Shown piece by piece: positions 1 to 60,352 of a stretch of 60,352 nt of DNA. This DNA is from Candidatus Hebobacterum abditum (GTDB taxonomy: Bacteria; Armatimonadota; Hebobacteria; Hebobacterales; Hebobacteraceae), in assembly GCA_029821875.1 (NCBI GenBank), contig JALGXW010000020.1, positions 1-60,352 of the forward strand. Direction: 5' to 3'. Under the pieces are notes generated by a model. That model worked only from the letters and a program-made list of their open reading frames with translations. It had not been told where the DNA came from and ran no database searches. How positions within the stretch are numbered: the first letter of the stretch is position 1; every line of letters begins with the position of its first letter. A program made the position numbers and the translations under genes.

Positions 1-176
1 GTAACTCGCGTTTCCACGCGACAAACAGCTGTGTGGGGGCCGACGTGGCGCTGTGTCTCGGCCCGCCCACCGCGGTCTCATCCGAGAGCGACGAGGGATG
101 CCCACGGCACGCCAAAAACGCCCTCAGAGCAAGGTTGGGGCGGTTGCAGGGGAGAATAACCGCGGCAGGTGGATCC

Positions 177-1142
177 ATGGCCGACGCGATCAGATTTGAG
201 CGGGTTTCGAAGGTCTTTCAATCCCGGCAGGTGGCACTGTCGGACATGTCCTTCACGATCCCCATCGGCTCGACGGTGGGGCTGCTCGGCCCGAACGGGG
301 CCGGTAAGTCGACCGCCATCCGGATCGCACTGGGCCTGATCTCCGCAAGCGCCGGGGGCGTCCACGTCTTCGGCAGTCCGATGGCCCCGGGCGCCAAAAT
401 GCTGCGCCAGCGCATCGGGTACCTTTCCGACGAGCCCGCCTTTCCCAGCGATCTCTCGGCCATTGAGTACCTCCGCTTCGTCGGACAGTGCTTCGGCCTC
501 ACCCGACTGGAGCGAAAGGCGCGGATGGGCACCCTGCTGTGCGCGGTCGGCCTGAGCGATGACGCCGGCCGCGGCATCGGAACCTTTTCGACCGGCATGA
601 AGACGCGGCTCGCGATCGCCGCCTCGCTTATGAACGATCCGGAGCTGCTCATCTGGGACGAGCCGACCTTGGGCCTCGATCCCATCAGCCGGCGGCAGCT
701 CCTCGAATTGCTGGAGCAGTTTCGCGGCCGGAAGACCGTACTCCTCAGCTCCCATATCCTGGGAGATGTCGACCGCGTCTGCGATCGGCTGCTTGTTCTC
801 AACCAGGGACAGCTGCTCTTCGACGGAAGCCGCTCCGACATGGAAAACCTCCTTCCCGAGAGCGTTCTGGAGCTCCGTATCTCTGGACCCGTCGACACCT
901 TTCGGGAAGCGATCCTCTCCAGGCTCGGACGCGAGGGCCTTTCGCTCGGCCAGGGAACGCTTCGAATTGAGCTGCGAGCGGATGAAAGCGTCGGCGACAT
1001 CGTCTCGCAGCTACTTGCCATGGCCGAAGAGACCGGCACGACCGTCGTCGGTATCAATTCGACAGGGCGGCGACTCGAAGACGCTTACCTCAAGCTGGTC
1101 TCCGAAGACGAGTTCAGCGGCTTCCTGCGGGTGACGGGATGA
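177..1142 (+). CDS. ABC transporter ATP-binding protein
   Basis: This is the cytoplasmic ATPase of an ABC-2 type exporter, about 321 residues. Visible motifs are Walker A GPNGAGKST (residues 38-46), a variant signature FSTGMK, Walker B LLIWDEP followed by the D-loop GLDP, and the switch LSSH. An ~80-residue C-terminal extension follows the nucleotide-binding domain, as in many CcmA-like exporter ATPases. I chose the ATG at 177 because the preceding in-frame residues are not conserved in character and the ATPase fold begins directly after it. The stop overlaps the next gene by 4 bases (ATGA), so ATPase and permease are translationally coupled. The substrate cannot be told; the adaptor-bearing permease downstream suggests export across the envelope. 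Confidence 0.93.
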   Translation: MADAIRFERVSKVFQSRQVALSDMSFTIPIGSTVGLLGPNGAGKSTAIRIALGLISASAGGVHVFGSPMAPGAKMLRQRIGYLSDEPAFPSDLSAIEYLRFVGQCFGLTRLERKARMGTLLCAVGLSDDAGRGIGTFSTGMKTRLAIAASLMNDPELLIWDEPTLGLDPISRRQLLELLEQFRGRKTVLLSSHILGDVDRVCDRLLVLNQGQLLFDGSRSDMENLLPESVLELRISGPVDTFREAILSRLGREGLSLGQGTLRIELRADESVGDIVSQLLAMAEETGTTVVGINSTGRRLEDAYLKLVSEDEFSGFLRVTG

Positions 1143-1525
1143 ACGACGAGAAGTCCCGGCCGATGACGGAACTGGGCCGCCGCCCCCCGAAGCTCTGGCA
1201 GTCGATACTCATCTTGGCGCGGGCCGATCTCGCGGCGATCTGGCGCTCCTGGCTCTGCCGCGGATTCTTCATCGTCAGCGCGCTGCTCACCGTCCTGACG
1301 CTCAAGGGGATGCAGGCCGATCAGGCGGCCGCGAGCCAGATGCTGGAGGTCGTCTACACGACCTACATCATCATCTGGATGCATGCCGTGATCTTCATCG
1401 CGGGGGGCGCACTCAGCCGCGAACAGGACTGCCTGATGGACGCGATTCTCAGTGAGTTTCGCGATCATGGTGATGTTCGTCGGCGTTCTCCTCCCCGCGA
1501 GTTTCTGGGCGATGCGGCAGGATAA
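1139..1525 (+). CDS. ABC-2 permease, N-terminal part (frame break)
   Basis: The first ~100 residues look like the start of an ABC-2 permease: a basic cytoplasmic leader, a membrane segment (residues ~40-56), a second hydrophobic stretch (~72-92) and the family-typical ending LSREQDCLMDAILS, which normally precedes a coupling helix. After about residue 104 the reading frame becomes Arg/Pro-rich and unlike a membrane protein, while the membrane-protein signal continues in the frame starting at 1452. I infer that this and the next frame are one gene split by a frameshift with possible loss of the coupling-helix segment, or two overlapping genes. It overlaps the ATPase stop by 4 bases. Confidence 0.6.
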   Translation: MNDEKSRPMTELGRRPPKLWQSILILARADLAAIWRSWLCRGFFIVSALLTVLTLKGMQADQAAASQMLEVVYTTYIIIWMHAVIFIAGGALSREQDCLMDAILSEFRDHGDVRRRSPPREFLGDAAG

Positions 1526-2795
1526 ACTCGTGAGGACAGACAGCGGTTATGTGGCGGCCCACAGCTGGGGGGCCGAAGTGGAACCGTGGGACGCCCAGAA
1601 GCTCTTTGCCGGCGCGCCAGGCACGGTCCTGAAGGTGACGGTCGAGGAGAGCGACCGCGTTAATGCGGGCGACGTACTGGTCCAGCTTGACGATCGGGAG
1701 CTGTTCGATGAGTTGGAGGCCCGGCGTCGCGCTGAGGAGGGCGCCGTTGCCGCCGTGGAGCAGGCCACCCGCGACCACGAAGAATCGATCCGTGCCGTCT
1801 CCGGGGCGGAGAGTGCGGTCGACCGGGCTCGCCGGGCCCTTCGGGGAAAGGAAGTGATGAGCCGCATCGAAGGGGCCGACCGGGAGGCCGATCTTCGAGA
1901 GGCGGAAAGAAGTCTTCAGAAGGCAAAGAACGAGGTGGACGACAAGAAGGCGGCGATCGCATCGGCGAAGAACGCCCTCGAACTCGGCCGATCCCGGGTC
2001 CGGGACGCCAGGGTCAAGCTCGGCCACAGCACGATCACGGCCCCGATCTCCGGCTATGTCACGGAAGCGCCGGTCGAAGTTGGACAGCATGTCCTCCGCG
2101 GCATACACCTCGTCACAATCGCCCCGCTCTACGAGTATCAGCTGCGCGTCCCCGTGAACAAGTTCGAGGACTTCCAGCGGATGGAGGAGGGCCTGAAGAC
2201 CCTCATCAATATTCAGAAGACGGAGTTCGAGGGAACGGTACACCGGATCGGGGCGACCACACGTGCGCAGGGGGACGGTGCGAAGAAGAATTTCGTCATC
2301 GTCCGCTTCAACAGCGGCGGAAAGCTCGGCCTCCTCGGCCTGGACGCCGATGTCCGGATCGTCATGCCTCCGAAGGAGGAGGAGTCGACGATGGCCGGGG
2401 CGCTGCTGGACACGGTCACCGGCCGGGGCAAGGACGACATCGACACGAAGACCACCTCGGTAACCACCCCATGGATGCTCCTCTGCCTCTCAAAGGTGGT
2501 GGGCTGCGCCTTCCTGCTGATCGCCCTGTCGATGCTAACGGCCGTGGTTACGCGAAACGCTCTCATCGCCATCCTCGGCGTGACGGGAATGTGGCACATC
2601 TCCAACCTGATCTTCGACTTTGTCGGCCTGCCGGAGCTTTCTTACTTCGAAATGGTCCGGACGATGGACAAGGTGCTCACCGGCGTCGCCAGCGTGGGGG
2701 ATGAGCTGACGGCGATCGCCTGGCTGTTCGGCATCGCGGCCGCCTTTGCCGGCCTTACCGTGGCGGTGTTCATCTCGCGCGATCCGCCCAAGTAG
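1452..2795 (+). CDS. HlyD-like adaptor fused to ABC permease C-terminal half
   Basis: The 447-residue protein (GTG start at 1452, overlapping the previous frame) begins with a membrane helix (~4-22). It continues with a periplasmic-adaptor module: a half-lipoyl motif with GTVLKVTV and VNAGDVLVQLDD (~57-81), a long charged coiled coil (~83-205), the second half-lipoyl motif ITAPISGYV (~210), and a barrel-like segment to ~320. Residues ~340-447 return to three membrane helices with the LTAVVTRNALIAIL pattern of ABC-2 permease C-termini. So the adaptor appears inserted between the two halves of a permease. Such an arrangement would let one polypeptide supply channel and periplasmic duct. Family assignment is from motif recognition only. 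Confidence 0.7.
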   Translation: MSFAIMVMFVGVLLPASFWAMRQDKLVRTDSGYVAAHSWGAEVEPWDAQKLFAGAPGTVLKVTVEESDRVNAGDVLVQLDDRELFDELEARRRAEEGAVAAVEQATRDHEESIRAVSGAESAVDRARRALRGKEVMSRIEGADREADLREAERSLQKAKNEVDDKKAAIASAKNALELGRSRVRDARVKLGHSTITAPISGYVTEAPVEVGQHVLRGIHLVTIAPLYEYQLRVPVNKFEDFQRMEEGLKTLINIQKTEFEGTVHRIGATTRAQGDGAKKNFVIVRFNSGGKLGLLGLDADVRIVMPPKEEESTMAGALLDTVTGRGKDDIDTKTTSVTTPWMLLCLSKVVGCAFLLIALSMLTAVVTRNALIAILGVTGMWHISNLIFDFVGLPELSYFEMVRTMDKVLTGVASVGDELTAIAWLFGIAAAFAGLTVAVFISRDPPK

Positions 2796-3102
2796 GGATC
2801 AGCGCCGTTTCCCCCGTTTCTGTCCCATCGCCGCCTACGGGCTCGCGGCCTGACCGGACTTGGCTTCGTCTCTCGTCGCGGCATCTTCCTCACGCCTGCA
2901 GCCCGCGATCGCGCCCGCGCCTTGATCTGCTCAGGAATCCGAGGCGTGCTGATACCAGCGGAGCCCCAATCCCGCCAAGCGCCGTGCCATCCATGCGATG
3001 GAACTGTGCCCTCTCCGTCCCCTAGCAGGCGTCCCAGACCAATGTGACAATCGCAGGGCGCTCCCCCAGCACTGCCACAGCACTTCTGCCTAGGGGTCAC
3101 CT
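2796..3102. other. intergenic, nothing recognised
   Basis: About 300 bases lie between convergent genes (the exporter ends on +, the beta-galactosidase-like gene ends on -). I find no convincing small gene, RNA or strong hairpin here. Confidence 0.5.
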
Positions 3103-4665
3103 CTACTCATAGCGGTAGACCGTGCAGCGTTCGATGCTGATTTCCTTGTCCCGGAAGCGCCATCGGTTTCCTTGGTCGTTCTCGTCGCCGTTGAGCTGTC
3201 GCCCTGGGACCCATTGGCCGTCTCTGAACTCGCCTTCGTCGACGGCGCCGATGCCGGCGAAGCGCGGGCCGGGAGTGGTGGGACGAAAGGCCACTCGGAA
3301 CCCGCTCCCCACACCGAAGAACTCATCGGGTCCGGTGTTGATGACCAGGCCGCAGCCCTCCTCGGCCCTGTAGCCGAAGATGGAGTCGAGGCTGATATCC
3401 AGGTGATAGCCGCCCAGCTCGCAGGAGACGCTGGGGTGATCCTTGTCGAGGACGAAGCCGGTCGTCCGGTCGAGGCCCTGATGTTCGAGGATGAGTGGCG
3501 CCATCTGCCTCAGCGCGGCGTAGCTCTCGCTGAGAGGCGCCGCGGCAGGCTCTTCGATCGAATCGACGGCGAAGGGCGACGTGCCGATGGCGTCGTGCTG
3601 TCCGATGGCATAGAAGACATTGCGAGCGCCCACGGCGTCCCTCATCATCTCGGGGATGAACAGCGGGTTCCCTTGCTGTGTGTAGCGCCGGCACCATTCG
3701 TGGATGCGGGGCGAGTAGATGTCGGGGGCCAGGAAGTCGATGTGCTCGCCCGCGGCTTGCCATATGTCCATGACGTGCGGCAGCGGGCCGCCGCTCGGGT
3801 AGTCGCCCGGCGTGCCCGGAGGCCCTCCGAGCGCTGCGTTGACGAACATGGGGAGGTCGTGCTCGGCGCGGCCGGCCGCGGTCACTGCGTCGATATAGCG
3901 GGCATAATGCCAAGCCATGAAGATCTCGTCGGTGTGCGTTCCGCGGCCGAACAGCGCCTCCCGGGTGCCCGCGGTCTGACAGTCCGACGCCTCCCAGGCG
4001 TTGCGCACGTGTGGAAGCAAGGAGTCTTTGTTCTTCACGAGGTAGTCGACAAGGGCCTCTGGCACCGGCCCCGAGAAGGCCTCCTCAGCCTCGCGACAGC
4101 GGTCGCGCGAATCGCCCAGCAACCCCACTTCATTCTCGACTTGTATCATAATGACCGTGTGCTCGCCGCCGTCGACTTCCTTGATGTGCCGCATGAGGGC
4201 CGCGAAGGCTGCGGCGTCGGCCTGGCTGTTGGCCTCGGATAGTGTCGACAAGACCTCGATGGGCCGGCCATGACCGATACGTGCTCGCGGGAAGCGCTCG
4301 TAATCCTTCTTCACCCATTCGGGGATGTAGCTCGACATCCCATTCTTCCAGCTGCCGAACCACAAGAAGATGATCCGCAGCCCGTGGCGACGAGCGCCCT
4401 CGATGAGGCCGTCCACCAGGGCGAGTTCGAATCGCCCCTCCTCCGGCTCGAACTGCATCCACGACACCGGCGCCAACACCGTGTTGAAGTTCAGGTCAAC
4501 CATCCGTTGCCAGATGGGCTCCATGTAGGCCAGACACGACGAACTCGAGTTGTGCAACTCTCCGGCGAGCACCAAGAAGGGCTTACCGTCCACCATGAGT
4601 TGCGTCGCGCTGCCCTGCGTCCGGAGATACGGGGTTCCTTCATCGCGTGTGCGGTTTGCCGGCAT
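3103..4665 (-). CDS. GH35-type beta-galactosidase-like hydrolase (DUF5597 C-terminus)
   Basis: A ~520-residue glycoside hydrolase of the GH35/GH42-like clan A type. The N-terminus has the typical opening, a bound-sugar pocket GELHNSS followed by WQRMVDLNFNTVLAPVSW. The acid/base candidate is the second Glu of QVENEVG (near residue 179) and the nucleophile candidate is Glu in FIPEMMR further on, the spacing expected for GH35. The C-terminal part (GYHLDISLDSIFGY...VINTGPDEFFGVGSG) matches the DUF5597 extension common to such proteins. The ATG at 4665 is preferred over an upstream TTG because GAGAGGTGG sits at correct spacing before it. No signal peptide is visible, so it likely acts in the cytoplasm on galactosides. 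Confidence 0.9.
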   Translation of the reverse strand: MPANRTRDEGTPYLRTQGSATQLMVDGKPFLVLAGELHNSSSSCLAYMEPIWQRMVDLNFNTVLAPVSWMQFEPEEGRFELALVDGLIEGARRHGLRIIFLWFGSWKNGMSSYIPEWVKKDYERFPRARIGHGRPIEVLSTLSEANSQADAAAFAALMRHIKEVDGGEHTVIMIQVENEVGLLGDSRDRCREAEEAFSGPVPEALVDYLVKNKDSLLPHVRNAWEASDCQTAGTREALFGRGTHTDEIFMAWHYARYIDAVTAAGRAEHDLPMFVNAALGGPPGTPGDYPSGGPLPHVMDIWQAAGEHIDFLAPDIYSPRIHEWCRRYTQQGNPLFIPEMMRDAVGARNVFYAIGQHDAIGTSPFAVDSIEEPAAAPLSESYAALRQMAPLILEHQGLDRTTGFVLDKDHPSVSCELGGYHLDISLDSIFGYRAEEGCGLVINTGPDEFFGVGSGFRVAFRPTTPGPRFAGIGAVDEGEFRDGQWVPGRQLNGDENDQGNRWRFRDKEISIERCTVYRYE

Positions 4666-5006
4666 TGCATCCACCTCTCTCAAGCGTCGAGGATCTGAAG
4701 GACATCACTCATCGACACCCGGGTCCTACATATCACGGCATCGGAGGCGCCTGATCCCGTTGATCCAAGACCCCTCCCGGTGCAGCCTCTGAATCTCGTT
4801 CACCTCGAGGTACTATTTTCAACGAACAGCCTCAGGAACTTCCAGATCTCTTCGCCTGCGGTAATGCCCCTGTTCCCCCGGGTGCCTGGCCAGTCATGCC
4901 TACCGCCAACCAGTTTGTGGAGCCACACCTGGTGGCCGTCAATGCCGTCTGTACCGCCCTGCCCCCCTGAACGTTAGCACTCACGATGTCAGTACCCCCC
5001 CCGGCC
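4666..5006. other. intergenic, no gene recognised
   Basis: About 340 bases upstream of the GH35-like gene. It holds a short symmetric sequence centred on AACGTT near 4968-4975 that resembles the core of LacI-type operators, but I have no second line of evidence for a site. No coding signal is convincing. Confidence 0.35.
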
Positions 5007-5120
5007 CTAGCCAAGCCCATCGTGGCCGGTGAACTTGAGGAACGCCTCCAGCACGGCGGCTGCGTTCTCGCCCGAGGTCTCCGGCTGGAGCGCCTTCGCG
5101 GGCGCGAGGATGTACCCGCC
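5007..5120 (-). pseudogene. URO-D family C-terminal remnant
   Basis: In the minus frame ending at the TAG at 5007-5009, about 38 residues read GGGYILAPAKALQPET followed by SGENAAAVLEAF. This is the characteristic C-terminal end of uroporphyrinogen-decarboxylase-like proteins, in which GGYILAPAKxLxPExxxENAxAxxEA closes the barrel. Nothing upstream in any frame continues the family, so the rest of the gene is gone. Two full-length URO-D-like genes lie 4-8 kb away, so this may be a fossil of a third paralogue. It is too short to function. Confidence 0.65.
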
Positions 5121-5323
5121 ACCGCCGCAGCGACATCCCATGGGACTAGCCACACAGGATAGGGGGCTTGACACGCCCTGACATCTGCGCTATGGATCAC
5201 AAAGAAGCCCAGTTGAGCGACAACTGCGAGCGGCGTCGCTCCGGTGCGGCCGAAGGGGACATGGTGAGCAGGGGGGACGCGCCACCAAGCCTGACAGAGC
5301 TTTGGGGAACGCAAGCGCAAGCT

Positions 5324-6001
5324 ATGCGCGGTGGCTTACCAAGCTCGCGACTGCGCGGTGTTCCTCGTAGGCGCAACTACGGTTTCACACTCATCGAGCT
5401 CCTCACCGTTCTCGTCATCATCGCCGTGCTGGCAGGGATGATGTTCCCCACTTTCGTGCGAGCGCGGGAGGCCGCGCGTCGGACGGTCTGTCTGTCCAAC
5501 TTGAAGCAGATCGGACTCGCCATACAGATGTACGCCGCGGACCACGGGTCACTTGCTCCGCCGCAGCCTGGCCGCGCGCCCATTTCCCACAAGAACCTGG
5601 TCACCGGCGAGGAGACATTGGTCCCGTGTGCGCTCGACGGCGGGAGAGTCTACCGCCAGACGTGCGGCACGGATTACACGATGACGGACCTGCTCATGCC
5701 GTACCTTGGGGACCGAGAGCTGGCCCGATGCCCGTCCGCGAAGCATCCGGAAAACGAGTGCTTCGCGTGGTCGTATGAGGTACTCCTGGCAGGGATGAGT
5801 ATCGACCGTGGGCCCCTGGGTATGGCCACCGGAGGCGATGTCACTCGCCTGCCAGTCATCGTGGACGTGTTCGGGGAGTTGTGGGGGAGCAACCACACGC
5901 CCGACGTTAGGTGGCCCGTCCATTTCAGGAACACCCTCTATCTCGATGGTCACGTGAAGGGCCGGTATTACGACGTGGCCAGCCATAGTCTGCTGGAGTG
6001 A
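5324..6001 (+). CDS. prepilin-like exported protein (DUF1559 type)
   Basis: From the ATG at 5324 the protein (~225 residues) has a short basic leader ending in NYG, then FTLIELLTVLVIIAVLAGMM, the type IV prepilin cleavage site and hydrophobic alpha helix. This is followed by the conserved ARxAARRxxCLSNLKQIGLAIQMY block and a C-terminal HFRNTLYLDGH, a shortened form of the H-x9-DG signature of DUF1559-like proteins. It should be processed by a prepilin peptidase and held in a pseudopilus or exported. The next gene begins 1 base after its stop, suggesting coupled translation. An upstream in-frame extension exists but lacks family features. Confidence 0.85.
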   Translation: MRGGLPSSRLRGVPRRRNYGFTLIELLTVLVIIAVLAGMMFPTFVRAREAARRTVCLSNLKQIGLAIQMYAADHGSLAPPQPGRAPISHKNLVTGEETLVPCALDGGRVYRQTCGTDYTMTDLLMPYLGDRELARCPSAKHPENECFAWSYEVLLAGMSIDRGPLGMATGGDVTRLPVIVDVFGELWGSNHTPDVRWPVHFRNTLYLDGHVKGRYYDVASHSLLE

Positions 6002-6002
6002 C

Positions 6003-7631
6003 ATGAGGCCGACAGCAGTAACAGTGTCAGTGAAGCGCAGGCGGTCGCCCCAGCGAAGGGGGGCGCGCTGGCTTGGGGACATCACGCGGCCGCGCAGGTG
6101 GCTGAGCGACCTAGAGGCAGGGGAAGGGAGGATGCCTTCGTGGCCCCTCGCGTTGGCGTTGATTGCAGCGGCCGGGGCCAGTATAGGCGGGGTGCTGGAC
6201 AAGTGGGTCCCGTGGCACATGGGGTTGTGGGCTCTGGCTGCGCCGGCCGTGGCAGCAGTGTTGGTGCCAGTGCTCCAACTCAGCGTCTTGCGGCCGCTGG
6301 GGGGGAGAGCAGGCGCGCTTGAGGTCATGCGGGCCTGGGGGCTGTCATTTGCACCGTTGGCGGCTGTCATGCCAATCAACCTCTGGGTCGTCCTGCATCC
6401 ACCGCAGGACCCATTTGGGCTGAGCGGAGTCGCGTTGCTGGCGGACCTGTTGACGAAGGCGGCATTGGTGTACGGAGCGGTGCTTGGCGTCGCGGCGACG
6501 ATGGCGATTAACCAGTTTCAGATCCGGGCGCGTCTCAGCCGCACGCCGGGGTCGTGGTGCAGGCCGCGTGACATTGCCCTGGCTCTCGTTGCGCCGTTGC
6601 GTCTGTTCTCCGAGTTGCGGACACAGCGCGGGCTGATGTTGGGGAGCCCGCACCTGGGCAGCGCGCTGCTGGCGGCGGCGGCCGTGGGCATCGGTGACGC
6701 CTATGCGCGCATCAAGGGAGTGTCATCGGTGCTGCCAGCGCTCTACCAGGTGATACCGACAGGGGATACCCCGGGGCTGGCGCCCCAGTCCGACTGGGTG
6801 CTGGTGCTTGTGCAGATGGGCACCGCGCTGCTCATCATGGCCCTGTCGGGCCTGGTGCTGTGGTGGCTGAGCAGGGCACTGCGGGGCAGCGCGACTCTGG
6901 GGCAGCTGACGGTTGCTGCGGGTCTCTCATTCTCGCCGCTGCTCCTGTTCTACACTGCAGCCGCCGTGGGTGCGGAGCCCGGGAGATGGGACAGGTATGT
7001 CGGGCTGGGAACGGCCGGCTGGTCGGTCGCGCTCTGCGCGCTGGCGATGGTCGCCCTGAATCCGCAGCTCCCCTCGTGGCGCCGAGCAGCGGGAGCGGGG
7101 CTGGCCCTGATGACGGTGGTCACGGTCGGCCTGGTGGCCAGGACCGAGGCCTATCAGCGGGGGCTGGCCGTGAACTACCTGCGATGGCTGGTTTGGGTCG
7201 CGCCGCGGGGGCAGGCAGAGGCGCACGCGCGCTACGACTTGGCCCTCGCCAAGGTGACATCTGAGGGACAACGCCGGCGAGATCTGTCGGCAGCGATCCC
7301 GGACCTGTTGGGCATAGCGCGGGACTACCCGAACTCGCTGTCGGCGGCCCGCTCTCTGGACACGATGTCTCTGCATCACATCTCTCAAGGGGAACTGCAT
7401 CAGGCAGAGACGTGCGCCTATGCCCTCCTGGGAATAAGCGATTCGCCCCGCTACGATGCGCGGACCTGGCATGGAAAGGCGCTCCTGCGGCTCGGGAGCA
7501 TCGAGTATCAGCGGGGCAACCTTGCGACCGCCACGGGCTATTGGCAGGAGGTGGCGATGCGGCATCCAGAGTTGAGAGATGAAGCGATGCATTCTCTGGA
7601 AATGGTGGCGAGTGTCGGACATGGGGAATAG
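6003..7631 (+). CDS. multi-pass membrane protein with C-terminal TPR-like region
   Basis: A 542-residue protein. After a basic N-terminus there are many hydrophobic segments between roughly residues 45 and 380, with a pattern like YIP1/DUF1282 family membrane proteins. Residues ~400-540 are soluble and alpha-helical, with TPR-like repeats (for example LLRLGSIEYQRGNLATATGYWQEVAMRHP). Its ATG sits immediately after the stop of the prepilin-like gene, so the two are probably co-expressed and may act together in the envelope. The exact role is unknown; a TPR domain suggests scaffolding of a secretion or pseudopilus assembly. I am confident of the gene and topology, not of the function. Confidence 0.8.
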   Translation: MRPTAVTVSVKRRRSPQRRGARWLGDITRPRRWLSDLEAGEGRMPSWPLALALIAAAGASIGGVLDKWVPWHMGLWALAAPAVAAVLVPVLQLSVLRPLGGRAGALEVMRAWGLSFAPLAAVMPINLWVVLHPPQDPFGLSGVALLADLLTKAALVYGAVLGVAATMAINQFQIRARLSRTPGSWCRPRDIALALVAPLRLFSELRTQRGLMLGSPHLGSALLAAAAVGIGDAYARIKGVSSVLPALYQVIPTGDTPGLAPQSDWVLVLVQMGTALLIMALSGLVLWWLSRALRGSATLGQLTVAAGLSFSPLLLFYTAAAVGAEPGRWDRYVGLGTAGWSVALCALAMVALNPQLPSWRRAAGAGLALMTVVTVGLVARTEAYQRGLAVNYLRWLVWVAPRGQAEAHARYDLALAKVTSEGQRRRDLSAAIPDLLGIARDYPNSLSAARSLDTMSLHHISQGELHQAETCAYALLGISDSPRYDARTWHGKALLRLGSIEYQRGNLATATGYWQEVAMRHPELRDEAMHSLEMVASVGHGE

Positions 7632-7794
7632 GTGTCCCGCCGCAGCGTGCCTGGCGACCACGGCCCTCTTATGCTCAGAACGGCACGTCTGTAGCCACTG
7701 GGAGGGCGTCTGGCTAGCCTCGACCTCTACTGGGGGCATGGTGGGTCACGACACAGGGCGGCCTCGTGAGTCCGCCGTTCTGATAGGGCCTCGC

Positions 7795-8748
7795 CTATCG
7801 CTCGCCCAGCCACTCCACGACCATCTCATTCGTCGCGCGCACGTAGTCCCTCGGATCGCCGCAGCACTCCGGGAGCGCTACGATGCACCGTGCCACCAGC
7901 CGTTCCCGCCGCCCCGGCTCTTGCACCCTCTCTAACGCCTCCTCCCGCGCCTGCTCGCTCGGGAAGACCGCGCACAGCAGATGATCCAGGCTGAGCTGGT
8001 CTCGGACCAGGAACTGGTGCAGTCCGTCGTCTTCGAGCCCGGGCAGGCTCTGCACCACGTCCTTCCGAAAGAACAGCCGCACGCTGGGTTGGTAGTCCTC
8101 CGCCAACTCCTCGTCAACGAACCCTTTCCGCTGCGAGTTCGCCACCTTCTCGCTAGCGTAGTAGTTGGTAACGGCCATGACCCCGACGAAGTCGGCGCAT
8201 CTGCGAGGGTCGAGCAGATACTTGGCCCCGATCGGCTCCCCGGAGAGCAGTCCCCTACGAACGCATTGATTGAAGCTGTAGAGCCTGCCATGTGCGAAAA
8301 TGCTGACGGCGCGCTCAACGGTTGTGGCATGTTGGACCAGCAGCTTCAGACGGGGGTCATACCCACCTGAGTCAACGGAGAACCCGGACGCAGCGCCCGC
8401 GCGAGCCATCGCCATGAACCGTATCTCTTTCAGGGCGTCAACGATGTCCTCCGGGCTTGCGCGGCTCTCTGCCGCCGCGTCCAGTCTTCTGGCCTCGGCC
8501 TGGAGCCGGTCGAAGTAGCGATCGTGGCCAGCCGCGGCATCCAGCAAGCATGCTATACTGTCGCCGGTCGCGGCTTCCCTGTCTCCCACGGCATCCAGGA
8601 ATCGTCGCAGGTACAACAGCGCCGCTTCCTTGGCGGCCGGTGCGCAGGCCCGCGCGTTGCCCTGCTCCGCGGCGGCCATCGCTGCCTTCACAGGCTGCTC
8701 TGCCATGCGGTGCGTCTCGTGCATCCACTCGATGAAGTCCATCCGCAT
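7795..8748 (-). CDS. hypothetical helical protein
   Basis: A ~317-residue soluble protein with no signal peptide or membrane segment, and I do not recognise its family. The N-terminal ~120 residues are helical (ACAPAAKEAALLYLRRFLDAVG...) and loosely recall HEPN or four-helix domains. The middle carries SFNQCVRRGLLSGEPIGAKYLLDPRRCADF and the C-terminus is charged. The ATG at 8748 or 8742 is preferred to an upstream GTG at 8781 because a G-rich ribosome-binding stretch lies just before them. It follows the URO-D-like gene by about 40 bases on the same strand and is probably co-transcribed with it. Confidence 0.7.
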   Translation of the reverse strand: MRMDFIEWMHETHRMAEQPVKAAMAAAEQGNARACAPAAKEAALLYLRRFLDAVGDREAATGDSIACLLDAAAGHDRYFDRLQAEARRLDAAAESRASPEDIVDALKEIRFMAMARAGAASGFSVDSGGYDPRLKLLVQHATTVERAVSIFAHGRLYSFNQCVRRGLLSGEPIGAKYLLDPRRCADFVGVMAVTNYYASEKVANSQRKGFVDEELAEDYQPSVRLFFRKDVVQSLPGLEDDGLHQFLVRDQLSLDHLLCAVFPSEQAREEALERVQEPGRRERLVARCIVALPECCGDPRDYVRATNEMVVEWLGER

Positions 8749-8787
8749 CAGCCCCCGCGTTGCCTGCGAACCGCGGCCCACCCAGCG

Positions 8788-10026
8788 CTAGGCGGCGACC
8801 CGGTCTACAAGCTCCCGTGCGATCTCGGTCCACCGGGTGAACCGCTCGGGCTTGCCGTCACAGGTATGCGTGTCCTTCAGGATCATCTCCACCACGCACC
8901 CCTTGGTCGCCTCGAGCGTGCGCTCTATATAGGCTCGGATCAGATCTTCGTTGAACTCACCCGTCAAATGCGCGGGGTGGGGCTTCCACGAGAAGATGTA
9001 CCGCGCTCCGAGCTTCTCCGCGCACTTCTCCACATCGGCGAACGGCGAGATCGAGACGCGCCGCATGTTTGGGATCGCCATCACGTCGTCGAGCTTCAGA
9101 GTCAGGTCCTCGCAGCACCCGTATCCGGCCAGCCCGAACGGCTCCAGCAGTTGCCGCTCGTAGGCCAGCGCGAACTCCGCATGCATGTCCGGCGACACCT
9201 GGGCCAGCTCCTGCGACTCCGCCGACGCCCACATGTCACGCGGCCGGATGTGGTTCGGATCGTGGTCAGGGTGCGGCAGCTCCGCCGTGTATCCCACTCC
9301 GCCCGATGAATGATAGGTGCCGTCGTTGTTCAGCGACAGCAGATTCTGCTCCTCGAGCTGCTCGACCCAACGCCGGTTCCCCTCACACAGGATCGCCATC
9401 GCGTCGTGAATCATCTGCGGCTCGGCCACCATGTCGATCATCGCCTGGTTGAGCCCACGCAGCGAGGTGTACTGCTGCATGAGATGGAAGCTGACGTGGG
9501 CCACCCCCTTCAGCCGTACGTCGAGGATGTCGCCGAACAAGTCCTGCGCCAGGCCGAGCCGCTCCTCCTCCTCCGCTTCGTCATGGGTGATCTCGGGAGA
9601 GTGCAGCTTCTTCAGGTCCGCCGCTTCGTTCAGCACGGGATCGAAGGCCCACGACCCCAGCGTCTCCGTGCTGGGGATCTGCTTTGGCTCGAGTCCCCAG
9701 CCCGTGCTGTGAATCACCTTGTCAACGACGAGATCCCTCTCGATGACGGTATCGTCGCGGAGGTGTTCGTGGTAGAAGATGCGGCCGCGAAGTCCGGCCT
9801 CGTATGCGCGGGCCGTTTCCCCCTCGCACACGAGGTTCGAGGCCGGCAGCAGCTCACGCCACGACCCCTCGGGGAACACGAGGATCATGGGGCGCGCCGA
9901 GTCGAGCTGATTGCTGCGTCGCCAGAGCTCTCGCCTCGCCGCCATCGCCGGCAGCTCGGCGATCTCGGCCACCCGTTTCGCCAGCTCGCGGAGCACCTTG
10001 CGATCTTGAGTCGCTATCGTCGCCAT
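8788..10026 (-). CDS. uroporphyrinogen decarboxylase-like protein (URO-D superfamily)
   Basis: A 412-residue protein of the URO-D/corrinoid methyltransferase superfamily in its divergent, non-haem branch. Family traits are the C-terminal half with LAGYGCCEDLTLKLDDVMAI, NMRRVSISPFADVEKCAEKLG and FSWKPHPAHL, which form the (beta-alpha)8 barrel mouth. Cys-Cys and His residues could bind zinc, as in MtaA/MtbA-type methyltransferases. True haem-pathway HemE motifs at the N-terminus are not visible, so porphyrin decarboxylation is unlikely. These paralogues are numerous in saccharolytic anaerobes and their substrates are largely unknown; methyl-group transfer from a methoxylated compound is a plausible inference only. 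Confidence 0.82.
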   Translation of the reverse strand: MATIATQDRKVLRELAKRVAEIAELPAMAARRELWRRSNQLDSARPMILVFPEGSWRELLPASNLVCEGETARAYEAGLRGRIFYHEHLRDDTVIERDLVVDKVIHSTGWGLEPKQIPSTETLGSWAFDPVLNEAADLKKLHSPEITHDEAEEEERLGLAQDLFGDILDVRLKGVAHVSFHLMQQYTSLRGLNQAMIDMVAEPQMIHDAMAILCEGNRRWVEQLEEQNLLSLNNDGTYHSSGGVGYTAELPHPDHDPNHIRPRDMWASAESQELAQVSPDMHAEFALAYERQLLEPFGLAGYGCCEDLTLKLDDVMAIPNMRRVSISPFADVEKCAEKLGARYIFSWKPHPAHLTGEFNEDLIRAYIERTLEATKGCVVEMILKDTHTCDGKPERFTRWTEIARELVDRVAA

Positions 10027-10292
10027 TCCTGGCCTTATCCCTCACACAGTGTTGGCCGACACACTCACAGTGCCGACCATGGCAGACTCGCCTGCGCGGT
10101 TACGTGATCATGCTTCGCCTGCCGACTCTCCCGGTCCTAGCTTCGGCTCTTCTCTCTGTCCCGGACGAGCATCAGAGGAGATGAAACACGCTAATCTCAC
10201 TGACGCGAACACCTATGAGACCATCGCCGGCCGCGAACCTAGAACCTCCTGTCCGCGATTTCGCACCACTGCACGCCAGCGTGAACACCTAC

Positions 10293-10733
10293 CTACGGGG
10301 CCTTCCAGATCACCTTGCCCTGCCCGTCCAGTAGGTCAAGCCCAGGAGCGCCGTCCCCCCACATTCCCAGTCCTACCCGCTGCTTGCCGTTCCCGTCCAT
10401 CAGCGCCAGGCCGGTACCTCCATCCGCCCCCGTGCCCAGGCCGACCACCTGCTTCCCGTTCCTATCCATCAGCGCCAGGCCGGTGTCGCCATCCGCCCCC
10501 GTGCCCAGTCCGACCATGTGCTTCCCGTTCCCATCCATCATCGCCAGCCCAGTGGTGCCGTCTGCCGACACGCTCAGGACTGCCCGCACCGTCCCCTCCC
10601 CATCCACCAGTTCAAGCCTCTGCGCCCGTATCACCTCCGGCACGTCGCTCTCCTTCCCCGCGGCATACGCGACCGCGGCCACCGTGACAACCACACACAC
10701 CGCCATCACCACTATCGCCCACTTGAGTCGCAT
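10293..10733 (-). CDS. exported or membrane-anchored repeat protein
   Basis: A 146-residue protein with an uncleaved-anchor-like or signal sequence (residues 3-25) followed by tandem 23-residue repeats of the form GLALMDxNGKxxVGLGTGADGxT. Three near-identical units occupy residues 62-130, preceded by a degenerate unit (LELVDGEGTVRAVLSVSADGTT) and followed by a partial one. The alternating beta pattern with conserved D-x-N-G-K turns predicts a repetitive beta sheet or beta solenoid exposed outside the cytoplasmic membrane. Proteins of this design are common and unannotated in related phyla. It lies 24 bases after the stop of the gene upstream (10757-11325) on the same strand. Confidence 0.75.
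   Translation of the reverse strand: MRLKWAIVVMAVCVVVTVAAVAYAAGKESDVPEVIRAQRLELVDGEGTVRAVLSVSADGTTGLAMMDGNGKHMVGLGTGADGDTGLALMDRNGKQVVGLGTGADGGTGLALMDGNGKQRVGLGMWGDGAPGLDLLDGQGKVIWKAP
10344..10550 (-). repeat. three tandem 69-bp coding repeats
   Basis: The 23-residue units of the repeat protein are conserved at DNA level too, with period 69 bases. Long runs such as ATCCGCCCCCGTGCCCAG recur almost unchanged in adjacent units, which implies recent duplication or gene conversion and room for copy-number change. Confidence 0.8.
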
Positions 10734-10756
10734 GCTGCTCGCCTCCTGTGGTCAAG

Positions 10757-11233
10757 CTAGGTGTCCGCACCGGGGTTGGCCTTCAGGTACTCTTTCCGGA
10801 ACTTATCGAGACACTGCTGCAGACCGCGGCGCACGGCGTCGTCTAGGCCGTGCGCAGACGTATCTACCGTAAGGGTGTAGCCATCCATCCACGTGACCGC
10901 CTCGGGGACGAAGATCTCGCGACCATTCTGCGAACGCGACAGCGTAGCCGCCTGGCGCAATTCGAGCGTCAGCGAAGCACCATAGCCAATCGCTGGCCCT
11001 CCAGGAGCCACATTGACGTCTCCGCAAGTGAGCGAGACATGGAGCACGGCCGGCGTGTGCCGAGCCTCGTCCGTAACGCGGAGGCCAGGCATTCCCCGCA
11101 GGTATAGCTCCGTCTGCGTCTTCATCTGGTTCTCGACAGCGCTGGTGGCAGGTCCGCCGAAGGACGCCGTCTCGACTAGGACAGTCACGAACTCCAGCCC
11201 CTCCATGCCAGTCATGCTGAAGACCGGGGACAT
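10757..11233 (-). CDS. exported hypothetical protein, mature part (frame break near its 5' end)
   Basis: About 158 residues with alternating beta and helix character (MEGLEFVTVLVETASFGG, LRVTDEARHTPAVLHVSLTC, LDDAVRRGLQQCLDKFRKEY) and no recognised family. Read from the ATG at 11233 it has no signal peptide and no convincing ribosome-binding site. A signal peptide with a strong Shine-Dalgarno lies immediately upstream in another frame (11212-11325). I infer one gene, 10757-11325, with a single-base frameshift near 11230. The protein could resemble small envelope proteins of the DUF4410 type, but that is a guess. Confidence 0.6.
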   Translation of the reverse strand: MSPVFSMTGMEGLEFVTVLVETASFGGPATSAVENQMKTQTELYLRGMPGLRVTDEARHTPAVLHVSLTCGDVNVAPGGPAIGYGASLTLELRQAATLSRSQNGREIFVPEAVTWMDGYTLTVDTSAHGLDDAVRRGLQQCLDKFRKEYLKANPGADT

Positions 11234-11325
11234 TTGGTATCCTTTCCGACTGTTGCAGTACCAGAAACAACCACCACGACCGCGCAGGTGAGCAGCAATG
11301 CGCCTCGGGCATGTAGCCGCATCAT
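11212..11325 (-). pseudogene. orphan signal peptide of the frameshifted exported protein
   Basis: From the ATG at 11325, preceded by GAAGGGAGG at ideal spacing, 37 codons read MMRLHARGALLLTC followed by AVVVVVSGTATVG, a classic Sec signal, and then stop out of frame with the 10757-11233 frame. The overlap of the two frames and the absence of another partner argue that they were one gene. Confidence 0.6.
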
Positions 11326-11573
11326 GCGCCGCCTCCCTTCATGTCTGTCGCCTACGTAGCCCAGTCAGGCTCGTGGAGCAGGGGACTCACGGGTGGTAAC
11401 TCAGGGCCCCTCGTCGGCCAATTCGCCCCAGTCTACACGCGCCCTGCTGCGCCAGGCGGTGTTCGACACATTGCCTGAGGCGGAGGTGCTGGCGGCGCTG
11501 TTAGGTGCCTTCCACGAGTGCGCGATAGGCTCGCCAACACAGGTGACGTCCGGACAAGGGTGTTCTCAGATGG

Positions 11574-12842
11574 TCACATGGAGCCGCCGGCGTCGGCGGC
11601 ATGTCCGGCCCTCCAGGGCGCGACCTCCGCGGCCGTTCGATAGAGGGCGATGACTTTCTCCGGCTCTACTTCAGCCAGCAGATTGTGGATGGAGTTGAAG
11701 ACGTACCCCCCGCCTTCGGATAGGCACGAGACGACCTCTGCCACTTCGGACTCCACCTCGCGGAGGGAACCGTGCGGCAGCGTCACCTGTGTGTTCGCGC
11801 CCCCTCCCCACAGGGCCAGGCGACCGTCGCATCGCTTCTTCCATTCCTCGTAGGAGTGCCCGCCGGCCGTCCACTGCACTGGATTCAGGATGTCGAAGCC
11901 GGCCTCGATGATATCGTCGATGATGTCGAAGACAGCGCCGCAGCAATGCAGGAATGTTCTCACATCGGGCGCGAGGCGGTGGACCGCATCGTTCATCCGG
12001 CGGTAGTAGGGCAGGAACAGCTCCCGGAAGGTGCGGGGCGAGGCGATCGTGCTCTCCTGCGTGCCCCAGTCATCGGCCGAGAGCATGACGATGTCCACGG
12101 AGGAGGCGATGGCCGGCAGGAGCAGCTCGGCCTTCTGGAGGAAGTGCTCGGTCATGAGTTCGTGGTAGTCGGCGACGTAGTCCGGCCGCAGCAGGCAGAT
12201 GACCGGGAAGATCCCCACACCGCCGTGTGCCATGATCGAGATGCCGGCGCCGATGGGGCCGGTCGCAAACACGGCGCGATCGGTCGCCTCCCGCACCCGC
12301 GCACACAGCTCCGCGCTTCGGGTCACCGCCTCGGCCGTCGGCAAGTACCCCTCCAGGGTCTCCGGCAGCGCGTCGAGGTTATACAGTGGCAGCTCCTCGT
12401 CGTCCAGGGGGCCGAGCGGCTGTCCCCCGTGCTCGGAGTCGAAGACGAAGGAGGCGGGTGGCATGCGGGAGCCGGCGCGAGGCTGCTCGACGGTGCCGTC
12501 GGCCTGCACGACGTAATCATCCGGCCTTCGCACCTGCGCGGGCAGGCGGCCGCCGAAGTCGAAGTCGTGCCACTGCTCGGGCTGGTCGAACGCGTTCGTC
12601 ATGTCCCAGTTGATGGTGACGACATCGCAATCGAGAGCGTCGAGCACATCCAGGTCCGGCAGCGCCAGCATCTGCATCGTGTCGTACACGCGAGGCCGTC
12701 GTGGCGGAAGGCCGAGGGCCTCCACCAGTCGGGGATAGGCGAAGCAACTAATGCCCGTGGAGGCCATGCCGGCCAGGTCCATGGGGACCCGATCGGTCTC
12801 CTGGAAACTGAGTCCGCGCAGCACGCGTTCACGCCGTGTCAT
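11574..12842 (-). CDS. uroporphyrinogen decarboxylase-like protein (URO-D superfamily)
   Basis: A 422-residue URO-D family protein. The N-terminus MTRRERVLRGLSFQETDRVPMDL is the family opening (R-E-R-x-L-x-x-L-x-x-x-x-x-D-R-x-P). Later come IMAHGGVGIF, SADDWGTQEST, a zinc-site-like FLHCCGAV followed by FDIIDDIIEAGFDILNPVQW, and the C-terminal GGGYVFNSIHN (the GGYI element). The ATG at 12842 overlaps the stop of the upstream acetylesterase as ATGA, so the two are translationally coupled. Substrate unknown; the family includes HemE but also corrinoid and CoM methyltransferases, and these residues fit the latter branch better. Confidence 0.9.
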   Translation of the reverse strand: MTRRERVLRGLSFQETDRVPMDLAGMASTGISCFAYPRLVEALGLPPRRPRVYDTMQMLALPDLDVLDALDCDVVTINWDMTNAFDQPEQWHDFDFGGRLPAQVRRPDDYVVQADGTVEQPRAGSRMPPASFVFDSEHGGQPLGPLDDEELPLYNLDALPETLEGYLPTAEAVTRSAELCARVREATDRAVFATGPIGAGISIMAHGGVGIFPVICLLRPDYVADYHELMTEHFLQKAELLLPAIASSVDIVMLSADDWGTQESTIASPRTFRELFLPYYRRMNDAVHRLAPDVRTFLHCCGAVFDIIDDIIEAGFDILNPVQWTAGGHSYEEWKKRCDGRLALWGGGANTQVTLPHGSLREVESEVAEVVSCLSEGGGYVFNSIHNLLAEVEPEKVIALYRTAAEVAPWRAGHAADAGGSM

Positions 12843-15031
12843 CGGTGTATGCACCCCTTGCCTGCTTCATCGCTCTCAACTTCGCCCCTCACCGTTCCGG
12901 CACTCGCGGCCACCGGCCCCTCCCCTGCCTCGCCAAAGTCCATCGTCGCCTGCAAATCACCTCCATGCGTCACGCCCGGCCAGTCGTCCGTCCTGAAGGT
13001 TGATGCCGGAAGGCCCTCTGCGTTGAACAGGTTGGGGGTAGCAGTGCTGGTCCAGCCGAACCGCACTGCCGCCGGCTCCTTCACGCCAGGAGCCGATACT
13101 ACCACGGCGTCGCCATCGAGGACCGCATCTGCTTCCACAAACTCACGATCCTCGCCAGCGATCGTGAAATCCGTCAGTGGACCGCCTCTGGCGATGAGGC
13201 CGCCGCCCACGTGATCGAACTCGACTCGAATCGCGTCTCCCTCGACACTCATCGAACGATAGACGGGGCCCGAATACACAAGGTCGTCGACCCCGTAGGT
13301 CTCTGCCAGGGCCCAGAGTGCGAGCCGGCGCCCGACGTCCTGCTTGTTCCTCGGGTGGATGTCGTCGACCTCGCCGATATCGAGTGTCACGGCCATGCCG
13401 GTGTTCGGGACCGACAGCGCCATCAGCTGCGCCTCTCGAAGCTCGGCCGGCGCCACGGGGTCGCCATACCGGAACGGCGCAATCTGCACGTAGTAGAATG
13501 GGAAGTCGCCCTGGCCCCAGACCTCGCGCCAGTTCCCGATCATCGCCGGGAACAGCCGCCGGTACTGGTAGGCCCGCATGTGGTTCGACTCGCCCTGGTA
13601 CCAGATGACCCCTCGGATACGATACGGAATCAACGGAGCGATCATCCCGTTGTAGAGGACGGACGCGGTGTTGCTGTTGGCCAACCTGTACGGGTTGGGT
13701 TCGAGCACTGACTCGACCTTGTAGTGCCACTCTCCCGCAAGAGGGATGGACTTCGGGACGACGTCTCCATCGACAGTCAGAGTGAGCTGGTCAGCCTTCC
13801 CAACGAGACCCCCGCGCCCGCGGCCGTCAAAGACGCGCACCGCCAACACGTTCCGTCCGGCCTTCGTCACGCCGCCCCGAACGGTGTACTCGCGCGCCGT
13901 CTGCCAGGAATATGGCGTGCCGTGCCCGATGCTGCCGAGCTTGACGCCGTTGAAGTAGGTCGTATCGCAATCATCAATCGGGCCAAGACCGAGATGCAGA
14001 GTCAGGCCGTCCCACGATTCCGGGATCTCGACTGCTTTCCTGAACCAGACGACACCGTCGATCTCCATTTCACTGCCGACGCTCTCCCACGCCTGAGGTA
14101 CCTCCATCCGGCTCCAGTGCGAGTCGTCATAGTCCACGGCCGCGTATCCCTTGAGCGAACCGGGGTTCTCGGCGTCCATCCTGAATCGCAGGGCATTCCG
14201 CTTCGCCTCTGCCTTGGCGTGCTTCTCGAGGTTCTCTGGCGTACGGTCGAGTAGGTCCTGCTCGAGGTCTTCTGAGTAGTCACCCAGCGATGTGAGCGTC
14301 TCGCGGCTCGTCCACGCCTCGGCCCGCGTGCCGCCCCACGACGTGTGAATCAGCCCGATGGGCAGATCGGTGTGCTCGAAGACCTCCCGTCCGAAGAAGT
14401 AGGCGACGCCGCTGAACCCGGCCACGGTCTCTGGGCTGCACACCGACCACGCACCCGCGCAATCATCCTGGGGTTCTCCGGCAATCCGTCTCTCGACTGA
14501 GAAGAGGCGGATGCGCGGGTGGTCCGCCGCTGCGATCTCCTCCTCGAAGTTCACCACTCCCTTGTGCCAGGGCTCAGCTGCCGCCAGGGACATCTGCATA
14601 TTGGACTGGCCCGAGCATACCCACACTTCCCCGACCATGACGTTCGTCAGCTCGACGGAGTTCTCGCCCTCGATGGAGATGGCATACGGCCCGCCCGCTT
14701 CGGGTGTCTCGAGTTCGACCATCCATCTGCCATCCGAACCGGCGACGGCCGACGCGCCCGCCCCTCCCCAGCTTCCCTCCACGCTGACACGTTCACCGGC
14801 GTCCGCCCAGCCCCATACATGCGCGTCCATCCCCTGCTGCAGGACCATGTTGTCGCCGATCAACGCCGGCAGTCTTACCTCAGCGAAGGCGCAGGTCGAA
14901 AGCGCCAGGGCAAATGTGAGAGCCAATCCTACTCGTCGAACTAGTGGAAGTCTTATGATCTCCTCTCCACAGAACAACACAAGGCTCTTCTGGAAAGCAC
15001 GTTCAAGCCCCGAAGAACTCAGCCGTTGCAC
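12839..15031 (-). CDS. sialate O-acetylesterase-like protein
   Basis: A ~700-residue exported SGNH esterase of the sialate 9-O-acetylesterase type. It has a signal peptide (RVGLALTFALALSTCAFA), a beta-sandwich, the catalytic Ser in CSGQSNMQ, the GVIWYQGESN block and a C-terminal DIGEVDDIHPRNKQDVG carrying the Asp-His pair. A jelly-roll (GLGPIDDCDTTYFNGVKLGSIG) sits inside, as in family members. The start is unclear: a GGAGAGGAG lies before ATC ATA with no standard start codon, so translation may begin at a GTG/TTG near 14980 or at the GTG at 15031. In this context it would remove acetyl groups from side chains before glycosidases act. The stop overlaps the URO-D-like gene. Confidence 0.9.
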   Translation of the reverse strand: MQRLSSSGLERAFQKSLVLFCGEEIIRLPLVRRVGLALTFALALSTCAFAEVRLPALIGDNMVLQQGMDAHVWGWADAGERVSVEGSWGGAGASAVAGSDGRWMVELETPEAGGPYAISIEGENSVELTNVMVGEVWVCSGQSNMQMSLAAAEPWHKGVVNFEEEIAAADHPRIRLFSVERRIAGEPQDDCAGAWSVCSPETVAGFSGVAYFFGREVFEHTDLPIGLIHTSWGGTRAEAWTSRETLTSLGDYSEDLEQDLLDRTPENLEKHAKAEAKRNALRFRMDAENPGSLKGYAAVDYDDSHWSRMEVPQAWESVGSEMEIDGVVWFRKAVEIPESWDGLTLHLGLGPIDDCDTTYFNGVKLGSIGHGTPYSWQTAREYTVRGGVTKAGRNVLAVRVFDGRGRGGLVGKADQLTLTVDGDVVPKSIPLAGEWHYKVESVLEPNPYRLANSNTASVLYNGMIAPLIPYRIRGVIWYQGESNHMRAYQYRRLFPAMIGNWREVWGQGDFPFYYVQIAPFRYGDPVAPAELREAQLMALSVPNTGMAVTLDIGEVDDIHPRNKQDVGRRLALWALAETYGVDDLVYSGPVYRSMSVEGDAIRVEFDHVGGGLIARGGPLTDFTIAGEDREFVEADAVLDGDAVVVSAPGVKEPAAVRFGWTSTATPNLFNAEGLPASTFRTDDWPGVTHGGDLQATMDFGEAGEGPVAASAGTVRGEVESDEAGKGCIHR

Positions 15032-15250
15032 CTCTCCTGAGATTCGCTATTCAGACCTGCTCGCGCAGAAAGTGGGCAGCCCTGCCACTCCCCCCCGCTG
15101 CCTCCTCGTACTCAGTCTTTGCGTCCATGTGCAGCGGACGGCCATATCGTGAGAAGCGATGGGGCCAGCTAGCCCGGCTGCGGCACGAGAACCACCGGCT
15201 GAAGTCCGAGAACCGGCCAAGGGCATGACTGAATACAGCATCACAGCAGG

Positions 15251-15278
15251 CAACACCTGGTAGGTTGCCTAGGTGTTG
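15251..15278 (-). terminator. candidate hairpin downstream of the GH30-like gene
   Basis: The inverted repeat CAACACCT / AGGTGTTG is separated by 12 bases that can pair further (AGG/CCT). It lies about 105 bases after the stop of the gene at 15384-16919, reading on the minus strand. There is no clear T-run, so termination is tentative. Confidence 0.35.
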
Positions 15279-15364
15279 GCCAGCACCACTGTCGCCACAC
15301 TCTCGTCGGGCAGCTCCATCCGGACTACGCACACGCCGGTGTCGGTCACTTCCACCGCCACCGA
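15269..15364 (-). pseudogene. short coding remnant, family unknown
   Basis: A minus frame ending at TAG 15269-15271 reads SVAVEVTDTGVCVVRMEL then PDESVATVVLANT, a protein-like beta-strand pattern with strong third-position GC. It has no start codon and is closed upstream by a stop. It may be the C-terminal end of a lost exported enzyme. The rest of 15032-15383 holds nothing I recognise. Confidence 0.3.
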
Positions 15365-15383
15365 ATGACAAGCACACTATAGC

Positions 15384-16919
15384 TTAGTTTGCACCTCCTG
15401 TATCCAGGACAATCGTCAGAGTGCTGTTCGCCGGGAGGGCTACCTCGATGGCATACTCACCGGCGCCGCCTGGCCCGAGAGTCAGTGTCCGATTGACCGT
15501 CCGGCCCGCGTCCGGATCGCCTTTCTCGGCGTCGCCCCAGTAGCTTTGCTCAAAGGCAATCGCCTCGACGATCTTCAGACCGGCAGGGGCATGATCAAAC
15601 TGGAGAGTGGAGCTCTTCTCCGACTCCGTGTTATTCGAGATGCCGACAACAACGCGATTGCCGCTGATATAAGCGCCTGCATACAGCGCATTTGCCGACT
15701 GGTCCGGAGACACCACGACCCTGGCCCCGATGGGGATCTTGGGATAGAGTGTCTTCAAGGCGCCGAAGACAGGCTTGGGCCTTCCCCACAGGTCGAGCGC
15801 GCCCCATGACTTGCGCTTGCGGTCGCCGTATCCCGGCGGGTTGGTCTCCGTCGGCTCATCGATTGCCTGCCAGAGGAAGGGCGCATTCGCGCCGCTGTTG
15901 AGAAGCGCAAGGGTGTTCTCGTAGACGCGCACGGCATACCCCATCGTGTTCGTCGCGCTGTAGTAGGGGAAGACCTTGTCCGGATCCCACTCGCCATATC
16001 GGTCACAGTGCGGATACTCGACGCCGCCAAACCTTCTCGCATGGGTCGCGTATTCAGTGACGAACTTGGGGATGGAGGGATTCAGTTTCTCTGTTGGCTC
16101 AACGAACATCTTCATCATCGACTCCAGAGCCGAGCCGCCCGGTTTGGCGTTGCGCGGGGTGTCTCCCCCCCAGGCGTGTGTGGACCAGGCAGCCATGGCC
16201 GAAGCGCCCTCCGAGTCAAATGCTTCCGAATAGCGCCGGCTGGCCCAGATGTTTGACGGTCCCGCACCCACAATGCCAACGTCCCCGAAGCCGGCCGCGT
16301 CCAGTTTCGGGCGAAGCAACTTGACCAGGGAGTTGAACTGCTCTCCCGTTATGCCAGTGCTCCACCAGCCACGGCTATCGGGCTCGTTCATCAGCTCAAT
16401 ATACTCTGTCTCGATGCCGTGATCGTACAGGTCCTTCACTTCAGTCACCCACCAATCGGCAAAGCCTTCGATGTCCACCAACTTGCCCTCGCTGCTGTAC
16501 TTCCCCGGCGCCCCCCAGGTCATGTAGACCCACTTGATGCCCACCTCGTCGGCCATGGCCCGGGTCTGCTTCATCTCCTCCCAGGTTGCTCCCTGACTAC
16601 GGTTGTCGATGCGCACGTACTTAATGTTCAGTTCTGAGAGCGCCTTGCGTCGAATCTCCAGCAAATCCGGGTAGTTCTCATCGGGACCATGGCCCCAGAT
16701 CTGTGCGCCGAAGCCCATGAACTCATGGGAGGTCTTGCTGAGGTCAAAGCGGACCGACTCCGGCTCGGCATTCGCGTCGTTCTGAACCCCCTCAGATCCA
16801 CCTGCCGTTTCGGTCTCGGTCTGCGCTACGCGGACAGGGAAGGTCGCCGAACAATACCCCTCGGCGCCCCCCAATAGCACCACCATGGCCACAAGCAAGA
16901 GGCTGTAGAGGAAGACCAT
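15384..16919 (-). CDS. GH30-like O-glycosyl hydrolase, exported
   Basis: A ~511-residue exported glycoside hydrolase. The ATG at 16919 follows AAGGAG at good spacing and opens a signal peptide (MVFLYSLLLVAMVVLLGG). The catalytic barrel starts with FDLSKTSHEFMGFGAQIWG, the GFG motif typical of GH30, then ALSELNIKYVRIDN. The acid/base candidate is Glu in ELMNEPD and the nucleophile candidate is Glu in KFVTEYATHARRFGG. A C-terminal beta-sandwich (NRVVVGISNNTES...TLTIVLDTG) completes it. GH39 or GH5-like membership is possible. It faces the GH127-like gene across a short divergent promoter region, so the pair may be co-regulated. Confidence 0.8.
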   Translation of the reverse strand: MVFLYSLLLVAMVVLLGGAEGYCSATFPVRVAQTETETAGGSEGVQNDANAEPESVRFDLSKTSHEFMGFGAQIWGHGPDENYPDLLEIRRKALSELNIKYVRIDNRSQGATWEEMKQTRAMADEVGIKWVYMTWGAPGKYSSEGKLVDIEGFADWWVTEVKDLYDHGIETEYIELMNEPDSRGWWSTGITGEQFNSLVKLLRPKLDAAGFGDVGIVGAGPSNIWASRRYSEAFDSEGASAMAAWSTHAWGGDTPRNAKPGGSALESMMKMFVEPTEKLNPSIPKFVTEYATHARRFGGVEYPHCDRYGEWDPDKVFPYYSATNTMGYAVRVYENTLALLNSGANAPFLWQAIDEPTETNPPGYGDRKRKSWGALDLWGRPKPVFGALKTLYPKIPIGARVVVSPDQSANALYAGAYISGNRVVVGISNNTESEKSSTLQFDHAPAGLKIVEAIAFEQSYWGDAEKGDPDAGRTVNRTLTLGPGGAGEYAIEVALPANSTLTIVLDTGGAN

Positions 16920-17084
16920 GCTGCTCTCCTTCGTACTACACGCTACTATCATCTTCGAACTCCTTGAGCATCTCCCTATGGGAGGTTACAATGCTCGTCC
17001 TGAAGAGACTTGGCGCCAACGCACTTGAAATGTACGGCCAGGCTGAGTGCAGCAGTGATGGGCGAAGGAATGAGGTGACATGCT
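16920..17084. promoter_or_regulatory. divergent intergenic region between two glycoside hydrolase genes
   Basis: These 165 bases separate the GH30-like gene (minus) from the GH127-like gene (plus) and must hold both promoters and ribosome-binding sites (AAGGAG for the first, GAGGTGA for the second). I could not identify a confident -35/-10 pair. Confidence 0.45.
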
Positions 17085-19412
17085 TTGAGCAAGTACACTT
17101 GGGCCGCGTGCCTCGTGCTGGCTCTCTTCACTGCCTGCCACACCGTCTCGCATGCGGAGAAGAACGTCCCGGAGCCAAGCCTGCAACAAAGGAGTGACTC
17201 ACCTATGAATCCATCGGAGGCAAGGTCGGAGGCTGCTTTGGCGACGGTATGTCCCAGTGACCCGGAGGTGCTCTATTTCGGAGTGTGGGTTCAGATCCCG
17301 TGCCGGTCGGTGCCCGATCGGCGGCGCTCCAATCACCCCTTCGGGGCCTGCGAAGTGGCCTTCCGCGGATCGCTGGTGCGCTGGCTTGGCTCCCGAGGCC
17401 CGGACCATGGTCAGGCCGAGGTATACCTCGACGGGAGCCTCGTGGACACGGTCGACGCATACGCACCTCAGGCCCAGGCGTCCCAAGTGCTGTTCGAAAC
17501 GCAGGGCCTGGAGGACGGCCGCATTCACACGCTGCGGATCGTGGTGCGGCGGGAGCGGCATCCGGAGGCGACGGACTGCCTGCAGGGCATAGACAGTTTC
17601 GAGGTGGAGTCAGTGGCGGATTACCCTCGTGAGCTACGGGCGATGGCCATGGATGAGCTCAAGACCATCGCCGTCGGCGGCAAACCCTATCTCACCCCGG
17701 ACCAGTGGGAACCCGTGGCCTATGCGGCCGAAGCGCCCGAAACGGGCGTCCAGCTTCACCCCGGCGTGCTGCGGGACGCCTTCGAGCGGAACATCCGGTA
17801 CATCCTCGACACGGCCGCCAATCCCTGCACCGGGTTTTGGGTGGAGGGCTTGCCCGCTTCCTCCGAGGGGCGGGTGCTCGGAGCGGCGGCACACAGCCTG
17901 CGGTGGGAGGAGCGAGAAGACCTGCGCGCCATCGTCGATGAGATCGTCGAAACGGTCAAGCAGCGCCAGGATGAAGACGGCTACTGCCTGCCCTATGACC
18001 GCTCCTATATGGTCGCGCAGATGCACGGCTTCGACGACGAGCGGCGCAACTACGACCGGGTGAATCTGACCCGGGGCATGGTCGCGGCCGGGCGTGTTGG
18101 CAATGCGGACGCGCTGCCGGTGATGCGGCGCTTCTACGACTGGCTGAACGCCTCCGGCATCTACGCCAGCCTGCTGGCCGGCCCCAGAGATGGATCCGGC
18201 AGCAACTGCAACAACGGGCATGAAGGCGGCCTGCTGATGTACTTCTCCCCTGTCGGCAAGCCGGAGGACGTGGTCGCGCTCAAACGCTACTTCGTCCAGG
18301 ACTTCTTCATCGAGCAGATGCGACGGGCCGAGCCGTTGGCCTTGTGCTACTACCCCTTGCACACCCCGCACTCTTACGTGCTGCTGGCCTTCAAAGCCTG
18401 GCTCGACCACTACCGCGCCACCGGGGCCGCGAAGTACCTCGACGCCGCCCTTGGCGCCTGGGAGGTGGTGCATCGCTACTACGAACACGTGGGCGGCAGC
18501 ATAGCCATCTGTGAAGAACCCAAGGGCGCCTATCCACCCCAGTCCTACCTGCTCACCCGGCACACCGGCGAGACCTGCGGCAGCGTCTTCTGGGCCGACA
18601 TCAACCACCGTCTGCTGCAGTTCTTCCCGGACCGAGAGTCCTACGCGGCCGAGATCGAGAAGTCGATCTTCAACGTGATCCTGGCCGCCCAGGACGCCAA
18701 CGGACATATCCGGTACCACAACCATGTGCACCGCAAGAAGGACCCTCCAACACGTGTCAACACCTGCTGCGAAGTGATGGGCGCGCCCTTCATAGCCCGC
18801 CTGCCGCAGTTCGTCTACTCGATCGACGACGAGGGGCTCTGGATCAACCTCTTCGCGGCCTCGCGGGTCGCCTGGACACATGATGGGAAGGACGTGGCGC
18901 TGGACATGGCCACCGAGTTCCCTTACGACGGCGCGGTTGCGTCTTCGATTGCCACACCGACCGAGACGACCATGTCGATACGGGTGCGTATTCCGTCGTG
19001 GGTCGCCGAGCCGGTGACAGTTACGGTTAACGGCGAGCCAGCCGCAACAGGCACGCCGGGGAGTTACGTGCACCTGGCAAGAACCTGGCAGGATGGCGAC
19101 AGCCTGCGTTTGGTGCTGCCGATGGATTTCCGGGTCACGCCATACACCGGCCTGGATCACAGCCCCAGCCAATGGTGGGAGCCGGCGTCCGTTGTGCCTA
19201 AGCATCGCTACGCCCTCAGCTACGGGCCGCTGCTGATGGCGCTCGCAGGAACGAAGAGTCTTGACCTCAGCCCTGACGAGCTGGCGCAAGCATTGTCCCC
19301 GATCGAGGGCTCTCCACTGCATTTCGCGGTCCGCGGTCGTGATGACTGCCACTTCGAGCCGTACTGGGCGCTCGGGGAAGGGGAGATGACCTGCTTCCCG
19401 GCGCTGAGGTGA
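17085..19412 (+). CDS. GH127-like beta-L-arabinofuranosidase, exported
   Basis: A 775-residue protein beginning at TTG 17085, with GAGGTGA seven bases upstream and a Sec or lipoprotein-like signal (LVLALFTACHTVSHA). Residues ~60-180 look like a carbohydrate-binding beta-sandwich (AEVYLDGSLVDTVDAYA). The rest is the alpha/alpha barrel of the GH127/DUF1680 family. The diagnostic catalytic set is present: ETC in TGETCGSVFW (near residue 496) and adjacent cysteines in NTCCEVMG (near residue 560), which in characterised GH127 enzymes bind zinc and supply the cysteine nucleophile. It likely releases arabinofuranose. The gene ends about 85 bases before the sulfatase gene. Confidence 0.88.
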   Translation: MSKYTWAACLVLALFTACHTVSHAEKNVPEPSLQQRSDSPMNPSEARSEAALATVCPSDPEVLYFGVWVQIPCRSVPDRRRSNHPFGACEVAFRGSLVRWLGSRGPDHGQAEVYLDGSLVDTVDAYAPQAQASQVLFETQGLEDGRIHTLRIVVRRERHPEATDCLQGIDSFEVESVADYPRELRAMAMDELKTIAVGGKPYLTPDQWEPVAYAAEAPETGVQLHPGVLRDAFERNIRYILDTAANPCTGFWVEGLPASSEGRVLGAAAHSLRWEEREDLRAIVDEIVETVKQRQDEDGYCLPYDRSYMVAQMHGFDDERRNYDRVNLTRGMVAAGRVGNADALPVMRRFYDWLNASGIYASLLAGPRDGSGSNCNNGHEGGLLMYFSPVGKPEDVVALKRYFVQDFFIEQMRRAEPLALCYYPLHTPHSYVLLAFKAWLDHYRATGAAKYLDAALGAWEVVHRYYEHVGGSIAICEEPKGAYPPQSYLLTRHTGETCGSVFWADINHRLLQFFPDRESYAAEIEKSIFNVILAAQDANGHIRYHNHVHRKKDPPTRVNTCCEVMGAPFIARLPQFVYSIDDEGLWINLFAASRVAWTHDGKDVALDMATEFPYDGAVASSIATPTETTMSIRVRIPSWVAEPVTVTVNGEPAATGTPGSYVHLARTWQDGDSLRLVLPMDFRVTPYTGLDHSPSQWWEPASVVPKHRYALSYGPLLMALAGTKSLDLSPDELAQALSPIEGSPLHFAVRGRDDCHFEPYWALGEGEMTCFPALR

Positions 19413-19497
19413 CGGAGAGCACAGTGTGATGAACGGTTAGCGAGATGGGCGGTGCGGCCCGTTCAGCAGAGCCGGAGTTGTGAGAAAGGAAACGCAT

Positions 19498-20923
19498 GTG
19501 AGCAGCGCCCGGCCACACATTCTCATTCTGATGACAGACCAACAGCGGGCGGATCACATGAGCTGTGTCGGACATCCCGTGCTGCGAACGCCCAACATGG
19601 ACCGCCTCGCCGCGGAGGGGATGCTCTTCTCGCGCGCCTGCACGACCTCCCCCCTTGTGCATGCCTGCCCGCGCCAGCTTCATCAGCGGCCTCTACCCCC
19701 ACAATCACGGCATGTGGGGCAACTCGGGCCGCCTGCCGGAGGGCGAGGAGAGTCTCTTCCGGCGATTGCAGCAGGCCGGCTACTGCACCGCTCACATCGG
19801 GAAGTCGCACTACTACGCGCATGGCCCAGGGCACCTCAAGGAGCATGAGCCCTACCTGCATGCTCGGGGGTTCGAGGATGTCCATGAGACGACCGGCCCC
19901 TGGGCGACGACGTCTGCCGACTCCTATATGACGGACCGTTGGGCCGAACTCGGCCTCCTCGACGCCTTCCGCGAGGACTATGCGAAGCGCTACCAGCACG
20001 GCCCCACCGCCGTCTGGCCTAGCCCACTGCCGGCGGAGGAGTTTCCCGACAGCTATGTGGGCCGGACCGCGACGGAGTACCTGGAGCAATACAGCGACGA
20101 GCGGCCGTTCTGCCTGTTCGTCGGGTTCGGTGGTCCTCACGAGCCGTTCGACGCGCCTGGCACATATGCCGAGATGTACGCTCCCTCCCAGATGCCGCCC
20201 GCCATCCCCGCCGCCGAGCCCGGCGAATGGGTTCCCGAGCACGTGAGGCAGCAGGCCGCTGAGGGCCATGGCGCCTCGGGGTACTTCAGCACCGCCCAGC
20301 CTCAGGCCACCTCCGATCAGATCGCCGCCCTTCGCGCCAACTACTGCGGAAAGATCTCGCTCATCGACCACTGGTTCGGCCGGATGCTATCTGTCGTGAA
20401 GGAGCGGGGGTGGGCCGAGCAGACTCTGGTCGTCTTCTGGTCCGACCACGGCGAGATGGCGGGAGATCACCGGCGTCTGCACAAGAACGTGTTCTACGAA
20501 TCGGCGCTTCGCATACCCCTGATTCTTCGCTGGCCCGAGCGGACAATCCCCAACACCGTGTCCGATGCTCTGGCATGCACCGTCGACATCTTCCCCACGG
20601 TCCTCGAAGCAGCGGGGGCGGAAGTGGGAGAGCGCTCTCAGGGAACGTCGCTGTGGCCTGTGCTCGAGCGTCCGGACGCAGAACTCCGGAACACTGTGTT
20701 CAGCGAAGTGTTGGGCCCGTGTGGCGAGATCATGGCCCGCACGAAGGAGTGCAAGTACGTCATGGACAGGTCAGGGCGGGGGTGGGCGCTATACGATCTG
20801 CGGAACGATCCCGACGAGCAGGTCAACCTCCTGGGCCGAGAGGATCACCTCTCCCTGGAGCAGGAGATGAGAGAGAAGATACTCGTCTTCCTGGCCTCCA
20901 CCCAGCCCATTCGCTCCGCCTAG
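19498..20923 (+). CDS. sulfatase, frameshifted just before its active-site cysteine
   Basis: The 5' part (GTG 19498, AAAGGA upstream) reads RPHILILMTDQQRADHMSC then NMDRLAAEGMLFSRACTTSP, a standard sulfatase N-terminus. The frame then breaks within a run of six C at 19649-19654. Removing one C joins it to the downstream frame as TSPLCMPARASFISGLYPHNHG, restoring the C-x-P-x-R formylglycine motif (Cys near residue 54). Downstream metal and active-site motifs are intact (GKSHYY, FGGPHEPFD, WSDHGEMAGDH), ending with YDLRNDPDEQVNLLG. It resembles group S1 sulfatases. As given, the sequence cannot make an active enzyme; assembly error or slipped-strand variation are both possible. No signal peptide is visible. 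Confidence 0.85.
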
Positions 20924-21180
20924 TGCGGGACACGTTCGCGGGAGAGCAGGCAGCGGCCGAGGATCGGTAGAGCTTCGGTGGCAGATCGGTAGCGGGCCGC
21001 GCGGGTGTGGGGCGTGGGAACGGCATCGGGCCGGTCGGCGTAGTCCAGGGCATCGGCGGTCATGATCCGCCGCGCCTCGACCGGCTCCTCGGCGAAACCG
21101 GTCAGGTTCGCCTCCAGCGACCTCGCGTCGGCCGCGCGGTCTGCGAGGACGACCACCAGGGAGCGGCGGTCCGGACCCGG
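20920..21180 (-). pseudogene. possible C-terminal remnant of a glycoside hydrolase
   Basis: On the minus strand, ending at TAG 20920-20922, the frame reads DRRSLVVVLADRAADARSL then EANLTGFAEEPVEARRIM. It looks like the closing beta-sandwich of an exported glycosidase such as an arabinofuranosidase, but has no start and no catalytic part. Its stop overlaps the end of the converging sulfatase. The remainder of 21181-21384 shows nothing else. Confidence 0.3.
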
Positions 21181-21384
21181 CCGTGGTCGTGGTCTGCACC
21201 TCGGCGGAATGGCATGTGGAGGGGCAACCGATCACGCGGGCCGAGTGGACCTGCCTCTACGTGCCACACGCGTGGAACGCATTCGTGATCCCTGTGCGAT
21301 GAGATGGGCGACCTGCCAGGAAGCTCGAGAACTCAGCATGGTCTCCCCGGAATGCACAGCATTCCCCAACCCGCACTGGCGGTC

Positions 21385-22983
21385 TCAGTCCACCTGGAAC
21401 GTGGCGCTCCTCTCCGGGCTGTCGGCATAGCCGATCCGCACCGCCTTGGCCCTGACCGTCGCGGTGCCGTGGGGAAGTCGCATCGGGCCCGTGTAGAGGA
21501 GCCAGCGCGCGTTCTCCGTCGAATCGAGCGTGTAGGCGATGGAGGCGCCCTGGGTCGAGCAGTGCAGCTGGATTGCCGCGGGGGACCTCAGCGCACCTCC
21601 CGAGGAAGGCTCGGCGCCATCGGAATCGGCGGACAGAGCGACGAACACAACGGCGTCAGTTCGTGGTTGCGCGCCACCAGGATACCACTGACGCTTCATC
21701 TGCCACTCGTCCACGGTGCCCAGATCGCCCACCGCGGCCCGCCAGTCATCGAGCGCGCGGCGCATGCGCTCCAGGACCGGCCGGTGCTTCGACTCTCCGG
21801 CGAGATTCGTCAACTCATATGGGTCGGTCGCCAGGTCGTAGAGCTCCTCGACGGGTCGGCTGGTCTCGGCGAACCAGTGCTGCTCCCCCTCCAGCTCGCC
21901 GGCGAGATAGCGACGCCAGATCTCTCGCATGATGGGATGTCTGTTCCGGTAGGGGATCCAGAGCATCCTCGGCAGCTCGGGGCGGTAGTTACGCAGATAC
22001 TTGTAGCGATGATCGCGTGCCCCCCTGACCATGTCGTAGGACTCGTCGTACCTGTCCCGCGTGGCGAAGACATACTCCCTCTCAGCGGCGTCCGGCCCCA
22101 TGAGCGGCTGTCCCTGCATGTGGAAGGGGATCGGCGTGCCGGTGAGCGACAGCACTGTCGGGCCGAGATCGATCATGCTGACCAGCCGCTCGTCCACTGA
22201 TCCCGGTGCGAGATGATCGGGCCAGCGGACGATGAGAGGCACACGGATTCCGCCATCGTACAGCCATCGCTTCGAGCGAGGCAGGCCCTCGCCGTGGTCG
22301 CTCCAATGGAACACGATGGTGTTGTCGGCCACCCCGTCCTCCTCGAGCTGCTGCAGCAGCTTGCCGAGGAGCGCGTCGTTCTGGGTGATGTGATCGTACT
22401 GCCGCGCAAGCGCTTTGCGGCACTCCAGGGTGTCGGGGAGGTAGGGGGGAAGCTCGACCGAGTCCGGGTCAGTCTCCGGTTCGCCCACCTCCTCCCACAT
22501 GCCGCTCTCGTGGGTCGTCGTAGGGTTGAACACGGCGAAGAAGGGCTGATCGGCGTCGCGCTCCCGCCAGTGAGCGCCCTCGCGGCAGGCGTCCCATGCC
22601 GTCAGCGGAGGGTGAAACTGGTAGTCGGTCTTCGAGTTATTGGTGCAGAAGTACCCGGCCGCCCGCAGGTACTCCGGGAAGCACTTGACGAAGTGTGGCA
22701 CGGCCGCTGAGTAGGGCGTTGGGAGGCCGGGGGTCGCCGGATTCGTGTGCGTCGTGCGCATGTGGTGGGTGCCGATGGCTGTCTGATACATGCCGGTGAT
22801 CACGGCCGAGCGACTGGGCGCGCAGACGGGGGCGGTGCTGAACGCGTTTGGGTAACGACAGCCCTCCCCCGCGAGCCGATCGAGGTTCGGGGTGTGCGCC
22901 AGGCGGTCGCCATAGCAGCCGTAGCGGGGAGTCGTGTCCTCGAAGGAGACCCACAGTATGTTGGGTCGGCTGGCTCCAGTCAT
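21385..22983 (-). CDS. sulfatase with chitobiase-like C-terminal domain
   Basis: A 532-residue type I sulfatase. MTGASRPNILWVSFEDTTP carries the metal-binding acidic pair. The formylglycine motif is CAPSR (Cys54), followed by SAVITGMYQTAIGTHHMR, FNPTTTHES, and WSDHGEGLPRSKRWLYDGGIRVPLIVRWP. The ending VEELYDLATDPYELTNLA closes the catalytic domain. Residues ~460-532 form an extra beta domain of the chitobiase/Fn3-associated type (IAYTLDSTENARWLLYTGP...VRAKAVRIGY), often used for carbohydrate contact. An AGGAG-type site precedes the ATG. No signal peptide is visible. It is divergent from the radical SAM gene, which begins about 290 bases away. Confidence 0.93.
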   Translation of the reverse strand: MTGASRPNILWVSFEDTTPRYGCYGDRLAHTPNLDRLAGEGCRYPNAFSTAPVCAPSRSAVITGMYQTAIGTHHMRTTHTNPATPGLPTPYSAAVPHFVKCFPEYLRAAGYFCTNNSKTDYQFHPPLTAWDACREGAHWRERDADQPFFAVFNPTTTHESGMWEEVGEPETDPDSVELPPYLPDTLECRKALARQYDHITQNDALLGKLLQQLEEDGVADNTIVFHWSDHGEGLPRSKRWLYDGGIRVPLIVRWPDHLAPGSVDERLVSMIDLGPTVLSLTGTPIPFHMQGQPLMGPDAAEREYVFATRDRYDESYDMVRGARDHRYKYLRNYRPELPRMLWIPYRNRHPIMREIWRRYLAGELEGEQHWFAETSRPVEELYDLATDPYELTNLAGESKHRPVLERMRRALDDWRAAVGDLGTVDEWQMKRQWYPGGAQPRTDAVVFVALSADSDGAEPSSGGALRSPAAIQLHCSTQGASIAYTLDSTENARWLLYTGPMRLPHGTATVRAKAVRIGYADSPERSATFQVD

Positions 22984-23271
22984 TCCACTCTTCTCCTGCC
23001 TCCCTGTCTAGGGCAGTTGAGATTGCGTCGATGAAGTCCCGAGGTCACCCGATGCTCTCAGATTATGGCGCGCTCGCGAGAGAAGGGCAAGCCCAGTGAG
23101 GGTCGGCTCTCCGCGAGAGTGATGCTGGCCACGGTCTATACCGCGACGAGGGCCCGCGGCGTGCCGATCTGCCCCAGGGCTCGGAGGGCTGCAGCACGTT
23201 GCTGCTTCCGATCGTCCCGGAGGCGTGAGGCAAGGAAGGGCATCGCCCGCCTGACGAGTAATAGACGCGTG

Positions 23272-24372
23272 ATGCACTATCCCCAGCCATGGCTGACCGT
23301 GTGTTTGCTGGACGGATGTAACAAGGCCTGCAAGCACTGCTATCGAACTTCTATTCCTTCCGGACGCGGGTTCAGGCTCAGCGAGCGAGAGGCGGCCGCC
23401 AGCCTGGAGGATGCTTCCTCCCTCGCGACCTCGTGCCTGTTCTCGGGGGGAGAACCTACGATGTGGCAGGGGGATGGCATGGACCTGCTGCATCTCCTGA
23501 TAAGCGCGGGGAAACAGCACGGGCGGACAGGGTTCGTGTCAAATGGATATGTCTTCGAGAAGACCGACTATGCGCACGAGTTCATCCGCGGGTATGTGGA
23601 TGAATGCGGGCAGCCTTTGCTGATGATGTTCTCGGTGGATTTCATCCACGAGAATTACGACGCTGCAACCGACAGCATCCCATTTCTGGATAGCCTGCTG
23701 TCCGCACGCGCCGCTTATGCGGCCGAGAAACAAGTGGCCCTATCCCTCATCAGCCACTGGACGAACCGGCCGGAGATCAACATCCCCCTCCACGTCTTCC
23801 GGAACTATGAGCAGCAGGGAGTCCAGTGCAAGATAGATGACTTCATGGCCTGGGGCAGCGGGTCGGAAATAGCGGACCTTTCCTGTTATGTGGAAGTGAG
23901 CTCAAGAGATAAGACTAGCCTGGGACCATATGCCGACCTCCTGGCCCGGCAAATGGTCCTTCAGGACAAGATCACAGGCGAAGAGGAATTCCGAGAACTC
24001 CCGAACGCAGAGCTGTTGAGAAGGCTGTCGGTATGTGGTCGTGCGCCTAACTTCCTCATCTCGTGGGACAGGGACTACTACTACTGCATTCCCCATATGG
24101 GTCATGACTGGCTCGCGGTGTCTGAGATCGGAGGGCTCACCCCGGATTCATGGGAGTCATTCCATTCAGCTCGCCCTGTGTTAGGAGAGATTCACAAGCT
24201 TTCGATATTCGGGGTGCTAGAGAAGTATCGAGCGGTGATCCCCGAGCGCGTGCTCGACGAGGTCTACGCAATGCGAGAGAGCATCCGGTTCGCGGGGTGC
24301 TCGATCTGCCTGCGACTCCATAGGGAGGGAGTGCTGGAAGAGATCAATCAGAGGGCAGGTGATGAACTCTGA
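23272..24372 (+). CDS. radical SAM protein
   Basis: A ~366-residue radical SAM enzyme. The cluster motif CNKACKHC (Cx3Cx2C at residues 16, 20, 23) starts right after the first strand, followed by LFSGGEPTMW, the GGEP motif that holds S-adenosylmethionine. The C-terminal part has cysteines in VCGRAPNFL, YYCIPHMG and GCSICLR, a set that could carry one auxiliary iron-sulfur cluster as in twitch or SPASM-type domains. I chose ATG 23272 because the upstream in-frame stretch is Arg-rich and unlike the family; the ribosome-binding site is weak. The substrate is unknown. Sulfatase genes lie on both sides, so activation of a sulfatase cysteine is one hypothesis, although the motif context is not that of typical anaerobic sulfatase maturases. 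Confidence 0.82.
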   Translation: MHYPQPWLTVCLLDGCNKACKHCYRTSIPSGRGFRLSEREAAASLEDASSLATSCLFSGGEPTMWQGDGMDLLHLLISAGKQHGRTGFVSNGYVFEKTDYAHEFIRGYVDECGQPLLMMFSVDFIHENYDAATDSIPFLDSLLSARAAYAAEKQVALSLISHWTNRPEINIPLHVFRNYEQQGVQCKIDDFMAWGSGSEIADLSCYVEVSSRDKTSLGPYADLLARQMVLQDKITGEEEFRELPNAELLRRLSVCGRAPNFLISWDRDYYYCIPHMGHDWLAVSEIGGLTPDSWESFHSARPVLGEIHKLSIFGVLEKYRAVIPERVLDEVYAMRESIRFAGCSICLRLHREGVLEEINQRAGDEL

Positions 24373-24545
24373 TTCTCTCCCATGATGGGGGCGCGCCAGG
24401 AGGCGCGGTCTCAGGCTGGCAAGGTACACCATCACCCCAGCGCCAACCGCTCCCAACAGAACGGCCCAAAGGGGTTCGAGCGCCGTCCAACCACTTCACA
24501 TGGACCTGCCCGAAGGCATCATGGCCAATGCGGTTTGCAGGTAAC

Positions 24546-26192
24546 TCAGCGGAAGGTGATGTCTCGATGGTTGGAGACCTCGAACTTCCCCGCCTCCAGA
24601 CTGTCGATGTGCTGGCCCTGGATGGTGACGTTCTCGAAGACGATGTTCTCGACGAGGTGGTCGTCGTCGAAGCCCTGGATGATGGAGGGCGGGAAGCGCT
24701 CGCCGCCGACGGCGATGTCCCGGAAGGTGATGTTCTTGATGTGCCCTCGCTCCGCGTCCTTCGTGTAGCGCGAATGGAGTATCTTGAGGTCGAAGAGGAA
24801 GCCGTCCACGCGCTCGATCCGGATATCCTCATAGAGGACATCGCTCACGGTGGCGCGATCGCCGTTGTGGATGGACAACGTGCTCTCCCATCCCTGCACG
24901 TGGATGACGTCGATGTTCCTGAACACAATGTCATGGATGTGCTCGGTCCGTGTCTCAAAGCCGATCTCGAGGGCATTGCCCCACAAGCCGTTCCACAGGA
25001 CTGAGTTCGTCACCAAGATGTCGTAGGAATCATGGTCGACCGAGCCTGGCCCCTCCCCATACTGGACGCTCTTGATGGCAACACAGTCGTCTTTGGTCCG
25101 TATGAAGCAGTCGTCCACCACGACATCCGTGCATCCGCAGATATCGATCCCGTCGTCCCAATCGCGCCAGTTGACGATCTTGAGATTGGTTATGGCAACG
25201 CCCGTTGACCGTTCCACCTTGACAGTCCAGGCGCCACTGTTCAGTATGGTGATGCCCCCCAGTGACGTGTCCGAGCAGTCGGAAAGACGGATCATGTTCT
25301 GCTCGCCCTTGCCGTAGCCGGAACCGTCGAGAATGCCGCGGCCCATGATGCGCACGTTCTTCGCGGCGTAGGCCTCGAAGGCCCCCCGCACCACCGCGCC
25401 GCCCTCGATGTAGACCGTTTCGTTGTCCTTGAGCGTCACCACTCCGGCCCGGTGGATCTCGCCGGCTTCATAGTAGCGCACACCGGGGTCGTCGGGCTTC
25501 GGCGCGTCGGTCTCCGGCGGATTGGCGAAGAGAAACAGGGGACGGCCCGCGTTTCCGTTGATCTCAATGCTCAGATGGCACGGCCGTGTCAGCGTGAAGC
25601 GAATCGTGTTGCCGTCGCGCTCGGGCTCGATCCCGTAACTCAGCGGCCGAATATCCACTGACTCGACTGGCGCCAGCGGCGTGATCGCCACCTCGACCTC
25701 GTCGGCCTCCTCCGGGAAGGAGAACCCCGCGAAGGCGGCCACCCGCGAGTTGTACACGAACACAGGCCGGCCGTCGGCCCGCACCGAGTAATCCGGCGCG
25801 CCCGAAACGGCAATCGGCGCGGGGTAGGTGGTCGGCAAGCTCGACGCCCTTCTCAAGGTGAACCGAGACTCTTCGCCGTCATCGCGGGTCGAGGTGATCT
25901 CGATCGTGTCATCGCCGACCAACCGGCCCTCGTGCTCGTACGTACGCCCCCACACATCGAACCGATACTCGAACTCGTCTCCCCGGAGGCGGCCGTCTGA
26001 GAAGCCGACCTCGCCCCAGGGACTCGCCAATGTTCCGGTGAGAGTATCTCCGTCAAGCGAGTAGGTGAAGGTGAGCTCGTACGGGCCGCCTTCGGTCTCC
26101 ACCGTCGACTGCCACCGGCCCGCAACATTGGCGGCAAATGCCATAGCGCTACATGGAACCAACAGAATCGCGAGAACAAGAATCTCTTTCAT
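24546..26192 (-). CDS. GH28-like right-handed beta-helix hydrolase, exported
   Basis: A 548-residue exported protein with a signal peptide (MKEILVLAILLVPCSAMAFA). Residues ~22-115 form a lipocalin-like beta domain (GRWQSTVETEGGPYELTFTY...). Residues ~230-540 are a parallel beta helix with polygalacturonase-like signatures: NWRDWDDGIDICGC followed by DCFIRTKDDCVAIKS. Those acidic pairs correspond to the catalytic Asp residues of GH28. Repeated NVRIMGRG, DIVFRNIDV and NITFRDIAV rungs support the fold. AAGGA lies before the ATG at 26192. It would attack uronic-acid or rhamnose-containing polysaccharide outside the cytoplasm; GH49-like alternatives cannot be excluded. Confidence 0.85.
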   Translation of the reverse strand: MKEILVLAILLVPCSAMAFAANVAGRWQSTVETEGGPYELTFTYSLDGDTLTGTLASPWGEVGFSDGRLRGDEFEYRFDVWGRTYEHEGRLVGDDTIEITSTRDDGEESRFTLRRASSLPTTYPAPIAVSGAPDYSVRADGRPVFVYNSRVAAFAGFSFPEEADEVEVAITPLAPVESVDIRPLSYGIEPERDGNTIRFTLTRPCHLSIEINGNAGRPLFLFANPPETDAPKPDDPGVRYYEAGEIHRAGVVTLKDNETVYIEGGAVVRGAFEAYAAKNVRIMGRGILDGSGYGKGEQNMIRLSDCSDTSLGGITILNSGAWTVKVERSTGVAITNLKIVNWRDWDDGIDICGCTDVVVDDCFIRTKDDCVAIKSVQYGEGPGSVDHDSYDILVTNSVLWNGLWGNALEIGFETRTEHIHDIVFRNIDVIHVQGWESTLSIHNGDRATVSDVLYEDIRIERVDGFLFDLKILHSRYTKDAERGHIKNITFRDIAVGGERFPPSIIQGFDDDHLVENIVFENVTIQGQHIDSLEAGKFEVSNHRDITFR

Positions 26193-26237
26193 ATATATAT
26201 GTCCTTAACCTCAGTTCTCCCGGCTGGTTCCTGTTCT

Positions 26238-26323
26238 TCAGCCTGTGCCGGTCACTTCGCCGTAGAACCGTTCCAGCCTTGCTGTGACGGGGCTCTCCGC
26301 TGTGTCGTGGGCACTCGATTCCG
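26238..26323. repeat. ~85-bp dispersed element, copy A
   Basis: This sequence (beginning CCTGTGCCGGTCACTTCGCC) matches copies at 36975-37058 and 55597-55682 over about 80 bases with few mismatches. Copy C runs straight into a transposase reading frame, so the element is probably a piece of an insertion sequence. Copy A sits just beside a duplicated sulfatase fragment and another transposase remnant. Confidence 0.7.
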
Positions 26324-26336
26324 CTGGACCAACGGC

Positions 26337-26498
26337 GTTCAGCAGGGCTGTAGCTGTGGGAACGGGAACGAATGCGCACGTGACCAGCGCCCGACCACAC
26401 ATTCTCATTCTGATGACAGACCAACAGCGGGCCGATCACATGAGCTGTGTCGGACATCCCGCGCTGCGAATGCCCAACATGGATCGCCTCGCCGCGGC
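26337..26498 (+). pseudogene. duplicated sulfatase 5' fragment
   Basis: About 160 bases closely match 19459-19618, the start of the upstream sulfatase gene, including the untranslated leader. The translation RPHILILMTDQQRADHMSC then NMDRLAA is nearly the same. The match stops abruptly before the active-site motif, exactly where transposase-like sequence begins on the other strand. It lacks every catalytic residue beyond the first metal site. Confidence 0.8.
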
Positions 26499-26776
26499 GG
26501 ATCACCGACGGCACGGCGGCGCCCAGGATCGACTGTCCTCCGTTCATTGTAATATTCAGTGAAGTCGTAAAACAACTGACCAAGATGATCCAGTTCTCGG
26601 ACGAGCGGCAGCCGCTTCAGACACTCTTGCTTCAGGATCGCCACCGCGCGCTTACTGCGAAGGCGCGGATGACACAGGCAGCGGATGTCGGAAACATCTC
26701 CGCCGTGATTCCGCTCCTTAACGCGGAAACGTCGCCCGAGGGTGCCCCTGGTTGGATTCAGATAGTACAGGGGCAC
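26499..26776 (-). pseudogene. transposase C-terminal remnant (integrase core)
   Basis: The minus strand encodes SKRAVAILKQECLKRLPL, LDHLGQLFYDFTEYYNERR and, after a frame change, ILGAAVPSVIRRG. This aligns by eye with the C-terminal end of the transposase at 55645-56262 (VILTLKYEWLRRVPV, LSELLADFGVYYNQYR, RLGGATSSMIYERG). The first two catalytic Asp residues are missing and the frame is broken, so it is a dead fragment joined to the duplicated sulfatase start. Confidence 0.75.
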
Positions 26777-27029
26777 GACTGACCAGCCAAGCCCAGGATG
26801 CCCTCAGGCCGGTTCCACGGGTGCTTGACAACGAGAGGTGATGCCTTTCTGCCATTCACCGGTGGAGTCACAGGTTCGTTCGCTCTTGGAAGTTACTGCA
26901 CGCTTTCCGTCCTGCAGGTAGCCTCCATGGCGGGTCGAAGTAGCACCGGAATCGCCAGACTACGGTGGCAGTTGTGGTTGGCTCCTCCGTGGTCTCGCAC
27001 TGGTCGACACGGGGAGACTTGGAAAGCCG

Positions 27030-30000
27030 ATGGCAACTGAACAGGAATGGCAGAAACGAATAGAACTATGGCGCGATGAGTTGCCGCGTCACTTCTTCCA
27101 ACCACTCGGAGAAGTGCCGATGTCCGGCTTCACGACTACCGAGCAGCTGGCGGTGACGGAGGCTGAGGCCGGCCCGTTCGTTGAGATGCCGGTCGGCACC
27201 AAGTGGGGCGCGAAGTGGGAATACGGCTGGTTCAAGGGGGCCCTGGAGCTGCCGCCCGAAGCCGCCGGGAGAAGGATAGTGCTGCGTGCCGAGATCGGGT
27301 GGGAAAGCGCGGTGTACCTGAACGGGCAAAACGCCGGGGCGATTGACTGGGGCCACCGAGCGGTGACGCTGGCAATGCGTGGCGTGCCCGGCACACGATA
27401 CGGCGTCATGCTCGAGGCCTATGCAGGACATGGACCGGTTTCGTGGGGGGCCGGGCCTGTGCCGCCGGATCGGGAGACCGTGCCCGAGCCGCCGCCCCAG
27501 CAGGCGACGGTCGGAGAGGTGACGTTCGGGCTGTGGGAGGAGGACTGCTACCAGCTCTGGATCGAGGTGCAGATGCTCTCGCAGATGAGCGACCTGCTGG
27601 ACAGCGAGTCCCTCCGCGTGGCGGAGATTCGGCAGGCGCTGCGTGATTTCACTCTGATCGTTGACTTCGAGGTGCCTCGGGAGGAGATGCTCGACACGGT
27701 GCGGACCTGCCGGGAGCGGCTGCGCCCTCTCTTTGAGTGCGTCAACGGGTCGACGGCTCCGGAGCTGTTTGCCTTTGGGCATGCGCATCTGGACGTGGCC
27801 TGGCTCTGGCCGCTGCGAGAGACTGCGGCAAAGTGCACTCGCACATTCGGCACTCAACTGGCGTTGATGGAGGAGTATCCGGAGTATAGGTTCCTGCAGA
27901 GCCAGCCGCACCTGTACTGGATGGTCAAACAGGACTACCCAGAGCTTTACGCACGGATCAAGGAAAAGGTGGCGAGCGGACAGATCATCGCCGACGGCGC
28001 GATGTGGGTGGAGCCCGATACGAACATACCGGGAGGCGAGAACCTCATCCGCCAGTTCATGTGCGGCAAGCGCTTTCTGCGTGAGGAGTTCGGCGTGGCG
28101 AGCGAGCTGCTGTGGCTGCCCGATGTGTTCGGCTATTCGGCGGCACTGCCGCAGATCATGCGCGGCTGTGGCGTGAAGTACTTCTCTACCCACAAGATCT
28201 ACTGGGACTACGATGGCGGAGACCCATTCCCGTACACGACGTTCACGTGGGAGGGCATCGACGGCTCCGAGGTGCTTGCGAGCCTGCATAACGACTACAA
28301 CTCTCAGATGACACCAGAGGCGATGGTTGGGCGTTGGCGAGAACGGCGACAGAAGCTCGGGCTTCACTCACGGCTGATGCCGTTCGGCTGGGGAGATGGT
28401 GGCGGCGGGCCGACCCGCGATCACCTGGAATACGCGCGCCGGGCCAGAGATCTGGAAGGGCTGCCAAAGGTCCGCCTTGCGTCGCCAGTGGAGCACTTCA
28501 GGCAGCTGGAAGAGCGGGGGCGTCCGGACGACCGCTACGTGGGGGAGCTCTACTTCCAGGCCCACCGGGGCGTGCATACTTCCCAAGCGCGTACGAAGCG
28601 GGGCAACCGCAAGAGCGAAATCGCGCTGCGGGAGGCAGAGATGTGGGGGGCAGTGGCGCAGGCGCTCGTCGGCTTCGCCTACCCTCGGCGGGACATGGAG
28701 GACGCGTGGCGGCAGGTGCTGCTGAATCAGTTCCACGACATTCTTCCCGGCTCGTCTATCCACCGTGTGTATGAGGAGGCCGAGGCGGGTTATGCGGAGG
28801 TGATCGAGACCGCAAAGGCCGCCGCGGCACGCGCTGTCGAGGCGCTGGCCGACGGGGACGACACGGTCACCGTCTTCAACTCGCTTTCCTGGTCCCGCAC
28901 GGACCTGGTACCGCTCCCCCCGGACGTATCCGGGGTGACAGACGCCGCCGGTCAACGCCTGCCAACTCAGAAAACGGAGGGGCAAGTCCTGGCAGAGGTG
29001 ACCGTGCCAGCGTGTGGATGGACCTCCGTGCTGCCCTCGACAGCCGCGCCCGCGTTGGAGAACGAGTTCACAGTATCGGAACAGCTGCTGGAGAACGATC
29101 TGCTGCGAGTTGAGTTCAACGAAAAGGGAGAGGCAGTCAGCCTCTTCGATAAGGCAGCCCAACGGGAGTTGGCCGCGGGTCCGTGCAACAGCTTCAAGCT
29201 GTATGCGGACGTGCCCAACGCGTTCGATGCATGGGACATCAACAGCCAGTATGCTCTCACCCCGGTGGAACTGCCGGAGCAGGCCGACTTCGAGGTCGTT
29301 ACCGCCGGTCCCTTGGTCGCGGCGCTGCGGGTGACGCGACCACTGCATGGCTCGACGATGACGCAGACGATCAGCCTGCGTCGCGACAGCCGCCTTGTGC
29401 AATTCGCGACCGAGGTGGACTGGCGCGAACGACACAAGCTGCTGAAGGTCGCCTTCCCGGTGACCGTTCATGCGAACGAGGCGCTTCATGAGATCCAGTT
29501 CGGGCACATCGGCCGGCCGAATCACTACTCCCGGCAGTTCGACGCGGACCGGTTCGAGGTGGCGACCCACAATTGGACCGCATTGGTGGAGGGGAGGCGC
29601 GGGTGCGCCGTGCTCAATGACTGCAAGTACGGGGTCAATGTGCTCGGAAGCAGCATCAACCTCACGCTGCTGAAGTCGCCCCTTGCTCCTGACATGACAG
29701 CCGACCAGGGGAGGCAGGAGTTCACCTATGCCTTCTACAGCTGGGACGGGAGCCTGGCGGATAGCGATCTGGTGCGGGAGGCGTATGAGCTCAACGTGCC
29801 GGTCCATACGGTCCGCGGTGCGCAGGGAGAACGCTCTGTCTTCTCAGCTGATGCATCGAACGTAATCATCGAGACAGTGAAGCCGGCCGAGGACGGATCG
29901 ACCGATGTGATCGTGCGTCTCTACGAAGCGATGCGAACGGCCACGCGCTGCACTCTCACCACCAGCCTTGCTGTTGATGCAGTGTATGAGACCACCATGC

Positions 30001-30095
30001 TGGAGGGGGAGCCCACCGCGCTTCCGCTGACAGACACCGGCGTCCCTCTGGAGTTCCGACCTTTCGAGGTCAAGACGCTGCGTCTCTCATTCTGA
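27030..30095 (+). CDS. alpha-mannosidase, GH38
   Basis: A 1021-residue GH38 enzyme. The N-terminal ~240 residues are the lead-in domain of long bacterial mannosidases. The catalytic domain starts with FAFGHAHLDVAWLWPL, whose H-x-H/D residues bind zinc (near residue 250). The nucleophile Asp is in LWLPDVFGYSAALPQIM (near 363), and FHDILPGSSIHRVYEEA is the conserved end of the helical middle domain. Beta-sandwich domains fill the rest. GGAAAGCCG precedes the ATG. No signal peptide is present, so it acts in the cytoplasm on imported mannosides. Its stop overlaps the stop of the convergent sulfatase gene by 9 bases. Confidence 0.95.
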   Translation: MATEQEWQKRIELWRDELPRHFFQPLGEVPMSGFTTTEQLAVTEAEAGPFVEMPVGTKWGAKWEYGWFKGALELPPEAAGRRIVLRAEIGWESAVYLNGQNAGAIDWGHRAVTLAMRGVPGTRYGVMLEAYAGHGPVSWGAGPVPPDRETVPEPPPQQATVGEVTFGLWEEDCYQLWIEVQMLSQMSDLLDSESLRVAEIRQALRDFTLIVDFEVPREEMLDTVRTCRERLRPLFECVNGSTAPELFAFGHAHLDVAWLWPLRETAAKCTRTFGTQLALMEEYPEYRFLQSQPHLYWMVKQDYPELYARIKEKVASGQIIADGAMWVEPDTNIPGGENLIRQFMCGKRFLREEFGVASELLWLPDVFGYSAALPQIMRGCGVKYFSTHKIYWDYDGGDPFPYTTFTWEGIDGSEVLASLHNDYNSQMTPEAMVGRWRERRQKLGLHSRLMPFGWGDGGGGPTRDHLEYARRARDLEGLPKVRLASPVEHFRQLEERGRPDDRYVGELYFQAHRGVHTSQARTKRGNRKSEIALREAEMWGAVAQALVGFAYPRRDMEDAWRQVLLNQFHDILPGSSIHRVYEEAEAGYAEVIETAKAAAARAVEALADGDDTVTVFNSLSWSRTDLVPLPPDVSGVTDAAGQRLPTQKTEGQVLAEVTVPACGWTSVLPSTAAPALENEFTVSEQLLENDLLRVEFNEKGEAVSLFDKAAQRELAAGPCNSFKLYADVPNAFDAWDINSQYALTPVELPEQADFEVVTAGPLVAALRVTRPLHGSTMTQTISLRRDSRLVQFATEVDWRERHKLLKVAFPVTVHANEALHEIQFGHIGRPNHYSRQFDADRFEVATHNWTALVEGRRGCAVLNDCKYGVNVLGSSINLTLLKSPLAPDMTADQGRQEFTYAFYSWDGSLADSDLVREAYELNVPVHTVRGAQGERSVFSADASNVIIETVKPAEDGSTDVIVRLYEAMRTATRCTLTTSLAVDAVYETTMLEGEPTALPLTDTGVPLEFRPFEVKTLRLSF

Positions 30096-31604
30096 TCCCG
30101 CTCCCGGGAAGCCCGTCTCCCTCAGCCACTCGTCGAGCAGGTGAGACAGGCAGTCACGCTGTCCCTGGCGCTCGGGGTCAGCGGCGAGATTGTGCTCCTC
30201 CAACGGGTCGTTCGCCAAGTCGAACAGCCACTCGTCGCCATCGTAGTATCGAACGTACTTCCATCCCTGGCCGCGGATCATGGCAGACAGTGGGGCGCCG
30301 GGGCTGACTACACGACGGCAGCCGGGGTTCCATCCCAGACGCTCACAAAAGGTGTAGTCAGGTGCTTGCGCGCCGTCGCGGTCCCCCAGCAGATGAGCGG
30401 ATAGGTCCGTGCCCTGGACGTGGCCTGGAATCGGCTGCCCCACCAGCGCAAGAAGAGTGGGCATGAGATCCGTGAGGGAGAACTGGAGGTCGCTGCTTCC
30501 GGGGGACAGGCGACGCGGGTAGCGGATGATCAGCGGGACGCGGACGAGGTCGTCGTAGAAGTTGTCGCTGCTCTTCCAGACCATGCCGTGGTTGCCGGCC
30601 ATGTCGCCGTGATCGGCCGTGAAGATGACGATCGTATCGTCGGCGCGCCCGGACGCGTCCAAGGCACTCAGCACCCGGCCGATCTGCTCGTCTATGAGCC
30701 TGCAGGAGGCGTAGTAGATGCGGAGGAATTCCCTCGCTCCGGCCTCACCAAGATCGGCGACCACGCGACGCGACCAGTGGGTCTCGACGCGGGGCTCGCG
30801 AGTGTCGAAGGTGGCGGGCAACTGGATGTCATCAGGAGAGACGGACTCGTAGTACGGGGAGGGAACCACGTTCGGGTCGTGGGGGAGGTTGAAGGAGGCG
30901 GTCAACATGAAGGGTCGTTCGTCCAGCGACTGCAGCCGTTCGACAGCGTGGTCAGCAACACGAACGTCGAAGGTCTTCTCGGCGGGGAGGAGGAGGCGGC
31001 CCATCTTCGTGATGAAGTCCGTGTAGATCTCGCCGGACCAGCGGCCGCCCAGCGCAGCCACCGCTTCGGCCAACGGGGGGGCAACCTCCACGGGGAGCGC
31101 CCAGCCGTACCAGTTCATCCATTGCGAGGTCGGCTGTTTGCGGACCTCGGCGAAGGCCTCGGCCATTTCTCGGGCATAGGCCCCGTGCTCGGTGAACATG
31201 TCGGTGTAGTATGGCAGGTCGTCGTCGAGCAGGTGCCATTTGCCGTAATGGTGGGTCTGGTAGCCTGCGCCGTGCAGGAGCTTCTCGGTTGTGACGTCGT
31301 CGGCCTTCAGACCTTCCTCGGTGTCCGGGGCACCGATCGCGCGGTAGTCCCGCCGGTTGACGTTGTGCGTGATGCAGTGCGTGTGTGGGTAGAGACCGGT
31401 CACAATGGATGCCCGGGTGGGAGAGCAAACGGGGAAGGGACAGGTAGCCTGCTCGAAGAGGATTCCCTCTCGCGCCAGCCGGTCGAGACTGGGTGTGCGA
31501 ACCGGCCCGCCATAGGCGCCCAACACGGAGGCGTTCAGCTGATCGCACATGAGGAGGAGGATGCTTGGCTGTGTGGCAGACTGCTCTGATGTCTCTCTGG
31601 TCAT
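30087..31604 (-). CDS. sulfatase
   Basis: A 505-residue type I sulfatase. The start ATG 31604 follows GGAGAG. Residues ~13-60 carry PSILLLMCDQLNASVLGAYGG and the formylglycine motif CSPTR (Cys60), followed by ASIVTGLYPHTH. Further active-site motifs are HHYGKWHLLDDDLP, FNLPHDPNVV and FTADHGDMAGNHGMVWK. The ending WLFDLANDPLEEHNLAA is standard. No secretion signal is visible. It starts 7 bases after the esterase remnant, which itself follows the larger sulfatase gene, so these genes form one minus-strand operon with the polysaccharide deacetylase. Confidence 0.93.
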   Translation of the reverse strand: MTRETSEQSATQPSILLLMCDQLNASVLGAYGGPVRTPSLDRLAREGILFEQATCPFPVCSPTRASIVTGLYPHTHCITHNVNRRDYRAIGAPDTEEGLKADDVTTEKLLHGAGYQTHHYGKWHLLDDDLPYYTDMFTEHGAYAREMAEAFAEVRKQPTSQWMNWYGWALPVEVAPPLAEAVAALGGRWSGEIYTDFITKMGRLLLPAEKTFDVRVADHAVERLQSLDERPFMLTASFNLPHDPNVVPSPYYESVSPDDIQLPATFDTREPRVETHWSRRVVADLGEAGAREFLRIYYASCRLIDEQIGRVLSALDASGRADDTIVIFTADHGDMAGNHGMVWKSSDNFYDDLVRVPLIIRYPRRLSPGSSDLQFSLTDLMPTLLALVGQPIPGHVQGTDLSAHLLGDRDGAQAPDYTFCERLGWNPGCRRVVSPGAPLSAMIRGQGWKYVRYYDGDEWLFDLANDPLEEHNLAADPERQGQRDCLSHLLDEWLRETGFPGAGSE

Positions 31605-31611
31605 CTCGTTC

Positions 31612-31938
31612 TCACTCTCCCCGCCGTGCGCGATGGCTCGCCTGCCAGGCGAGCCTGAGTTCCTCCCCCGGGTCCTCCACGACGCGGGGCTCCCCCTGGA
31701 ACAGCATCGTGGCGCGCGTCGGGGCATCGAACTTTGGCCACTCCGGCAGAGCTTCGTGGTTCGGATTCCCGTGCCTCGCGAAGCGGAGCACCTTCTCCGT
31801 GAGCTTGCGGCCAGCCACCTTTCCATAGGCCGTCTCGACGATATACCGGGAGTCAGCAGCGTCGCACTGGGAGAGGGTGCCGCAGCTCGCGCACATAGCG
31901 ATCCCGAGCACGCTGAGCCACACAACACGGTGCCTCAT
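31612..31938 (-). pseudogene. type B carboxylesterase reduced to its two ends
   Basis: A 108-codon frame with a good ribosome-binding site (AAGGAG) starts with a signal peptide (MRHRVVWLSVLGIAMCASCG) and then DSRYIVETAYGKVAG, the normal beginning of a mature type B carboxylesterase. The next residues are already the normal end of that family: VLRFARHGNPNHEALPEWP then TRATMLFQGEPRVVEDP. The roughly 400 residues in between, with the Ser-Glu-His triad, are missing, and the join is in frame. It cannot be an active esterase. It may be a recent internal deletion whose product is still translated, since it sits between two intact genes of an operon. Confidence 0.75.
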
Positions 31939-32002
31939 CTGTGGTATCTCCTTGGCGCGGCGAGATCCAGACCTGATGCGCTCCCAGCTTCCGCCTGCCG
32001 CG

Positions 32003-34153
32003 TCAGTCCGGGTCCTGCTCAGGTGTCTCGAGACGGCTTGCGGCCTCCTGTCCTCGCGAGAGCCGCAGAGCACCGATCTCCCCAACAAACGCGGACTGCG
32101 GCAGTTGCTCGTCAACGACGGCGGCGCCTTGGCCGCCTATCACGAAGGGCTTATCAGAAACCCATCGGAGCGGAATGGGGGTCGGCGCCCAGTCCGCGAG
32201 GGTGCCGTTCACGTAGAGTCGCGCGCGGCTTTCCTCAATCACGGCGGCCAGATGAGTCCACTTTCCGAGGCAGTCTTCCCGGCCATCCACAATGGTGCGG
32301 CTGTATATCCAGCTGGCGCTCCTGATGGCCAGCCCCGGGATGCCGCTCTCGACGAAGAGACCATAGCCCCCGGATCGCTCACCGACCTGAGCACAGATGA
32401 ACCCGTCCCGCTCTGGCTTCACCCAGGCCTCAATGATCCAGGGCCCCTCGGAGGGGTCGGGCCGCTCACTGATGGGCACGGTGATTCCACCTTTGCCATC
32501 GAAGGAAGCGGCACGGCCCCCGCGTGCGGAAACGATGCGAACGCCCTCCATCTCACCGTGCAGTCCCCCGCCCGATTCATCCTCCACCGAATTGCCCTCG
32601 ATCTGGTCGAAGGTGTAGCTCAACATGACGCCTTCGGGCGCCGCCGGCTCCGGTTGGCCGGGCGTCAGGTTGGGCGGGACGGCCTGGTAGTCTGTCTCTT
32701 GGAGGAGCCGCTGCAGCCTGGCCTTCATCTCACGCTTCTTCTCAGCGTGCTCGGGGGCTTGCGAGAGGTTGTGCAGCTCTGCCGGATCGCTCTTCAAGTC
32801 GTAGAGTTCGTCAATATCGTCCAGGTCAGGGTACTCGATGTACTTCCAATCTTCGGTGCGCACGCACAGAGTGCGTGGGATGTAGTGAGTGAGTTCGACC
32901 CAGTACTCGTAGAACATGTCGTCGCGCACCGTGGATGCCTTCCCCTCCAGGAGCGGGCGCAACGATAGGCCCCGCATCGTACCGGGGATCGGCACGCCGG
33001 TGAAATCCAGCAGCGTGGGCGCCAGGTCGAGGTTGAGGGCGAGGCCCTCGATGGTCGCGCCCTGCAGCCCAGTCCTGGGATACCGGACCACAAACGCAAT
33101 GCGCATCGCCTCATCATAGGCGATGCGCTTGTCATGCCGGCCGTGCTCGCCCAGGAAGTAGCCGTTGTCAGACGCGAACACGATGATGGTGTCGTCCAGC
33201 ACGCCGTGTTCTTCGAGCGCGGCGATGATGCGCCCGACGCCCTCATCGATGCTGTTGATGCAGCGGGTGTAGTTGAGCGCTCGGCCCCGGTCGTGCCACC
33301 AATTGGCGGGATCCTCCCATGGACCCGCTGCTACGGCATCGGGCACTGCGCCGCTGCGGACCTCGCTGCTGCGGTAGCGCGTCCAGTCTCTGACCGGGCG
33401 GCGCTGCCACGCGGCCTTGCCTGCGAAGTCGTCACGGTAGTTGGGCGGCTCGGGCAGAGATTCGCCCGCATAGGCTGCCGCGTGGCGCGGCGGAGGCAGG
33501 AAGGGCTCGTGGACGGCCTTGTGCGACAGGATCAGGCAGAACGGCTGCTCGGCGTTCCGTTCGATGTACTGGACCGCGTAGTCGCTGAGGATGTCGGTGA
33601 TGTAGCCCTTCTTCTCGAAGCGTCGTCCGTTCTCGTTGAGCTGCTGATCGAAGTAGGAGCCTTGGCCCACGAAGCTCAGCCAGTAGTCGAAGCCGGGTCT
33701 GGGCTCGTCGTGGTAGGCCTGATGCCACTTGCCGATGTAAGCCGTCCTGTACCCTGCCGCCTGCAGGATCTGGGGAAAGGACGGGGTCACTTCCGGGTTG
33801 TACTCGCGACCGCGGTTGTTGATGACGCCATGAACATGGGCGTAGGTCCCGGTGAGGAAGGTCGCCCGCGACGGAGAGCAGAGCGATGTCGTGCAGAAGG
33901 CGTTGATGAACAGAGCCCCTTCTGCCGCGAGTCGGTCGAGATGCGGCGTCTTCAAGAACGGGTGCCCCATGCAACCCATGTAGTCCCACCGCTGGTCATC
34001 GGTGAGGATGAAGACGATGTTGGGTCGCCTCGTTTCGTCTCGCGATGCTGATGCGCGCAGATCGCCGAGGTCGGATGTGCCCAACCCGCCCGCGAGGGCT
34101 GAGACGCCAACCGACTTCAAGAAATCCCGTCGCGTGAGGCGCCTTCGTTCCAT
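32003..34153 (-). CDS. Tat-exported sulfatase with LamG-like domain
   Basis: A 716-residue sulfatase. The ATG at 34153 opens a Tat signal (RRLTRRDFLKSVGVSALAGG). The catalytic domain has RRPNIVFILTDDQRWDYMGC, the formylglycine motif CSPSR (Cys92) with ATFLTGTYAHVHGV, IGKWHQAYHDEPRPGFDYW, LSHKAVHEPF, and FASDNGYFLGEHGRHDK, and closes with DELYDLKSDPAELHNL. Residues ~530-705 form a concanavalin/LamG-like domain (SYTFDQIEGNSVEDESGGGLHGE, WIIEAWVKPERDGFI, ARLYVNGTL) for carbohydrate binding. Tat export fits a metalloenzyme that folds before secretion. It starts 15 bases after the deacetylase stop. Confidence 0.93.
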   Translation of the reverse strand: MERRRLTRRDFLKSVGVSALAGGLGTSDLGDLRASASRDETRRPNIVFILTDDQRWDYMGCMGHPFLKTPHLDRLAAEGALFINAFCTTSLCSPSRATFLTGTYAHVHGVINNRGREYNPEVTPSFPQILQAAGYRTAYIGKWHQAYHDEPRPGFDYWLSFVGQGSYFDQQLNENGRRFEKKGYITDILSDYAVQYIERNAEQPFCLILSHKAVHEPFLPPPRHAAAYAGESLPEPPNYRDDFAGKAAWQRRPVRDWTRYRSSEVRSGAVPDAVAAGPWEDPANWWHDRGRALNYTRCINSIDEGVGRIIAALEEHGVLDDTIIVFASDNGYFLGEHGRHDKRIAYDEAMRIAFVVRYPRTGLQGATIEGLALNLDLAPTLLDFTGVPIPGTMRGLSLRPLLEGKASTVRDDMFYEYWVELTHYIPRTLCVRTEDWKYIEYPDLDDIDELYDLKSDPAELHNLSQAPEHAEKKREMKARLQRLLQETDYQAVPPNLTPGQPEPAAPEGVMLSYTFDQIEGNSVEDESGGGLHGEMEGVRIVSARGGRAASFDGKGGITVPISERPDPSEGPWIIEAWVKPERDGFICAQVGERSGGYGLFVESGIPGLAIRSASWIYSRTIVDGREDCLGKWTHLAAVIEESRARLYVNGTLADWAPTPIPLRWVSDKPFVIGGQGAAVVDEQLPQSAFVGEIGALRLSRGQEAASRLETPEQDPD

Positions 34154-34167
34154 GGAACGCTGTCTCC

Positions 34168-35094
34168 CTATGGTCGCCCTCTGCCGGCAGCGGTGGACCC
34201 AAGCCCCATGCCTCGCCCGCACTCCCTGTCGAACCAACTCAGGTCCCGTCGAGCCAACACCTCCCGTAGGTAGAGGCCTTCGGGATCGTGCTTGAAGCTC
34301 GTGCTAGGATGTACCGTTAGGTTGAGGAAGAGGTTGTGGTCGTAGGCGTAGTCTACCGCTCGCTTCAGGCAGGCAATCCACTCCTCTACTGTCCTGCTCG
34401 GATCGCCGCCCATGTCGCTGTCGAAGAAGTGCCGGTCTTGATAGCAGCAGAACGGCATAGCCAGCAGTCCCGTCTCGTACCAGTATGGCTGGCAGTCGGC
34501 GATCCCGGCTATCGTCGGCGGCTCGGTCTCTGCACTCTCCTTGCCAGCGTAGACATACTTGGTGCTCGCCCACTTGACTCCGGCGCTGAGGAGCGCCTGT
34601 TGTGCATCAACCCTGCCGTCGAGTCCGGTTACATAGCCCCCAGGGCCTCGCACGCCAACGCCGACTGTGCCCAGCTTTTCCGACAGCAGCTCTCGCGTCT
34701 CGGCGGCCTGCTGCTCGATCACACCAAGTTGCTCGTGGCGCAAGCTGATGTGGTTGTACATGTGGCTGTCGACTGCGTGCCCTCGCTCGACAACGTCTAT
34801 CCAGCCTTCGAAGGGCCGCTCGAAGGCATTGCCCTGGAGGAAGAACTGCAGCCTGGCGTCGTGTCCCTCGACGATGGTGCAAAGGCGATCGATGTAGGCC
34901 CATACATCGTCGTTGAGACGGCTGGTGGCGGCGGTCGTCTCGCCGCTTAGCCACGGAATCTCTCTGTCGTACAGGTAGTCCAGTCCATTTGACGCCGCCG
35001 GCATGTCGACGTCGTAGCCGAAGCTCACCGTGCACCCTCCGTCTCTACGCGGCCGGTAGCTCTCGAGTGTCGATGGATCAGTCCAGTTGCCCAC
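34168..35094 (-). CDS. polysaccharide deacetylase-like protein (NodB/CE4)
   Basis: A 308-residue protein of the NodB-homology type. Motif 1 is TVSFGYDVDMP, with the catalytic and metal-binding Asp pair. Motif 2 is HMYNHISLRHE (H-x3-H), followed by RGPGGYVTGLDG, the motif 3 region, and LNLTVHPSTSF near the end as a motif 5 candidate. No signal peptide is visible from the GTG at 35094, so it is probably cytoplasmic. It heads the minus-strand operon that continues into three sulfatase/esterase genes. Its role is probably N- or O-deacetylation of sugar residues, as in the PuuE/NodB-like soluble branch; the substrate is unknown. Confidence 0.85.
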   Translation of the reverse strand: MGNWTDPSTLESYRPRRDGGCTVSFGYDVDMPAASNGLDYLYDREIPWLSGETTAATSRLNDDVWAYIDRLCTIVEGHDARLQFFLQGNAFERPFEGWIDVVERGHAVDSHMYNHISLRHEQLGVIEQQAAETRELLSEKLGTVGVGVRGPGGYVTGLDGRVDAQQALLSAGVKWASTKYVYAGKESAETEPPTIAGIADCQPYWYETGLLAMPFCCYQDRHFFDSDMGGDPSRTVEEWIACLKRAVDYAYDHNLFLNLTVHPSTSFKHDPEGLYLREVLARRDLSWFDRECGRGMGLGSTAAGRGRP

Positions 35095-35304
35095 CTTCGT
35101 GTTCTCTCAGTTCCACGCGCGGCGCGCTCTCAGTCTGCATGCCGGCCCTGCCACCGGACGATCCTCTCTCCTTTCCTGGCACCCTCGAGAGTTCCTCGTC
35201 TTCGCCTGGGTGCTGTGTGCAGGAGGCCGCGGGGCAGGACGCCGTCGGACAGATGGTGAATAGGGCGCGTTGTCACGCGGCAAGACCGCGGAGGAGGCAC
35301 GAGT

Positions 35305-35628
35305 GTGAAGCGCGTTGGTCAGGTCATCAAGGTCCGACCGGAGAAGCTCGAGGAGTACAAGCGACTCCACGCAGCCGTCTGGCCGGAGGTCCTGGAGGCG
35401 ACGAGAGAGCGCCACCTCCGCAACTACTCCATCTTCTACAAGGACGGGTACCTCTTTGCCTACTTCGAGTATGTGGGCGACGACTATGAGTCGGACATGA
35501 AGGCGCTCGACGCCGACGAACGGTGCCAGAAGTGGGAGGGAGTGTGCAGGGCCTGTCACGGACCCCTGGAGACACGCGCGGAGGGCGAGTGGTGGGCCGA
35601 CATGGAGGAAGTGTTTCACTGCGACTGA
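35305..35628 (+). CDS. L-rhamnose mutarotase family protein
   Basis: A 107-residue alpha/beta ferredoxin-like protein of the L-rhamnose mutarotase (RhaM) family. The family features are GQVIKVRPEKLEEYKRLHAAVWPEV, with the catalytic His, NYSIFYKDGYLFAYFEYVG, and the tryptophan-rich end EGEWWADMEEVFHCD. The GTG start follows GGAGGCACGA. It interconverts anomers of 6-deoxy or related sugars in the cytoplasm. It runs in the same direction as the dehydrogenase gene 76 bases downstream and opposite to the deacetylase, with a divergent promoter region between 35095 and 35304. It suggests that rhamnose-like sugars are released by the surrounding hydrolases. Confidence 0.92.
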   Translation: MKRVGQVIKVRPEKLEEYKRLHAAVWPEVLEATRERHLRNYSIFYKDGYLFAYFEYVGDDYESDMKALDADERCQKWEGVCRACHGPLETRAEGEWWADMEEVFHCD

Positions 35629-35704
35629 GGCGTGGGCTGCGTTGGGGATTGCGCTCCGCGGACCGCGCTTCCCGTCCCGTTGCCATTGGCGAGGAGGTAG
35701 ACTG

Positions 35705-36850
35705 TTGAACGAGCAGACATGGCGGACCGTGAATGAATCCGGCGACAAGCGCGTCGTCGTCACCAAAGAGCTTCCAGGGAATCACTGGCTGGACGTCCTG
35801 ACCGCGGCCGGTTGTCGTGTCGAGATCTGCACCGAGACGCGCATGCTTGGGAGCGAGGAGATCGTCGAGGGCATAGGGGATCGATGCGACGGGGCAATCG
35901 GACAGCTGACCGAGACATGGGGAGATGAGTTGTTCGCCGCTCTGCAGGCGGCAGGAGGCAGAGCATACAGCAACTACGCCGTAGGCTACAACAACGTGGA
36001 CGTGGAGGCGGCAACCCGTCATGGCATCCCGGTCGGCAACACGCCAGGCGTTTTGACGGAGACGACTGCCGAGATGACGGTGGCATTGACCTTTGCGGCC
36101 GCCCGCCGGGTCGCCGAGGGAGATGTGTTCATGCGCGCCGGCAGGTTCGAGGGGTGGTTGCCGACGCTCTTCCTCGGCGAACTGCTCTGGCGCGGAACTC
36201 TCGGCATCGTGGGGGCCGGCCGCATCGGCACCGCCTATGCTCGCATGATGATCGAGGGTCACAAAATGGACGTCATCTACTACGACGTGCGTCAGAGCGA
36301 GGCCCTCGACTCATTCGTCTCCGCCTACGCCCAGTTCCTGGAATCTCAGGGCGAGGCGCCGGTGTCCTGCAGGCGGGTGGACACACTCGAGGAGCTGCTC
36401 CGAGAAGCGGATGTGGTCAGCCTGCACCCTCCGCTCGATGACAGCACGCGACACCTGATCGACGCCGAGCGCCTGGCGCAGATGAAGGAGAATGCTATCC
36501 TCGTGAATGCCAGCCGCGGCCCCGTCATCGATGAGGCGGCGCTGGTCGCTTACTGCAGAGAGCATCCGGAGTTCCACGTTGGCCTCGATGTGTTCGAGGA
36601 GGAGCCGGCCATGAAGCCTGGCCTTGCCGAACTCGACAATGTGGTGATGGTCCCGCACCTCGGATCCGCGACCTCCTGGACCCGCCAGGGGATGGCCAGC
36701 CTGGCCGCCTGCAACATCGCGGCCATCCTCATGGGATGTCCCGTCTGGTCGGGAGACGACATCAGGCCATTCCTGGAGGGCACTCCTCCGGAAGCGGCGC
36801 CGAGTATAGTGAACGCGACGGAGCTTGGGCTGCCCCTGTGCGGCGGTTGA
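35705..36850 (+). CDS. D-2-hydroxyacid dehydrogenase (hydroxypyruvate reductase-like)
   Basis: A ~381-residue NAD-dependent D-isomer 2-hydroxyacid dehydrogenase. The TTG start at 35705 is preferred because GGAGGT lies 6 bases before it. The catalytic domain contains YAVGYNNVDVEAA and TPGVLTETTAEMTVAL. The Rossmann fold has GIVGAGRIGTAYARMM. Catalytic Arg is in VNASRGPVIDEAAL, Glu in DVFEEEPAMKPGL and His in PHLGSATSWTR. The ~35-residue insertion before DTLEELLREADVVSLH and the SYAVG-like signature resemble plant-type hydroxypyruvate reductases. With the mutarotase it may process sugar-derived acids. The substrate is uncertain. Confidence 0.9.
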   Translation: MNEQTWRTVNESGDKRVVVTKELPGNHWLDVLTAAGCRVEICTETRMLGSEEIVEGIGDRCDGAIGQLTETWGDELFAALQAAGGRAYSNYAVGYNNVDVEAATRHGIPVGNTPGVLTETTAEMTVALTFAAARRVAEGDVFMRAGRFEGWLPTLFLGELLWRGTLGIVGAGRIGTAYARMMIEGHKMDVIYYDVRQSEALDSFVSAYAQFLESQGEAPVSCRRVDTLEELLREADVVSLHPPLDDSTRHLIDAERLAQMKENAILVNASRGPVIDEAALVAYCREHPEFHVGLDVFEEEPAMKPGLAELDNVVMVPHLGSATSWTRQGMASLAACNIAAILMGCPVWSGDDIRPFLEGTPPEAAPSIVNATELGLPLCGG

Positions 36851-36974
36851 GTGACCCTCTCCCGCCCCGCGGCGCCGACTGTTGCTGATCATCACCGGCT
36901 CGGCGGTCGCGCGCGCCCGTGCTAGTCTGGCTCCTGATCGGATGCCGTCTCCTTGATCGGGCTGGGACAAGATG

Positions 36975-37058
36975 AAGTGGTTACTTCGCCGTGGAACCGT
37001 TCGAGCCTTGCTCTGAGGGGATCTCTGCTGTATCGTGGGCACGCCGTTTCGCGGGGCC
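36975..37058. repeat. ~85-bp dispersed element, copy B
   Basis: This copy (core CTTCGCCGTGGAACCGTTCG) matches copies A and C, with one short indel. It sits directly beside the point where the truncated DUF6785 gene loses its reading frame, which supports an insertion or deletion event mediated by the element. The flanking 36851-36974 holds nothing I recognise. Confidence 0.65.
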
Positions 37059-37159
37059 ATGAGACCCACCCACGGGCGAAGCTCGTTCCCGCCGGCATCC
37101 GACCCCGGCTCTTCCCCTGGACTCGCTTCACAGGCTTTCGCCCAGCGGCGTGATGGCAG

Positions 37160-37558
37160 GCCGGCCTCACGGGCCCTTGACATGGGCACGTAGTCCCAGA
37201 AGATCGTGTTCCAACGGTTTCCTACCCCACCGAAATAGCGCCAGGCAGTCATGGTCGGGAGCATGTAACGCAGCAGGCCCGACGAGGGGATGCCGGAGCT
37301 GACCATTGCGATGATGTAGATAACGGCGAGCTCGCGACCGTGGAGCCAGGGCTGCCCGCGGAATCGATAGAGTGCCAGGTTGAGGAGGGAAAGCAGCACC
37401 AACGAGGCAACAGCGGCGATAGGAAAATGGTTCGAGGCGACGGCGCCGGCGCCGACAACGTACTCGCTATAGGGGGTCACAGCGTTGAGGCCGGCGGCCA
37501 GCACGAGCCCGATGAGGAGGCTGCGCCGGCTGATTCTGTTTTCGGGAGTCTTCCTCAA
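37160..37558 (-). pseudogene. truncated DUF6785-type membrane protein
   Basis: From the TTG at 37558 about 130 residues (SRRSLLIGLVLAAGLNAVTPYSEY, SNHFPIAAVASLVLLSLLN, YIIAMVSSGIPSSGLLRYML) match the N-terminus of the intact neighbour at 37611-39563 almost position by position, up to GVGNRWNTIFWDYVP. Then the sequence becomes unrelated and copy B of the dispersed element follows. The remaining ~500 residues are absent. It is a paralogue destroyed by an insertion or deletion. Confidence 0.8.
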
Positions 37559-37610
37559 GATGACGCCCTATCAGTGGTCATCTAGTCAGATAGCAGGCCC
37601 GTGGGCCTCC

Positions 37611-39563
37611 TCAGATCACAGTGACCATCACACCTGTCTGTGTGAAGAGGCCGATGACCATCCACAGCACAGAGCCGAGAACGTCGCCCATGATGACACC
37701 CATGAACAAGGAGCGCAACCGAACGTATCCGCGCAAGCCCCCGTACCGAATCGTGAGCAGCTTGAACAGCCAGCCCAGGAAGAGGGAGAACCACAGGTTG
37801 ATGGTCGCCCACGTCGTCGCCATGACGAACCCGAGTGGATGTATCGGCCACCATACGAAGTTCAGCCTCAGCCAGGCGAGAGCGGCCACAATCGCCCCCC
37901 CGGCCGCCATCGACACGTACTGGGCAGTCGTGAGCCGCTCGGAGGCCCGGAGCTGTCCATCGAGCACGCCGAACATCCGCCGAGGGTGGTAGTCGAGCAG
38001 CGCGCCCTGATTCCCCTGTAAGAGCCCGAACTTGTAAGCGGTGAAGAGGAAGCCAACTGCACCCACGAGCAGGCACAGCAGCAGCGCGACCGACATCACC
38101 TTGCTTGTCCGCCGGGTGGAGACGCCCGACTGCTCCGCGAGGCGGTATCCGTTCAGCACCGATGGCATGAGGAACTCGCGAAGGTCGAAGCCGAGCGCGC
38201 AGTTGACGAAAGTCATGCTCGTCAGGCTCCGAGGGCCGATGGCGGCGGGTCCGCCCCCGAGCATCAGGAAGGTCACCGGGTCGAATGTCAGGTGGACCAT
38301 CAACATGCCGGCCTCGGCGACGATCCTGGTCAGGATCAGGCAGATGCAGACGAACCCCAGGAGGAAGCCGAGAGCGGGGAGACTGGCGACACCGCTCGCC
38401 GAGAGCCACCAATAGGCCGTGGCGAGTCCTGCAAGGAGCGCCACTCCCGCAAACCTGTAGCTGAGCGGCTCGGCGGAATCATCGACCTCCGGCGCGCGGC
38501 CGACGATCTTCCGAAGCACATCCAAGAGGGTGCCGCGCAGGAACCAGATGAGGATGAGTCCCAGCACGAGCCCGCCGCCCATTTGCTCGCGCCGGATGAT
38601 CTCCGTGATGGTGCCGTACCAGGCGCTGTTGCCTTCATAGCCCAGAGCGCTGAGGATAACGGCCTGGACCTTCACGAAAAGGGCCGCGCCCCAGAAGCCA
38701 GCGGCCACCTCGAGCGTCAGCAGGTACCCGAAGGCGACAGCGGTCGGCTGCACGATCAGCCAGATAGGTGTCGCGGCGTTCCACGGTCTGTCGGGAAAGG
38801 ACGAGTCCAGGTACCAGACCGTCTGAATGGCCGGGATCGCGGGGTAGTACTCGTGCAGCCCGTTGACGATGCGCAACAGGAAGATCGCGCCGGCCCCTAT
38901 CCACACCAGGCGGTTCGCGAAGAACCCGGCCGACCCCCCTTCTTCGTGGGGCCGCACCACATCGAGAGGGAACTGCACGAGCGGGAACGCGAGCCGCTCT
39001 CGGTCCGCCCATTGACGGCGGACGAGCGCGGCGAGGCCGATCATGATCAGCCAGAGGGCGGCGACGAAAAGGAACCACCGCGAGAGAGGGATGATCCAAG
39101 CGCCCCATGGGATCATCTCACCCTTCGGCAGGCCATCCCAGAACCAGGTGAAGGCGCGCTCATCGCTGACCCCAAGCCAGGGCGGGATGTAATCAAAGAA
39201 CACATCCGGCCACCGGTTCCCGACGCCGGCGAAGTAGTAGGGCGTCGTCATGACGGGCAGCATGTATCGGAGGAGGCCGGAAGAGGGGATGCCGGCCGTA
39301 ACCATGATGATGATGTAGACGGTGATGACCTCGCGGGAGTGCAGAATGGCTCGCCCACGAAGGCGGCCGGACACGAAGTTCATCAGAGAGAGCAGAAGGA
39401 GAACCGCGACCGCGCCAACAGGGAAGTGGTTGCCGGCAATAAACGTGTTGCCGACGATGTAGTCGTTATATGGTGTGACCGCGACGAGCCCGCCGGCCAG
39501 CACCAGGCCGATGAGCACGCTGCGCACGCTGATTCCGCTGTCGCCGCGTCTCGCCAACGTCAC
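37611..39563 (-). CDS. DUF6785/DUF6784 family membrane protein, OPT-like
   Basis: A 650-residue integral membrane protein with about 14-16 hydrophobic segments and no signal peptide. The N-terminal block SVLIGLVLAGGLVAVTPYNDY and GIPSSGLLRYMLPVM, the central LVWIGAGAIFLLRIVNGLHEYYPAIP, and the C-terminal WWPIHPLGFVMATTWATINLWFSLFLGWLFK recall DUF6785/DUF6784 proteins, distantly like oligopeptide (OPT) transporters. It could import oligosaccharides or peptides, but no substrate is established for the family as far as I know. The GTG start lies 3 bases after the stop of the SGNH hydrolase gene, so the two are co-transcribed. Confidence 0.85.
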   Translation of the reverse strand: MTLARRGDSGISVRSVLIGLVLAGGLVAVTPYNDYIVGNTFIAGNHFPVGAVAVLLLLSLMNFVSGRLRGRAILHSREVITVYIIIMVTAGIPSSGLLRYMLPVMTTPYYFAGVGNRWPDVFFDYIPPWLGVSDERAFTWFWDGLPKGEMIPWGAWIIPLSRWFLFVAALWLIMIGLAALVRRQWADRERLAFPLVQFPLDVVRPHEEGGSAGFFANRLVWIGAGAIFLLRIVNGLHEYYPAIPAIQTVWYLDSSFPDRPWNAATPIWLIVQPTAVAFGYLLTLEVAAGFWGAALFVKVQAVILSALGYEGNSAWYGTITEIIRREQMGGGLVLGLILIWFLRGTLLDVLRKIVGRAPEVDDSAEPLSYRFAGVALLAGLATAYWWLSASGVASLPALGFLLGFVCICLILTRIVAEAGMLMVHLTFDPVTFLMLGGGPAAIGPRSLTSMTFVNCALGFDLREFLMPSVLNGYRLAEQSGVSTRRTSKVMSVALLLCLLVGAVGFLFTAYKFGLLQGNQGALLDYHPRRMFGVLDGQLRASERLTTAQYVSMAAGGAIVAALAWLRLNFVWWPIHPLGFVMATTWATINLWFSLFLGWLFKLLTIRYGGLRGYVRLRSLFMGVIMGDVLGSVLWMVIGLFTQTGVMVTVI

Positions 39564-39566
39564 GTC

Positions 39567-40928
39567 TCACAAGGAGGTGACATCGCCCGCCTCGCCTGAA
39601 GAAGCCGCCCCCTCAGACGGCCAGCGTTGTCCCGATCGCCTGTCGATCAATGCCCACCGGCCCGTCGTGGCATCTATCTCAACTCGCAGGACATCGCTCT
39701 CCAGCCGCAGCATGGACCTCACCTCCTCCTCTGATTGTGCGCCCTCTGAGGCACTGCCCATAGGGTCCTCGGAGGCGGCGTAGACGATCTTCCCCGCTTG
39801 CTCCGCCCACAGCCGATTCCAGCTCATCTCTCCCGCTTCGTTCACGTGGATGCCGTCGCCGGCAAGCTCCTGTGGATGGGACTTGAACCAGCCATAGGCG
39901 TCGACGATTCCCCGGCCCGCCTCTTCATCGAAGAACAGGGGGCAGTACTCCTGTATCAGCGGGTCGTAGATCGCCGTAACGTACGGGCCCGAGCCGTTCT
40001 CCTCCGGCGGAACGGGAGGATCCCATTTGTAGGCGCGGTACGACAGCCGAGAGAGGATCGGCACCCTGCCCGCGGCCACGATGCCGTCCAGGATCGCCAC
40101 GAGGTCGTCGCGGATCTCGCGCTCCCCGCCGGGATAGGGGCGGTTGAGGGACACGTTGTTCCCGCCGATGTGAATCACCACGAATCTCGCGTGGGGATGT
40201 TCGCTGAGTATCCGCGGCAGCGCATCCCTGACGTCCTTCGTCTGCCACCCGCCGACGCCGGTGTTGAAGATCACTGGATCGTAGCCGTACCGCTCGGCCA
40301 CCATCTGCTTGAACACGTCGTTCCGGATGGACTGCGCCTGGATGGATGCCCCCAGGACGACCCAGTAGTCGTTCCTGCCCTCGGGGTCGAGCGAGTACAG
40401 CCCGATGCTGCCGACCGCGAGCGACTCCTCCGCAGAGATGGCGATGCGCAGCCAACGCTGCTTCGGGGAGGCCGGGAGCTCCACCTTCCAGAGTCGGTAG
40501 CCCCGCTGACGGACATGCTCCCCCGCCGCACACTGTACCCAAGTGCCGTCTGCTCCGTCCGTGGAGTCCTCGGATACCTCTGCCCGGTAGCGCCAGGAGG
40601 GAGCCGCCGGCTCGAAGGTGAAGAGCGCTCCCGATTCGGCCGGCGGAAGCTGAACCGCGATTCTCACGGCCTTCGCCCAAGCTTCGATGCGGCCATCCCG
40701 TTGCGCCTGCAGCGCCTCAAACAGGCCGCTGTCCGGGTCGGAGGTGGCCGCCAAGGGCACGAGACGCCAGTTCCAGAGCGGGGTGAGTTCGTCGCCGTGC
40801 TCCGCGACGTCACAGGATCGCGCCGGTGTTCCTGCGATGCCATCGTCCCCGGCCGCCTGGCCCCCTCGGCTCGCGGCGAGAAGAGCAACAAGCAGCACTA
40901 GGCCTGGCAGGATGGCTCTTGTCGGCAC
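39567..40928 (-). CDS. exported SGNH/GDSL hydrolase
   Basis: A ~453-residue exported esterase. The GTG at 40928 follows GGGAGGTC and opens a signal peptide (RAILPGLVLLVALLAASRGGQAA). Residues ~60-210 form a carbohydrate-binding-like beta-sandwich. The SGNH domain has block I VVLGASIQAQSI (Ser), GVGGWQTKD, block III VIHIGGNNVSLNRP (Asn) and block V DGIHVNEAGEM (Asp and His). It probably removes acyl groups from polysaccharide. The final ~60 residues (MLRLESDVLRVEIDATTGRW) form an unexplained extension. The gene is coupled to the DUF6785 gene, suggesting that esterase and transporter-like protein work together. Confidence 0.88.
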   Translation of the reverse strand: MPTRAILPGLVLLVALLAASRGGQAAGDDGIAGTPARSCDVAEHGDELTPLWNWRLVPLAATSDPDSGLFEALQAQRDGRIEAWAKAVRIAVQLPPAESGALFTFEPAAPSWRYRAEVSEDSTDGADGTWVQCAAGEHVRQRGYRLWKVELPASPKQRWLRIAISAEESLAVGSIGLYSLDPEGRNDYWVVLGASIQAQSIRNDVFKQMVAERYGYDPVIFNTGVGGWQTKDVRDALPRILSEHPHARFVVIHIGGNNVSLNRPYPGGEREIRDDLVAILDGIVAAGRVPILSRLSYRAYKWDPPVPPEENGSGPYVTAIYDPLIQEYCPLFFDEEAGRGIVDAYGWFKSHPQELAGDGIHVNEAGEMSWNRLWAEQAGKIVYAASEDPMGSASEGAQSEEEVRSMLRLESDVLRVEIDATTGRWALIDRRSGQRWPSEGAASSGEAGDVTSL

Positions 40929-41046
40929 TGAGACCTCCCTCCAGTGGATGTGTCTGGCCGGCCGTCGTGCAGATGGCGTCGCAGGTTCGGCAGTCTGCGG
41001 CGAGCGCCCTGCCGGCCGGTGTGGTCGGCCGTCACGCCCCAGAAGA

Positions 41047-41079
41047 GCCAGCCACGCCCATGTGACAGGCGTGGCTGGC
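41047..41079 (-). terminator. perfect 12-bp hairpin after the prepilin-like gene
   Basis: GCCAGCCACGCC and GGCGTGGCTGGC form a perfect 12-base-pair stem around a 9-base loop, about 33 bases after the stop of the gene at 41112-42176 on the minus strand. The following bases on that strand are TCTTCTGG, a weak U-tract. It is a plausible terminator, or an mRNA-stabilising stem for an abundant pilin-like message. Confidence 0.65.
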
Positions 41080-41111
41080 ATCGAAGTCCGAACCAGTGAG
41101 ACTAGATCAGG

Positions 41112-42176
41112 CTAGTAGAGGCGCTGGTCGATGAAGCCGCAATCGTCGGGCACGGAGGTGCCGACCGGGGTCGTGGTACCGACCCCCATCTCGTCCGACC
41201 AGCCGCCCTTGTTGTCGGTAGACTCGGCGTGCTTGGCGATGAGCGCCTGGGCGTGGCTCCAGGCGGCGTGGCCATCGAGATAGCCGAGGTTTACGCCGCC
41301 GAGGTGACGCGCGTACGGGTTCAGCAGCGTCTTGTCGGCAAGCTCCTCCAGGCTGGCGTGCCAGGAGGCACAGCCCTCCTCATCGCCGGCGCCGTACATC
41401 CCGCAGCACCAGCAGCAGGGACACTCGATGGTGCACATGTCGGGATAGGCGAGCTGGCCGAGCCGGTGATTGCTGAAGTCCTCGCGGACGATGATGTACT
41501 GGACAGGGTCCTGCACCTCGACCAGTTTAAGGTCGCGGTTCAGAAAGAGGTTCTGTCCACTACCATACTCCGCTGCCGGGTCGCTGAAGTTGATGCTCTG
41601 CGCGAAGACGCCCTTCTCCCAGATATGACCGCCGTCAGGATCCTGCAGGCAGGAGTCGGTGATGGTGCCGCCCCATCCTGGTGGCCAGCTCTGCTGGGTC
41701 CCGCATGGCCTATCACCGCCGGTCCCCCATGCTCCTTCGTTGGCCTGCAGGTATCCCAGCCAGTTCGGACCGGGGTTGATGAACATAGGCGTGGTCTCTA
41801 CCTTCGCGCTCGGGCACCGCCACACATCCCGGTTCTTGATGTACTCGTCCAAGATGACCGGTGGATTCAGGTACGGATTCGCCTGAGGGGTGCGCGCGCA
41901 GGGATACCGGTCGTCGTCGTTCCCACCCGGGTTTGTGTTGAAGTAGTCCCAGGCCTCCTGGCGATGCTCTGTGGGCAGGAGCGTGTCGTTGTTGTCCGCC
42001 AGGTACATCTGAATAGCGAGGGCGATGTTCTTTATGTTGGACAGACACACCGCCTTTCGCGCGGACTCGCGGGCCCGCGCGAACACAGGGAAGACCATTG
42101 CTGCCAGGATACCGATGATCGCGATTACCACTAGCAGCTCAATCAGTGTGAAACCTCTGCGCGTTCTCCTGCTCAT
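41112..42176 (-). CDS. prepilin-like exported protein (DUF1559 type)
   Basis: A ~354-residue protein with a basic leader RRTRRG, cleavage before [20 protein letters not shown], then the conserved [29 protein letters not shown] block. The C-terminal part carries [17 protein letters not shown], the H-x9-DG signature. A cysteine-rich stretch [13 protein letters not shown] near residue 260 is unusual and could bind metal or form disulfides. ATG 42176 is preferred over a GTG three codons upstream. Large families of such proteins are exported through type II or IV pilus-like machinery in these phyla. The gene is divergent from the LacI regulator gene. Confidence 0.88.
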
Positions 42177-42371
42177 CTTCCTCACTCTCCAGTGACAGCC
42201 TAGTGATGAGACCAGAACTTCATCCGCGGCAGCGAATCAAACCCAAACAGCAGCCGCTCCCGTCCTGCTACCACCTCCTTTCTGCCCACTCGGCGAACGG
42301 TTGAGCGATGTCCGATCGACGGCCTGAGGCAAGCCGCGTATCTTCACGCCGCTGCTGCTAGCAGGTCTCGG

Positions 42372-42385
42372 CGAGAACGTTTACG
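42372..42385. promoter_or_regulatory. candidate LacI-type operator
   Basis: CGAGAACGTTTACG is a partly symmetric site (10 of 14 positions) centred on a CG step, the hallmark of LacI/PurR family operators. It lies in the divergent region between the prepilin-like gene and the LacI regulator gene, 104 bases before the latter. Autoregulation is likely on position alone. The rest of 42177-42488 shows no other clear site. Confidence 0.45.
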
Positions 42386-42488
42386 CACCGTAGCGATTAG
42401 GCGGCATTTTGTCAAGAGGTGGCAGCGCCCGCAGTGCCGAACAGGTGAGCGCCGGGGCGGCCTGTCCGGCGCTCCCTGCGACCGTTCG

Positions 42489-43577
42489 ATGGTAGCGAGT
42501 ATGCCCGCAAAGACCAAGCGCCTCAAGAAGAGAGGCAGGAAGACGTCGCGGAGCGGACGGCCGACGATGGTCGACCTGGCCACGGCCGCGGGCGTGTCGC
42601 TGGCCACCGTCTCCCGAGTGCTGAACGGCCAGCCGGGGGCAAGTGAAGCCACCGCGGCTCGCATCTGGCGGGCCGTGGATCAACTGCACTACGAGGTCAA
42701 CCACATCGCGAAGAGCCTGAGGATGGGCGCCACGCACACAGTCGGGGTGCTCGTGCACGACCTCGCGAACCCCTTCTACCCCGACTTCATCAAAGGCGTC
42801 GAATCCGCAGCGCATCGCGCGGGATTGAGCGTCATCGTGTGCAGTGGCGCGGCCGACGAGAGCGACTCCACCAGTGTGATGCAGCGCCAACTGCAGATGC
42901 TCATCAGCAGGCGCGTCGACGGGCTTGTCATGTACGGCAGGCTCCTATCTCTGGCACAGGTCAGACGGCTGCTTCGAAGCCACATCGGAGTGGTCGTGGT
43001 CGAGCCCCCCAAGCGCACGCCGCGAGGCGTGCGCGCGGTCGACATCGACTTCCGGGAGGGGATGGAGCAAGTGGTGGACCACCTCAGCTCATTGGGACAC
43101 CGCCGCATTGCCCTGATCCGGCAAAGGTGGCACGAAGAGTGGGTTGCGAGGAGTCGGTATCGCGACTTCCAGGATGCACTGGCCGAACACGGATTGCCGT
43201 ACCGCAAGAAGTGGGTGGGGTGGGTCGACGACGTTAACGACACGGCCCTCGGCCGTGCGGCCATGCGCCGATTGCTGAAGCGCGCGGGCGAGTTCACAGC
43301 CGTGGTCTGCCACAACGACATGATGGCCATCGGCGCGATGCAGGCGGCACACGATGCAGGTCTTCGGGTTCCCGAGGACCTCTCAGTGGTCGGGATCGAC
43401 GACATCTTCGCCTCCTCAGTGGTCGAGCCGCCGCTCACAACGCTCGCACTGCCTCGGATGGAGATGGGCGAGGTCGCACTCAACGCCTTGCGGGAGGAAA
43501 GCGAAACGGTGAGGCGGGCCGTGGTCCGCCCCAACCTGGTGGTGCGCGGCTCCACCGGGCCTGCCGGAGCGGCCTAG
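42489..43577 (+). CDS. LacI family transcriptional regulator
   Basis: A ~362-residue LacI/GalR-type repressor. After a Lys/Arg-rich N-terminal tail the helix-turn-helix reads RPTMVDLATAAGVSLATVSRVLNGQ, followed by the hinge VNHIAKSLRMG. The periplasmic-binding-protein-like core has THTVGVLVHDLANPFYPDFIKGVE, SLGHRRIALI, TAVVCHNDMMAIGAMQAAHDAG and LSVVGIDDIF. It should sense a sugar and control nearby hydrolase genes; it starts 63 bases before the CE7-like esterase and runs in the same direction. The start may be the ATG at 42489 or at 42501; neither has a strong ribosome-binding site. Confidence 0.95.
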   Translation: MVASMPAKTKRLKKRGRKTSRSGRPTMVDLATAAGVSLATVSRVLNGQPGASEATAARIWRAVDQLHYEVNHIAKSLRMGATHTVGVLVHDLANPFYPDFIKGVESAAHRAGLSVIVCSGAADESDSTSVMQRQLQMLISRRVDGLVMYGRLLSLAQVRRLLRSHIGVVVVEPPKRTPRGVRAVDIDFREGMEQVVDHLSSLGHRRIALIRQRWHEEWVARSRYRDFQDALAEHGLPYRKKWVGWVDDVNDTALGRAAMRRLLKRAGEFTAVVCHNDMMAIGAMQAAHDAGLRVPEDLSVVGIDDIFASSVVEPPLTTLALPRMEMGEVALNALREESETVRRAVVRPNLVVRGSTGPAGAA

Positions 43578-43639
43578 CAGGTGAACGACGCAGCCCTTCT
43601 ATTGGTGTCTCCCTGATCGCCTTCCTGACATCGACACCC

Positions 43640-45352
43640 GTGCCGCTGAGGGCGCAGAAGTGGATTGACGACATGCTGAACCTCGAGGAGGGCTGGGTCT
43701 GTCACACGGGAGATGACGAGACATGGGCCGACCCCGATCTCGACGACGCGAACTGGAAGCCGATCGAAGTAGGCAAGTCGTGGGAGCAAGCCGGCCTGGG
43801 AGACTACGATGGTTTCGCCTGGTATCGGCTGCGCTTCAGGATGCCTACCTCGCTCAAGAACGACGCTGACTTCCAGACGTACAGCGCGCTGAAGCTGCGG
43901 CTCGGCAAGATCGATGACGTCGATCGCACCTGGTTCAATGGCGACGCCATCGGCGAGACTGGCTCCTTTCCCCCGGATTTCTCGGGCGCGTATGACACCG
44001 TGCGGGAGTACAAAGTGCCCGCGGATCTGATTCACTGGGATGAAGACAATGTCATCGCCGTGCGGGTCTACGACCATGACGGCGCCGGCGGGATGTACGA
44101 GGGCCCCCACGGGATTGAGGCGGCGTGCTGGAGGGATTTCTTCGACATCACATTCGGTTTCGGGCGCGGAGACGGCATCTTCGTTGAGGAGGATGGCTTC
44201 GAGGTCGGCGCGAAGCTGCACAACGAGACACCGATGGCGATGGACGGGACGGTTCGCTGGCAGATCGAGGATGATGAAGGAGGCGTCCTGCTGGAAGCAT
44301 CGGCAGCGGCGTCGCTGGCGGCGCGCGGCACTGGGGACGTCGGCTGCGAGTTCGCTCCCAATGCCCCCGGTTTCTACAAGGTCACCTGTGCCTTTGAGCC
44401 CGAGTCGGGTGACGAGGGCGCGGCCGGGTCGAGGCTCCTAGGCTATCGGCCGGAAGACATGGAGGCCCCGTCTACGCGACAGCCCGACTTCGACGCGTTC
44501 TGGGCACACACGCTTTCGGCGCTTGGCGAGGTGGACCCCCAGTTCGAGATGATCCGGAAAGCCGACGGCGATACAGAAACCCACGAGCTGTACGAGGTGA
44601 AGATGCGGAGCCTCGGCAACGTCCGGGTGGGGGGATGGTACGAGAAGCCCAGGGCCGAGGGCGCGTTCCCAGCCCTGGTCTGCCTGCCCGGATACACGCA
44701 GAGCATGGAGCCCACGAAGACGAGCGACCCCATCGCCGTGCTGTCCTTCAACATTCGCGGACACGGGAACAGCCAGGAAGACGTCCCGGGGGAGCCCGGC
44801 GATTATTGGGTTCGCGGCCTGGACGACAAGGAGGGGTACTTCTATCAAGGCGCGTATGCGGACTGTGTCCGGGCGGTGGACTTCCTGGCCTCACGGCCGG
44901 AGGTGGACAAGAGCCGCATCGCCGTGACCGGGGGAAGCCAAGGTGGTGGGCTCGGCTTGGCGACGGCCGCGCTCGACACGCGCATCGGCCTCTGCGCACC
45001 TGACATCCCGTTCCTGTGCAACTGGGAGAAGTACTTCAATGCGTCACACTGGCCGGAGATGGAGCAGTGGATCGAGGCCGAGCCCCAGCGCTCCTGGGAC
45101 TCCGTCCTGCGGACCTTGAGCTACTTCGATACGATGAATATGGCACACCGGATCACGTGTCCGGTATTCGTTGGCTTGGGCCTCCAAGACCCGGTGTGTC
45201 CGGCCGCAACTATCTTTGCCGTCTACAACCGGCTGAACGTGCCCAAGTCGTACCGCGTCTATCCCAACGCCGGGCACTGGGTGGACCCCGGCCACCAGCC
45301 GGAGAAAAGGGCCTGGCTGCTGCGCCACCTCGCCGCCATGGGCGAGGTGTAG
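43640..45352 (+). CDS. CE7-like acetyl xylan esterase with N-terminal beta-sandwich
   Basis: About 570 residues. Residues ~15-165 are a galactose-binding-like jelly roll (FAWYRLRFRMP, LRLGKIDDVDRTWFNGDAIGETG) like that in sialate O-acetylesterases. The C-terminal ~310 residues are an alpha/beta hydrolase of the acetyl xylan esterase (CE7) type: RQPDFDAFWAHTLSALG, YEKPRAEGAFPALVCLPGY, the nucleophile in VTGGSQGGGLG (near residue 432), Asp in GLGLQDPVCP and His in YPNAGHWVDPGH. The start is doubtful: the GTG at 43640 lacks a ribosome-binding site. Signal-peptide-like residues (LIAFLTSTPVPLRA) lie just before it in frame, without a standard start codon. A small frame error at 43580-43615 may hide the true start. 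Confidence 0.85.
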   Translation: MPLRAQKWIDDMLNLEEGWVCHTGDDETWADPDLDDANWKPIEVGKSWEQAGLGDYDGFAWYRLRFRMPTSLKNDADFQTYSALKLRLGKIDDVDRTWFNGDAIGETGSFPPDFSGAYDTVREYKVPADLIHWDEDNVIAVRVYDHDGAGGMYEGPHGIEAACWRDFFDITFGFGRGDGIFVEEDGFEVGAKLHNETPMAMDGTVRWQIEDDEGGVLLEASAAASLAARGTGDVGCEFAPNAPGFYKVTCAFEPESGDEGAAGSRLLGYRPEDMEAPSTRQPDFDAFWAHTLSALGEVDPQFEMIRKADGDTETHELYEVKMRSLGNVRVGGWYEKPRAEGAFPALVCLPGYTQSMEPTKTSDPIAVLSFNIRGHGNSQEDVPGEPGDYWVRGLDDKEGYFYQGAYADCVRAVDFLASRPEVDKSRIAVTGGSQGGGLGLATAALDTRIGLCAPDIPFLCNWEKYFNASHWPEMEQWIEAEPQRSWDSVLRTLSYFDTMNMAHRITCPVFVGLGLQDPVCPAATIFAVYNRLNVPKSYRVYPNAGHWVDPGHQPEKRAWLLRHLAAMGEV

Positions 45353-45513
45353 GTTCTCGGACCGCAGCGACCCCTCGGGGATGATCCTGCCGGGTAATGC
45401 AGGACGTCGTTCAGGTAGGCGTTTACCTTGTGGGCCCGACAGATCGTCATGGCTCCCAGCGCAACGAGACCGGCCATCAGCATAACAGCGACTGCGCGGC
45501 TCACTCTCATCAT
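45259..45513 (-). CDS. small exported protein, probably truncated
   Basis: The ATG pair at 45510-45513, with GAGAGGT upstream, opens a signal peptide or anchor (MRVSRAVAVMLMAGLVALGAM) followed by AHKVNAYLNDVLHYPAG. The frame then runs antisense into the end of the CE7-like gene before stopping, and that last part is not protein-like. I infer a once longer exported protein cut short. Its function is unknown. 45514-45738 holds the promoter region of the GH130 gene. Confidence 0.4.
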   Translation of the reverse strand: MMRVSRAVAVMLMAGLVALGAMTICRAHKVNAYLNDVLHYPAGSSPRGRCGPRTYTSPMAARWRSSQALFSGWWPGSTQCPALG

Positions 45514-45738
45514 GTGGACCTCTCTATAGGAACGCCAGACTGAGATAGCAGCCTCCGATACTGACGCCGGGATTGGCTGGCAGAAGGCTTGCCTTCGGCC
45601 TGGAGCGCATGCTACACTCCGCCCATTACGTAATCGTTTCCGCACTCGGCCGTCGCCTTCCTCCTGCGAGCCGAGATGACGGCCGGCGGAGCTCGCGTCG
45701 GCAGGCACCGCAGCGACAGCCAAAGCGAAGGAGACATC

Positions 45739-46752
45739 ATGCAGTTCAGGCTCAGGAAATGGAGTGGGAATCCCGTGCTGTCCCCGCTGCGCGACAGCGA
45801 GTGGCAGAGCCTCTCGGTGTGCAACCCGGGCGCGTGGTACGAGGACGGCACGTTTTACCTGCTCTACCGCGCGGCGGGGAACGATCCAGAGCACATCATC
45901 CGCCTGGGGCTCGCGACCAGCCAGGACGGCTTCCATTTCGAAAGGGCCTCGGACCAGCCCGTGTTCGACGTGTCCCCTCAGGGGCCGGATGGGGGCTGCG
46001 TGGAAGACGCTCGGATCGTCAAGTTCGACGGCATCTACTATGTGACGTATGCCTACCGGCCGTATCCCCCCGGCCGCTACTGGGAAGCGGACAGGGAGTA
46101 CACCCGGCCGAGCCTGCCCCCCACGGCGCCGGCCGTGGAGCGGACCAACGCGACCAATAGCGGGCTGGCAGCCACTAAGGACTTCCGCACGTGGCGGCGT
46201 CTCGGCCGCATCACGCGCGCCGGCCTCGACAACCGAGACGTCATTCTATTCCCGGAGAAGATCGGTGGGCGCTACGTGATGCTCCACCGGCCGGACCAGT
46301 GGGTCGGGCCTGACTACGGCTGTGAGCGCCCTTCGATCTGGCTCGCCTTCGGCGATGACCTACTATCATGGGGGGATGACGTGCTGCTCGCAACAGGGGA
46401 GCAGGAATGGGAGTCCGGGAAGCTCGGCGGCAGCACTCCTCCTCTGCGCACCGACGCCGGCTGGCTAACCATCTACCATGCGGTCGGGCCCGACTACCAG
46501 TACCGGATCGGCGTGATGATGCTCGAGCTGGAGGATCCCAGTCGCGTTGTCGCTCGAGCGCCAGACTTCATTATGGAGCCCGAGTCGAAGCACGAGACGG
46601 AGGGAATCTATGCAGGCTGCGTCTTCCCGACGGGCAACGTCGTGGTCGACGGAACGCTGTTCGTCTACTACGGAGCCGGCGACCGGTTCGTCGGATGCGC
46701 GACCGCGCCGATGCAGGAGCTCGTGGACTACGTGATGCAGTATCGGACGTGA
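45739..46752 (+). CDS. GH130-type glycosidase or mannoside phosphorylase
   Basis: A 337-residue five-bladed beta-propeller of family GH130. The hallmarks are WSGNPVLSPL at the N-terminus, VCNPGAWYEDGTFYLLYRAAG, GLATSQDGFHFERAS, and GGCVEDARIVKFDGIYYVTYA, which holds the conserved catalytic Asp region. Later blades include NRDVILFPEKIGGRYVMLHRP and ETEGIYAGCVFPTGNVV. GAAGGAG precedes the ATG at 45739. No signal peptide is present, so it acts in the cytoplasm. GH130 members phosphorolyse or hydrolyse beta-mannosides (and some arabinosides), which fits the GH38 mannosidase in the same region. Confidence 0.93.
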   Translation: MQFRLRKWSGNPVLSPLRDSEWQSLSVCNPGAWYEDGTFYLLYRAAGNDPEHIIRLGLATSQDGFHFERASDQPVFDVSPQGPDGGCVEDARIVKFDGIYYVTYAYRPYPPGRYWEADREYTRPSLPPTAPAVERTNATNSGLAATKDFRTWRRLGRITRAGLDNRDVILFPEKIGGRYVMLHRPDQWVGPDYGCERPSIWLAFGDDLLSWGDDVLLATGEQEWESGKLGGSTPPLRTDAGWLTIYHAVGPDYQYRIGVMMLELEDPSRVVARAPDFIMEPESKHETEGIYAGCVFPTGNVVVDGTLFVYYGAGDRFVGCATAPMQELVDYVMQYRT

Positions 46753-47152
46753 TGGTTGACCAGCGCTGAAGCCGACATGAGTCGTTCTGCTGGGAGCAGC
46801 TGGCGCTGGGGATGGTACAACATCTTGCCGAGGTGAGACCGCGCGTTCTTGTCGGAGGCCGCTGCGACCATCGTGTCAGGTACGGGCGGGGCACCCATCG
46901 GACATCACGCAGCTGTTCGTGGCATCGACGACGAGCTGTAGAGTTACTGCAGCCTGGCGTCGCGGTCTCAATGCGGCTCAACAACGAGCCGTCAGTTCAT
47001 CCTCCCGGCATGTGGGACGCGCGCGATACATCAGAAACGCCTCCAGAGCGCGCACACATCGGTTCCAAGGGCCCCTTGACCGCGGCACAAAGCCACGCGG
47101 AGGCGAGAGGCGTTCCAGCGCCAGTTGACGGAAGGCCTTCGGCGTCGCTCTG
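46753..47152. other. intergenic, no clear gene
   Basis: 400 bases separate the convergent GH130 and cytochrome genes. A short plus-strand stretch ending at the TAG at 46937-46939 (reading SEAAATIVSGTGGAPIGHH) looks protein-like, but I cannot assign it. No RNA gene or strong hairpin was seen. Confidence 0.35.
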
Positions 47153-48463
47153 CTACTGCCCGTAGCGCTCCCGGTAGAAGTCCAGCATCTTCTGGACCTC
47201 CTCCCAGCTGAGGCCGCGCCGCCACCTGTGGTGTTCAGACTCGAGCACGGGCGCGGAGAGGCCCGGCTTGAGGTGCTCCACCTCCGGCAGGAACTCGTTG
47301 TAGAAGTTATCAGCGACCTCGTAGAGTCCATGCCACCAGGCGTAATCCGGACCGGACATGGCGGCACCGTGGCGGGCGCGCCTCCCCTCGTGGTGCCAGA
47401 GTTTGAAGTACGTCCATTCGATCTTGTCGTCGAACGGCACGGGTGTGATCAGCCCTTCAGCCTTGAGCTGCCGCATCAGGTCGGCCGCTGGCTTCGCGAA
47501 CTTCTCGTTGTAGAGCACAACGAGGCTGTCATACTGGTAGTAGAAGTTGTCCACGAAGCCGGACGAATGGCAGCTCGCGCACACATCCTTCATGTTGGCG
47601 CGGCGGGCGTCGGCGTTCTCCAGCTTGGTCGAAATGAGTGGCCGCAGAGTCCAGCTGATGCGTAGCCCCACGTCGTGGGTGGCCGGCTGGTTCTTCGTAG
47701 CGCTCATGTGGCAGGAGGCACAGGTCGGATAAGGATAGTCCCTCGCCGGCAGCCATTCCCCGCCCGGTCGGTCAAGGTTCATGCGCTCCCTATGCGCCTG
47801 ATAGAGGATGCCGTGCTTGGACTCGTTGTAGATCTCGATCTGCGGGTGGTCAGGTCCCATATGGCACTTGCCGCAGTTCTCCGGCTGGCGCACCTGGCCC
47901 ACGGAGAAGGCGTGCCGGGCGTGGCAGGCCGAACACGAGCCTGCGCTCCCATCGGGGTTCACCCGGCCGATGCCAGTGTTCGGCCACGTGGTCGGATCTA
48001 GCTTCCCGTCGGGGCCTGCCTTGACGGTGCTCCCATGGCATTGGCGACACCCCACGTCCACCGCCTGGGGTCCGCCGACGATCTCCCCCAGCATGTTGTC
48101 CAGGGAGCCGATGAACTGCGCACCGCGCGAGTGATGGCTCCGCTCGAACTCCTCGCTCTCCTTGGGATGGCAGCGTGCACAGTCCTTGGGGGTGACGAGG
48201 ACAACGATGTTCTGGCCGTAGTGCTCCTGGATATCAGGGCGTTCTTCTCCCTGGGCGACGTGACAGTCCGCGCAACTGACAGCCTCTGTCGCATGAAGGC
48301 TTTGGCCCCAATCCGCGGCGATTCCAGGCGTGAGGCTCTCGTGACAGAGGAGGCACGGGTCCTTGGCCTCGGCGGCCTCTGCTCGGCTGGTACCCCCAAT
48401 TGCAACAGCGAAGAGGATGAGAAGCGCTCGAAGTAGATTCGACGAACATGCCGGTCGTGTCAC
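47153..48463 (-). CDS. octaheme cytochrome c, hydroxylamine oxidoreductase-like
   Basis: A 436-residue exported cytochrome with a signal peptide (LLRALLILFAVAIGG) and eight CxxCH motifs, at residues ~37, 64, 95, 139, 177, 197, 248 and 295. The blocks NESKHGILYQAHRERMNLD, PTCASCHMSATKNQPATHDVG, and CASCHSSGFVDNFYYQYD then YNEKFA are those of the HAO family. A tyrosine in SGPDYAWWHGLYE (Tyr374) could correspond to the cross-linking Tyr of oxidative HAO, but this needs alignment; reductive relatives that turn nitrite into hydroxylamine or ammonium lack it. The GTG start overlaps the siroheme-protein stop by 4 bases. It acts outside the cytoplasmic membrane. Confidence 0.9.
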   Translation of the reverse strand: MTRPACSSNLLRALLILFAVAIGGTSRAEAAEAKDPCLLCHESLTPGIAADWGQSLHATEAVSCADCHVAQGEERPDIQEHYGQNIVVLVTPKDCARCHPKESEEFERSHHSRGAQFIGSLDNMLGEIVGGPQAVDVGCRQCHGSTVKAGPDGKLDPTTWPNTGIGRVNPDGSAGSCSACHARHAFSVGQVRQPENCGKCHMGPDHPQIEIYNESKHGILYQAHRERMNLDRPGGEWLPARDYPYPTCASCHMSATKNQPATHDVGLRISWTLRPLISTKLENADARRANMKDVCASCHSSGFVDNFYYQYDSLVVLYNEKFAKPAADLMRQLKAEGLITPVPFDDKIEWTYFKLWHHEGRRARHGAAMSGPDYAWWHGLYEVADNFYNEFLPEVEHLKPGLSAPVLESEHHRWRRGLSWEEVQKMLDFYRERYGQ

Positions 48464-49377
48464 GCACCTGCCTCCTCAGATGGTTGTTCGCGGGTGAATC
48501 GTGGATCACACGAACGAAGCGCGGCCTCGACGCTTTCGTCTCGCGCGATGAGACTCCCCAGCCGCTCGCCGGGCTCGCCCCTGCGCATGAGAACCGAGAG
48601 GACGGCGGCGAGCAGGTCTCGGACTGCCTGCTCGCCCGCGGAAGTGAGGAGATCGGCGGCAAGGCGCGGATGGCGACCCAGCTTCCCGCCCACCATGCTC
48701 CGGAAGCCGCTGCGTCCGGACTCAAGAGCTCGCGTCTGACACGCCCGAACGCAGTCACCGCAGGCGATACAGCGCTGGGCGTCGATGACCGGCAAGTCGC
48801 CCCGCAGAAGAACAGCCTCCTCACGGCAGGCGCTTAGGCAATCTCCACACGCGGTGCAACGTTCTGGCGTGAGCGTCGGGGCAGCCTGCCCGATGACTCC
48901 GAAGTCGCAGATATGCGGTTGGGAGCAGGCATTCGGACATCCCGCGACGGCCACCCGGAAACGGTGATGGGAGAGGATGGGCCGCCCTTCGCGGCCCTCG
49001 GCCAGGTGCTCCGGGAATCCCGATGCCTCAATCTCCTCGGCCAGTGCGTCGGCGACGGCCTCCACGGGAACGAGACTTCTGGGACACCCGACTGCGCCCG
49101 CGCAGACCCCAACGTGATAGGTGCGGGTCCGACGTTTCTCCCCCTGCTCGGCAACGAGTCGGCTCTCAAGCTGTTCGATGAGGCCCGGCTCGGGTCGAGC
49201 GGCGTCGCCGGTCTTCCCGCCGGAACCGATCTCCGCCCGAGCCCGTCGCACCAGGTCAGCAGTCACGTATTCGGCCCCGACACTCTTCGCGAAGTCCTCT
49301 ACCTTCCTGCGAACGAAGGACCGAAGCAGTGCCGGCGCTCTGGCCAGGGCACGCTCGGCGTCAGCATCCCACCGCAC
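48460..49377 (-). CDS. siroheme nitrite/sulfite reductase-like protein with two 4Fe-4S domains
   Basis: A 305-residue cytoplasmic redox protein. Residues ~1-45 (MRWDADAERALARAPALLRSF...) resemble the small PCP_red-type domain. The siroheme/4Fe-4S motif is complete: CAGAVGC (Cys92, Cys98) and CPNAC (Cys147, Cys151). Two ferredoxin clusters follow, CTACGDCLSAC (174-184) and CIACGDCVRAC (203-213). The layout resembles AsrC-like anaerobic sulfite reductases and related assimilatory or dissimilatory nitrite/sulfite reductases, but it is short. The GTG start follows GAGGAGAGG. The 4-base overlap with the octaheme cytochrome gene argues that the two act in one pathway of nitrite, hydroxylamine or sulfite reduction. 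Confidence 0.85.
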   Translation of the reverse strand: MRWDADAERALARAPALLRSFVRRKVEDFAKSVGAEYVTADLVRRARAEIGSGGKTGDAARPEPGLIEQLESRLVAEQGEKRRTRTYHVGVCAGAVGCPRSLVPVEAVADALAEEIEASGFPEHLAEGREGRPILSHHRFRVAVAGCPNACSQPHICDFGVIGQAAPTLTPERCTACGDCLSACREEAVLLRGDLPVIDAQRCIACGDCVRACQTRALESGRSGFRSMVGGKLGRHPRLAADLLTSAGEQAVRDLLAAVLSVLMRRGEPGERLGSLIARDESVEAALRSCDPRFTREQPSEEAGA

Positions 49378-49623
49378 GACGTTGCCTCTCCTCTTGCCCG
49401 GACCGCCTCTCAGCCGAAGCCAGGAGGTCAGCGCGGACGAGTTACGTCGTTAAGAAGCTCCCTCCCGCCTTCCACGGTCACAAGCATTGGCCTGCGTGTA
49501 CCGGCCGCTCCCGCCGTGAAAGCACCGGTCATTGTCAACCGACTGCGACATCGCCTTGCTGGCCTAGGAGGGCTCGGCGATGCGGCTCGTCGACCGCGGC
49601 GATGTGGTCGACCTCACGAAGGG
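49378..49623. other. intergenic, nothing certain
   Basis: About 245 bases lie between the siroheme-protein start and the end of the ATP-grasp gene. An AGGAGGG followed by a 16-codon plus-strand frame (49579-49629) is noted but unconvincing. Confidence 0.3.
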
Positions 49624-50679
49624 CTACTGAACAGGGGCATCAGAGCGGGCAACCGACTTGTCGATATCGTCCCTGCTGACGACCAGCCGGTCGCATTTCG
49701 AGGCAGTTACATTCGGCCTGACAGAGAGCCAGCCTGGGTCTGGCTGCTCGCCGCTTGCCCAGGCGATAAGGCAGGCCGGGATGTTGGCTCCCGCGACGTG
49801 AGAGAAGGGATAGCCTCCGCCAAAGCGAGGGTTCATCTCAAGCACGACGCAGCCCTTCTCTCCGACGAACACATCGCAGTCAAGCAGGCCGACATGGCCG
49901 AGCTGTTGGCCGATCGTCCGGCCCACAGCCTGAAGCTCCTCGCTCTCTGCGGTCACCGCGTGGTCCGTCTCCCCGGCTCGCATCGCAAGTTTGCGTCTGA
50001 CGAGGGTCGTGACGTAGCCGCCGCTCAGGTCGTTGATGACATCGATGCCATGCTCCCGACCGTCGACGCGCTCCTGCACCAGCATGCACCTGTCGGGGTC
50101 GGCAGCGCAGGCCTGGGCAAGCGAAGTGCGCGGGAGGCGACGGCCGAGGAGGTGGTAGGCAGACTCGAGCTCGTCCTCGTCCTCGGCGTAGGAGATGCCG
50201 ATGGACGCTGCTCCCCAGCGCGGCTTGATGACAAGTGGAAACTGGACTTCCCCGGCACGCAGGGCCTGCTTCGCCTCTGCAAGACAGAGGAATGTCGCCG
50301 GCGCAGCCATGCCGCACTGGCGAAGGAAGCCTACACTCGCCCACTTGTCCGCGCAGAGATCAACGACGCGCGGAGAAGAGATCACCGCGAGCGTGCCGAT
50401 GTCAGCGAAGCGGCTGCGCTGCCTGGCAAGGATAGGCAGCTCCTGGTCGGAGAGGGACAGAAGCAAGCGGACACTGTGTCGTTGGCAGATGGCGACGAGA
50501 GCATCAACGTACTGCGGCGCAGCCACCGGTGGCACCGCGAAGCTGTGGTCCGCTTCCTGTAAGGCTGCGGCGTCTCCGTCAACATCGGCGGCGAAGACGT
50601 GCCCACGTCCGGCCAGCGCCTCACGGAAGTAGTGAACGAGGTAGTTGCGGCGCCCCGCGCACGTCAGCAATACGTTCAT
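49624..50679 (-). CDS. ATP-grasp ligase (carbamoyl-phosphate-synthase-like)
   Basis: A 351-residue ATP-grasp enzyme. The N-terminal Rossmann-like part MNVLLTCAGRRNYLVHYFREAL is followed by LSLSDQELPILA and the ATP-grasp core FPLVIKPRWGAASIGISYAEDEDEL, then MLVQERVDGREHGIDVINDLSGG. The metal-binding end is GLLDCDVFVGEKGCVVLEMNPRFGGGYPFSH. Such proteins sit in surface-polysaccharide clusters and ligate an amino acid or similar acid to a sugar or peptide. The ATG at 50679 is preferred to an upstream TTG. A relative of the same type lies at 54491-55564, on the other side of the polysaccharide genes. Confidence 0.9.
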   Translation of the reverse strand: MNVLLTCAGRRNYLVHYFREALAGRGHVFAADVDGDAAALQEADHSFAVPPVAAPQYVDALVAICQRHSVRLLLSLSDQELPILARQRSRFADIGTLAVISSPRVVDLCADKWASVGFLRQCGMAAPATFLCLAEAKQALRAGEVQFPLVIKPRWGAASIGISYAEDEDELESAYHLLGRRLPRTSLAQACAADPDRCMLVQERVDGREHGIDVINDLSGGYVTTLVRRKLAMRAGETDHAVTAESEELQAVGRTIGQQLGHVGLLDCDVFVGEKGCVVLEMNPRFGGGYPFSHVAGANIPACLIAWASGEQPDPGWLSVRPNVTASKCDRLVVSRDDIDKSVARSDAPVQ

Positions 50680-50829
50680 GAATGGTACCCTGTCCAAGCC
50701 TCGTTCCGCAGGCGCCGTTCAACGCACGGCTGCCAGGTGCCTGTACCTGCAGAGCGTCGGCAAACCTGAGACAAAACGGCCCTGTTGCTAAGCTACGCTC
50801 TAGGCGCCCCTGACTCCTGTGTCCGTTGG

Positions 50830-51067
50830 GCCTCAACCATCCGCCAGTGTGCTCCCTCCGGGCCACCAGGGTCCCGATCTGGAGCACCTTCAGCCGGGAC
50901 AGGATCTGGTCCCTGCGTCCGAACCAGACGGCGTCGGGCGTCACGTTCCTCAGCGCCTCGTGGTAGCGCTCCCGGCTACAGTGGGCGACGAGATTCGAGA
51001 GCGCCTCCCGCAGCTGGTCCGGACCGGCATGCCCCTTCTTGCGAATGATCTCCCGATAGGAAAGCCC
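50830..51067 (-). pseudogene. transposase C-terminal remnant (IS481/IS3-like)
   Basis: The minus strand reads GLSYREIIRKKGHAGPDQL, then REALSNLVAHCSRERYHEAL and RNVTPDAVWFGRRDQILSRL, the C-terminal end of integrase-core transposases (H-E-A-L-x-x-V-T-P-x-x-V-x-x-G-R-R). The catalytic part is missing and the frame is closed upstream by a stop at 51068-51070. It marks an old insertion inside the polysaccharide cluster. Confidence 0.7.
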
Positions 51068-51109
51068 TTAATGCCGAAGTCAGCTGATGTCCGCTTTGAT
51101 CTCCCGTGA

Positions 51110-51312
51110 TACCATAACTGCTGACTCGGCAGATGGTGGCTTCCAACCCAACTCCACGGAGTCGCCGGGCCGGGCGCTCTTCCCCGTCCCATCCTCAGGC
51201 GAAAGGTCGCTGTGGTCCAGGCCAGCAAAGGCAAGGTTGTCACAAGGCCGAAGGCTGCTCCGCAGAAACCCAGCAGACGCTTCAGACGTTTTCCGATGCC
51301 TTCGCCTGTCAC
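51110..51312 (-). pseudogene. truncated membrane-associated gene start
   Basis: From the GTG at 51312 the frame reads MTGEGIGKRLKRLLGFCG then AAFGLVTTLPLLAWTTATFRLRM, an amphipathic basic helix and one membrane segment, before becoming unstructured where the transposase remnant begins. It resembles the N-terminus of a sugar acyltransferase or similar envelope enzyme, but is too short to tell. It starts 25 bases after the GT4 gene and was probably the next gene of the cluster, lost through the insertion. Confidence 0.4.
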
Positions 51313-51336
51313 CAGCGCCGTCGTTTGAATACCGAC

Positions 51337-52536
51337 TCACCGACTGGGAAGCCTTGCTCGTTCCTTCAGCAGGTCCCAGTAGAGTGCCGCGAGTTCTTGC
51401 CAGATCGGCTCGCGACGGAACTCTCGCCTGACGCGCTCCTCCCCGGCCCGCCCCATCCTTCTAGCCAGTCCGGGGTCAGCCAGCAGCCTCCCCAGAGCCT
51501 CCGTCAGCGCCTGCGCATCACCCACCGGCACGAGCAGGCCGGTGATACCATCGTCCACCGCGTCCACCGCGCCGGTCGCCCGCGTCGCCACCACAGGCTT
51601 GCCGGCAGCTGAGGCCTCCAGCGCCACCGTCGGGAAGCCCTCCCGGTAGGTGGGGAGCGCAAGGACGTCCATCACCTGGTAGTAGGGAGGGGCATCGTCC
51701 ACATAGCCTGGATTCACTATCCCGGGGTCTGAGAGCACAAACCTGCGTGTCGTCTGGGGCACCGGGTCGGTGTCATCGAAGCGGCCAAGCCACAGCAAGC
51801 GAAGTTCGGAGAATCGTCGACGAAGCCTGATGAATGCCTCGATGAGCTCGGGAATCCCCTTGTCCTTAGTAAGGCGACCTACGAAGCCGATTACCGGCGC
51901 TTCGGGCGGGATCCCCAGTTCTCGGCGCAGTCTTTCTCCGGCCTTGACACGCTCGGGCGTGGGAGCGAAGCGATCGGCCTCAACGCCGTTGAAACTCCCG
52001 GCGCCGAGGACGACCGTTTGTTCCCTCCTAGCCAGACCCAGCTCCAACACCCGTCTTCGCACGCTTTCGCTCACACAGATCACCTGCTGGGCGCATCGGC
52101 AGGCGATCCTCTCGGTGCGAACGAGAATCCACCGCTTCATTCCACGGGTAGTCTCCAAACGAAGTCCGTGTACCGTGTAGACCCTGCAGGGGACCCTGAC
52201 CGCCCAGGAGACGATTCCCATCAGCAGACCAGCCTTGGCGGTGCCGAAGTTGACGAGGGCGGGGCGCAGCCGGCGAACCAGCCGCCAGAGGCGCCAGAGG
52301 CTTCGCAGGTCTTGCAGAGGCGCCATTGTTCTCTTCATAGCGACTGGCGCCTTGGCGACGCCTTCCTCCGCGGCGACGCCGTCAATCCCCGGACCAGGGG
52401 AGGCCACCAGGACGACCTCGAAGCCGGCCTGGCGCAGATACCGGAGCTGACCTCGCATTAGCCGGGTGGTGCCGGAGGCGGTCACCGCATGGATTACCCG
52501 GGGCCGCCCCAGGTTCTCGCTCAGGCGTCCATTCAT
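51337..52536 (-). CDS. glycosyltransferase family 4
   Basis: A 399-residue GT-B fold glycosyltransferase of family GT4. The N-terminal domain opens with RVIHAVTASGTTRLMRGQLRYLRQAGFEV. Acceptor-side residues are in VYTVHGLRLETTRGMK. The donor-binding half holds PVIGFVGRLTKDKGIPELIEAF and the EX7E-like LALPTYREGFPTVALEASAAGKPVVAT. It adds a sugar to a lipid-linked glycan on the cytoplasmic face of the membrane. The ATG at 52536 overlaps the stop of the small membrane gene as ATGA, with GGAGGA upstream, so translation is coupled within the surface-polysaccharide operon. Confidence 0.92.
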   Translation of the reverse strand: MNGRLSENLGRPRVIHAVTASGTTRLMRGQLRYLRQAGFEVVLVASPGPGIDGVAAEEGVAKAPVAMKRTMAPLQDLRSLWRLWRLVRRLRPALVNFGTAKAGLLMGIVSWAVRVPCRVYTVHGLRLETTRGMKRWILVRTERIACRCAQQVICVSESVRRRVLELGLARREQTVVLGAGSFNGVEADRFAPTPERVKAGERLRRELGIPPEAPVIGFVGRLTKDKGIPELIEAFIRLRRRFSELRLLWLGRFDDTDPVPQTTRRFVLSDPGIVNPGYVDDAPPYYQVMDVLALPTYREGFPTVALEASAAGKPVVATRATGAVDAVDDGITGLLVPVGDAQALTEALGRLLADPGLARRMGRAGEERVRREFRREPIWQELAALYWDLLKERARLPSR

Positions 52537-52685
52537 GGAGAACGATCCTCCATCCGTTGGAGGTTGCTCCTGGCCAAGCCCGCGACCAGCAATCCCACCG
52601 CCAGCCAGGAGAAGCGGTGATTGTTCAGGCCAATCGCCAGGCATCCCACGAGGCGCTCCAGCCGCATGGCCATCTCACCCGCCAT
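52533..52685 (-). CDS. 50-residue membrane peptide, probable O-antigen-ligase remnant
   Basis: ATG 52685 begins 3 bases after the flippase stop, and the frame ends in an ATGA overlap with the GT4 gene. It reads MAMRLERLVGCLAIGLNNHR, then FSWLAVGLLVAGLARSNLQR, giving one or two membrane segments. The spacing of Leu/Gly and the N-N-H-x-F pattern resemble the last helices of O-antigen ligase or polymerase (Wzy/WaaL-like) proteins, which would be expected at this place. Either it is a real small protein or the tail of a polymerase gene whose front was deleted while coupling was kept. Confidence 0.5.
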   Translation of the reverse strand: MAGEMAMRLERLVGCLAIGLNNHRFSWLAVGLLVAGLARSNLQRMEDRSP

Positions 52686-52688
52686 CGG

Positions 52689-54068
52689 TCAGGGCCCCTC
52701 GGCGACTAAGCCGGCGGCCGCTTGGGTCTCGGCCAGCGCATTGTCTTCTTGGTTGACGCCAGCCCGCGGCTTAGTCAGGGTGATGGCGACGGCCCCCAGG
52801 AGAAGGACGGTCATCGCGGCGCAGACCGCCCAGGCTGCCCCGAGGAGGCCGTAGCGGGGGATGAGCACCCAGGAAAGGGCCGCGGTTGCCAGCAAGGTGA
52901 CGCCGTAGAGGGGTGCCTGGGCCTTGATCCGCCGCGAGGCGGTCATCCCGCAAATCAGAAAGCGAACAACGTATCCGATCCCAGACGCCGCCATCAGCCA
53001 GACGAAGACATCGGCGTGTTTGGCGTAATCCGGCCGGTAGAGGAGGGTGAGCAGGGGCTGGCCGAGAACCGCGGCCAGCAGCAGCCCGGCTCCTCCGAGT
53101 ACGGCGCCGAGGCCGAGCAGCCGCCACAGGAGCCGCCTAAAGGCGGAAGGATCAGTTACGTGATAGCGGGCGAGCCGAGGTGAAGCCGACCGGGTGAGGG
53201 CCCCAACCACCATGTTGCCGGCCACCATGATGTAGGCCATCGCCGCGTAGTAGCCCAGCGCCGCCTCCCCAAGCCTTCGTTCCACCAGATAGCGAGGGAT
53301 GTTGACATTCAGCGAATCGAGGAGGCTTACGAAGCCCAGCGGCAGCGCAAGCCAGGTAAGCCGTCGGAGCACTGCCAGTCGAGTGCGTGGGCGCTTGTCG
53401 TCACCTCGGATCGGGTCTGGCGTCAGGCACAGCACGCGTCGGGCATTGTAAGCGTCATAGATGAGAACCACGAAGCTCCAGACGGCGAGCATTCCGATCG
53501 TCCCCCAGACGATGCTCCCGGTCAGGTGGACCAGACGCCAGATCGCAAGCAGGGAAAGGGGGCCCTTGATCATCTTCGAGATGGCGATCAGGTCAAGGCG
53601 CTCATTCTTCTGCAGGAGGCCGTGAATGGAGTCGCTCACGCTCTCCACGCCCTTGGCCAGCCCGATGATCAGAATCACGAGCGCCGCCTCCAGCTGGAAT
53701 CCTCCGAGCGCCGCGATCCCGCCGATGACGCACAACGAGAAAGCGCTAGTGATCAGCCGCAGAGAGAAGTAGTCCCAGAAGCGGTACTCCCCTTTGGCGT
53801 CGGTCGCCTGAAGGGCACGCAATTGGAGATTCGTGAACATCATGACGGGGGCGCCCACCGCCAGGCCCAGGGCGAAGCGTCCCACCATCTCTGCGCTGCC
53901 AAGCTTGGCGAGCATGATAAGCACGCCCCACTGGGAGCCAGCGTAGATCAGGTTGCCCGCAAGCGTCCAGGCGAAGTTAGAGCGAAGGGAGAGCGGGGGA
54001 ACCATCCTGCTCCGAGGTAACTCCTGAGGGCTCAGCCCGCTCTTCAGGGGCTGGTCAGCCTTACCCAT
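52689..54068 (-). CDS. polysaccharide flippase (Wzx-like, MOP superfamily)
   Basis: A 459-residue membrane protein with about 12-14 predicted helices. The opening RSNFAWTLAGNLIYAGSQWGVLIMLAKLG, the segment ALGLAVGAPVMMFTNLQLR and the C-terminal FVWLMAASGIGYVVRFLICG with PRYGLLGAAWAVCAAMTVLLLG are typical of oligosaccharide flippases. It would move lipid-linked repeat units across the cytoplasmic membrane. The start may be ATG 54068 or an internal ATG 21 codons on. It is flanked by the GT4 gene and by fragments, so the cluster seems only partly intact. Confidence 0.9.
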   Translation of the reverse strand: MGKADQPLKSGLSPQELPRSRMVPPLSLRSNFAWTLAGNLIYAGSQWGVLIMLAKLGSAEMVGRFALGLAVGAPVMMFTNLQLRALQATDAKGEYRFWDYFSLRLITSAFSLCVIGGIAALGGFQLEAALVILIIGLAKGVESVSDSIHGLLQKNERLDLIAISKMIKGPLSLLAIWRLVHLTGSIVWGTIGMLAVWSFVVLIYDAYNARRVLCLTPDPIRGDDKRPRTRLAVLRRLTWLALPLGFVSLLDSLNVNIPRYLVERRLGEAALGYYAAMAYIMVAGNMVVGALTRSASPRLARYHVTDPSAFRRLLWRLLGLGAVLGGAGLLLAAVLGQPLLTLLYRPDYAKHADVFVWLMAASGIGYVVRFLICGMTASRRIKAQAPLYGVTLLATAALSWVLIPRYGLLGAAWAVCAAMTVLLLGAVAITLTKPRAGVNQEDNALAETQAAAGLVAEGP

Positions 54069-54184
54069 CCCATCCTATCGACACGGCCTTCTCCTCCCGG
54101 TCATACCAGCCGTCGCCCCGATAGGTGGCGTCCGGCCTCAGCGTTCGCGGGGCAAATCGGGGGGCGAGCCAAGACACACTTCAG
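54061..54184 (-). pseudogene. C-terminal remnant upstream of the flippase
   Basis: In the minus frame ending at TAA 54061-54063, overlapping the flippase start, about 39 residues read SWLAPRFAPRTLRPDATYR, then GDGWYDREEKAVSIGWDG. This looks like the real end of a soluble enzyme, and the overlap implies former translational coupling, but no body remains upstream (a TGA closes the frame). The family is not recognised; a heparinase-like lyase tail is one guess. Confidence 0.35.
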
Positions 54185-54490
54185 GTCTCCGCGCCCTGGT
54201 GTCTCTATTGACCCAGGGCCATCTGTCCTCCCGGGAAGGCGCCTGCTACAGCTACTGCCATCTAATCATCTGCCTGCTTCCATCCCCGCCCCTCAAACTC
54301 CTTCTGCCTCCGTGAGGATTCGCGCGCAATGGCTTGCCCGCGCTCGCCCTCGGACTACGCGAAACGCGTGCCCTGCTGCGCAAGCTGCGGATAGACCCTC
54401 CGCCTCGGTTGCCTCCTCCTAACCCGATGTCCTGCCCCCAGGCCAAACAAGCTGGAGAACCGCCCCCAGATGATGGTACAATCCATCACT
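54185..54490. other. divergent intergenic region, nothing recognised
   Basis: About 300 bases between the flippase cluster (minus) and the second ATP-grasp gene (plus). It presumably holds the promoter of the latter, but I see no confident element. Confidence 0.35.
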
Positions 54491-55564
54491 ATGAACGTAG
54501 CGGTTACTGGCGTTGGCGCCACCGCCGGCCTCGGTATCGTAAGAGCATTGCGGCAAGCGGATCTCCCCCTGAGGTTGCTGGGGCTTGACGCAGACGCCTG
54601 GGCCCCCGCGCTCTACCTCTGCGACGCCCAAGCCGTCGTCCCCCGCGTCTCTGAAGAAGACCGCTATCTCGAGGCCCTCGAGGCCCTGATCCGCAGGCAC
54701 AGGATCGACGCCCTCATTCCGGGCCTGGACGTCGAGCTCGACGCCCTCTCCCGGGCCCGGGATCGCTTCCGCTCTCTTGGCTGCTGCGTCATCGTCGGCC
54801 CGCCAGAGTTCATCGGCTTCGCGGGGGACAAAGAGATCACCTACCGGGTGCTGCGGGACAAGGGGATTCCCTTCGCCCGCACTCAGGCGATCGACGACTT
54901 CCGGCGATCCTGCACGCCCGCTTCCTTCCCCGTCATCGTCAAGCCGAGGGGCGGCGCCGGCTCCGTGGGTGTCACCGTCCTCTGTGGCCCCAGTGACCTC
55001 GAGCGCTACCGGCCCGGCTCCGATGACATTGTCCAGGAGTACCTGATCCCCGCCACGTGGGGGCTGAAGACCTTGACCCCCGCTGATGCCATGAGGGGTG
55101 AACGTCTGCGTCAGGACGACGAGGTCCGAGTCCAGACGCTTATCGCCCCGAGCGGAGAGATCCTCCTGATTTCCGCCAATATCAACGTTCAGGTCAGGGG
55201 AACCTCCATGCGGGTCTGTCCCACCAACGACCCGGCGCTTCTCGACTTCGGCCAGCGCGCCTTCCCCGTTCTCGCGGCAATGGGCGCTGTAGGGCCCTGC
55301 AACCTCCAGGGAAGGATCACCGACGCCGGATTGGTCCTCTACGAGGTAAATGCTCGTTTTACAGGGTGTGCCGCAATTCACGCCACGATGGGCCATAATG
55401 AATGCGAGGCCGCCTTGCGGCTCTTCGTGCTCGGCGAGAGTCCCGCCTCCGTCGCCTCGCGCCTCACCAATAACACGGGCGCGGTCTGCCTCCGCTATCT
55501 CACCGAGACAGTCGTGCCCTGCGCCAGCATCGACGGCCTTGTCTCGCCCGACTCCCGCGGGTGA
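54491..55564 (+). CDS. ATP-grasp ligase (carbamoyl-phosphate-synthase-like)
   Basis: A ~357-residue ATP-grasp protein. It opens with MNVAVTGVGATAGLGIVRALRQ, then LIPGLDVELDALSRARDRF, the B-domain FPVIVKPRGGAGSVGVTVL, IVQEYLIPATWGLKTLTP and the metal site CNLQGRITDAGLVLYEVNARFTG. It resembles the ligase at 49624-50679 in plan but not in detail, so the two are distant paralogues with perhaps different acceptors. The start chosen is the ATG at 54491; no ribosome-binding site is evident and translation might be leaderless. Its stop lies about 30 bases before copy C of the dispersed element, so the end may be slightly trimmed. Confidence 0.85.
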   Translation: MNVAVTGVGATAGLGIVRALRQADLPLRLLGLDADAWAPALYLCDAQAVVPRVSEEDRYLEALEALIRRHRIDALIPGLDVELDALSRARDRFRSLGCCVIVGPPEFIGFAGDKEITYRVLRDKGIPFARTQAIDDFRRSCTPASFPVIVKPRGGAGSVGVTVLCGPSDLERYRPGSDDIVQEYLIPATWGLKTLTPADAMRGERLRQDDEVRVQTLIAPSGEILLISANINVQVRGTSMRVCPTNDPALLDFGQRAFPVLAAMGAVGPCNLQGRITDAGLVLYEVNARFTGCAAIHATMGHNECEAALRLFVLGESPASVASRLTNNTGAVCLRYLTETVVPCASIDGLVSPDSRG

Positions 55565-55596
55565 GCCTGCCTGCGTGTGTAGGGGATCCATCGTAC

Positions 55597-55682
55597 CGCG
55601 TGTGCCGGTCACTTGCCCGTAGAACCGCCCCAGCCCTGCCCTGACGGCGGTCTCTGCGGTATCCCGGGCACTCCATTTGGCT
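55597..55682. repeat. ~85-bp dispersed element, copy C
   Basis: It matches copies A and B (core GCCCGTAGAACCGCCCCAGC) and runs directly into the transposase frame. This is the best evidence that the repeated element belongs to an insertion sequence rather than being a free-standing regulatory repeat. Confidence 0.7.
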
Positions 55683-56262
55683 GGAGGATAAGCCCGCATG
55701 GAGCGCGGATCGCACCCCGGTGTGGCGCTGGGGCCTCTGGCCCACGTGGGTGCTGGTGGCCATCGATCACTTCTCTCGCAAAGTCGTCGCCGTCGGTCCC
55801 CTGGAAGGATCCAACGCGGGCTGGGTCGTGGGAGCACTGGAGAACGCCTTTGCCCAGCACGGCGCTCCCCGACACCTCATCACCGACCAGGAGGGCGTCT
55901 TTGTCAGTTACGTCCTCCGTGACCTGCTGATCCAGTGCGGCATGAGGCAACGCTTCGGTGCCGTAGGCAAGCATGGCTCCATCGCGGTCACCGAACGTGT
56001 CATCCTGACGCTGAAGTACGAATGGCTCAGGCGCGTTCCTGTCATCCGCGGCCTGGGTCACCTGAGCGAACTCCTGGCGGACTTCGGGGTGTACTACAAC
56101 CAGTACCGGTGCCATCGGCGGCTGGGCGGTGCGACCTCCTCGATGATCTATGAAAGAGGCCGCTGGCAGAAGCCCGACCGCTCGGCGAAGACGCTCCGGC
56201 ACCCGATCCGGCTGCGGCACTTCCGTGAGCAGCGAATCACTGTCTATGAGCCCGCTGCCTGA
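55645..56262 (+). pseudogene. 5'-truncated transposase with integrase core
   Basis: The frame begins only after a TGA at 55642-55644 and lacks the N-terminal helix-turn-helix. The integrase core is intact to the eye: first Asp in LVAIDHFSRKVVAV, second in HLITDQEGVFVS, and Glu in AVTERVILTLKYE, then VYYNQYRCHRRLGGATSSMIYERG. It resembles IS481/IS3-type rve transposases. With only ~190 core residues it is probably inactive, although an internal GTG at 55720 could still give a protein. Its C-terminal part is homologous to the remnant at 26499-26776. Confidence 0.8.
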
Positions 56263-56366
56263 GCGGCGTGGATGACCAGGAGCCTTCCCAGATTGCGGTC
56301 TCACGAGGCATCAACAGTCGCATAGGGACACACGCAAGGAGTCCCATCTGTCTGGGCCCGTCCGGC

Positions 56367-58322
56367 TCATTGAATGACGTCACCGACATCCCTATCTCGC
56401 TCGAGCACGTCGAGGGGTCTGCCGCTCACAGCCGCGGGGTCGTACGGCACTTCGAGCAGCTCGAGGATCGTCGGAAGGATGTCCACCGTCCGGCCGGTGA
56501 GCAACTCAGCGCGCTTGATTCCCATCCCCCAGAACATGATGGGCACCATCGACTGCTTCCGATCCAGGCCGCCGTGGGTGCCGGTCAGCACCTGCCTGCT
56601 GACGCTCGCCGGCGTGAAGTCCCAGCCGTCCGCGGCGATGAGGTGGAGGTCCGCTGAGCGCGGTGAGCCAAACGAATTGGCAAGTCGGTGCAAGGCATCG
56701 GGGTAGTGCGAAGTACAGGTCAGGTCGAGCCATTCGCGGTCGGTGAGCCACCGTCCCGTGTTGACGTACAGCTTCAGCGCAGGGACATCGGCGTACTCCA
56801 ACGGATCCTCGCCGCGCAGTACGTCATAGCGGTAGGCTGCGTCGATCTCGTTGAGCGGGCGTTCGGTGATCCTGGACACGCCCTCAGCGGTGTGAACGAG
56901 GTACTCGTTCGGCGCAGGATTCGTGATGATGAAGTGGATGCCAGGGGAATGCTGCAGTAGGCGCTCGATGACGTTGAAGTCCTCACCACCGGCATGATAG
57001 TTCTCCAGGCACTCCTGCGTGGGGATGATGTCCCAGGTCGATCGCGCCATGGTGCCCTGGGCATCGCGCTCCTGGCCCTTGAGGTACAGCAGCGCATCGG
57101 AGTTGCCTCCCCATAGCGCTGCGCAGTTGTACCGTCTGTCGAAGTTCCTCTTGCTCCCCTTCCAGAAGTTGGACTCGAACATCCCCCAGTCGGTCTTCAC
57201 TAAGTACTTCAGGCTCTGAAAGGTGTCGAAGCGCAGGTCCTCGAGCACTCGGTCGATCGTCAGGTGGTGCGTCACCGGGGCTATCCCGTGGTCGGACGTC
57301 AGCACGAAGGTCGTCTTGTCCAGCAGGTCCCGTGAGTCCAAGAAGGCCATCATCCGCCCAATGAGCCGATCGACATTCCTGTAGGCATCCACGACCTCTT
57401 CCGAATCCAGGAGTCTCGTATGCGAGATATGATCGATGTGCCCGAAGGTGAGCACCATCAGTCGCGGGATCCCCGGGGCTCCGGTCCGCCGGCCCAGACC
57501 GTTGAGGCACATCACCACCCATTCCCAGGCCCATTCGGCATAGTTGTCGTCTGGCTGCCCGGGCACGTACAGACAACACCCCCGGTTGCAGATCTGTATG
57601 ACCGCCAGGCTGCGCGCCTCCGGGAAGTACTCGAAGATCGTCTTGACGTCGGTGGAGAGTTCGTTATTGTGTGCAGTGATGCCCAGACCGATATAGGACA
57701 TGTGGTGTCGCAGGCTTCGCTCATAGTACCGTTGGCCGACAATGTTGTTCTTGCGCGGATAGGCGCCGGTTATGATGCTGGTATGTGCAGGCACGCTGGA
57801 AGAGGGCCAGATAGTGACTCCGTTGAGCGTGTATGCACCCTCGCCCAGGAAGTGTTTGCTGATGTTGGGGAATGCACGGTTGATCTCTTCGCGGTAGTGC
57901 TCCTCGTCACGCGCCGCCTCGTCGAACAGCTCCAGGGCGCGCTCGAAGCTGCCGCCATCGACGACGATCAGCACCACGTACCGATCCTGTCCCGCCAGCA
58001 GGCCGTCGCGTGCTGTGAGATGAACTGCCAGGTATACGAGCGCCGGCATCAACACCAGTGCCGGGACCAACACTAACACCGCCAGGATAAGGCATCTGGC
58101 TCTCCGCCTCTCCCACCAACGTCGCAAGAGCCAAGCGCCAGATATCCAGAAGGGGCACATCGCCAGGCTTGCTCCAGAGAACACGATCAGCGTAAGCAGC
58201 GCAGCAAGTAGATCTCGCCTTGCCAGTACGAACAGGGCTGCGCCCAGCAACACCAACGCGAAGGCAATGAACCCCCGCCAGTGCCACCACGCCCGCGCTT
58301 TCGACTCTGTCTCGTCACTCAT
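56367..58322 (-). CDS. membrane-anchored phosphodiesterase/alkaline-phosphatase-superfamily enzyme
   Basis: A 651-residue protein. Three to four membrane helices occupy residues ~15-105 (FIAFALVLLGAALFVLARR, LTLIVFSGASLAMCPFW, ILAVLVLVPALVLMPALVYLAV). The rest is a type I phosphodiesterase/nucleotide-pyrophosphatase domain. Metal ligands are in VLIVVDGGSFE, FGHIDHISHT, TSDHGIAPVTHH and TGTHGGLDR, and the nucleophile region is WPSSSVPAHTSIITGAYPRKNNIVG. The domain should face outside and may hydrolyse phosphodiesters or transfer phospho-groups onto envelope glycans or lipids. A 28-residue membrane peptide gene lies 110 bases upstream on the same strand and may be co-transcribed. Confidence 0.88.
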   Translation of the reverse strand: MSDETESKARAWWHWRGFIAFALVLLGAALFVLARRDLLAALLTLIVFSGASLAMCPFWISGAWLLRRWWERRRARCLILAVLVLVPALVLMPALVYLAVHLTARDGLLAGQDRYVVLIVVDGGSFERALELFDEAARDEEHYREEINRAFPNISKHFLGEGAYTLNGVTIWPSSSVPAHTSIITGAYPRKNNIVGQRYYERSLRHHMSYIGLGITAHNNELSTDVKTIFEYFPEARSLAVIQICNRGCCLYVPGQPDDNYAEWAWEWVVMCLNGLGRRTGAPGIPRLMVLTFGHIDHISHTRLLDSEEVVDAYRNVDRLIGRMMAFLDSRDLLDKTTFVLTSDHGIAPVTHHLTIDRVLEDLRFDTFQSLKYLVKTDWGMFESNFWKGSKRNFDRRYNCAALWGGNSDALLYLKGQERDAQGTMARSTWDIIPTQECLENYHAGGEDFNVIERLLQHSPGIHFIITNPAPNEYLVHTAEGVSRITERPLNEIDAAYRYDVLRGEDPLEYADVPALKLYVNTGRWLTDREWLDLTCTSHYPDALHRLANSFGSPRSADLHLIAADGWDFTPASVSRQVLTGTHGGLDRKQSMVPIMFWGMGIKRAELLTGRTVDILPTILELLEVPYDPAAVSGRPLDVLERDRDVGDVIQ

Positions 58323-58431
58323 GGCTGTCTCTCCCGCGGGACTGCCCTGTCCCGGTCAGTCCGACTGCGCGGTGTGTCTAGCCGAACTGGGGCAATGCCG
58401 GGGACACGGTTCCGTTCTCCCCGCGAAGCAC

Positions 58432-58518
58432 TCAGGCAGGGGGCCGGAGGGCCAGATACATACATATTGCCAACACAACTGTCAGGCCCGCGATGATCCC
58501 CAGTATGATGGCTCGCAT
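58432..58518 (-). CDS. 28-residue single-span membrane peptide
   Basis: ATG 58518 with AGAGG upstream opens MRAIILGIIAGLTVVLAICM followed by YLALRPPA and a stop. The composition is a perfect single membrane helix with a positive end, as in small regulatory membrane peptides. The frame is short, so chance is possible, but the ribosome-binding site and composition favour a gene. It precedes the membrane-anchored phosphodiesterase on the same strand. The remaining bases of 58323-58692 show nothing else. Confidence 0.5.
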   Translation of the reverse strand: MRAIILGIIAGLTVVLAICMYLALRPPA

Positions 58519-58692
58519 CGCCCCAGCCTCTTAGACCGCGATGTGCGGCACCGAGTGTCTCACTGCCGCGTTATACTTCCAACGCTGCGTGGGATCTTCC
58601 CATCCGTGTGCTCGCTGAGGACTCTGTCCGGGCGTTGTGGTGGCTCTCAGATGTGTCTCGTAGCCATCTGACACAGACAGCAAGTCCTGGTG

Positions 58693-60352
58693 TCATGATT
58701 GCTTCAGCCTCTCCTCGAAGCGAGTATAGAGCAGGCTGACCACAAGCAGGACCACCCCCAGGCCGAAAAAGGACACGATGCGATAGGGCGGTTCGAGGAA
58801 ACTGAGATCGAATATGAACACCTTGCCGATGGCCAGATACAACAGCCCCATGGCGAACAGCCGAACCGGGCGGTTGCGCCTCCAGATTCCCGCGGACAAG
58901 CCGCCCAGCGCGTACACGCTCCAGAATATCGAAAGGGAGAGCTGCTGCGCACTCTGGCGATCAGCATGAAGCGGCGAGACGCCGAAGTGCTGCCAGAGGT
59001 CAACACTGATGAAGACTAGCGCGAACAAGTTTGCCACCAGGACCAGTGGACCGACGAGGCCGGCCTCTTCCTTGGAGACAGCGTCTCTCGCCGAGCGGAT
59101 GAGATAGGCCGCGGCAGAGGCCGCGACTACAGCGGCAGCCCCTGCGAGCAGGCGGGTGTTCAGCAGCAACTGGAATGGCTGGGGGTCTGCCAGCAGGTCT
59201 ACGAACGGCACCTTCCCAATGGCAAGAGCGAGCAGCGCCAGAGAGAACACCCTGAGCGAGGCATTCCGGCGCAGCAGCGCCACAGCCAGCGCGGCGACTG
59301 CATAGATGCTCCAGAACACGCTCAAGCCGCACTGCTGGGTGCTCGCGCGACCCGCGGGGTTCGCCTCCAGGTCGAGGTGCTGCCAGAGATCAAGGCTGAC
59401 AAACAGCAGTGCTAGTGTGTTCGCGACCAACACCAGCGCCGCCGGCAAGTCAGCCTCCCACTGGGAGACGTCCTCTCGCCGCCGCGCGAGCAGCCAGGCG
59501 GCGATGGAGGAGGCGGCGACCACAGCGGCCCCTGCGAGCAGGCGCGTGTTCAGCAGCAAGCTGAATGGCTGGGGGTCTGCCAGCAGGTCTAGGAGCAGCA
59601 CCTTCCCAATGGCAAGAGCCAGCAGCACCAACGCTCGCAGCGGCGCATTCCGGCGCAGCAGAGCCACAGCCAGCGCGGTCACTGCGTAGATGCTCCAGAA
59701 CACGCTCAAGCCGCAGTGCTGGGTGCTCGCGCGACCCGCGGGGTCCGCCTCCAGGTCGAGGTGCTGCCAGAGGTCAAGGCTGACAAACACCACTGCCAGT
59801 GTGTTCGCGACCACCACCAGAGCCGCTGGCAGGTCAGCCTCCCACTCGGCGACAGCGTGTCGCCACCGCGCGAGCAGCCAGGCGGCGATAGAGGAGGCAG
59901 CGACCACAGCGGCCCCTGCGAGCAGGCGCGTGTTCAGCAGCAAGCTGAATGGCTGGGGGTCTGCCAGCAGGTCTAGGAGCAGCACCTTCCCAATGGCAAG
60001 AGCCAGCAGCACCCGCATTCCGGCGCAGCAGCCCCACAGCCAGCGCGGCCACTGCGTAGACGCTCCAGAACACGGTGAGGCCGCACTGCTGGGTGCTCGC
60101 GCGACCCGCGGGGTCCGCCGCCCGGCCGAGGTACTGCCACAGATCCAGGCTGACAAACACTACTGCCCAGGTATTCGCGACCAACACCAGCGCCGCTGGC
60201 AGGATAGCTTCCCACTCGGAGACGTCCTTTCGCCGCCGCGCCAGCAACCAGGCAGCGACAGAGGAGGCAGCGACCACAGCGGCCCCTGCGAGCAGGCGCG
60301 TGTTCAGCAGCGGGCCGAATGACTGGGGGGCCAGCAGGAGGTCCACGAACAA
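58693..60352 (-). CDS. DUF2339-like polytopic membrane protein, partial, with internal frameshift
   Basis: The gene enters from the right edge (5' end missing) and ends at 58693. The protein is almost wholly hydrophobic, built from ~128-residue blocks of about four helices. Each block reads LLALAIGKVLLLDLLADPQP, then NTRLLAGAAVVAASSIAAWLL, then VANTLALLFVSLDLWQHLDLEA, then GLSVFWSIYAVAALAVALLRRN. This pattern and the C-terminal FIFDLSFLEPPYRIVSFFGLG are typical of DUF2339. Near 60013 one block lacks 14 bases (between AGCCAGCAGCAC and CATTCCGG) relative to its neighbour, shifting the frame, so as given the gene is interrupted. Function unknown. Confidence 0.8.
59308..60352 (-). repeat. tandem ~384-bp coding repeats within the DUF2339 gene
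   Basis: Stretches such as GCTGGGTGCTCGCGCGACCC recur at about 59335, 59719 and 60089. The spacings are 384 and 370 bases, the latter shortened by the 14-base deletion. Adjacent units are nearly identical at DNA level, far above what protein constraint needs, pointing to recent duplication or gene conversion. The array continues past the window edge. The last C-terminal unit (58693-59307) is more diverged. Confidence 0.85.

Follow-up and report, generated by a model that had tools for sequence, protein, structure and literature searches.

Among solved structures, the nearest to the cytochrome described here is IhOCC of Ignicoccus hospitalis (Igni_0955, 4qo5), an octaheme cytochrome of the HAO family that reportedly reduces nitrite as well as hydroxylamine and is said to do so without the Tyr cross-link. 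Other Tyr-lacking, reductive HAO-like proteins are Kuenenia kustc0458 (6h5l) and the epsilon-Hao of Nautilia and Campylobacter, for which reduction of nitrite to NO, hydroxylamine or ammonium has been proposed; the nitrite-reducing role of kustc0458 is disputed (PMC11897245). Octaheme "Onr-like" proteins of anaerobic carbohydrate-degrading Phycisphaerae and Hao-like proteins of Armatimonadota have likewise been proposed to reduce nitrite, and Hcp and Asr are also recorded in Armatimonadota (PMC11266412, PMC10290634). Since this earlier work already put forward Hao-like or Onr-like proteins, Hcp and Asr, nitrogen-oxide chemistry in such bacteria is not new. On the siroheme side, the best comparison is offered by AsrC, the group III Dsr-LP proteins and the C-terminal half of Fsr. 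In Fsr, the residues that hold the porphyrin come from one protomer and meet a cluster that belongs to the other (PMC13381448); four Arg/Lys residues bind the substrate in MjFsr, namely R355, R423, K460 and K462 (PMC10229431).

Here we describe a locus of Candidatus Hebobacterum abditum in which genes for both kinds of protein overlap, located within the 60,352-nucleotide stretch of DNA analysed (hereafter the window). On balance we lean towards reading it as a two-gene, translationally coupled unit by which this anaerobic member of the Armatimonadota would deal reductively with nitrogen oxides (nitrite, NO, hydroxylamine). The direct pairing of an octaheme cytochrome with a siroheme-type protein, and the half-siroheme family with a PCP_red domain to which the latter belongs, appear to be undescribed in the literature searched. 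The Phycisphaerae and Armatimonadota proteins resemble the present cytochrome as orphan octaheme or Hao-like proteins of anaerobic polysaccharide degraders, but in the accessible parts of the two reports neither an adjacent siroheme-type gene nor the PCP_red half-siroheme family is described (PMC11266412, PMC10290634).

The overlapping genes and the exported cytochrome

Both genes lie on the minus strand. The upstream one, running from 49377 to 48460 (GTG start, TGA stop), encodes a 305-aa, predicted cytoplasmic protein that combines a PCP_red domain, half of a NIR_SIR reductase and two [4Fe-4S] ferredoxin motifs; the downstream one, from 48463 to 47153 (GTG start, TAG stop), encodes an exported octaheme c-type cytochrome of 436 aa. 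As the initial annotation had placed them, they share four bases, GTGA at 48460..48463, in which the siroheme-type gene ends and the cytochrome gene begins. Each start is preceded by a Shine-Dalgarno-like sequence. An AGGAGG-like ribosome-binding sequence, read directly at 48471..48476 on the minus strand, lies inside the upstream gene with AGGAGG seven bases ahead of the cytochrome start, and a AGAGGAGAGG-like sequence precedes the siroheme-type start within the intergenic stretch 5' of the unit (49378..49623, minus strand), a probable promoter region. The overlap suggests that the pair is co-expressed. No FNR/HcpR-type palindrome with two or fewer mismatches was found in 49378..49623; weak matches of this type are in excess window-wide, and three copies come from a 384-bp tandem repeat (59117-60329 of the window; 3.2 copies, 87% matches). 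The pair is flanked on one side by a PylC-like/ATP-grasp gene, with more polysaccharide genes further upstream, and on the other, on the opposite strand, by genes for a GH130 phosphorylase, an acetyl xylan esterase and a LacI regulator. The G+C content of both genes is in line with that of the window.

The cytochrome carries eight CXXCH motifs and an N-terminal signal peptide and has no C-terminal anchor. It matched the Pfam family Multi-haem_cyto at 1.3e-28, and its best match among HAO-family structures was at 5e-50, improving to 8e-73 when a family profile was used, so that its description as an exported eight-haem member of the HAO family was borne out. IhOCC was the top structure in both searches (4qo5, 5e-50; profile 8e-73, 248.8 bits), whereas the remaining HAO-type structures reached 7.5e-34 or weaker with the profile, at about 120 bits or less. 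Judged by sequence, the protein is thus a member of the HAO family and of its IhOCC-like subgroup. The match to IhOCC extends over most of the length; both proteins have eight CXXCH motifs, and in the (G)xDxxx motif both place an aromatic residue at the position of the HAO cross-link Tyr. IhOCC is however longer (521 versus 436 aa), has Asp-Val where the present protein has Asp-His (GPDHP), and has Trp where Tyr or Phe is found here. With kustc0458 and the epsilon-Hao proteins it shares the HAO family and GPDHP, but in contrast to them it has no dedicated cytochrome partner.

Twelve Armatimonadota relatives with 49-58% identity were aligned, further ones being present as fragments. The GPDHPQ segment (D205/H206), which lines up with the active-site Asp-His pair of HAO, and all haem motifs are invariant in 13 relatives. 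At residue 374, in the motif GPDYxxWHG, 11 of 13 sequences have Tyr and the other two (L064, L068) have Phe; the same position is occupied by Trp in IhOCC and in an Archaeoglobus relative. The equivalence of Tyr374 and the HAO cross-link Tyr, which the initial annotation had put forward for checking by alignment, rests on the shared motif, because HMMER left that stretch of HAO unaligned. With Phe in two relatives and Trp in IhOCC, the HAO-type haem-Tyr bond is not constant in the group, and a cross-link at Tyr374 is ruled out as a conserved feature. These data also bear on whether the octaheme protein might be a true oxidative HAO that converts hydroxylamine to NO or nitrite, with the siroheme protein reducing the product in the cytoplasm. 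Although Tyr374 sits at the Trp position of IhOCC and the Asp-His pair of HAO is present, we regard this as highly improbable, given the substitutions at residue 374, the closest solved structure being IhOCC, the fact that no cytochrome c554-type partner was seen beside the cytochrome, and that no oxidase was found in the genome.

Neither a fixed partner gene nor a conserved quinol-linked cytochrome partner was recognised beside the Armatimonadota relatives, whose neighbouring ORFs were mostly read by eye. One relative (L071) is followed by a prismane/Hcp gene, and beside another (L072) an Rrf2 regulator gene lies in divergent orientation. For the cytochrome itself, the AlphaFold model (pLDDT 54) was too poor for use.

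A half-size siroheme-type protein

The second protein has no evident export signal. Pfam assigned it a PCP_red domain at residues 3-47 (49239..49371, minus strand; PF08369, 1.7e-11), which the initial annotation had not mentioned, followed by NIR_SIR and two ferredoxin motifs. Its cysteines form a CX5C (C92/C98), a CX3C (C147/C151) and two 4Fe-4S ferredoxin motifs, all of them invariant in nine family members. The NIR_SIR_ferr domain (PF03460), in contrast, was absent by Pfam from this protein and from nine relatives, while a positive control from the same genome (L002) was detected at 1.3e-16. The earlier description as a siroheme protein with complete cluster motifs is therefore right about the cluster cysteines, but the missing NIR_SIR_ferr domain leaves only half a siroheme reductase. 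The same absence, together with a score of 76 bits against the AsrC model TIGR02912 (cut-off 324), rules out this protein as an ordinary AsrC working with AsrAB, which had been named as one of the findings that would refute the initial reading. AsrC, Dsr-LP and the C-terminal half of Fsr share with the present protein the order of their elements, a NIR_SIR core with CX5C...CX3C and a pair of ferredoxin clusters, but here a 45-aa PCP_red domain replaces the NIR_SIR_ferr half and the set of substrate-binding Arg/Lys residues appears to be partial.

An AlphaFold model of the protein (pLDDT 74) matched Fsr at 1.8e-15, in an alignment of about 229 columns; a separate match was to the PCP_red domain structure 2kru. 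In a pairwise alignment, Lys460 and Lys462 of Fsr correspond to R139 and R141. MjFsr R355 probably falls in the segment missing here, and R423 was unaligned, with R85 as a candidate equivalent; three members of the half-siroheme family have Ser at the fourth Arg/Lys position. Besides, the N-terminal portion of the porphyrin-holding scaffold of Fsr has no counterpart in the half-size protein. Binding of siroheme and substrate is uncertain because the NIR_SIR_ferr segment is missing from a half-size protein; siroheme binding nevertheless seems plausible, and the site may hold siroheme.

This kinship raises the question of whether the locus is a sulfite module, with the half-siroheme protein as a sulfite reductase of compact build and the octaheme cytochrome reducing sulfite or another sulfur oxyanion outside. 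The best structural and sequence relatives of the half-siroheme protein are indeed the sulfite reductases Fsr and Dsr, a family member occurs in Moorella sulfitireducens, R139/R141 preserve two of the four Arg/Lys positions with which Fsr binds sulfite (PMC10229431), and the Asr of marine Armatimonadota was proposed to act on sulfite (PMC10290634). On the other hand, nitrite is also commonly reduced by siroheme enzymes (PMC13381448), the fourth position is Ser in the three members named above, and the genome already holds an assimilatory-type siroheme (sulfite) reductase elsewhere, L002, next to cysK. Moreover, nitrogen-oxide genes recur beside family members, whereas no sulfur-metabolism gene was seen in the neighbourhoods examined. 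We consider a sulfite module quite unlikely.

Co-occurrence and gene neighbourhoods

Adjacent copies of the two genes were found in one of 291 Armatimonadota genomes, the host itself, in agreement with the initial suspicion that the pairing is unusual. Two further genomes (G231 and G232) encode both on different contigs, and it is these that hold the closest cytochromes (58% in the alignment) in addition to the siroheme protein. The cytochrome subgroup is present in 3 of 7 siroheme-positive genomes versus 14 of 291 overall (hypergeometric p 0.003; two of the three from one family). Most relatives of either gene occur without the other, and neither was found in G001, a genome of the same genus that is 92% complete. 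The trees do not settle the placement of the siroheme protein of the window, and they neither support nor exclude a shared donor or co-inheritance of the pair.

It has to be asked, then, whether an ordinary orphan octaheme cytochrome simply overlaps an unrelated siroheme-type gene, with no joint function. The overlap is confined to one genome, the relatives of either gene are usually not adjacent to the other, and the pair lies inside a carbohydrate/polysaccharide region, all of which would agree with chance. We nonetheless give this explanation a low probability, as translational coupling usually takes this form (four shared bases and a good ribosome-binding sequence), the siroheme family stands repeatedly beside other periplasmic nitrite/NO reductases, and both genes are absent from G001 as would be expected of a unit, although two separate losses or gains are also possible.

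Full-length members of the half-siroheme family with PCP_red were found in Peptococcaceae, Moorella sulfitireducens and several Armatimonadota, and shorter members without this domain in Bacillota, Actinomycetota and Archaeoglobus. In a survey of 348 Bacillota genomes, 37 carried a family member (E<=1e-45). NrfA was encoded by 16 of these 37 versus 48 of the 311 others (Fisher p 1.7e-4, ancestry not corrected for), and in three of the 16 genomes with both, the siroheme-type gene and nrfA lie within 5 kb (binomial p about 2e-5, likewise uncorrected for ancestry). In G554 (L149), the same-strand run nrfA-resB-ccsA is followed by a PCP_red siroheme-type gene, which resembles the present locus in that a periplasmic multihaem protein, there a nitrite reductase, lies near a PCP_red half-siroheme gene, but with NrfA in the role of the octaheme protein and with resB and ccsA in between. 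Elsewhere, nrfHA is divergent from a CODH-siro-Crp arrangement (G417; siro denotes the half-siroheme gene) and norC-norB from siro (G335); NarG, cytochrome c, qNor, YwiC, siro and an Rrf2 regulator share one strand in G045; CcoN-like and DUF1858 genes precede siro in G008; and a Crp/Fnr gene adjoins it in G221, G298 and G420. NrfA, ResB, qNor, Prismane, Rrf2 and other neighbours were confirmed by Pfam, whereas the identification of NrfH in G417 and of some further neighbours comes from reading the sequence. Because many other family members have neighbours without a nitrogen link (CODH, MoxR/VWA, PPC domain, 2-oxoacid oxidoreductase), the linkage to nitrogen oxides is a tendency. Two recurrent arrangements were also observed: in three Bacillota genomes (L148, L150, L153) a short half-siroheme gene is followed by genes for a MoxR-type ATPase and CoxE/VWA-like proteins, as read from sequence, and at L155, L157, L169 and L173 half-siroheme genes have genes for the catalytic subunit of anaerobic CO dehydrogenase nearby (confirmed in one case by TIGR01702), frequently accompanied by nrfHA and genes of the Crp family.

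Host genome and proposed function

The nearest named relative of the host, in the same order, is Armatimonadetes CS1-C002. A family search (PF00115) found no haem-copper oxidase or NO reductase in the host genome, gene absences being judged here by family search only, and carbohydrate enzymes adjoin the pair, which makes an anaerobic, carbohydrate-using setting reasonable, as the initial annotation had assumed. Its suggestion of an electron sink for sugar fermentation is doubtful, because complex I and large multihaem and molybdopterin complexes are also encoded; judged by its gene content, the host is more aptly called an anaerobe with respiratory potential than a pure fermenter. Contig C67 of the host (G000) carries, next to complex I genes, ResB, CcsA-like, 6-haem and 9-haem cytochromes and a 671-aa cytochrome with 28 CXXCH motifs and a NapC/NrfH N-terminus (L175:5319-11265), and contig C82 carries an 18-haem cytochrome with a Tat-type PhsA-like molybdopterin subunit and NrfD-like and TtrB-like subunits (L172:1631-7013). 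A siroheme-dependent haem biosynthesis operon, also on C67 (L176:618-7065), comprises a CysG-N/HemC fusion, a CobA/HemD fusion, an AhbC/NirJ-type radical SAM protein, HemB and a fused AhbA-AhbB. The genome thus encodes a route to siroheme, with CysG-type, HemC/D, AhbA/B and AhbC/NirJ-type genes.

That haem is made via siroheme in this host (AhbA/B, AhbC/NirJ-type radical SAM, CysG, HemC/D operon) also fits a different role for the half-siroheme protein, namely as a carrier of siroheme or another tetrapyrrole, or as an accessory factor for the haem supply of multihaem cytochromes, rather than as an oxyanion reductase. Outside this family, PCP_red forms the C-terminus of BchB, a protochlorophyllide reductase, and family genes adjoin multihaem cytochrome or cytochrome-assembly genes in several genomes; PCP_red would then help to bind tetrapyrrole, and the link with nrfA, ccsA and octaheme genes would reflect demand for haem c. 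We hold both the role and this account of it to be unlikely. The ligands of the siroheme-coupled cluster and the two ferredoxin clusters are all invariant, which suggests redox catalysis, the gene lies outside the Ahb operon of the host (C67), and nitrogen oxides account better for the norBC, narG/qNor and Crp/Rrf2 neighbours.

We therefore return to the reductive handling of nitrogen oxides, the reading that we prefer. Outside the membrane, the IhOCC-like octaheme cytochrome would reduce nitrite and/or hydroxylamine, with ammonium as the probable product, and a NapC/NrfH-type multihaem cytochrome encoded elsewhere would deliver the electrons to it from the quinol pool. Inside, the two 4Fe-4S clusters of the half-siroheme protein would pass ferredoxin-level electrons to a [4Fe-4S]-coupled tetrapyrrole, and the protein may deal with nitrogen oxide that reaches the cytoplasm. 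We infer the substrate, the direction and the electron donors of this module. In its favour, a NapC/NrfH-type multihaem cytochrome (28-haem) is present in the host genome, and the neighbours of the siroheme family include nrfA/ccs, nrfHA, norBC, narG/qNor, Rrf2 and Crp/Fnr. Against it, the pair is adjacent only in the host genome, where nitrate reductase and NO reductase are not established and a PhsA/TtrB/NrfD-like molybdopterin complex is present. The split pathway for nitrite, hydroxylamine or sulfite envisaged at the outset is accordingly narrowed: nitrite and hydroxylamine fit the neighbourhoods of the siroheme family, while sulfite lacks neighbourhood support and has a separate reductase beside cysK. 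More tentatively, and as a possibility that we would put well short of even, the PCP_red half-siroheme protein may represent a new minimal class of siroheme/tetrapyrrole enzymes, in which one half of the reductase has given way to a protochlorophyllide-reductase-type domain. Such an enzyme would reduce nitrogen oxides in the cytoplasm with electrons from ferredoxin, working alongside multihaem nitrite reductases of the periplasm (NrfA/octaheme).

Octaheme HAO-like proteins of anaerobic carbohydrate degraders are widespread orphans, and the pair gives one of them a concrete candidate partner. The compact half-siroheme family recurs beside nrfA, norBC and narG and is apparently uncharacterised in the literature searched; this recurrence would bring periplasmic nitrite reduction together with a siroheme-type step in the cytoplasm. 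The structural question that the family poses is whether half a siroheme reductase with a PCP_red domain can hold siroheme and reduce nitrite or NO; if it can, this bears on the evolution of siroheme reductases from single repeats.
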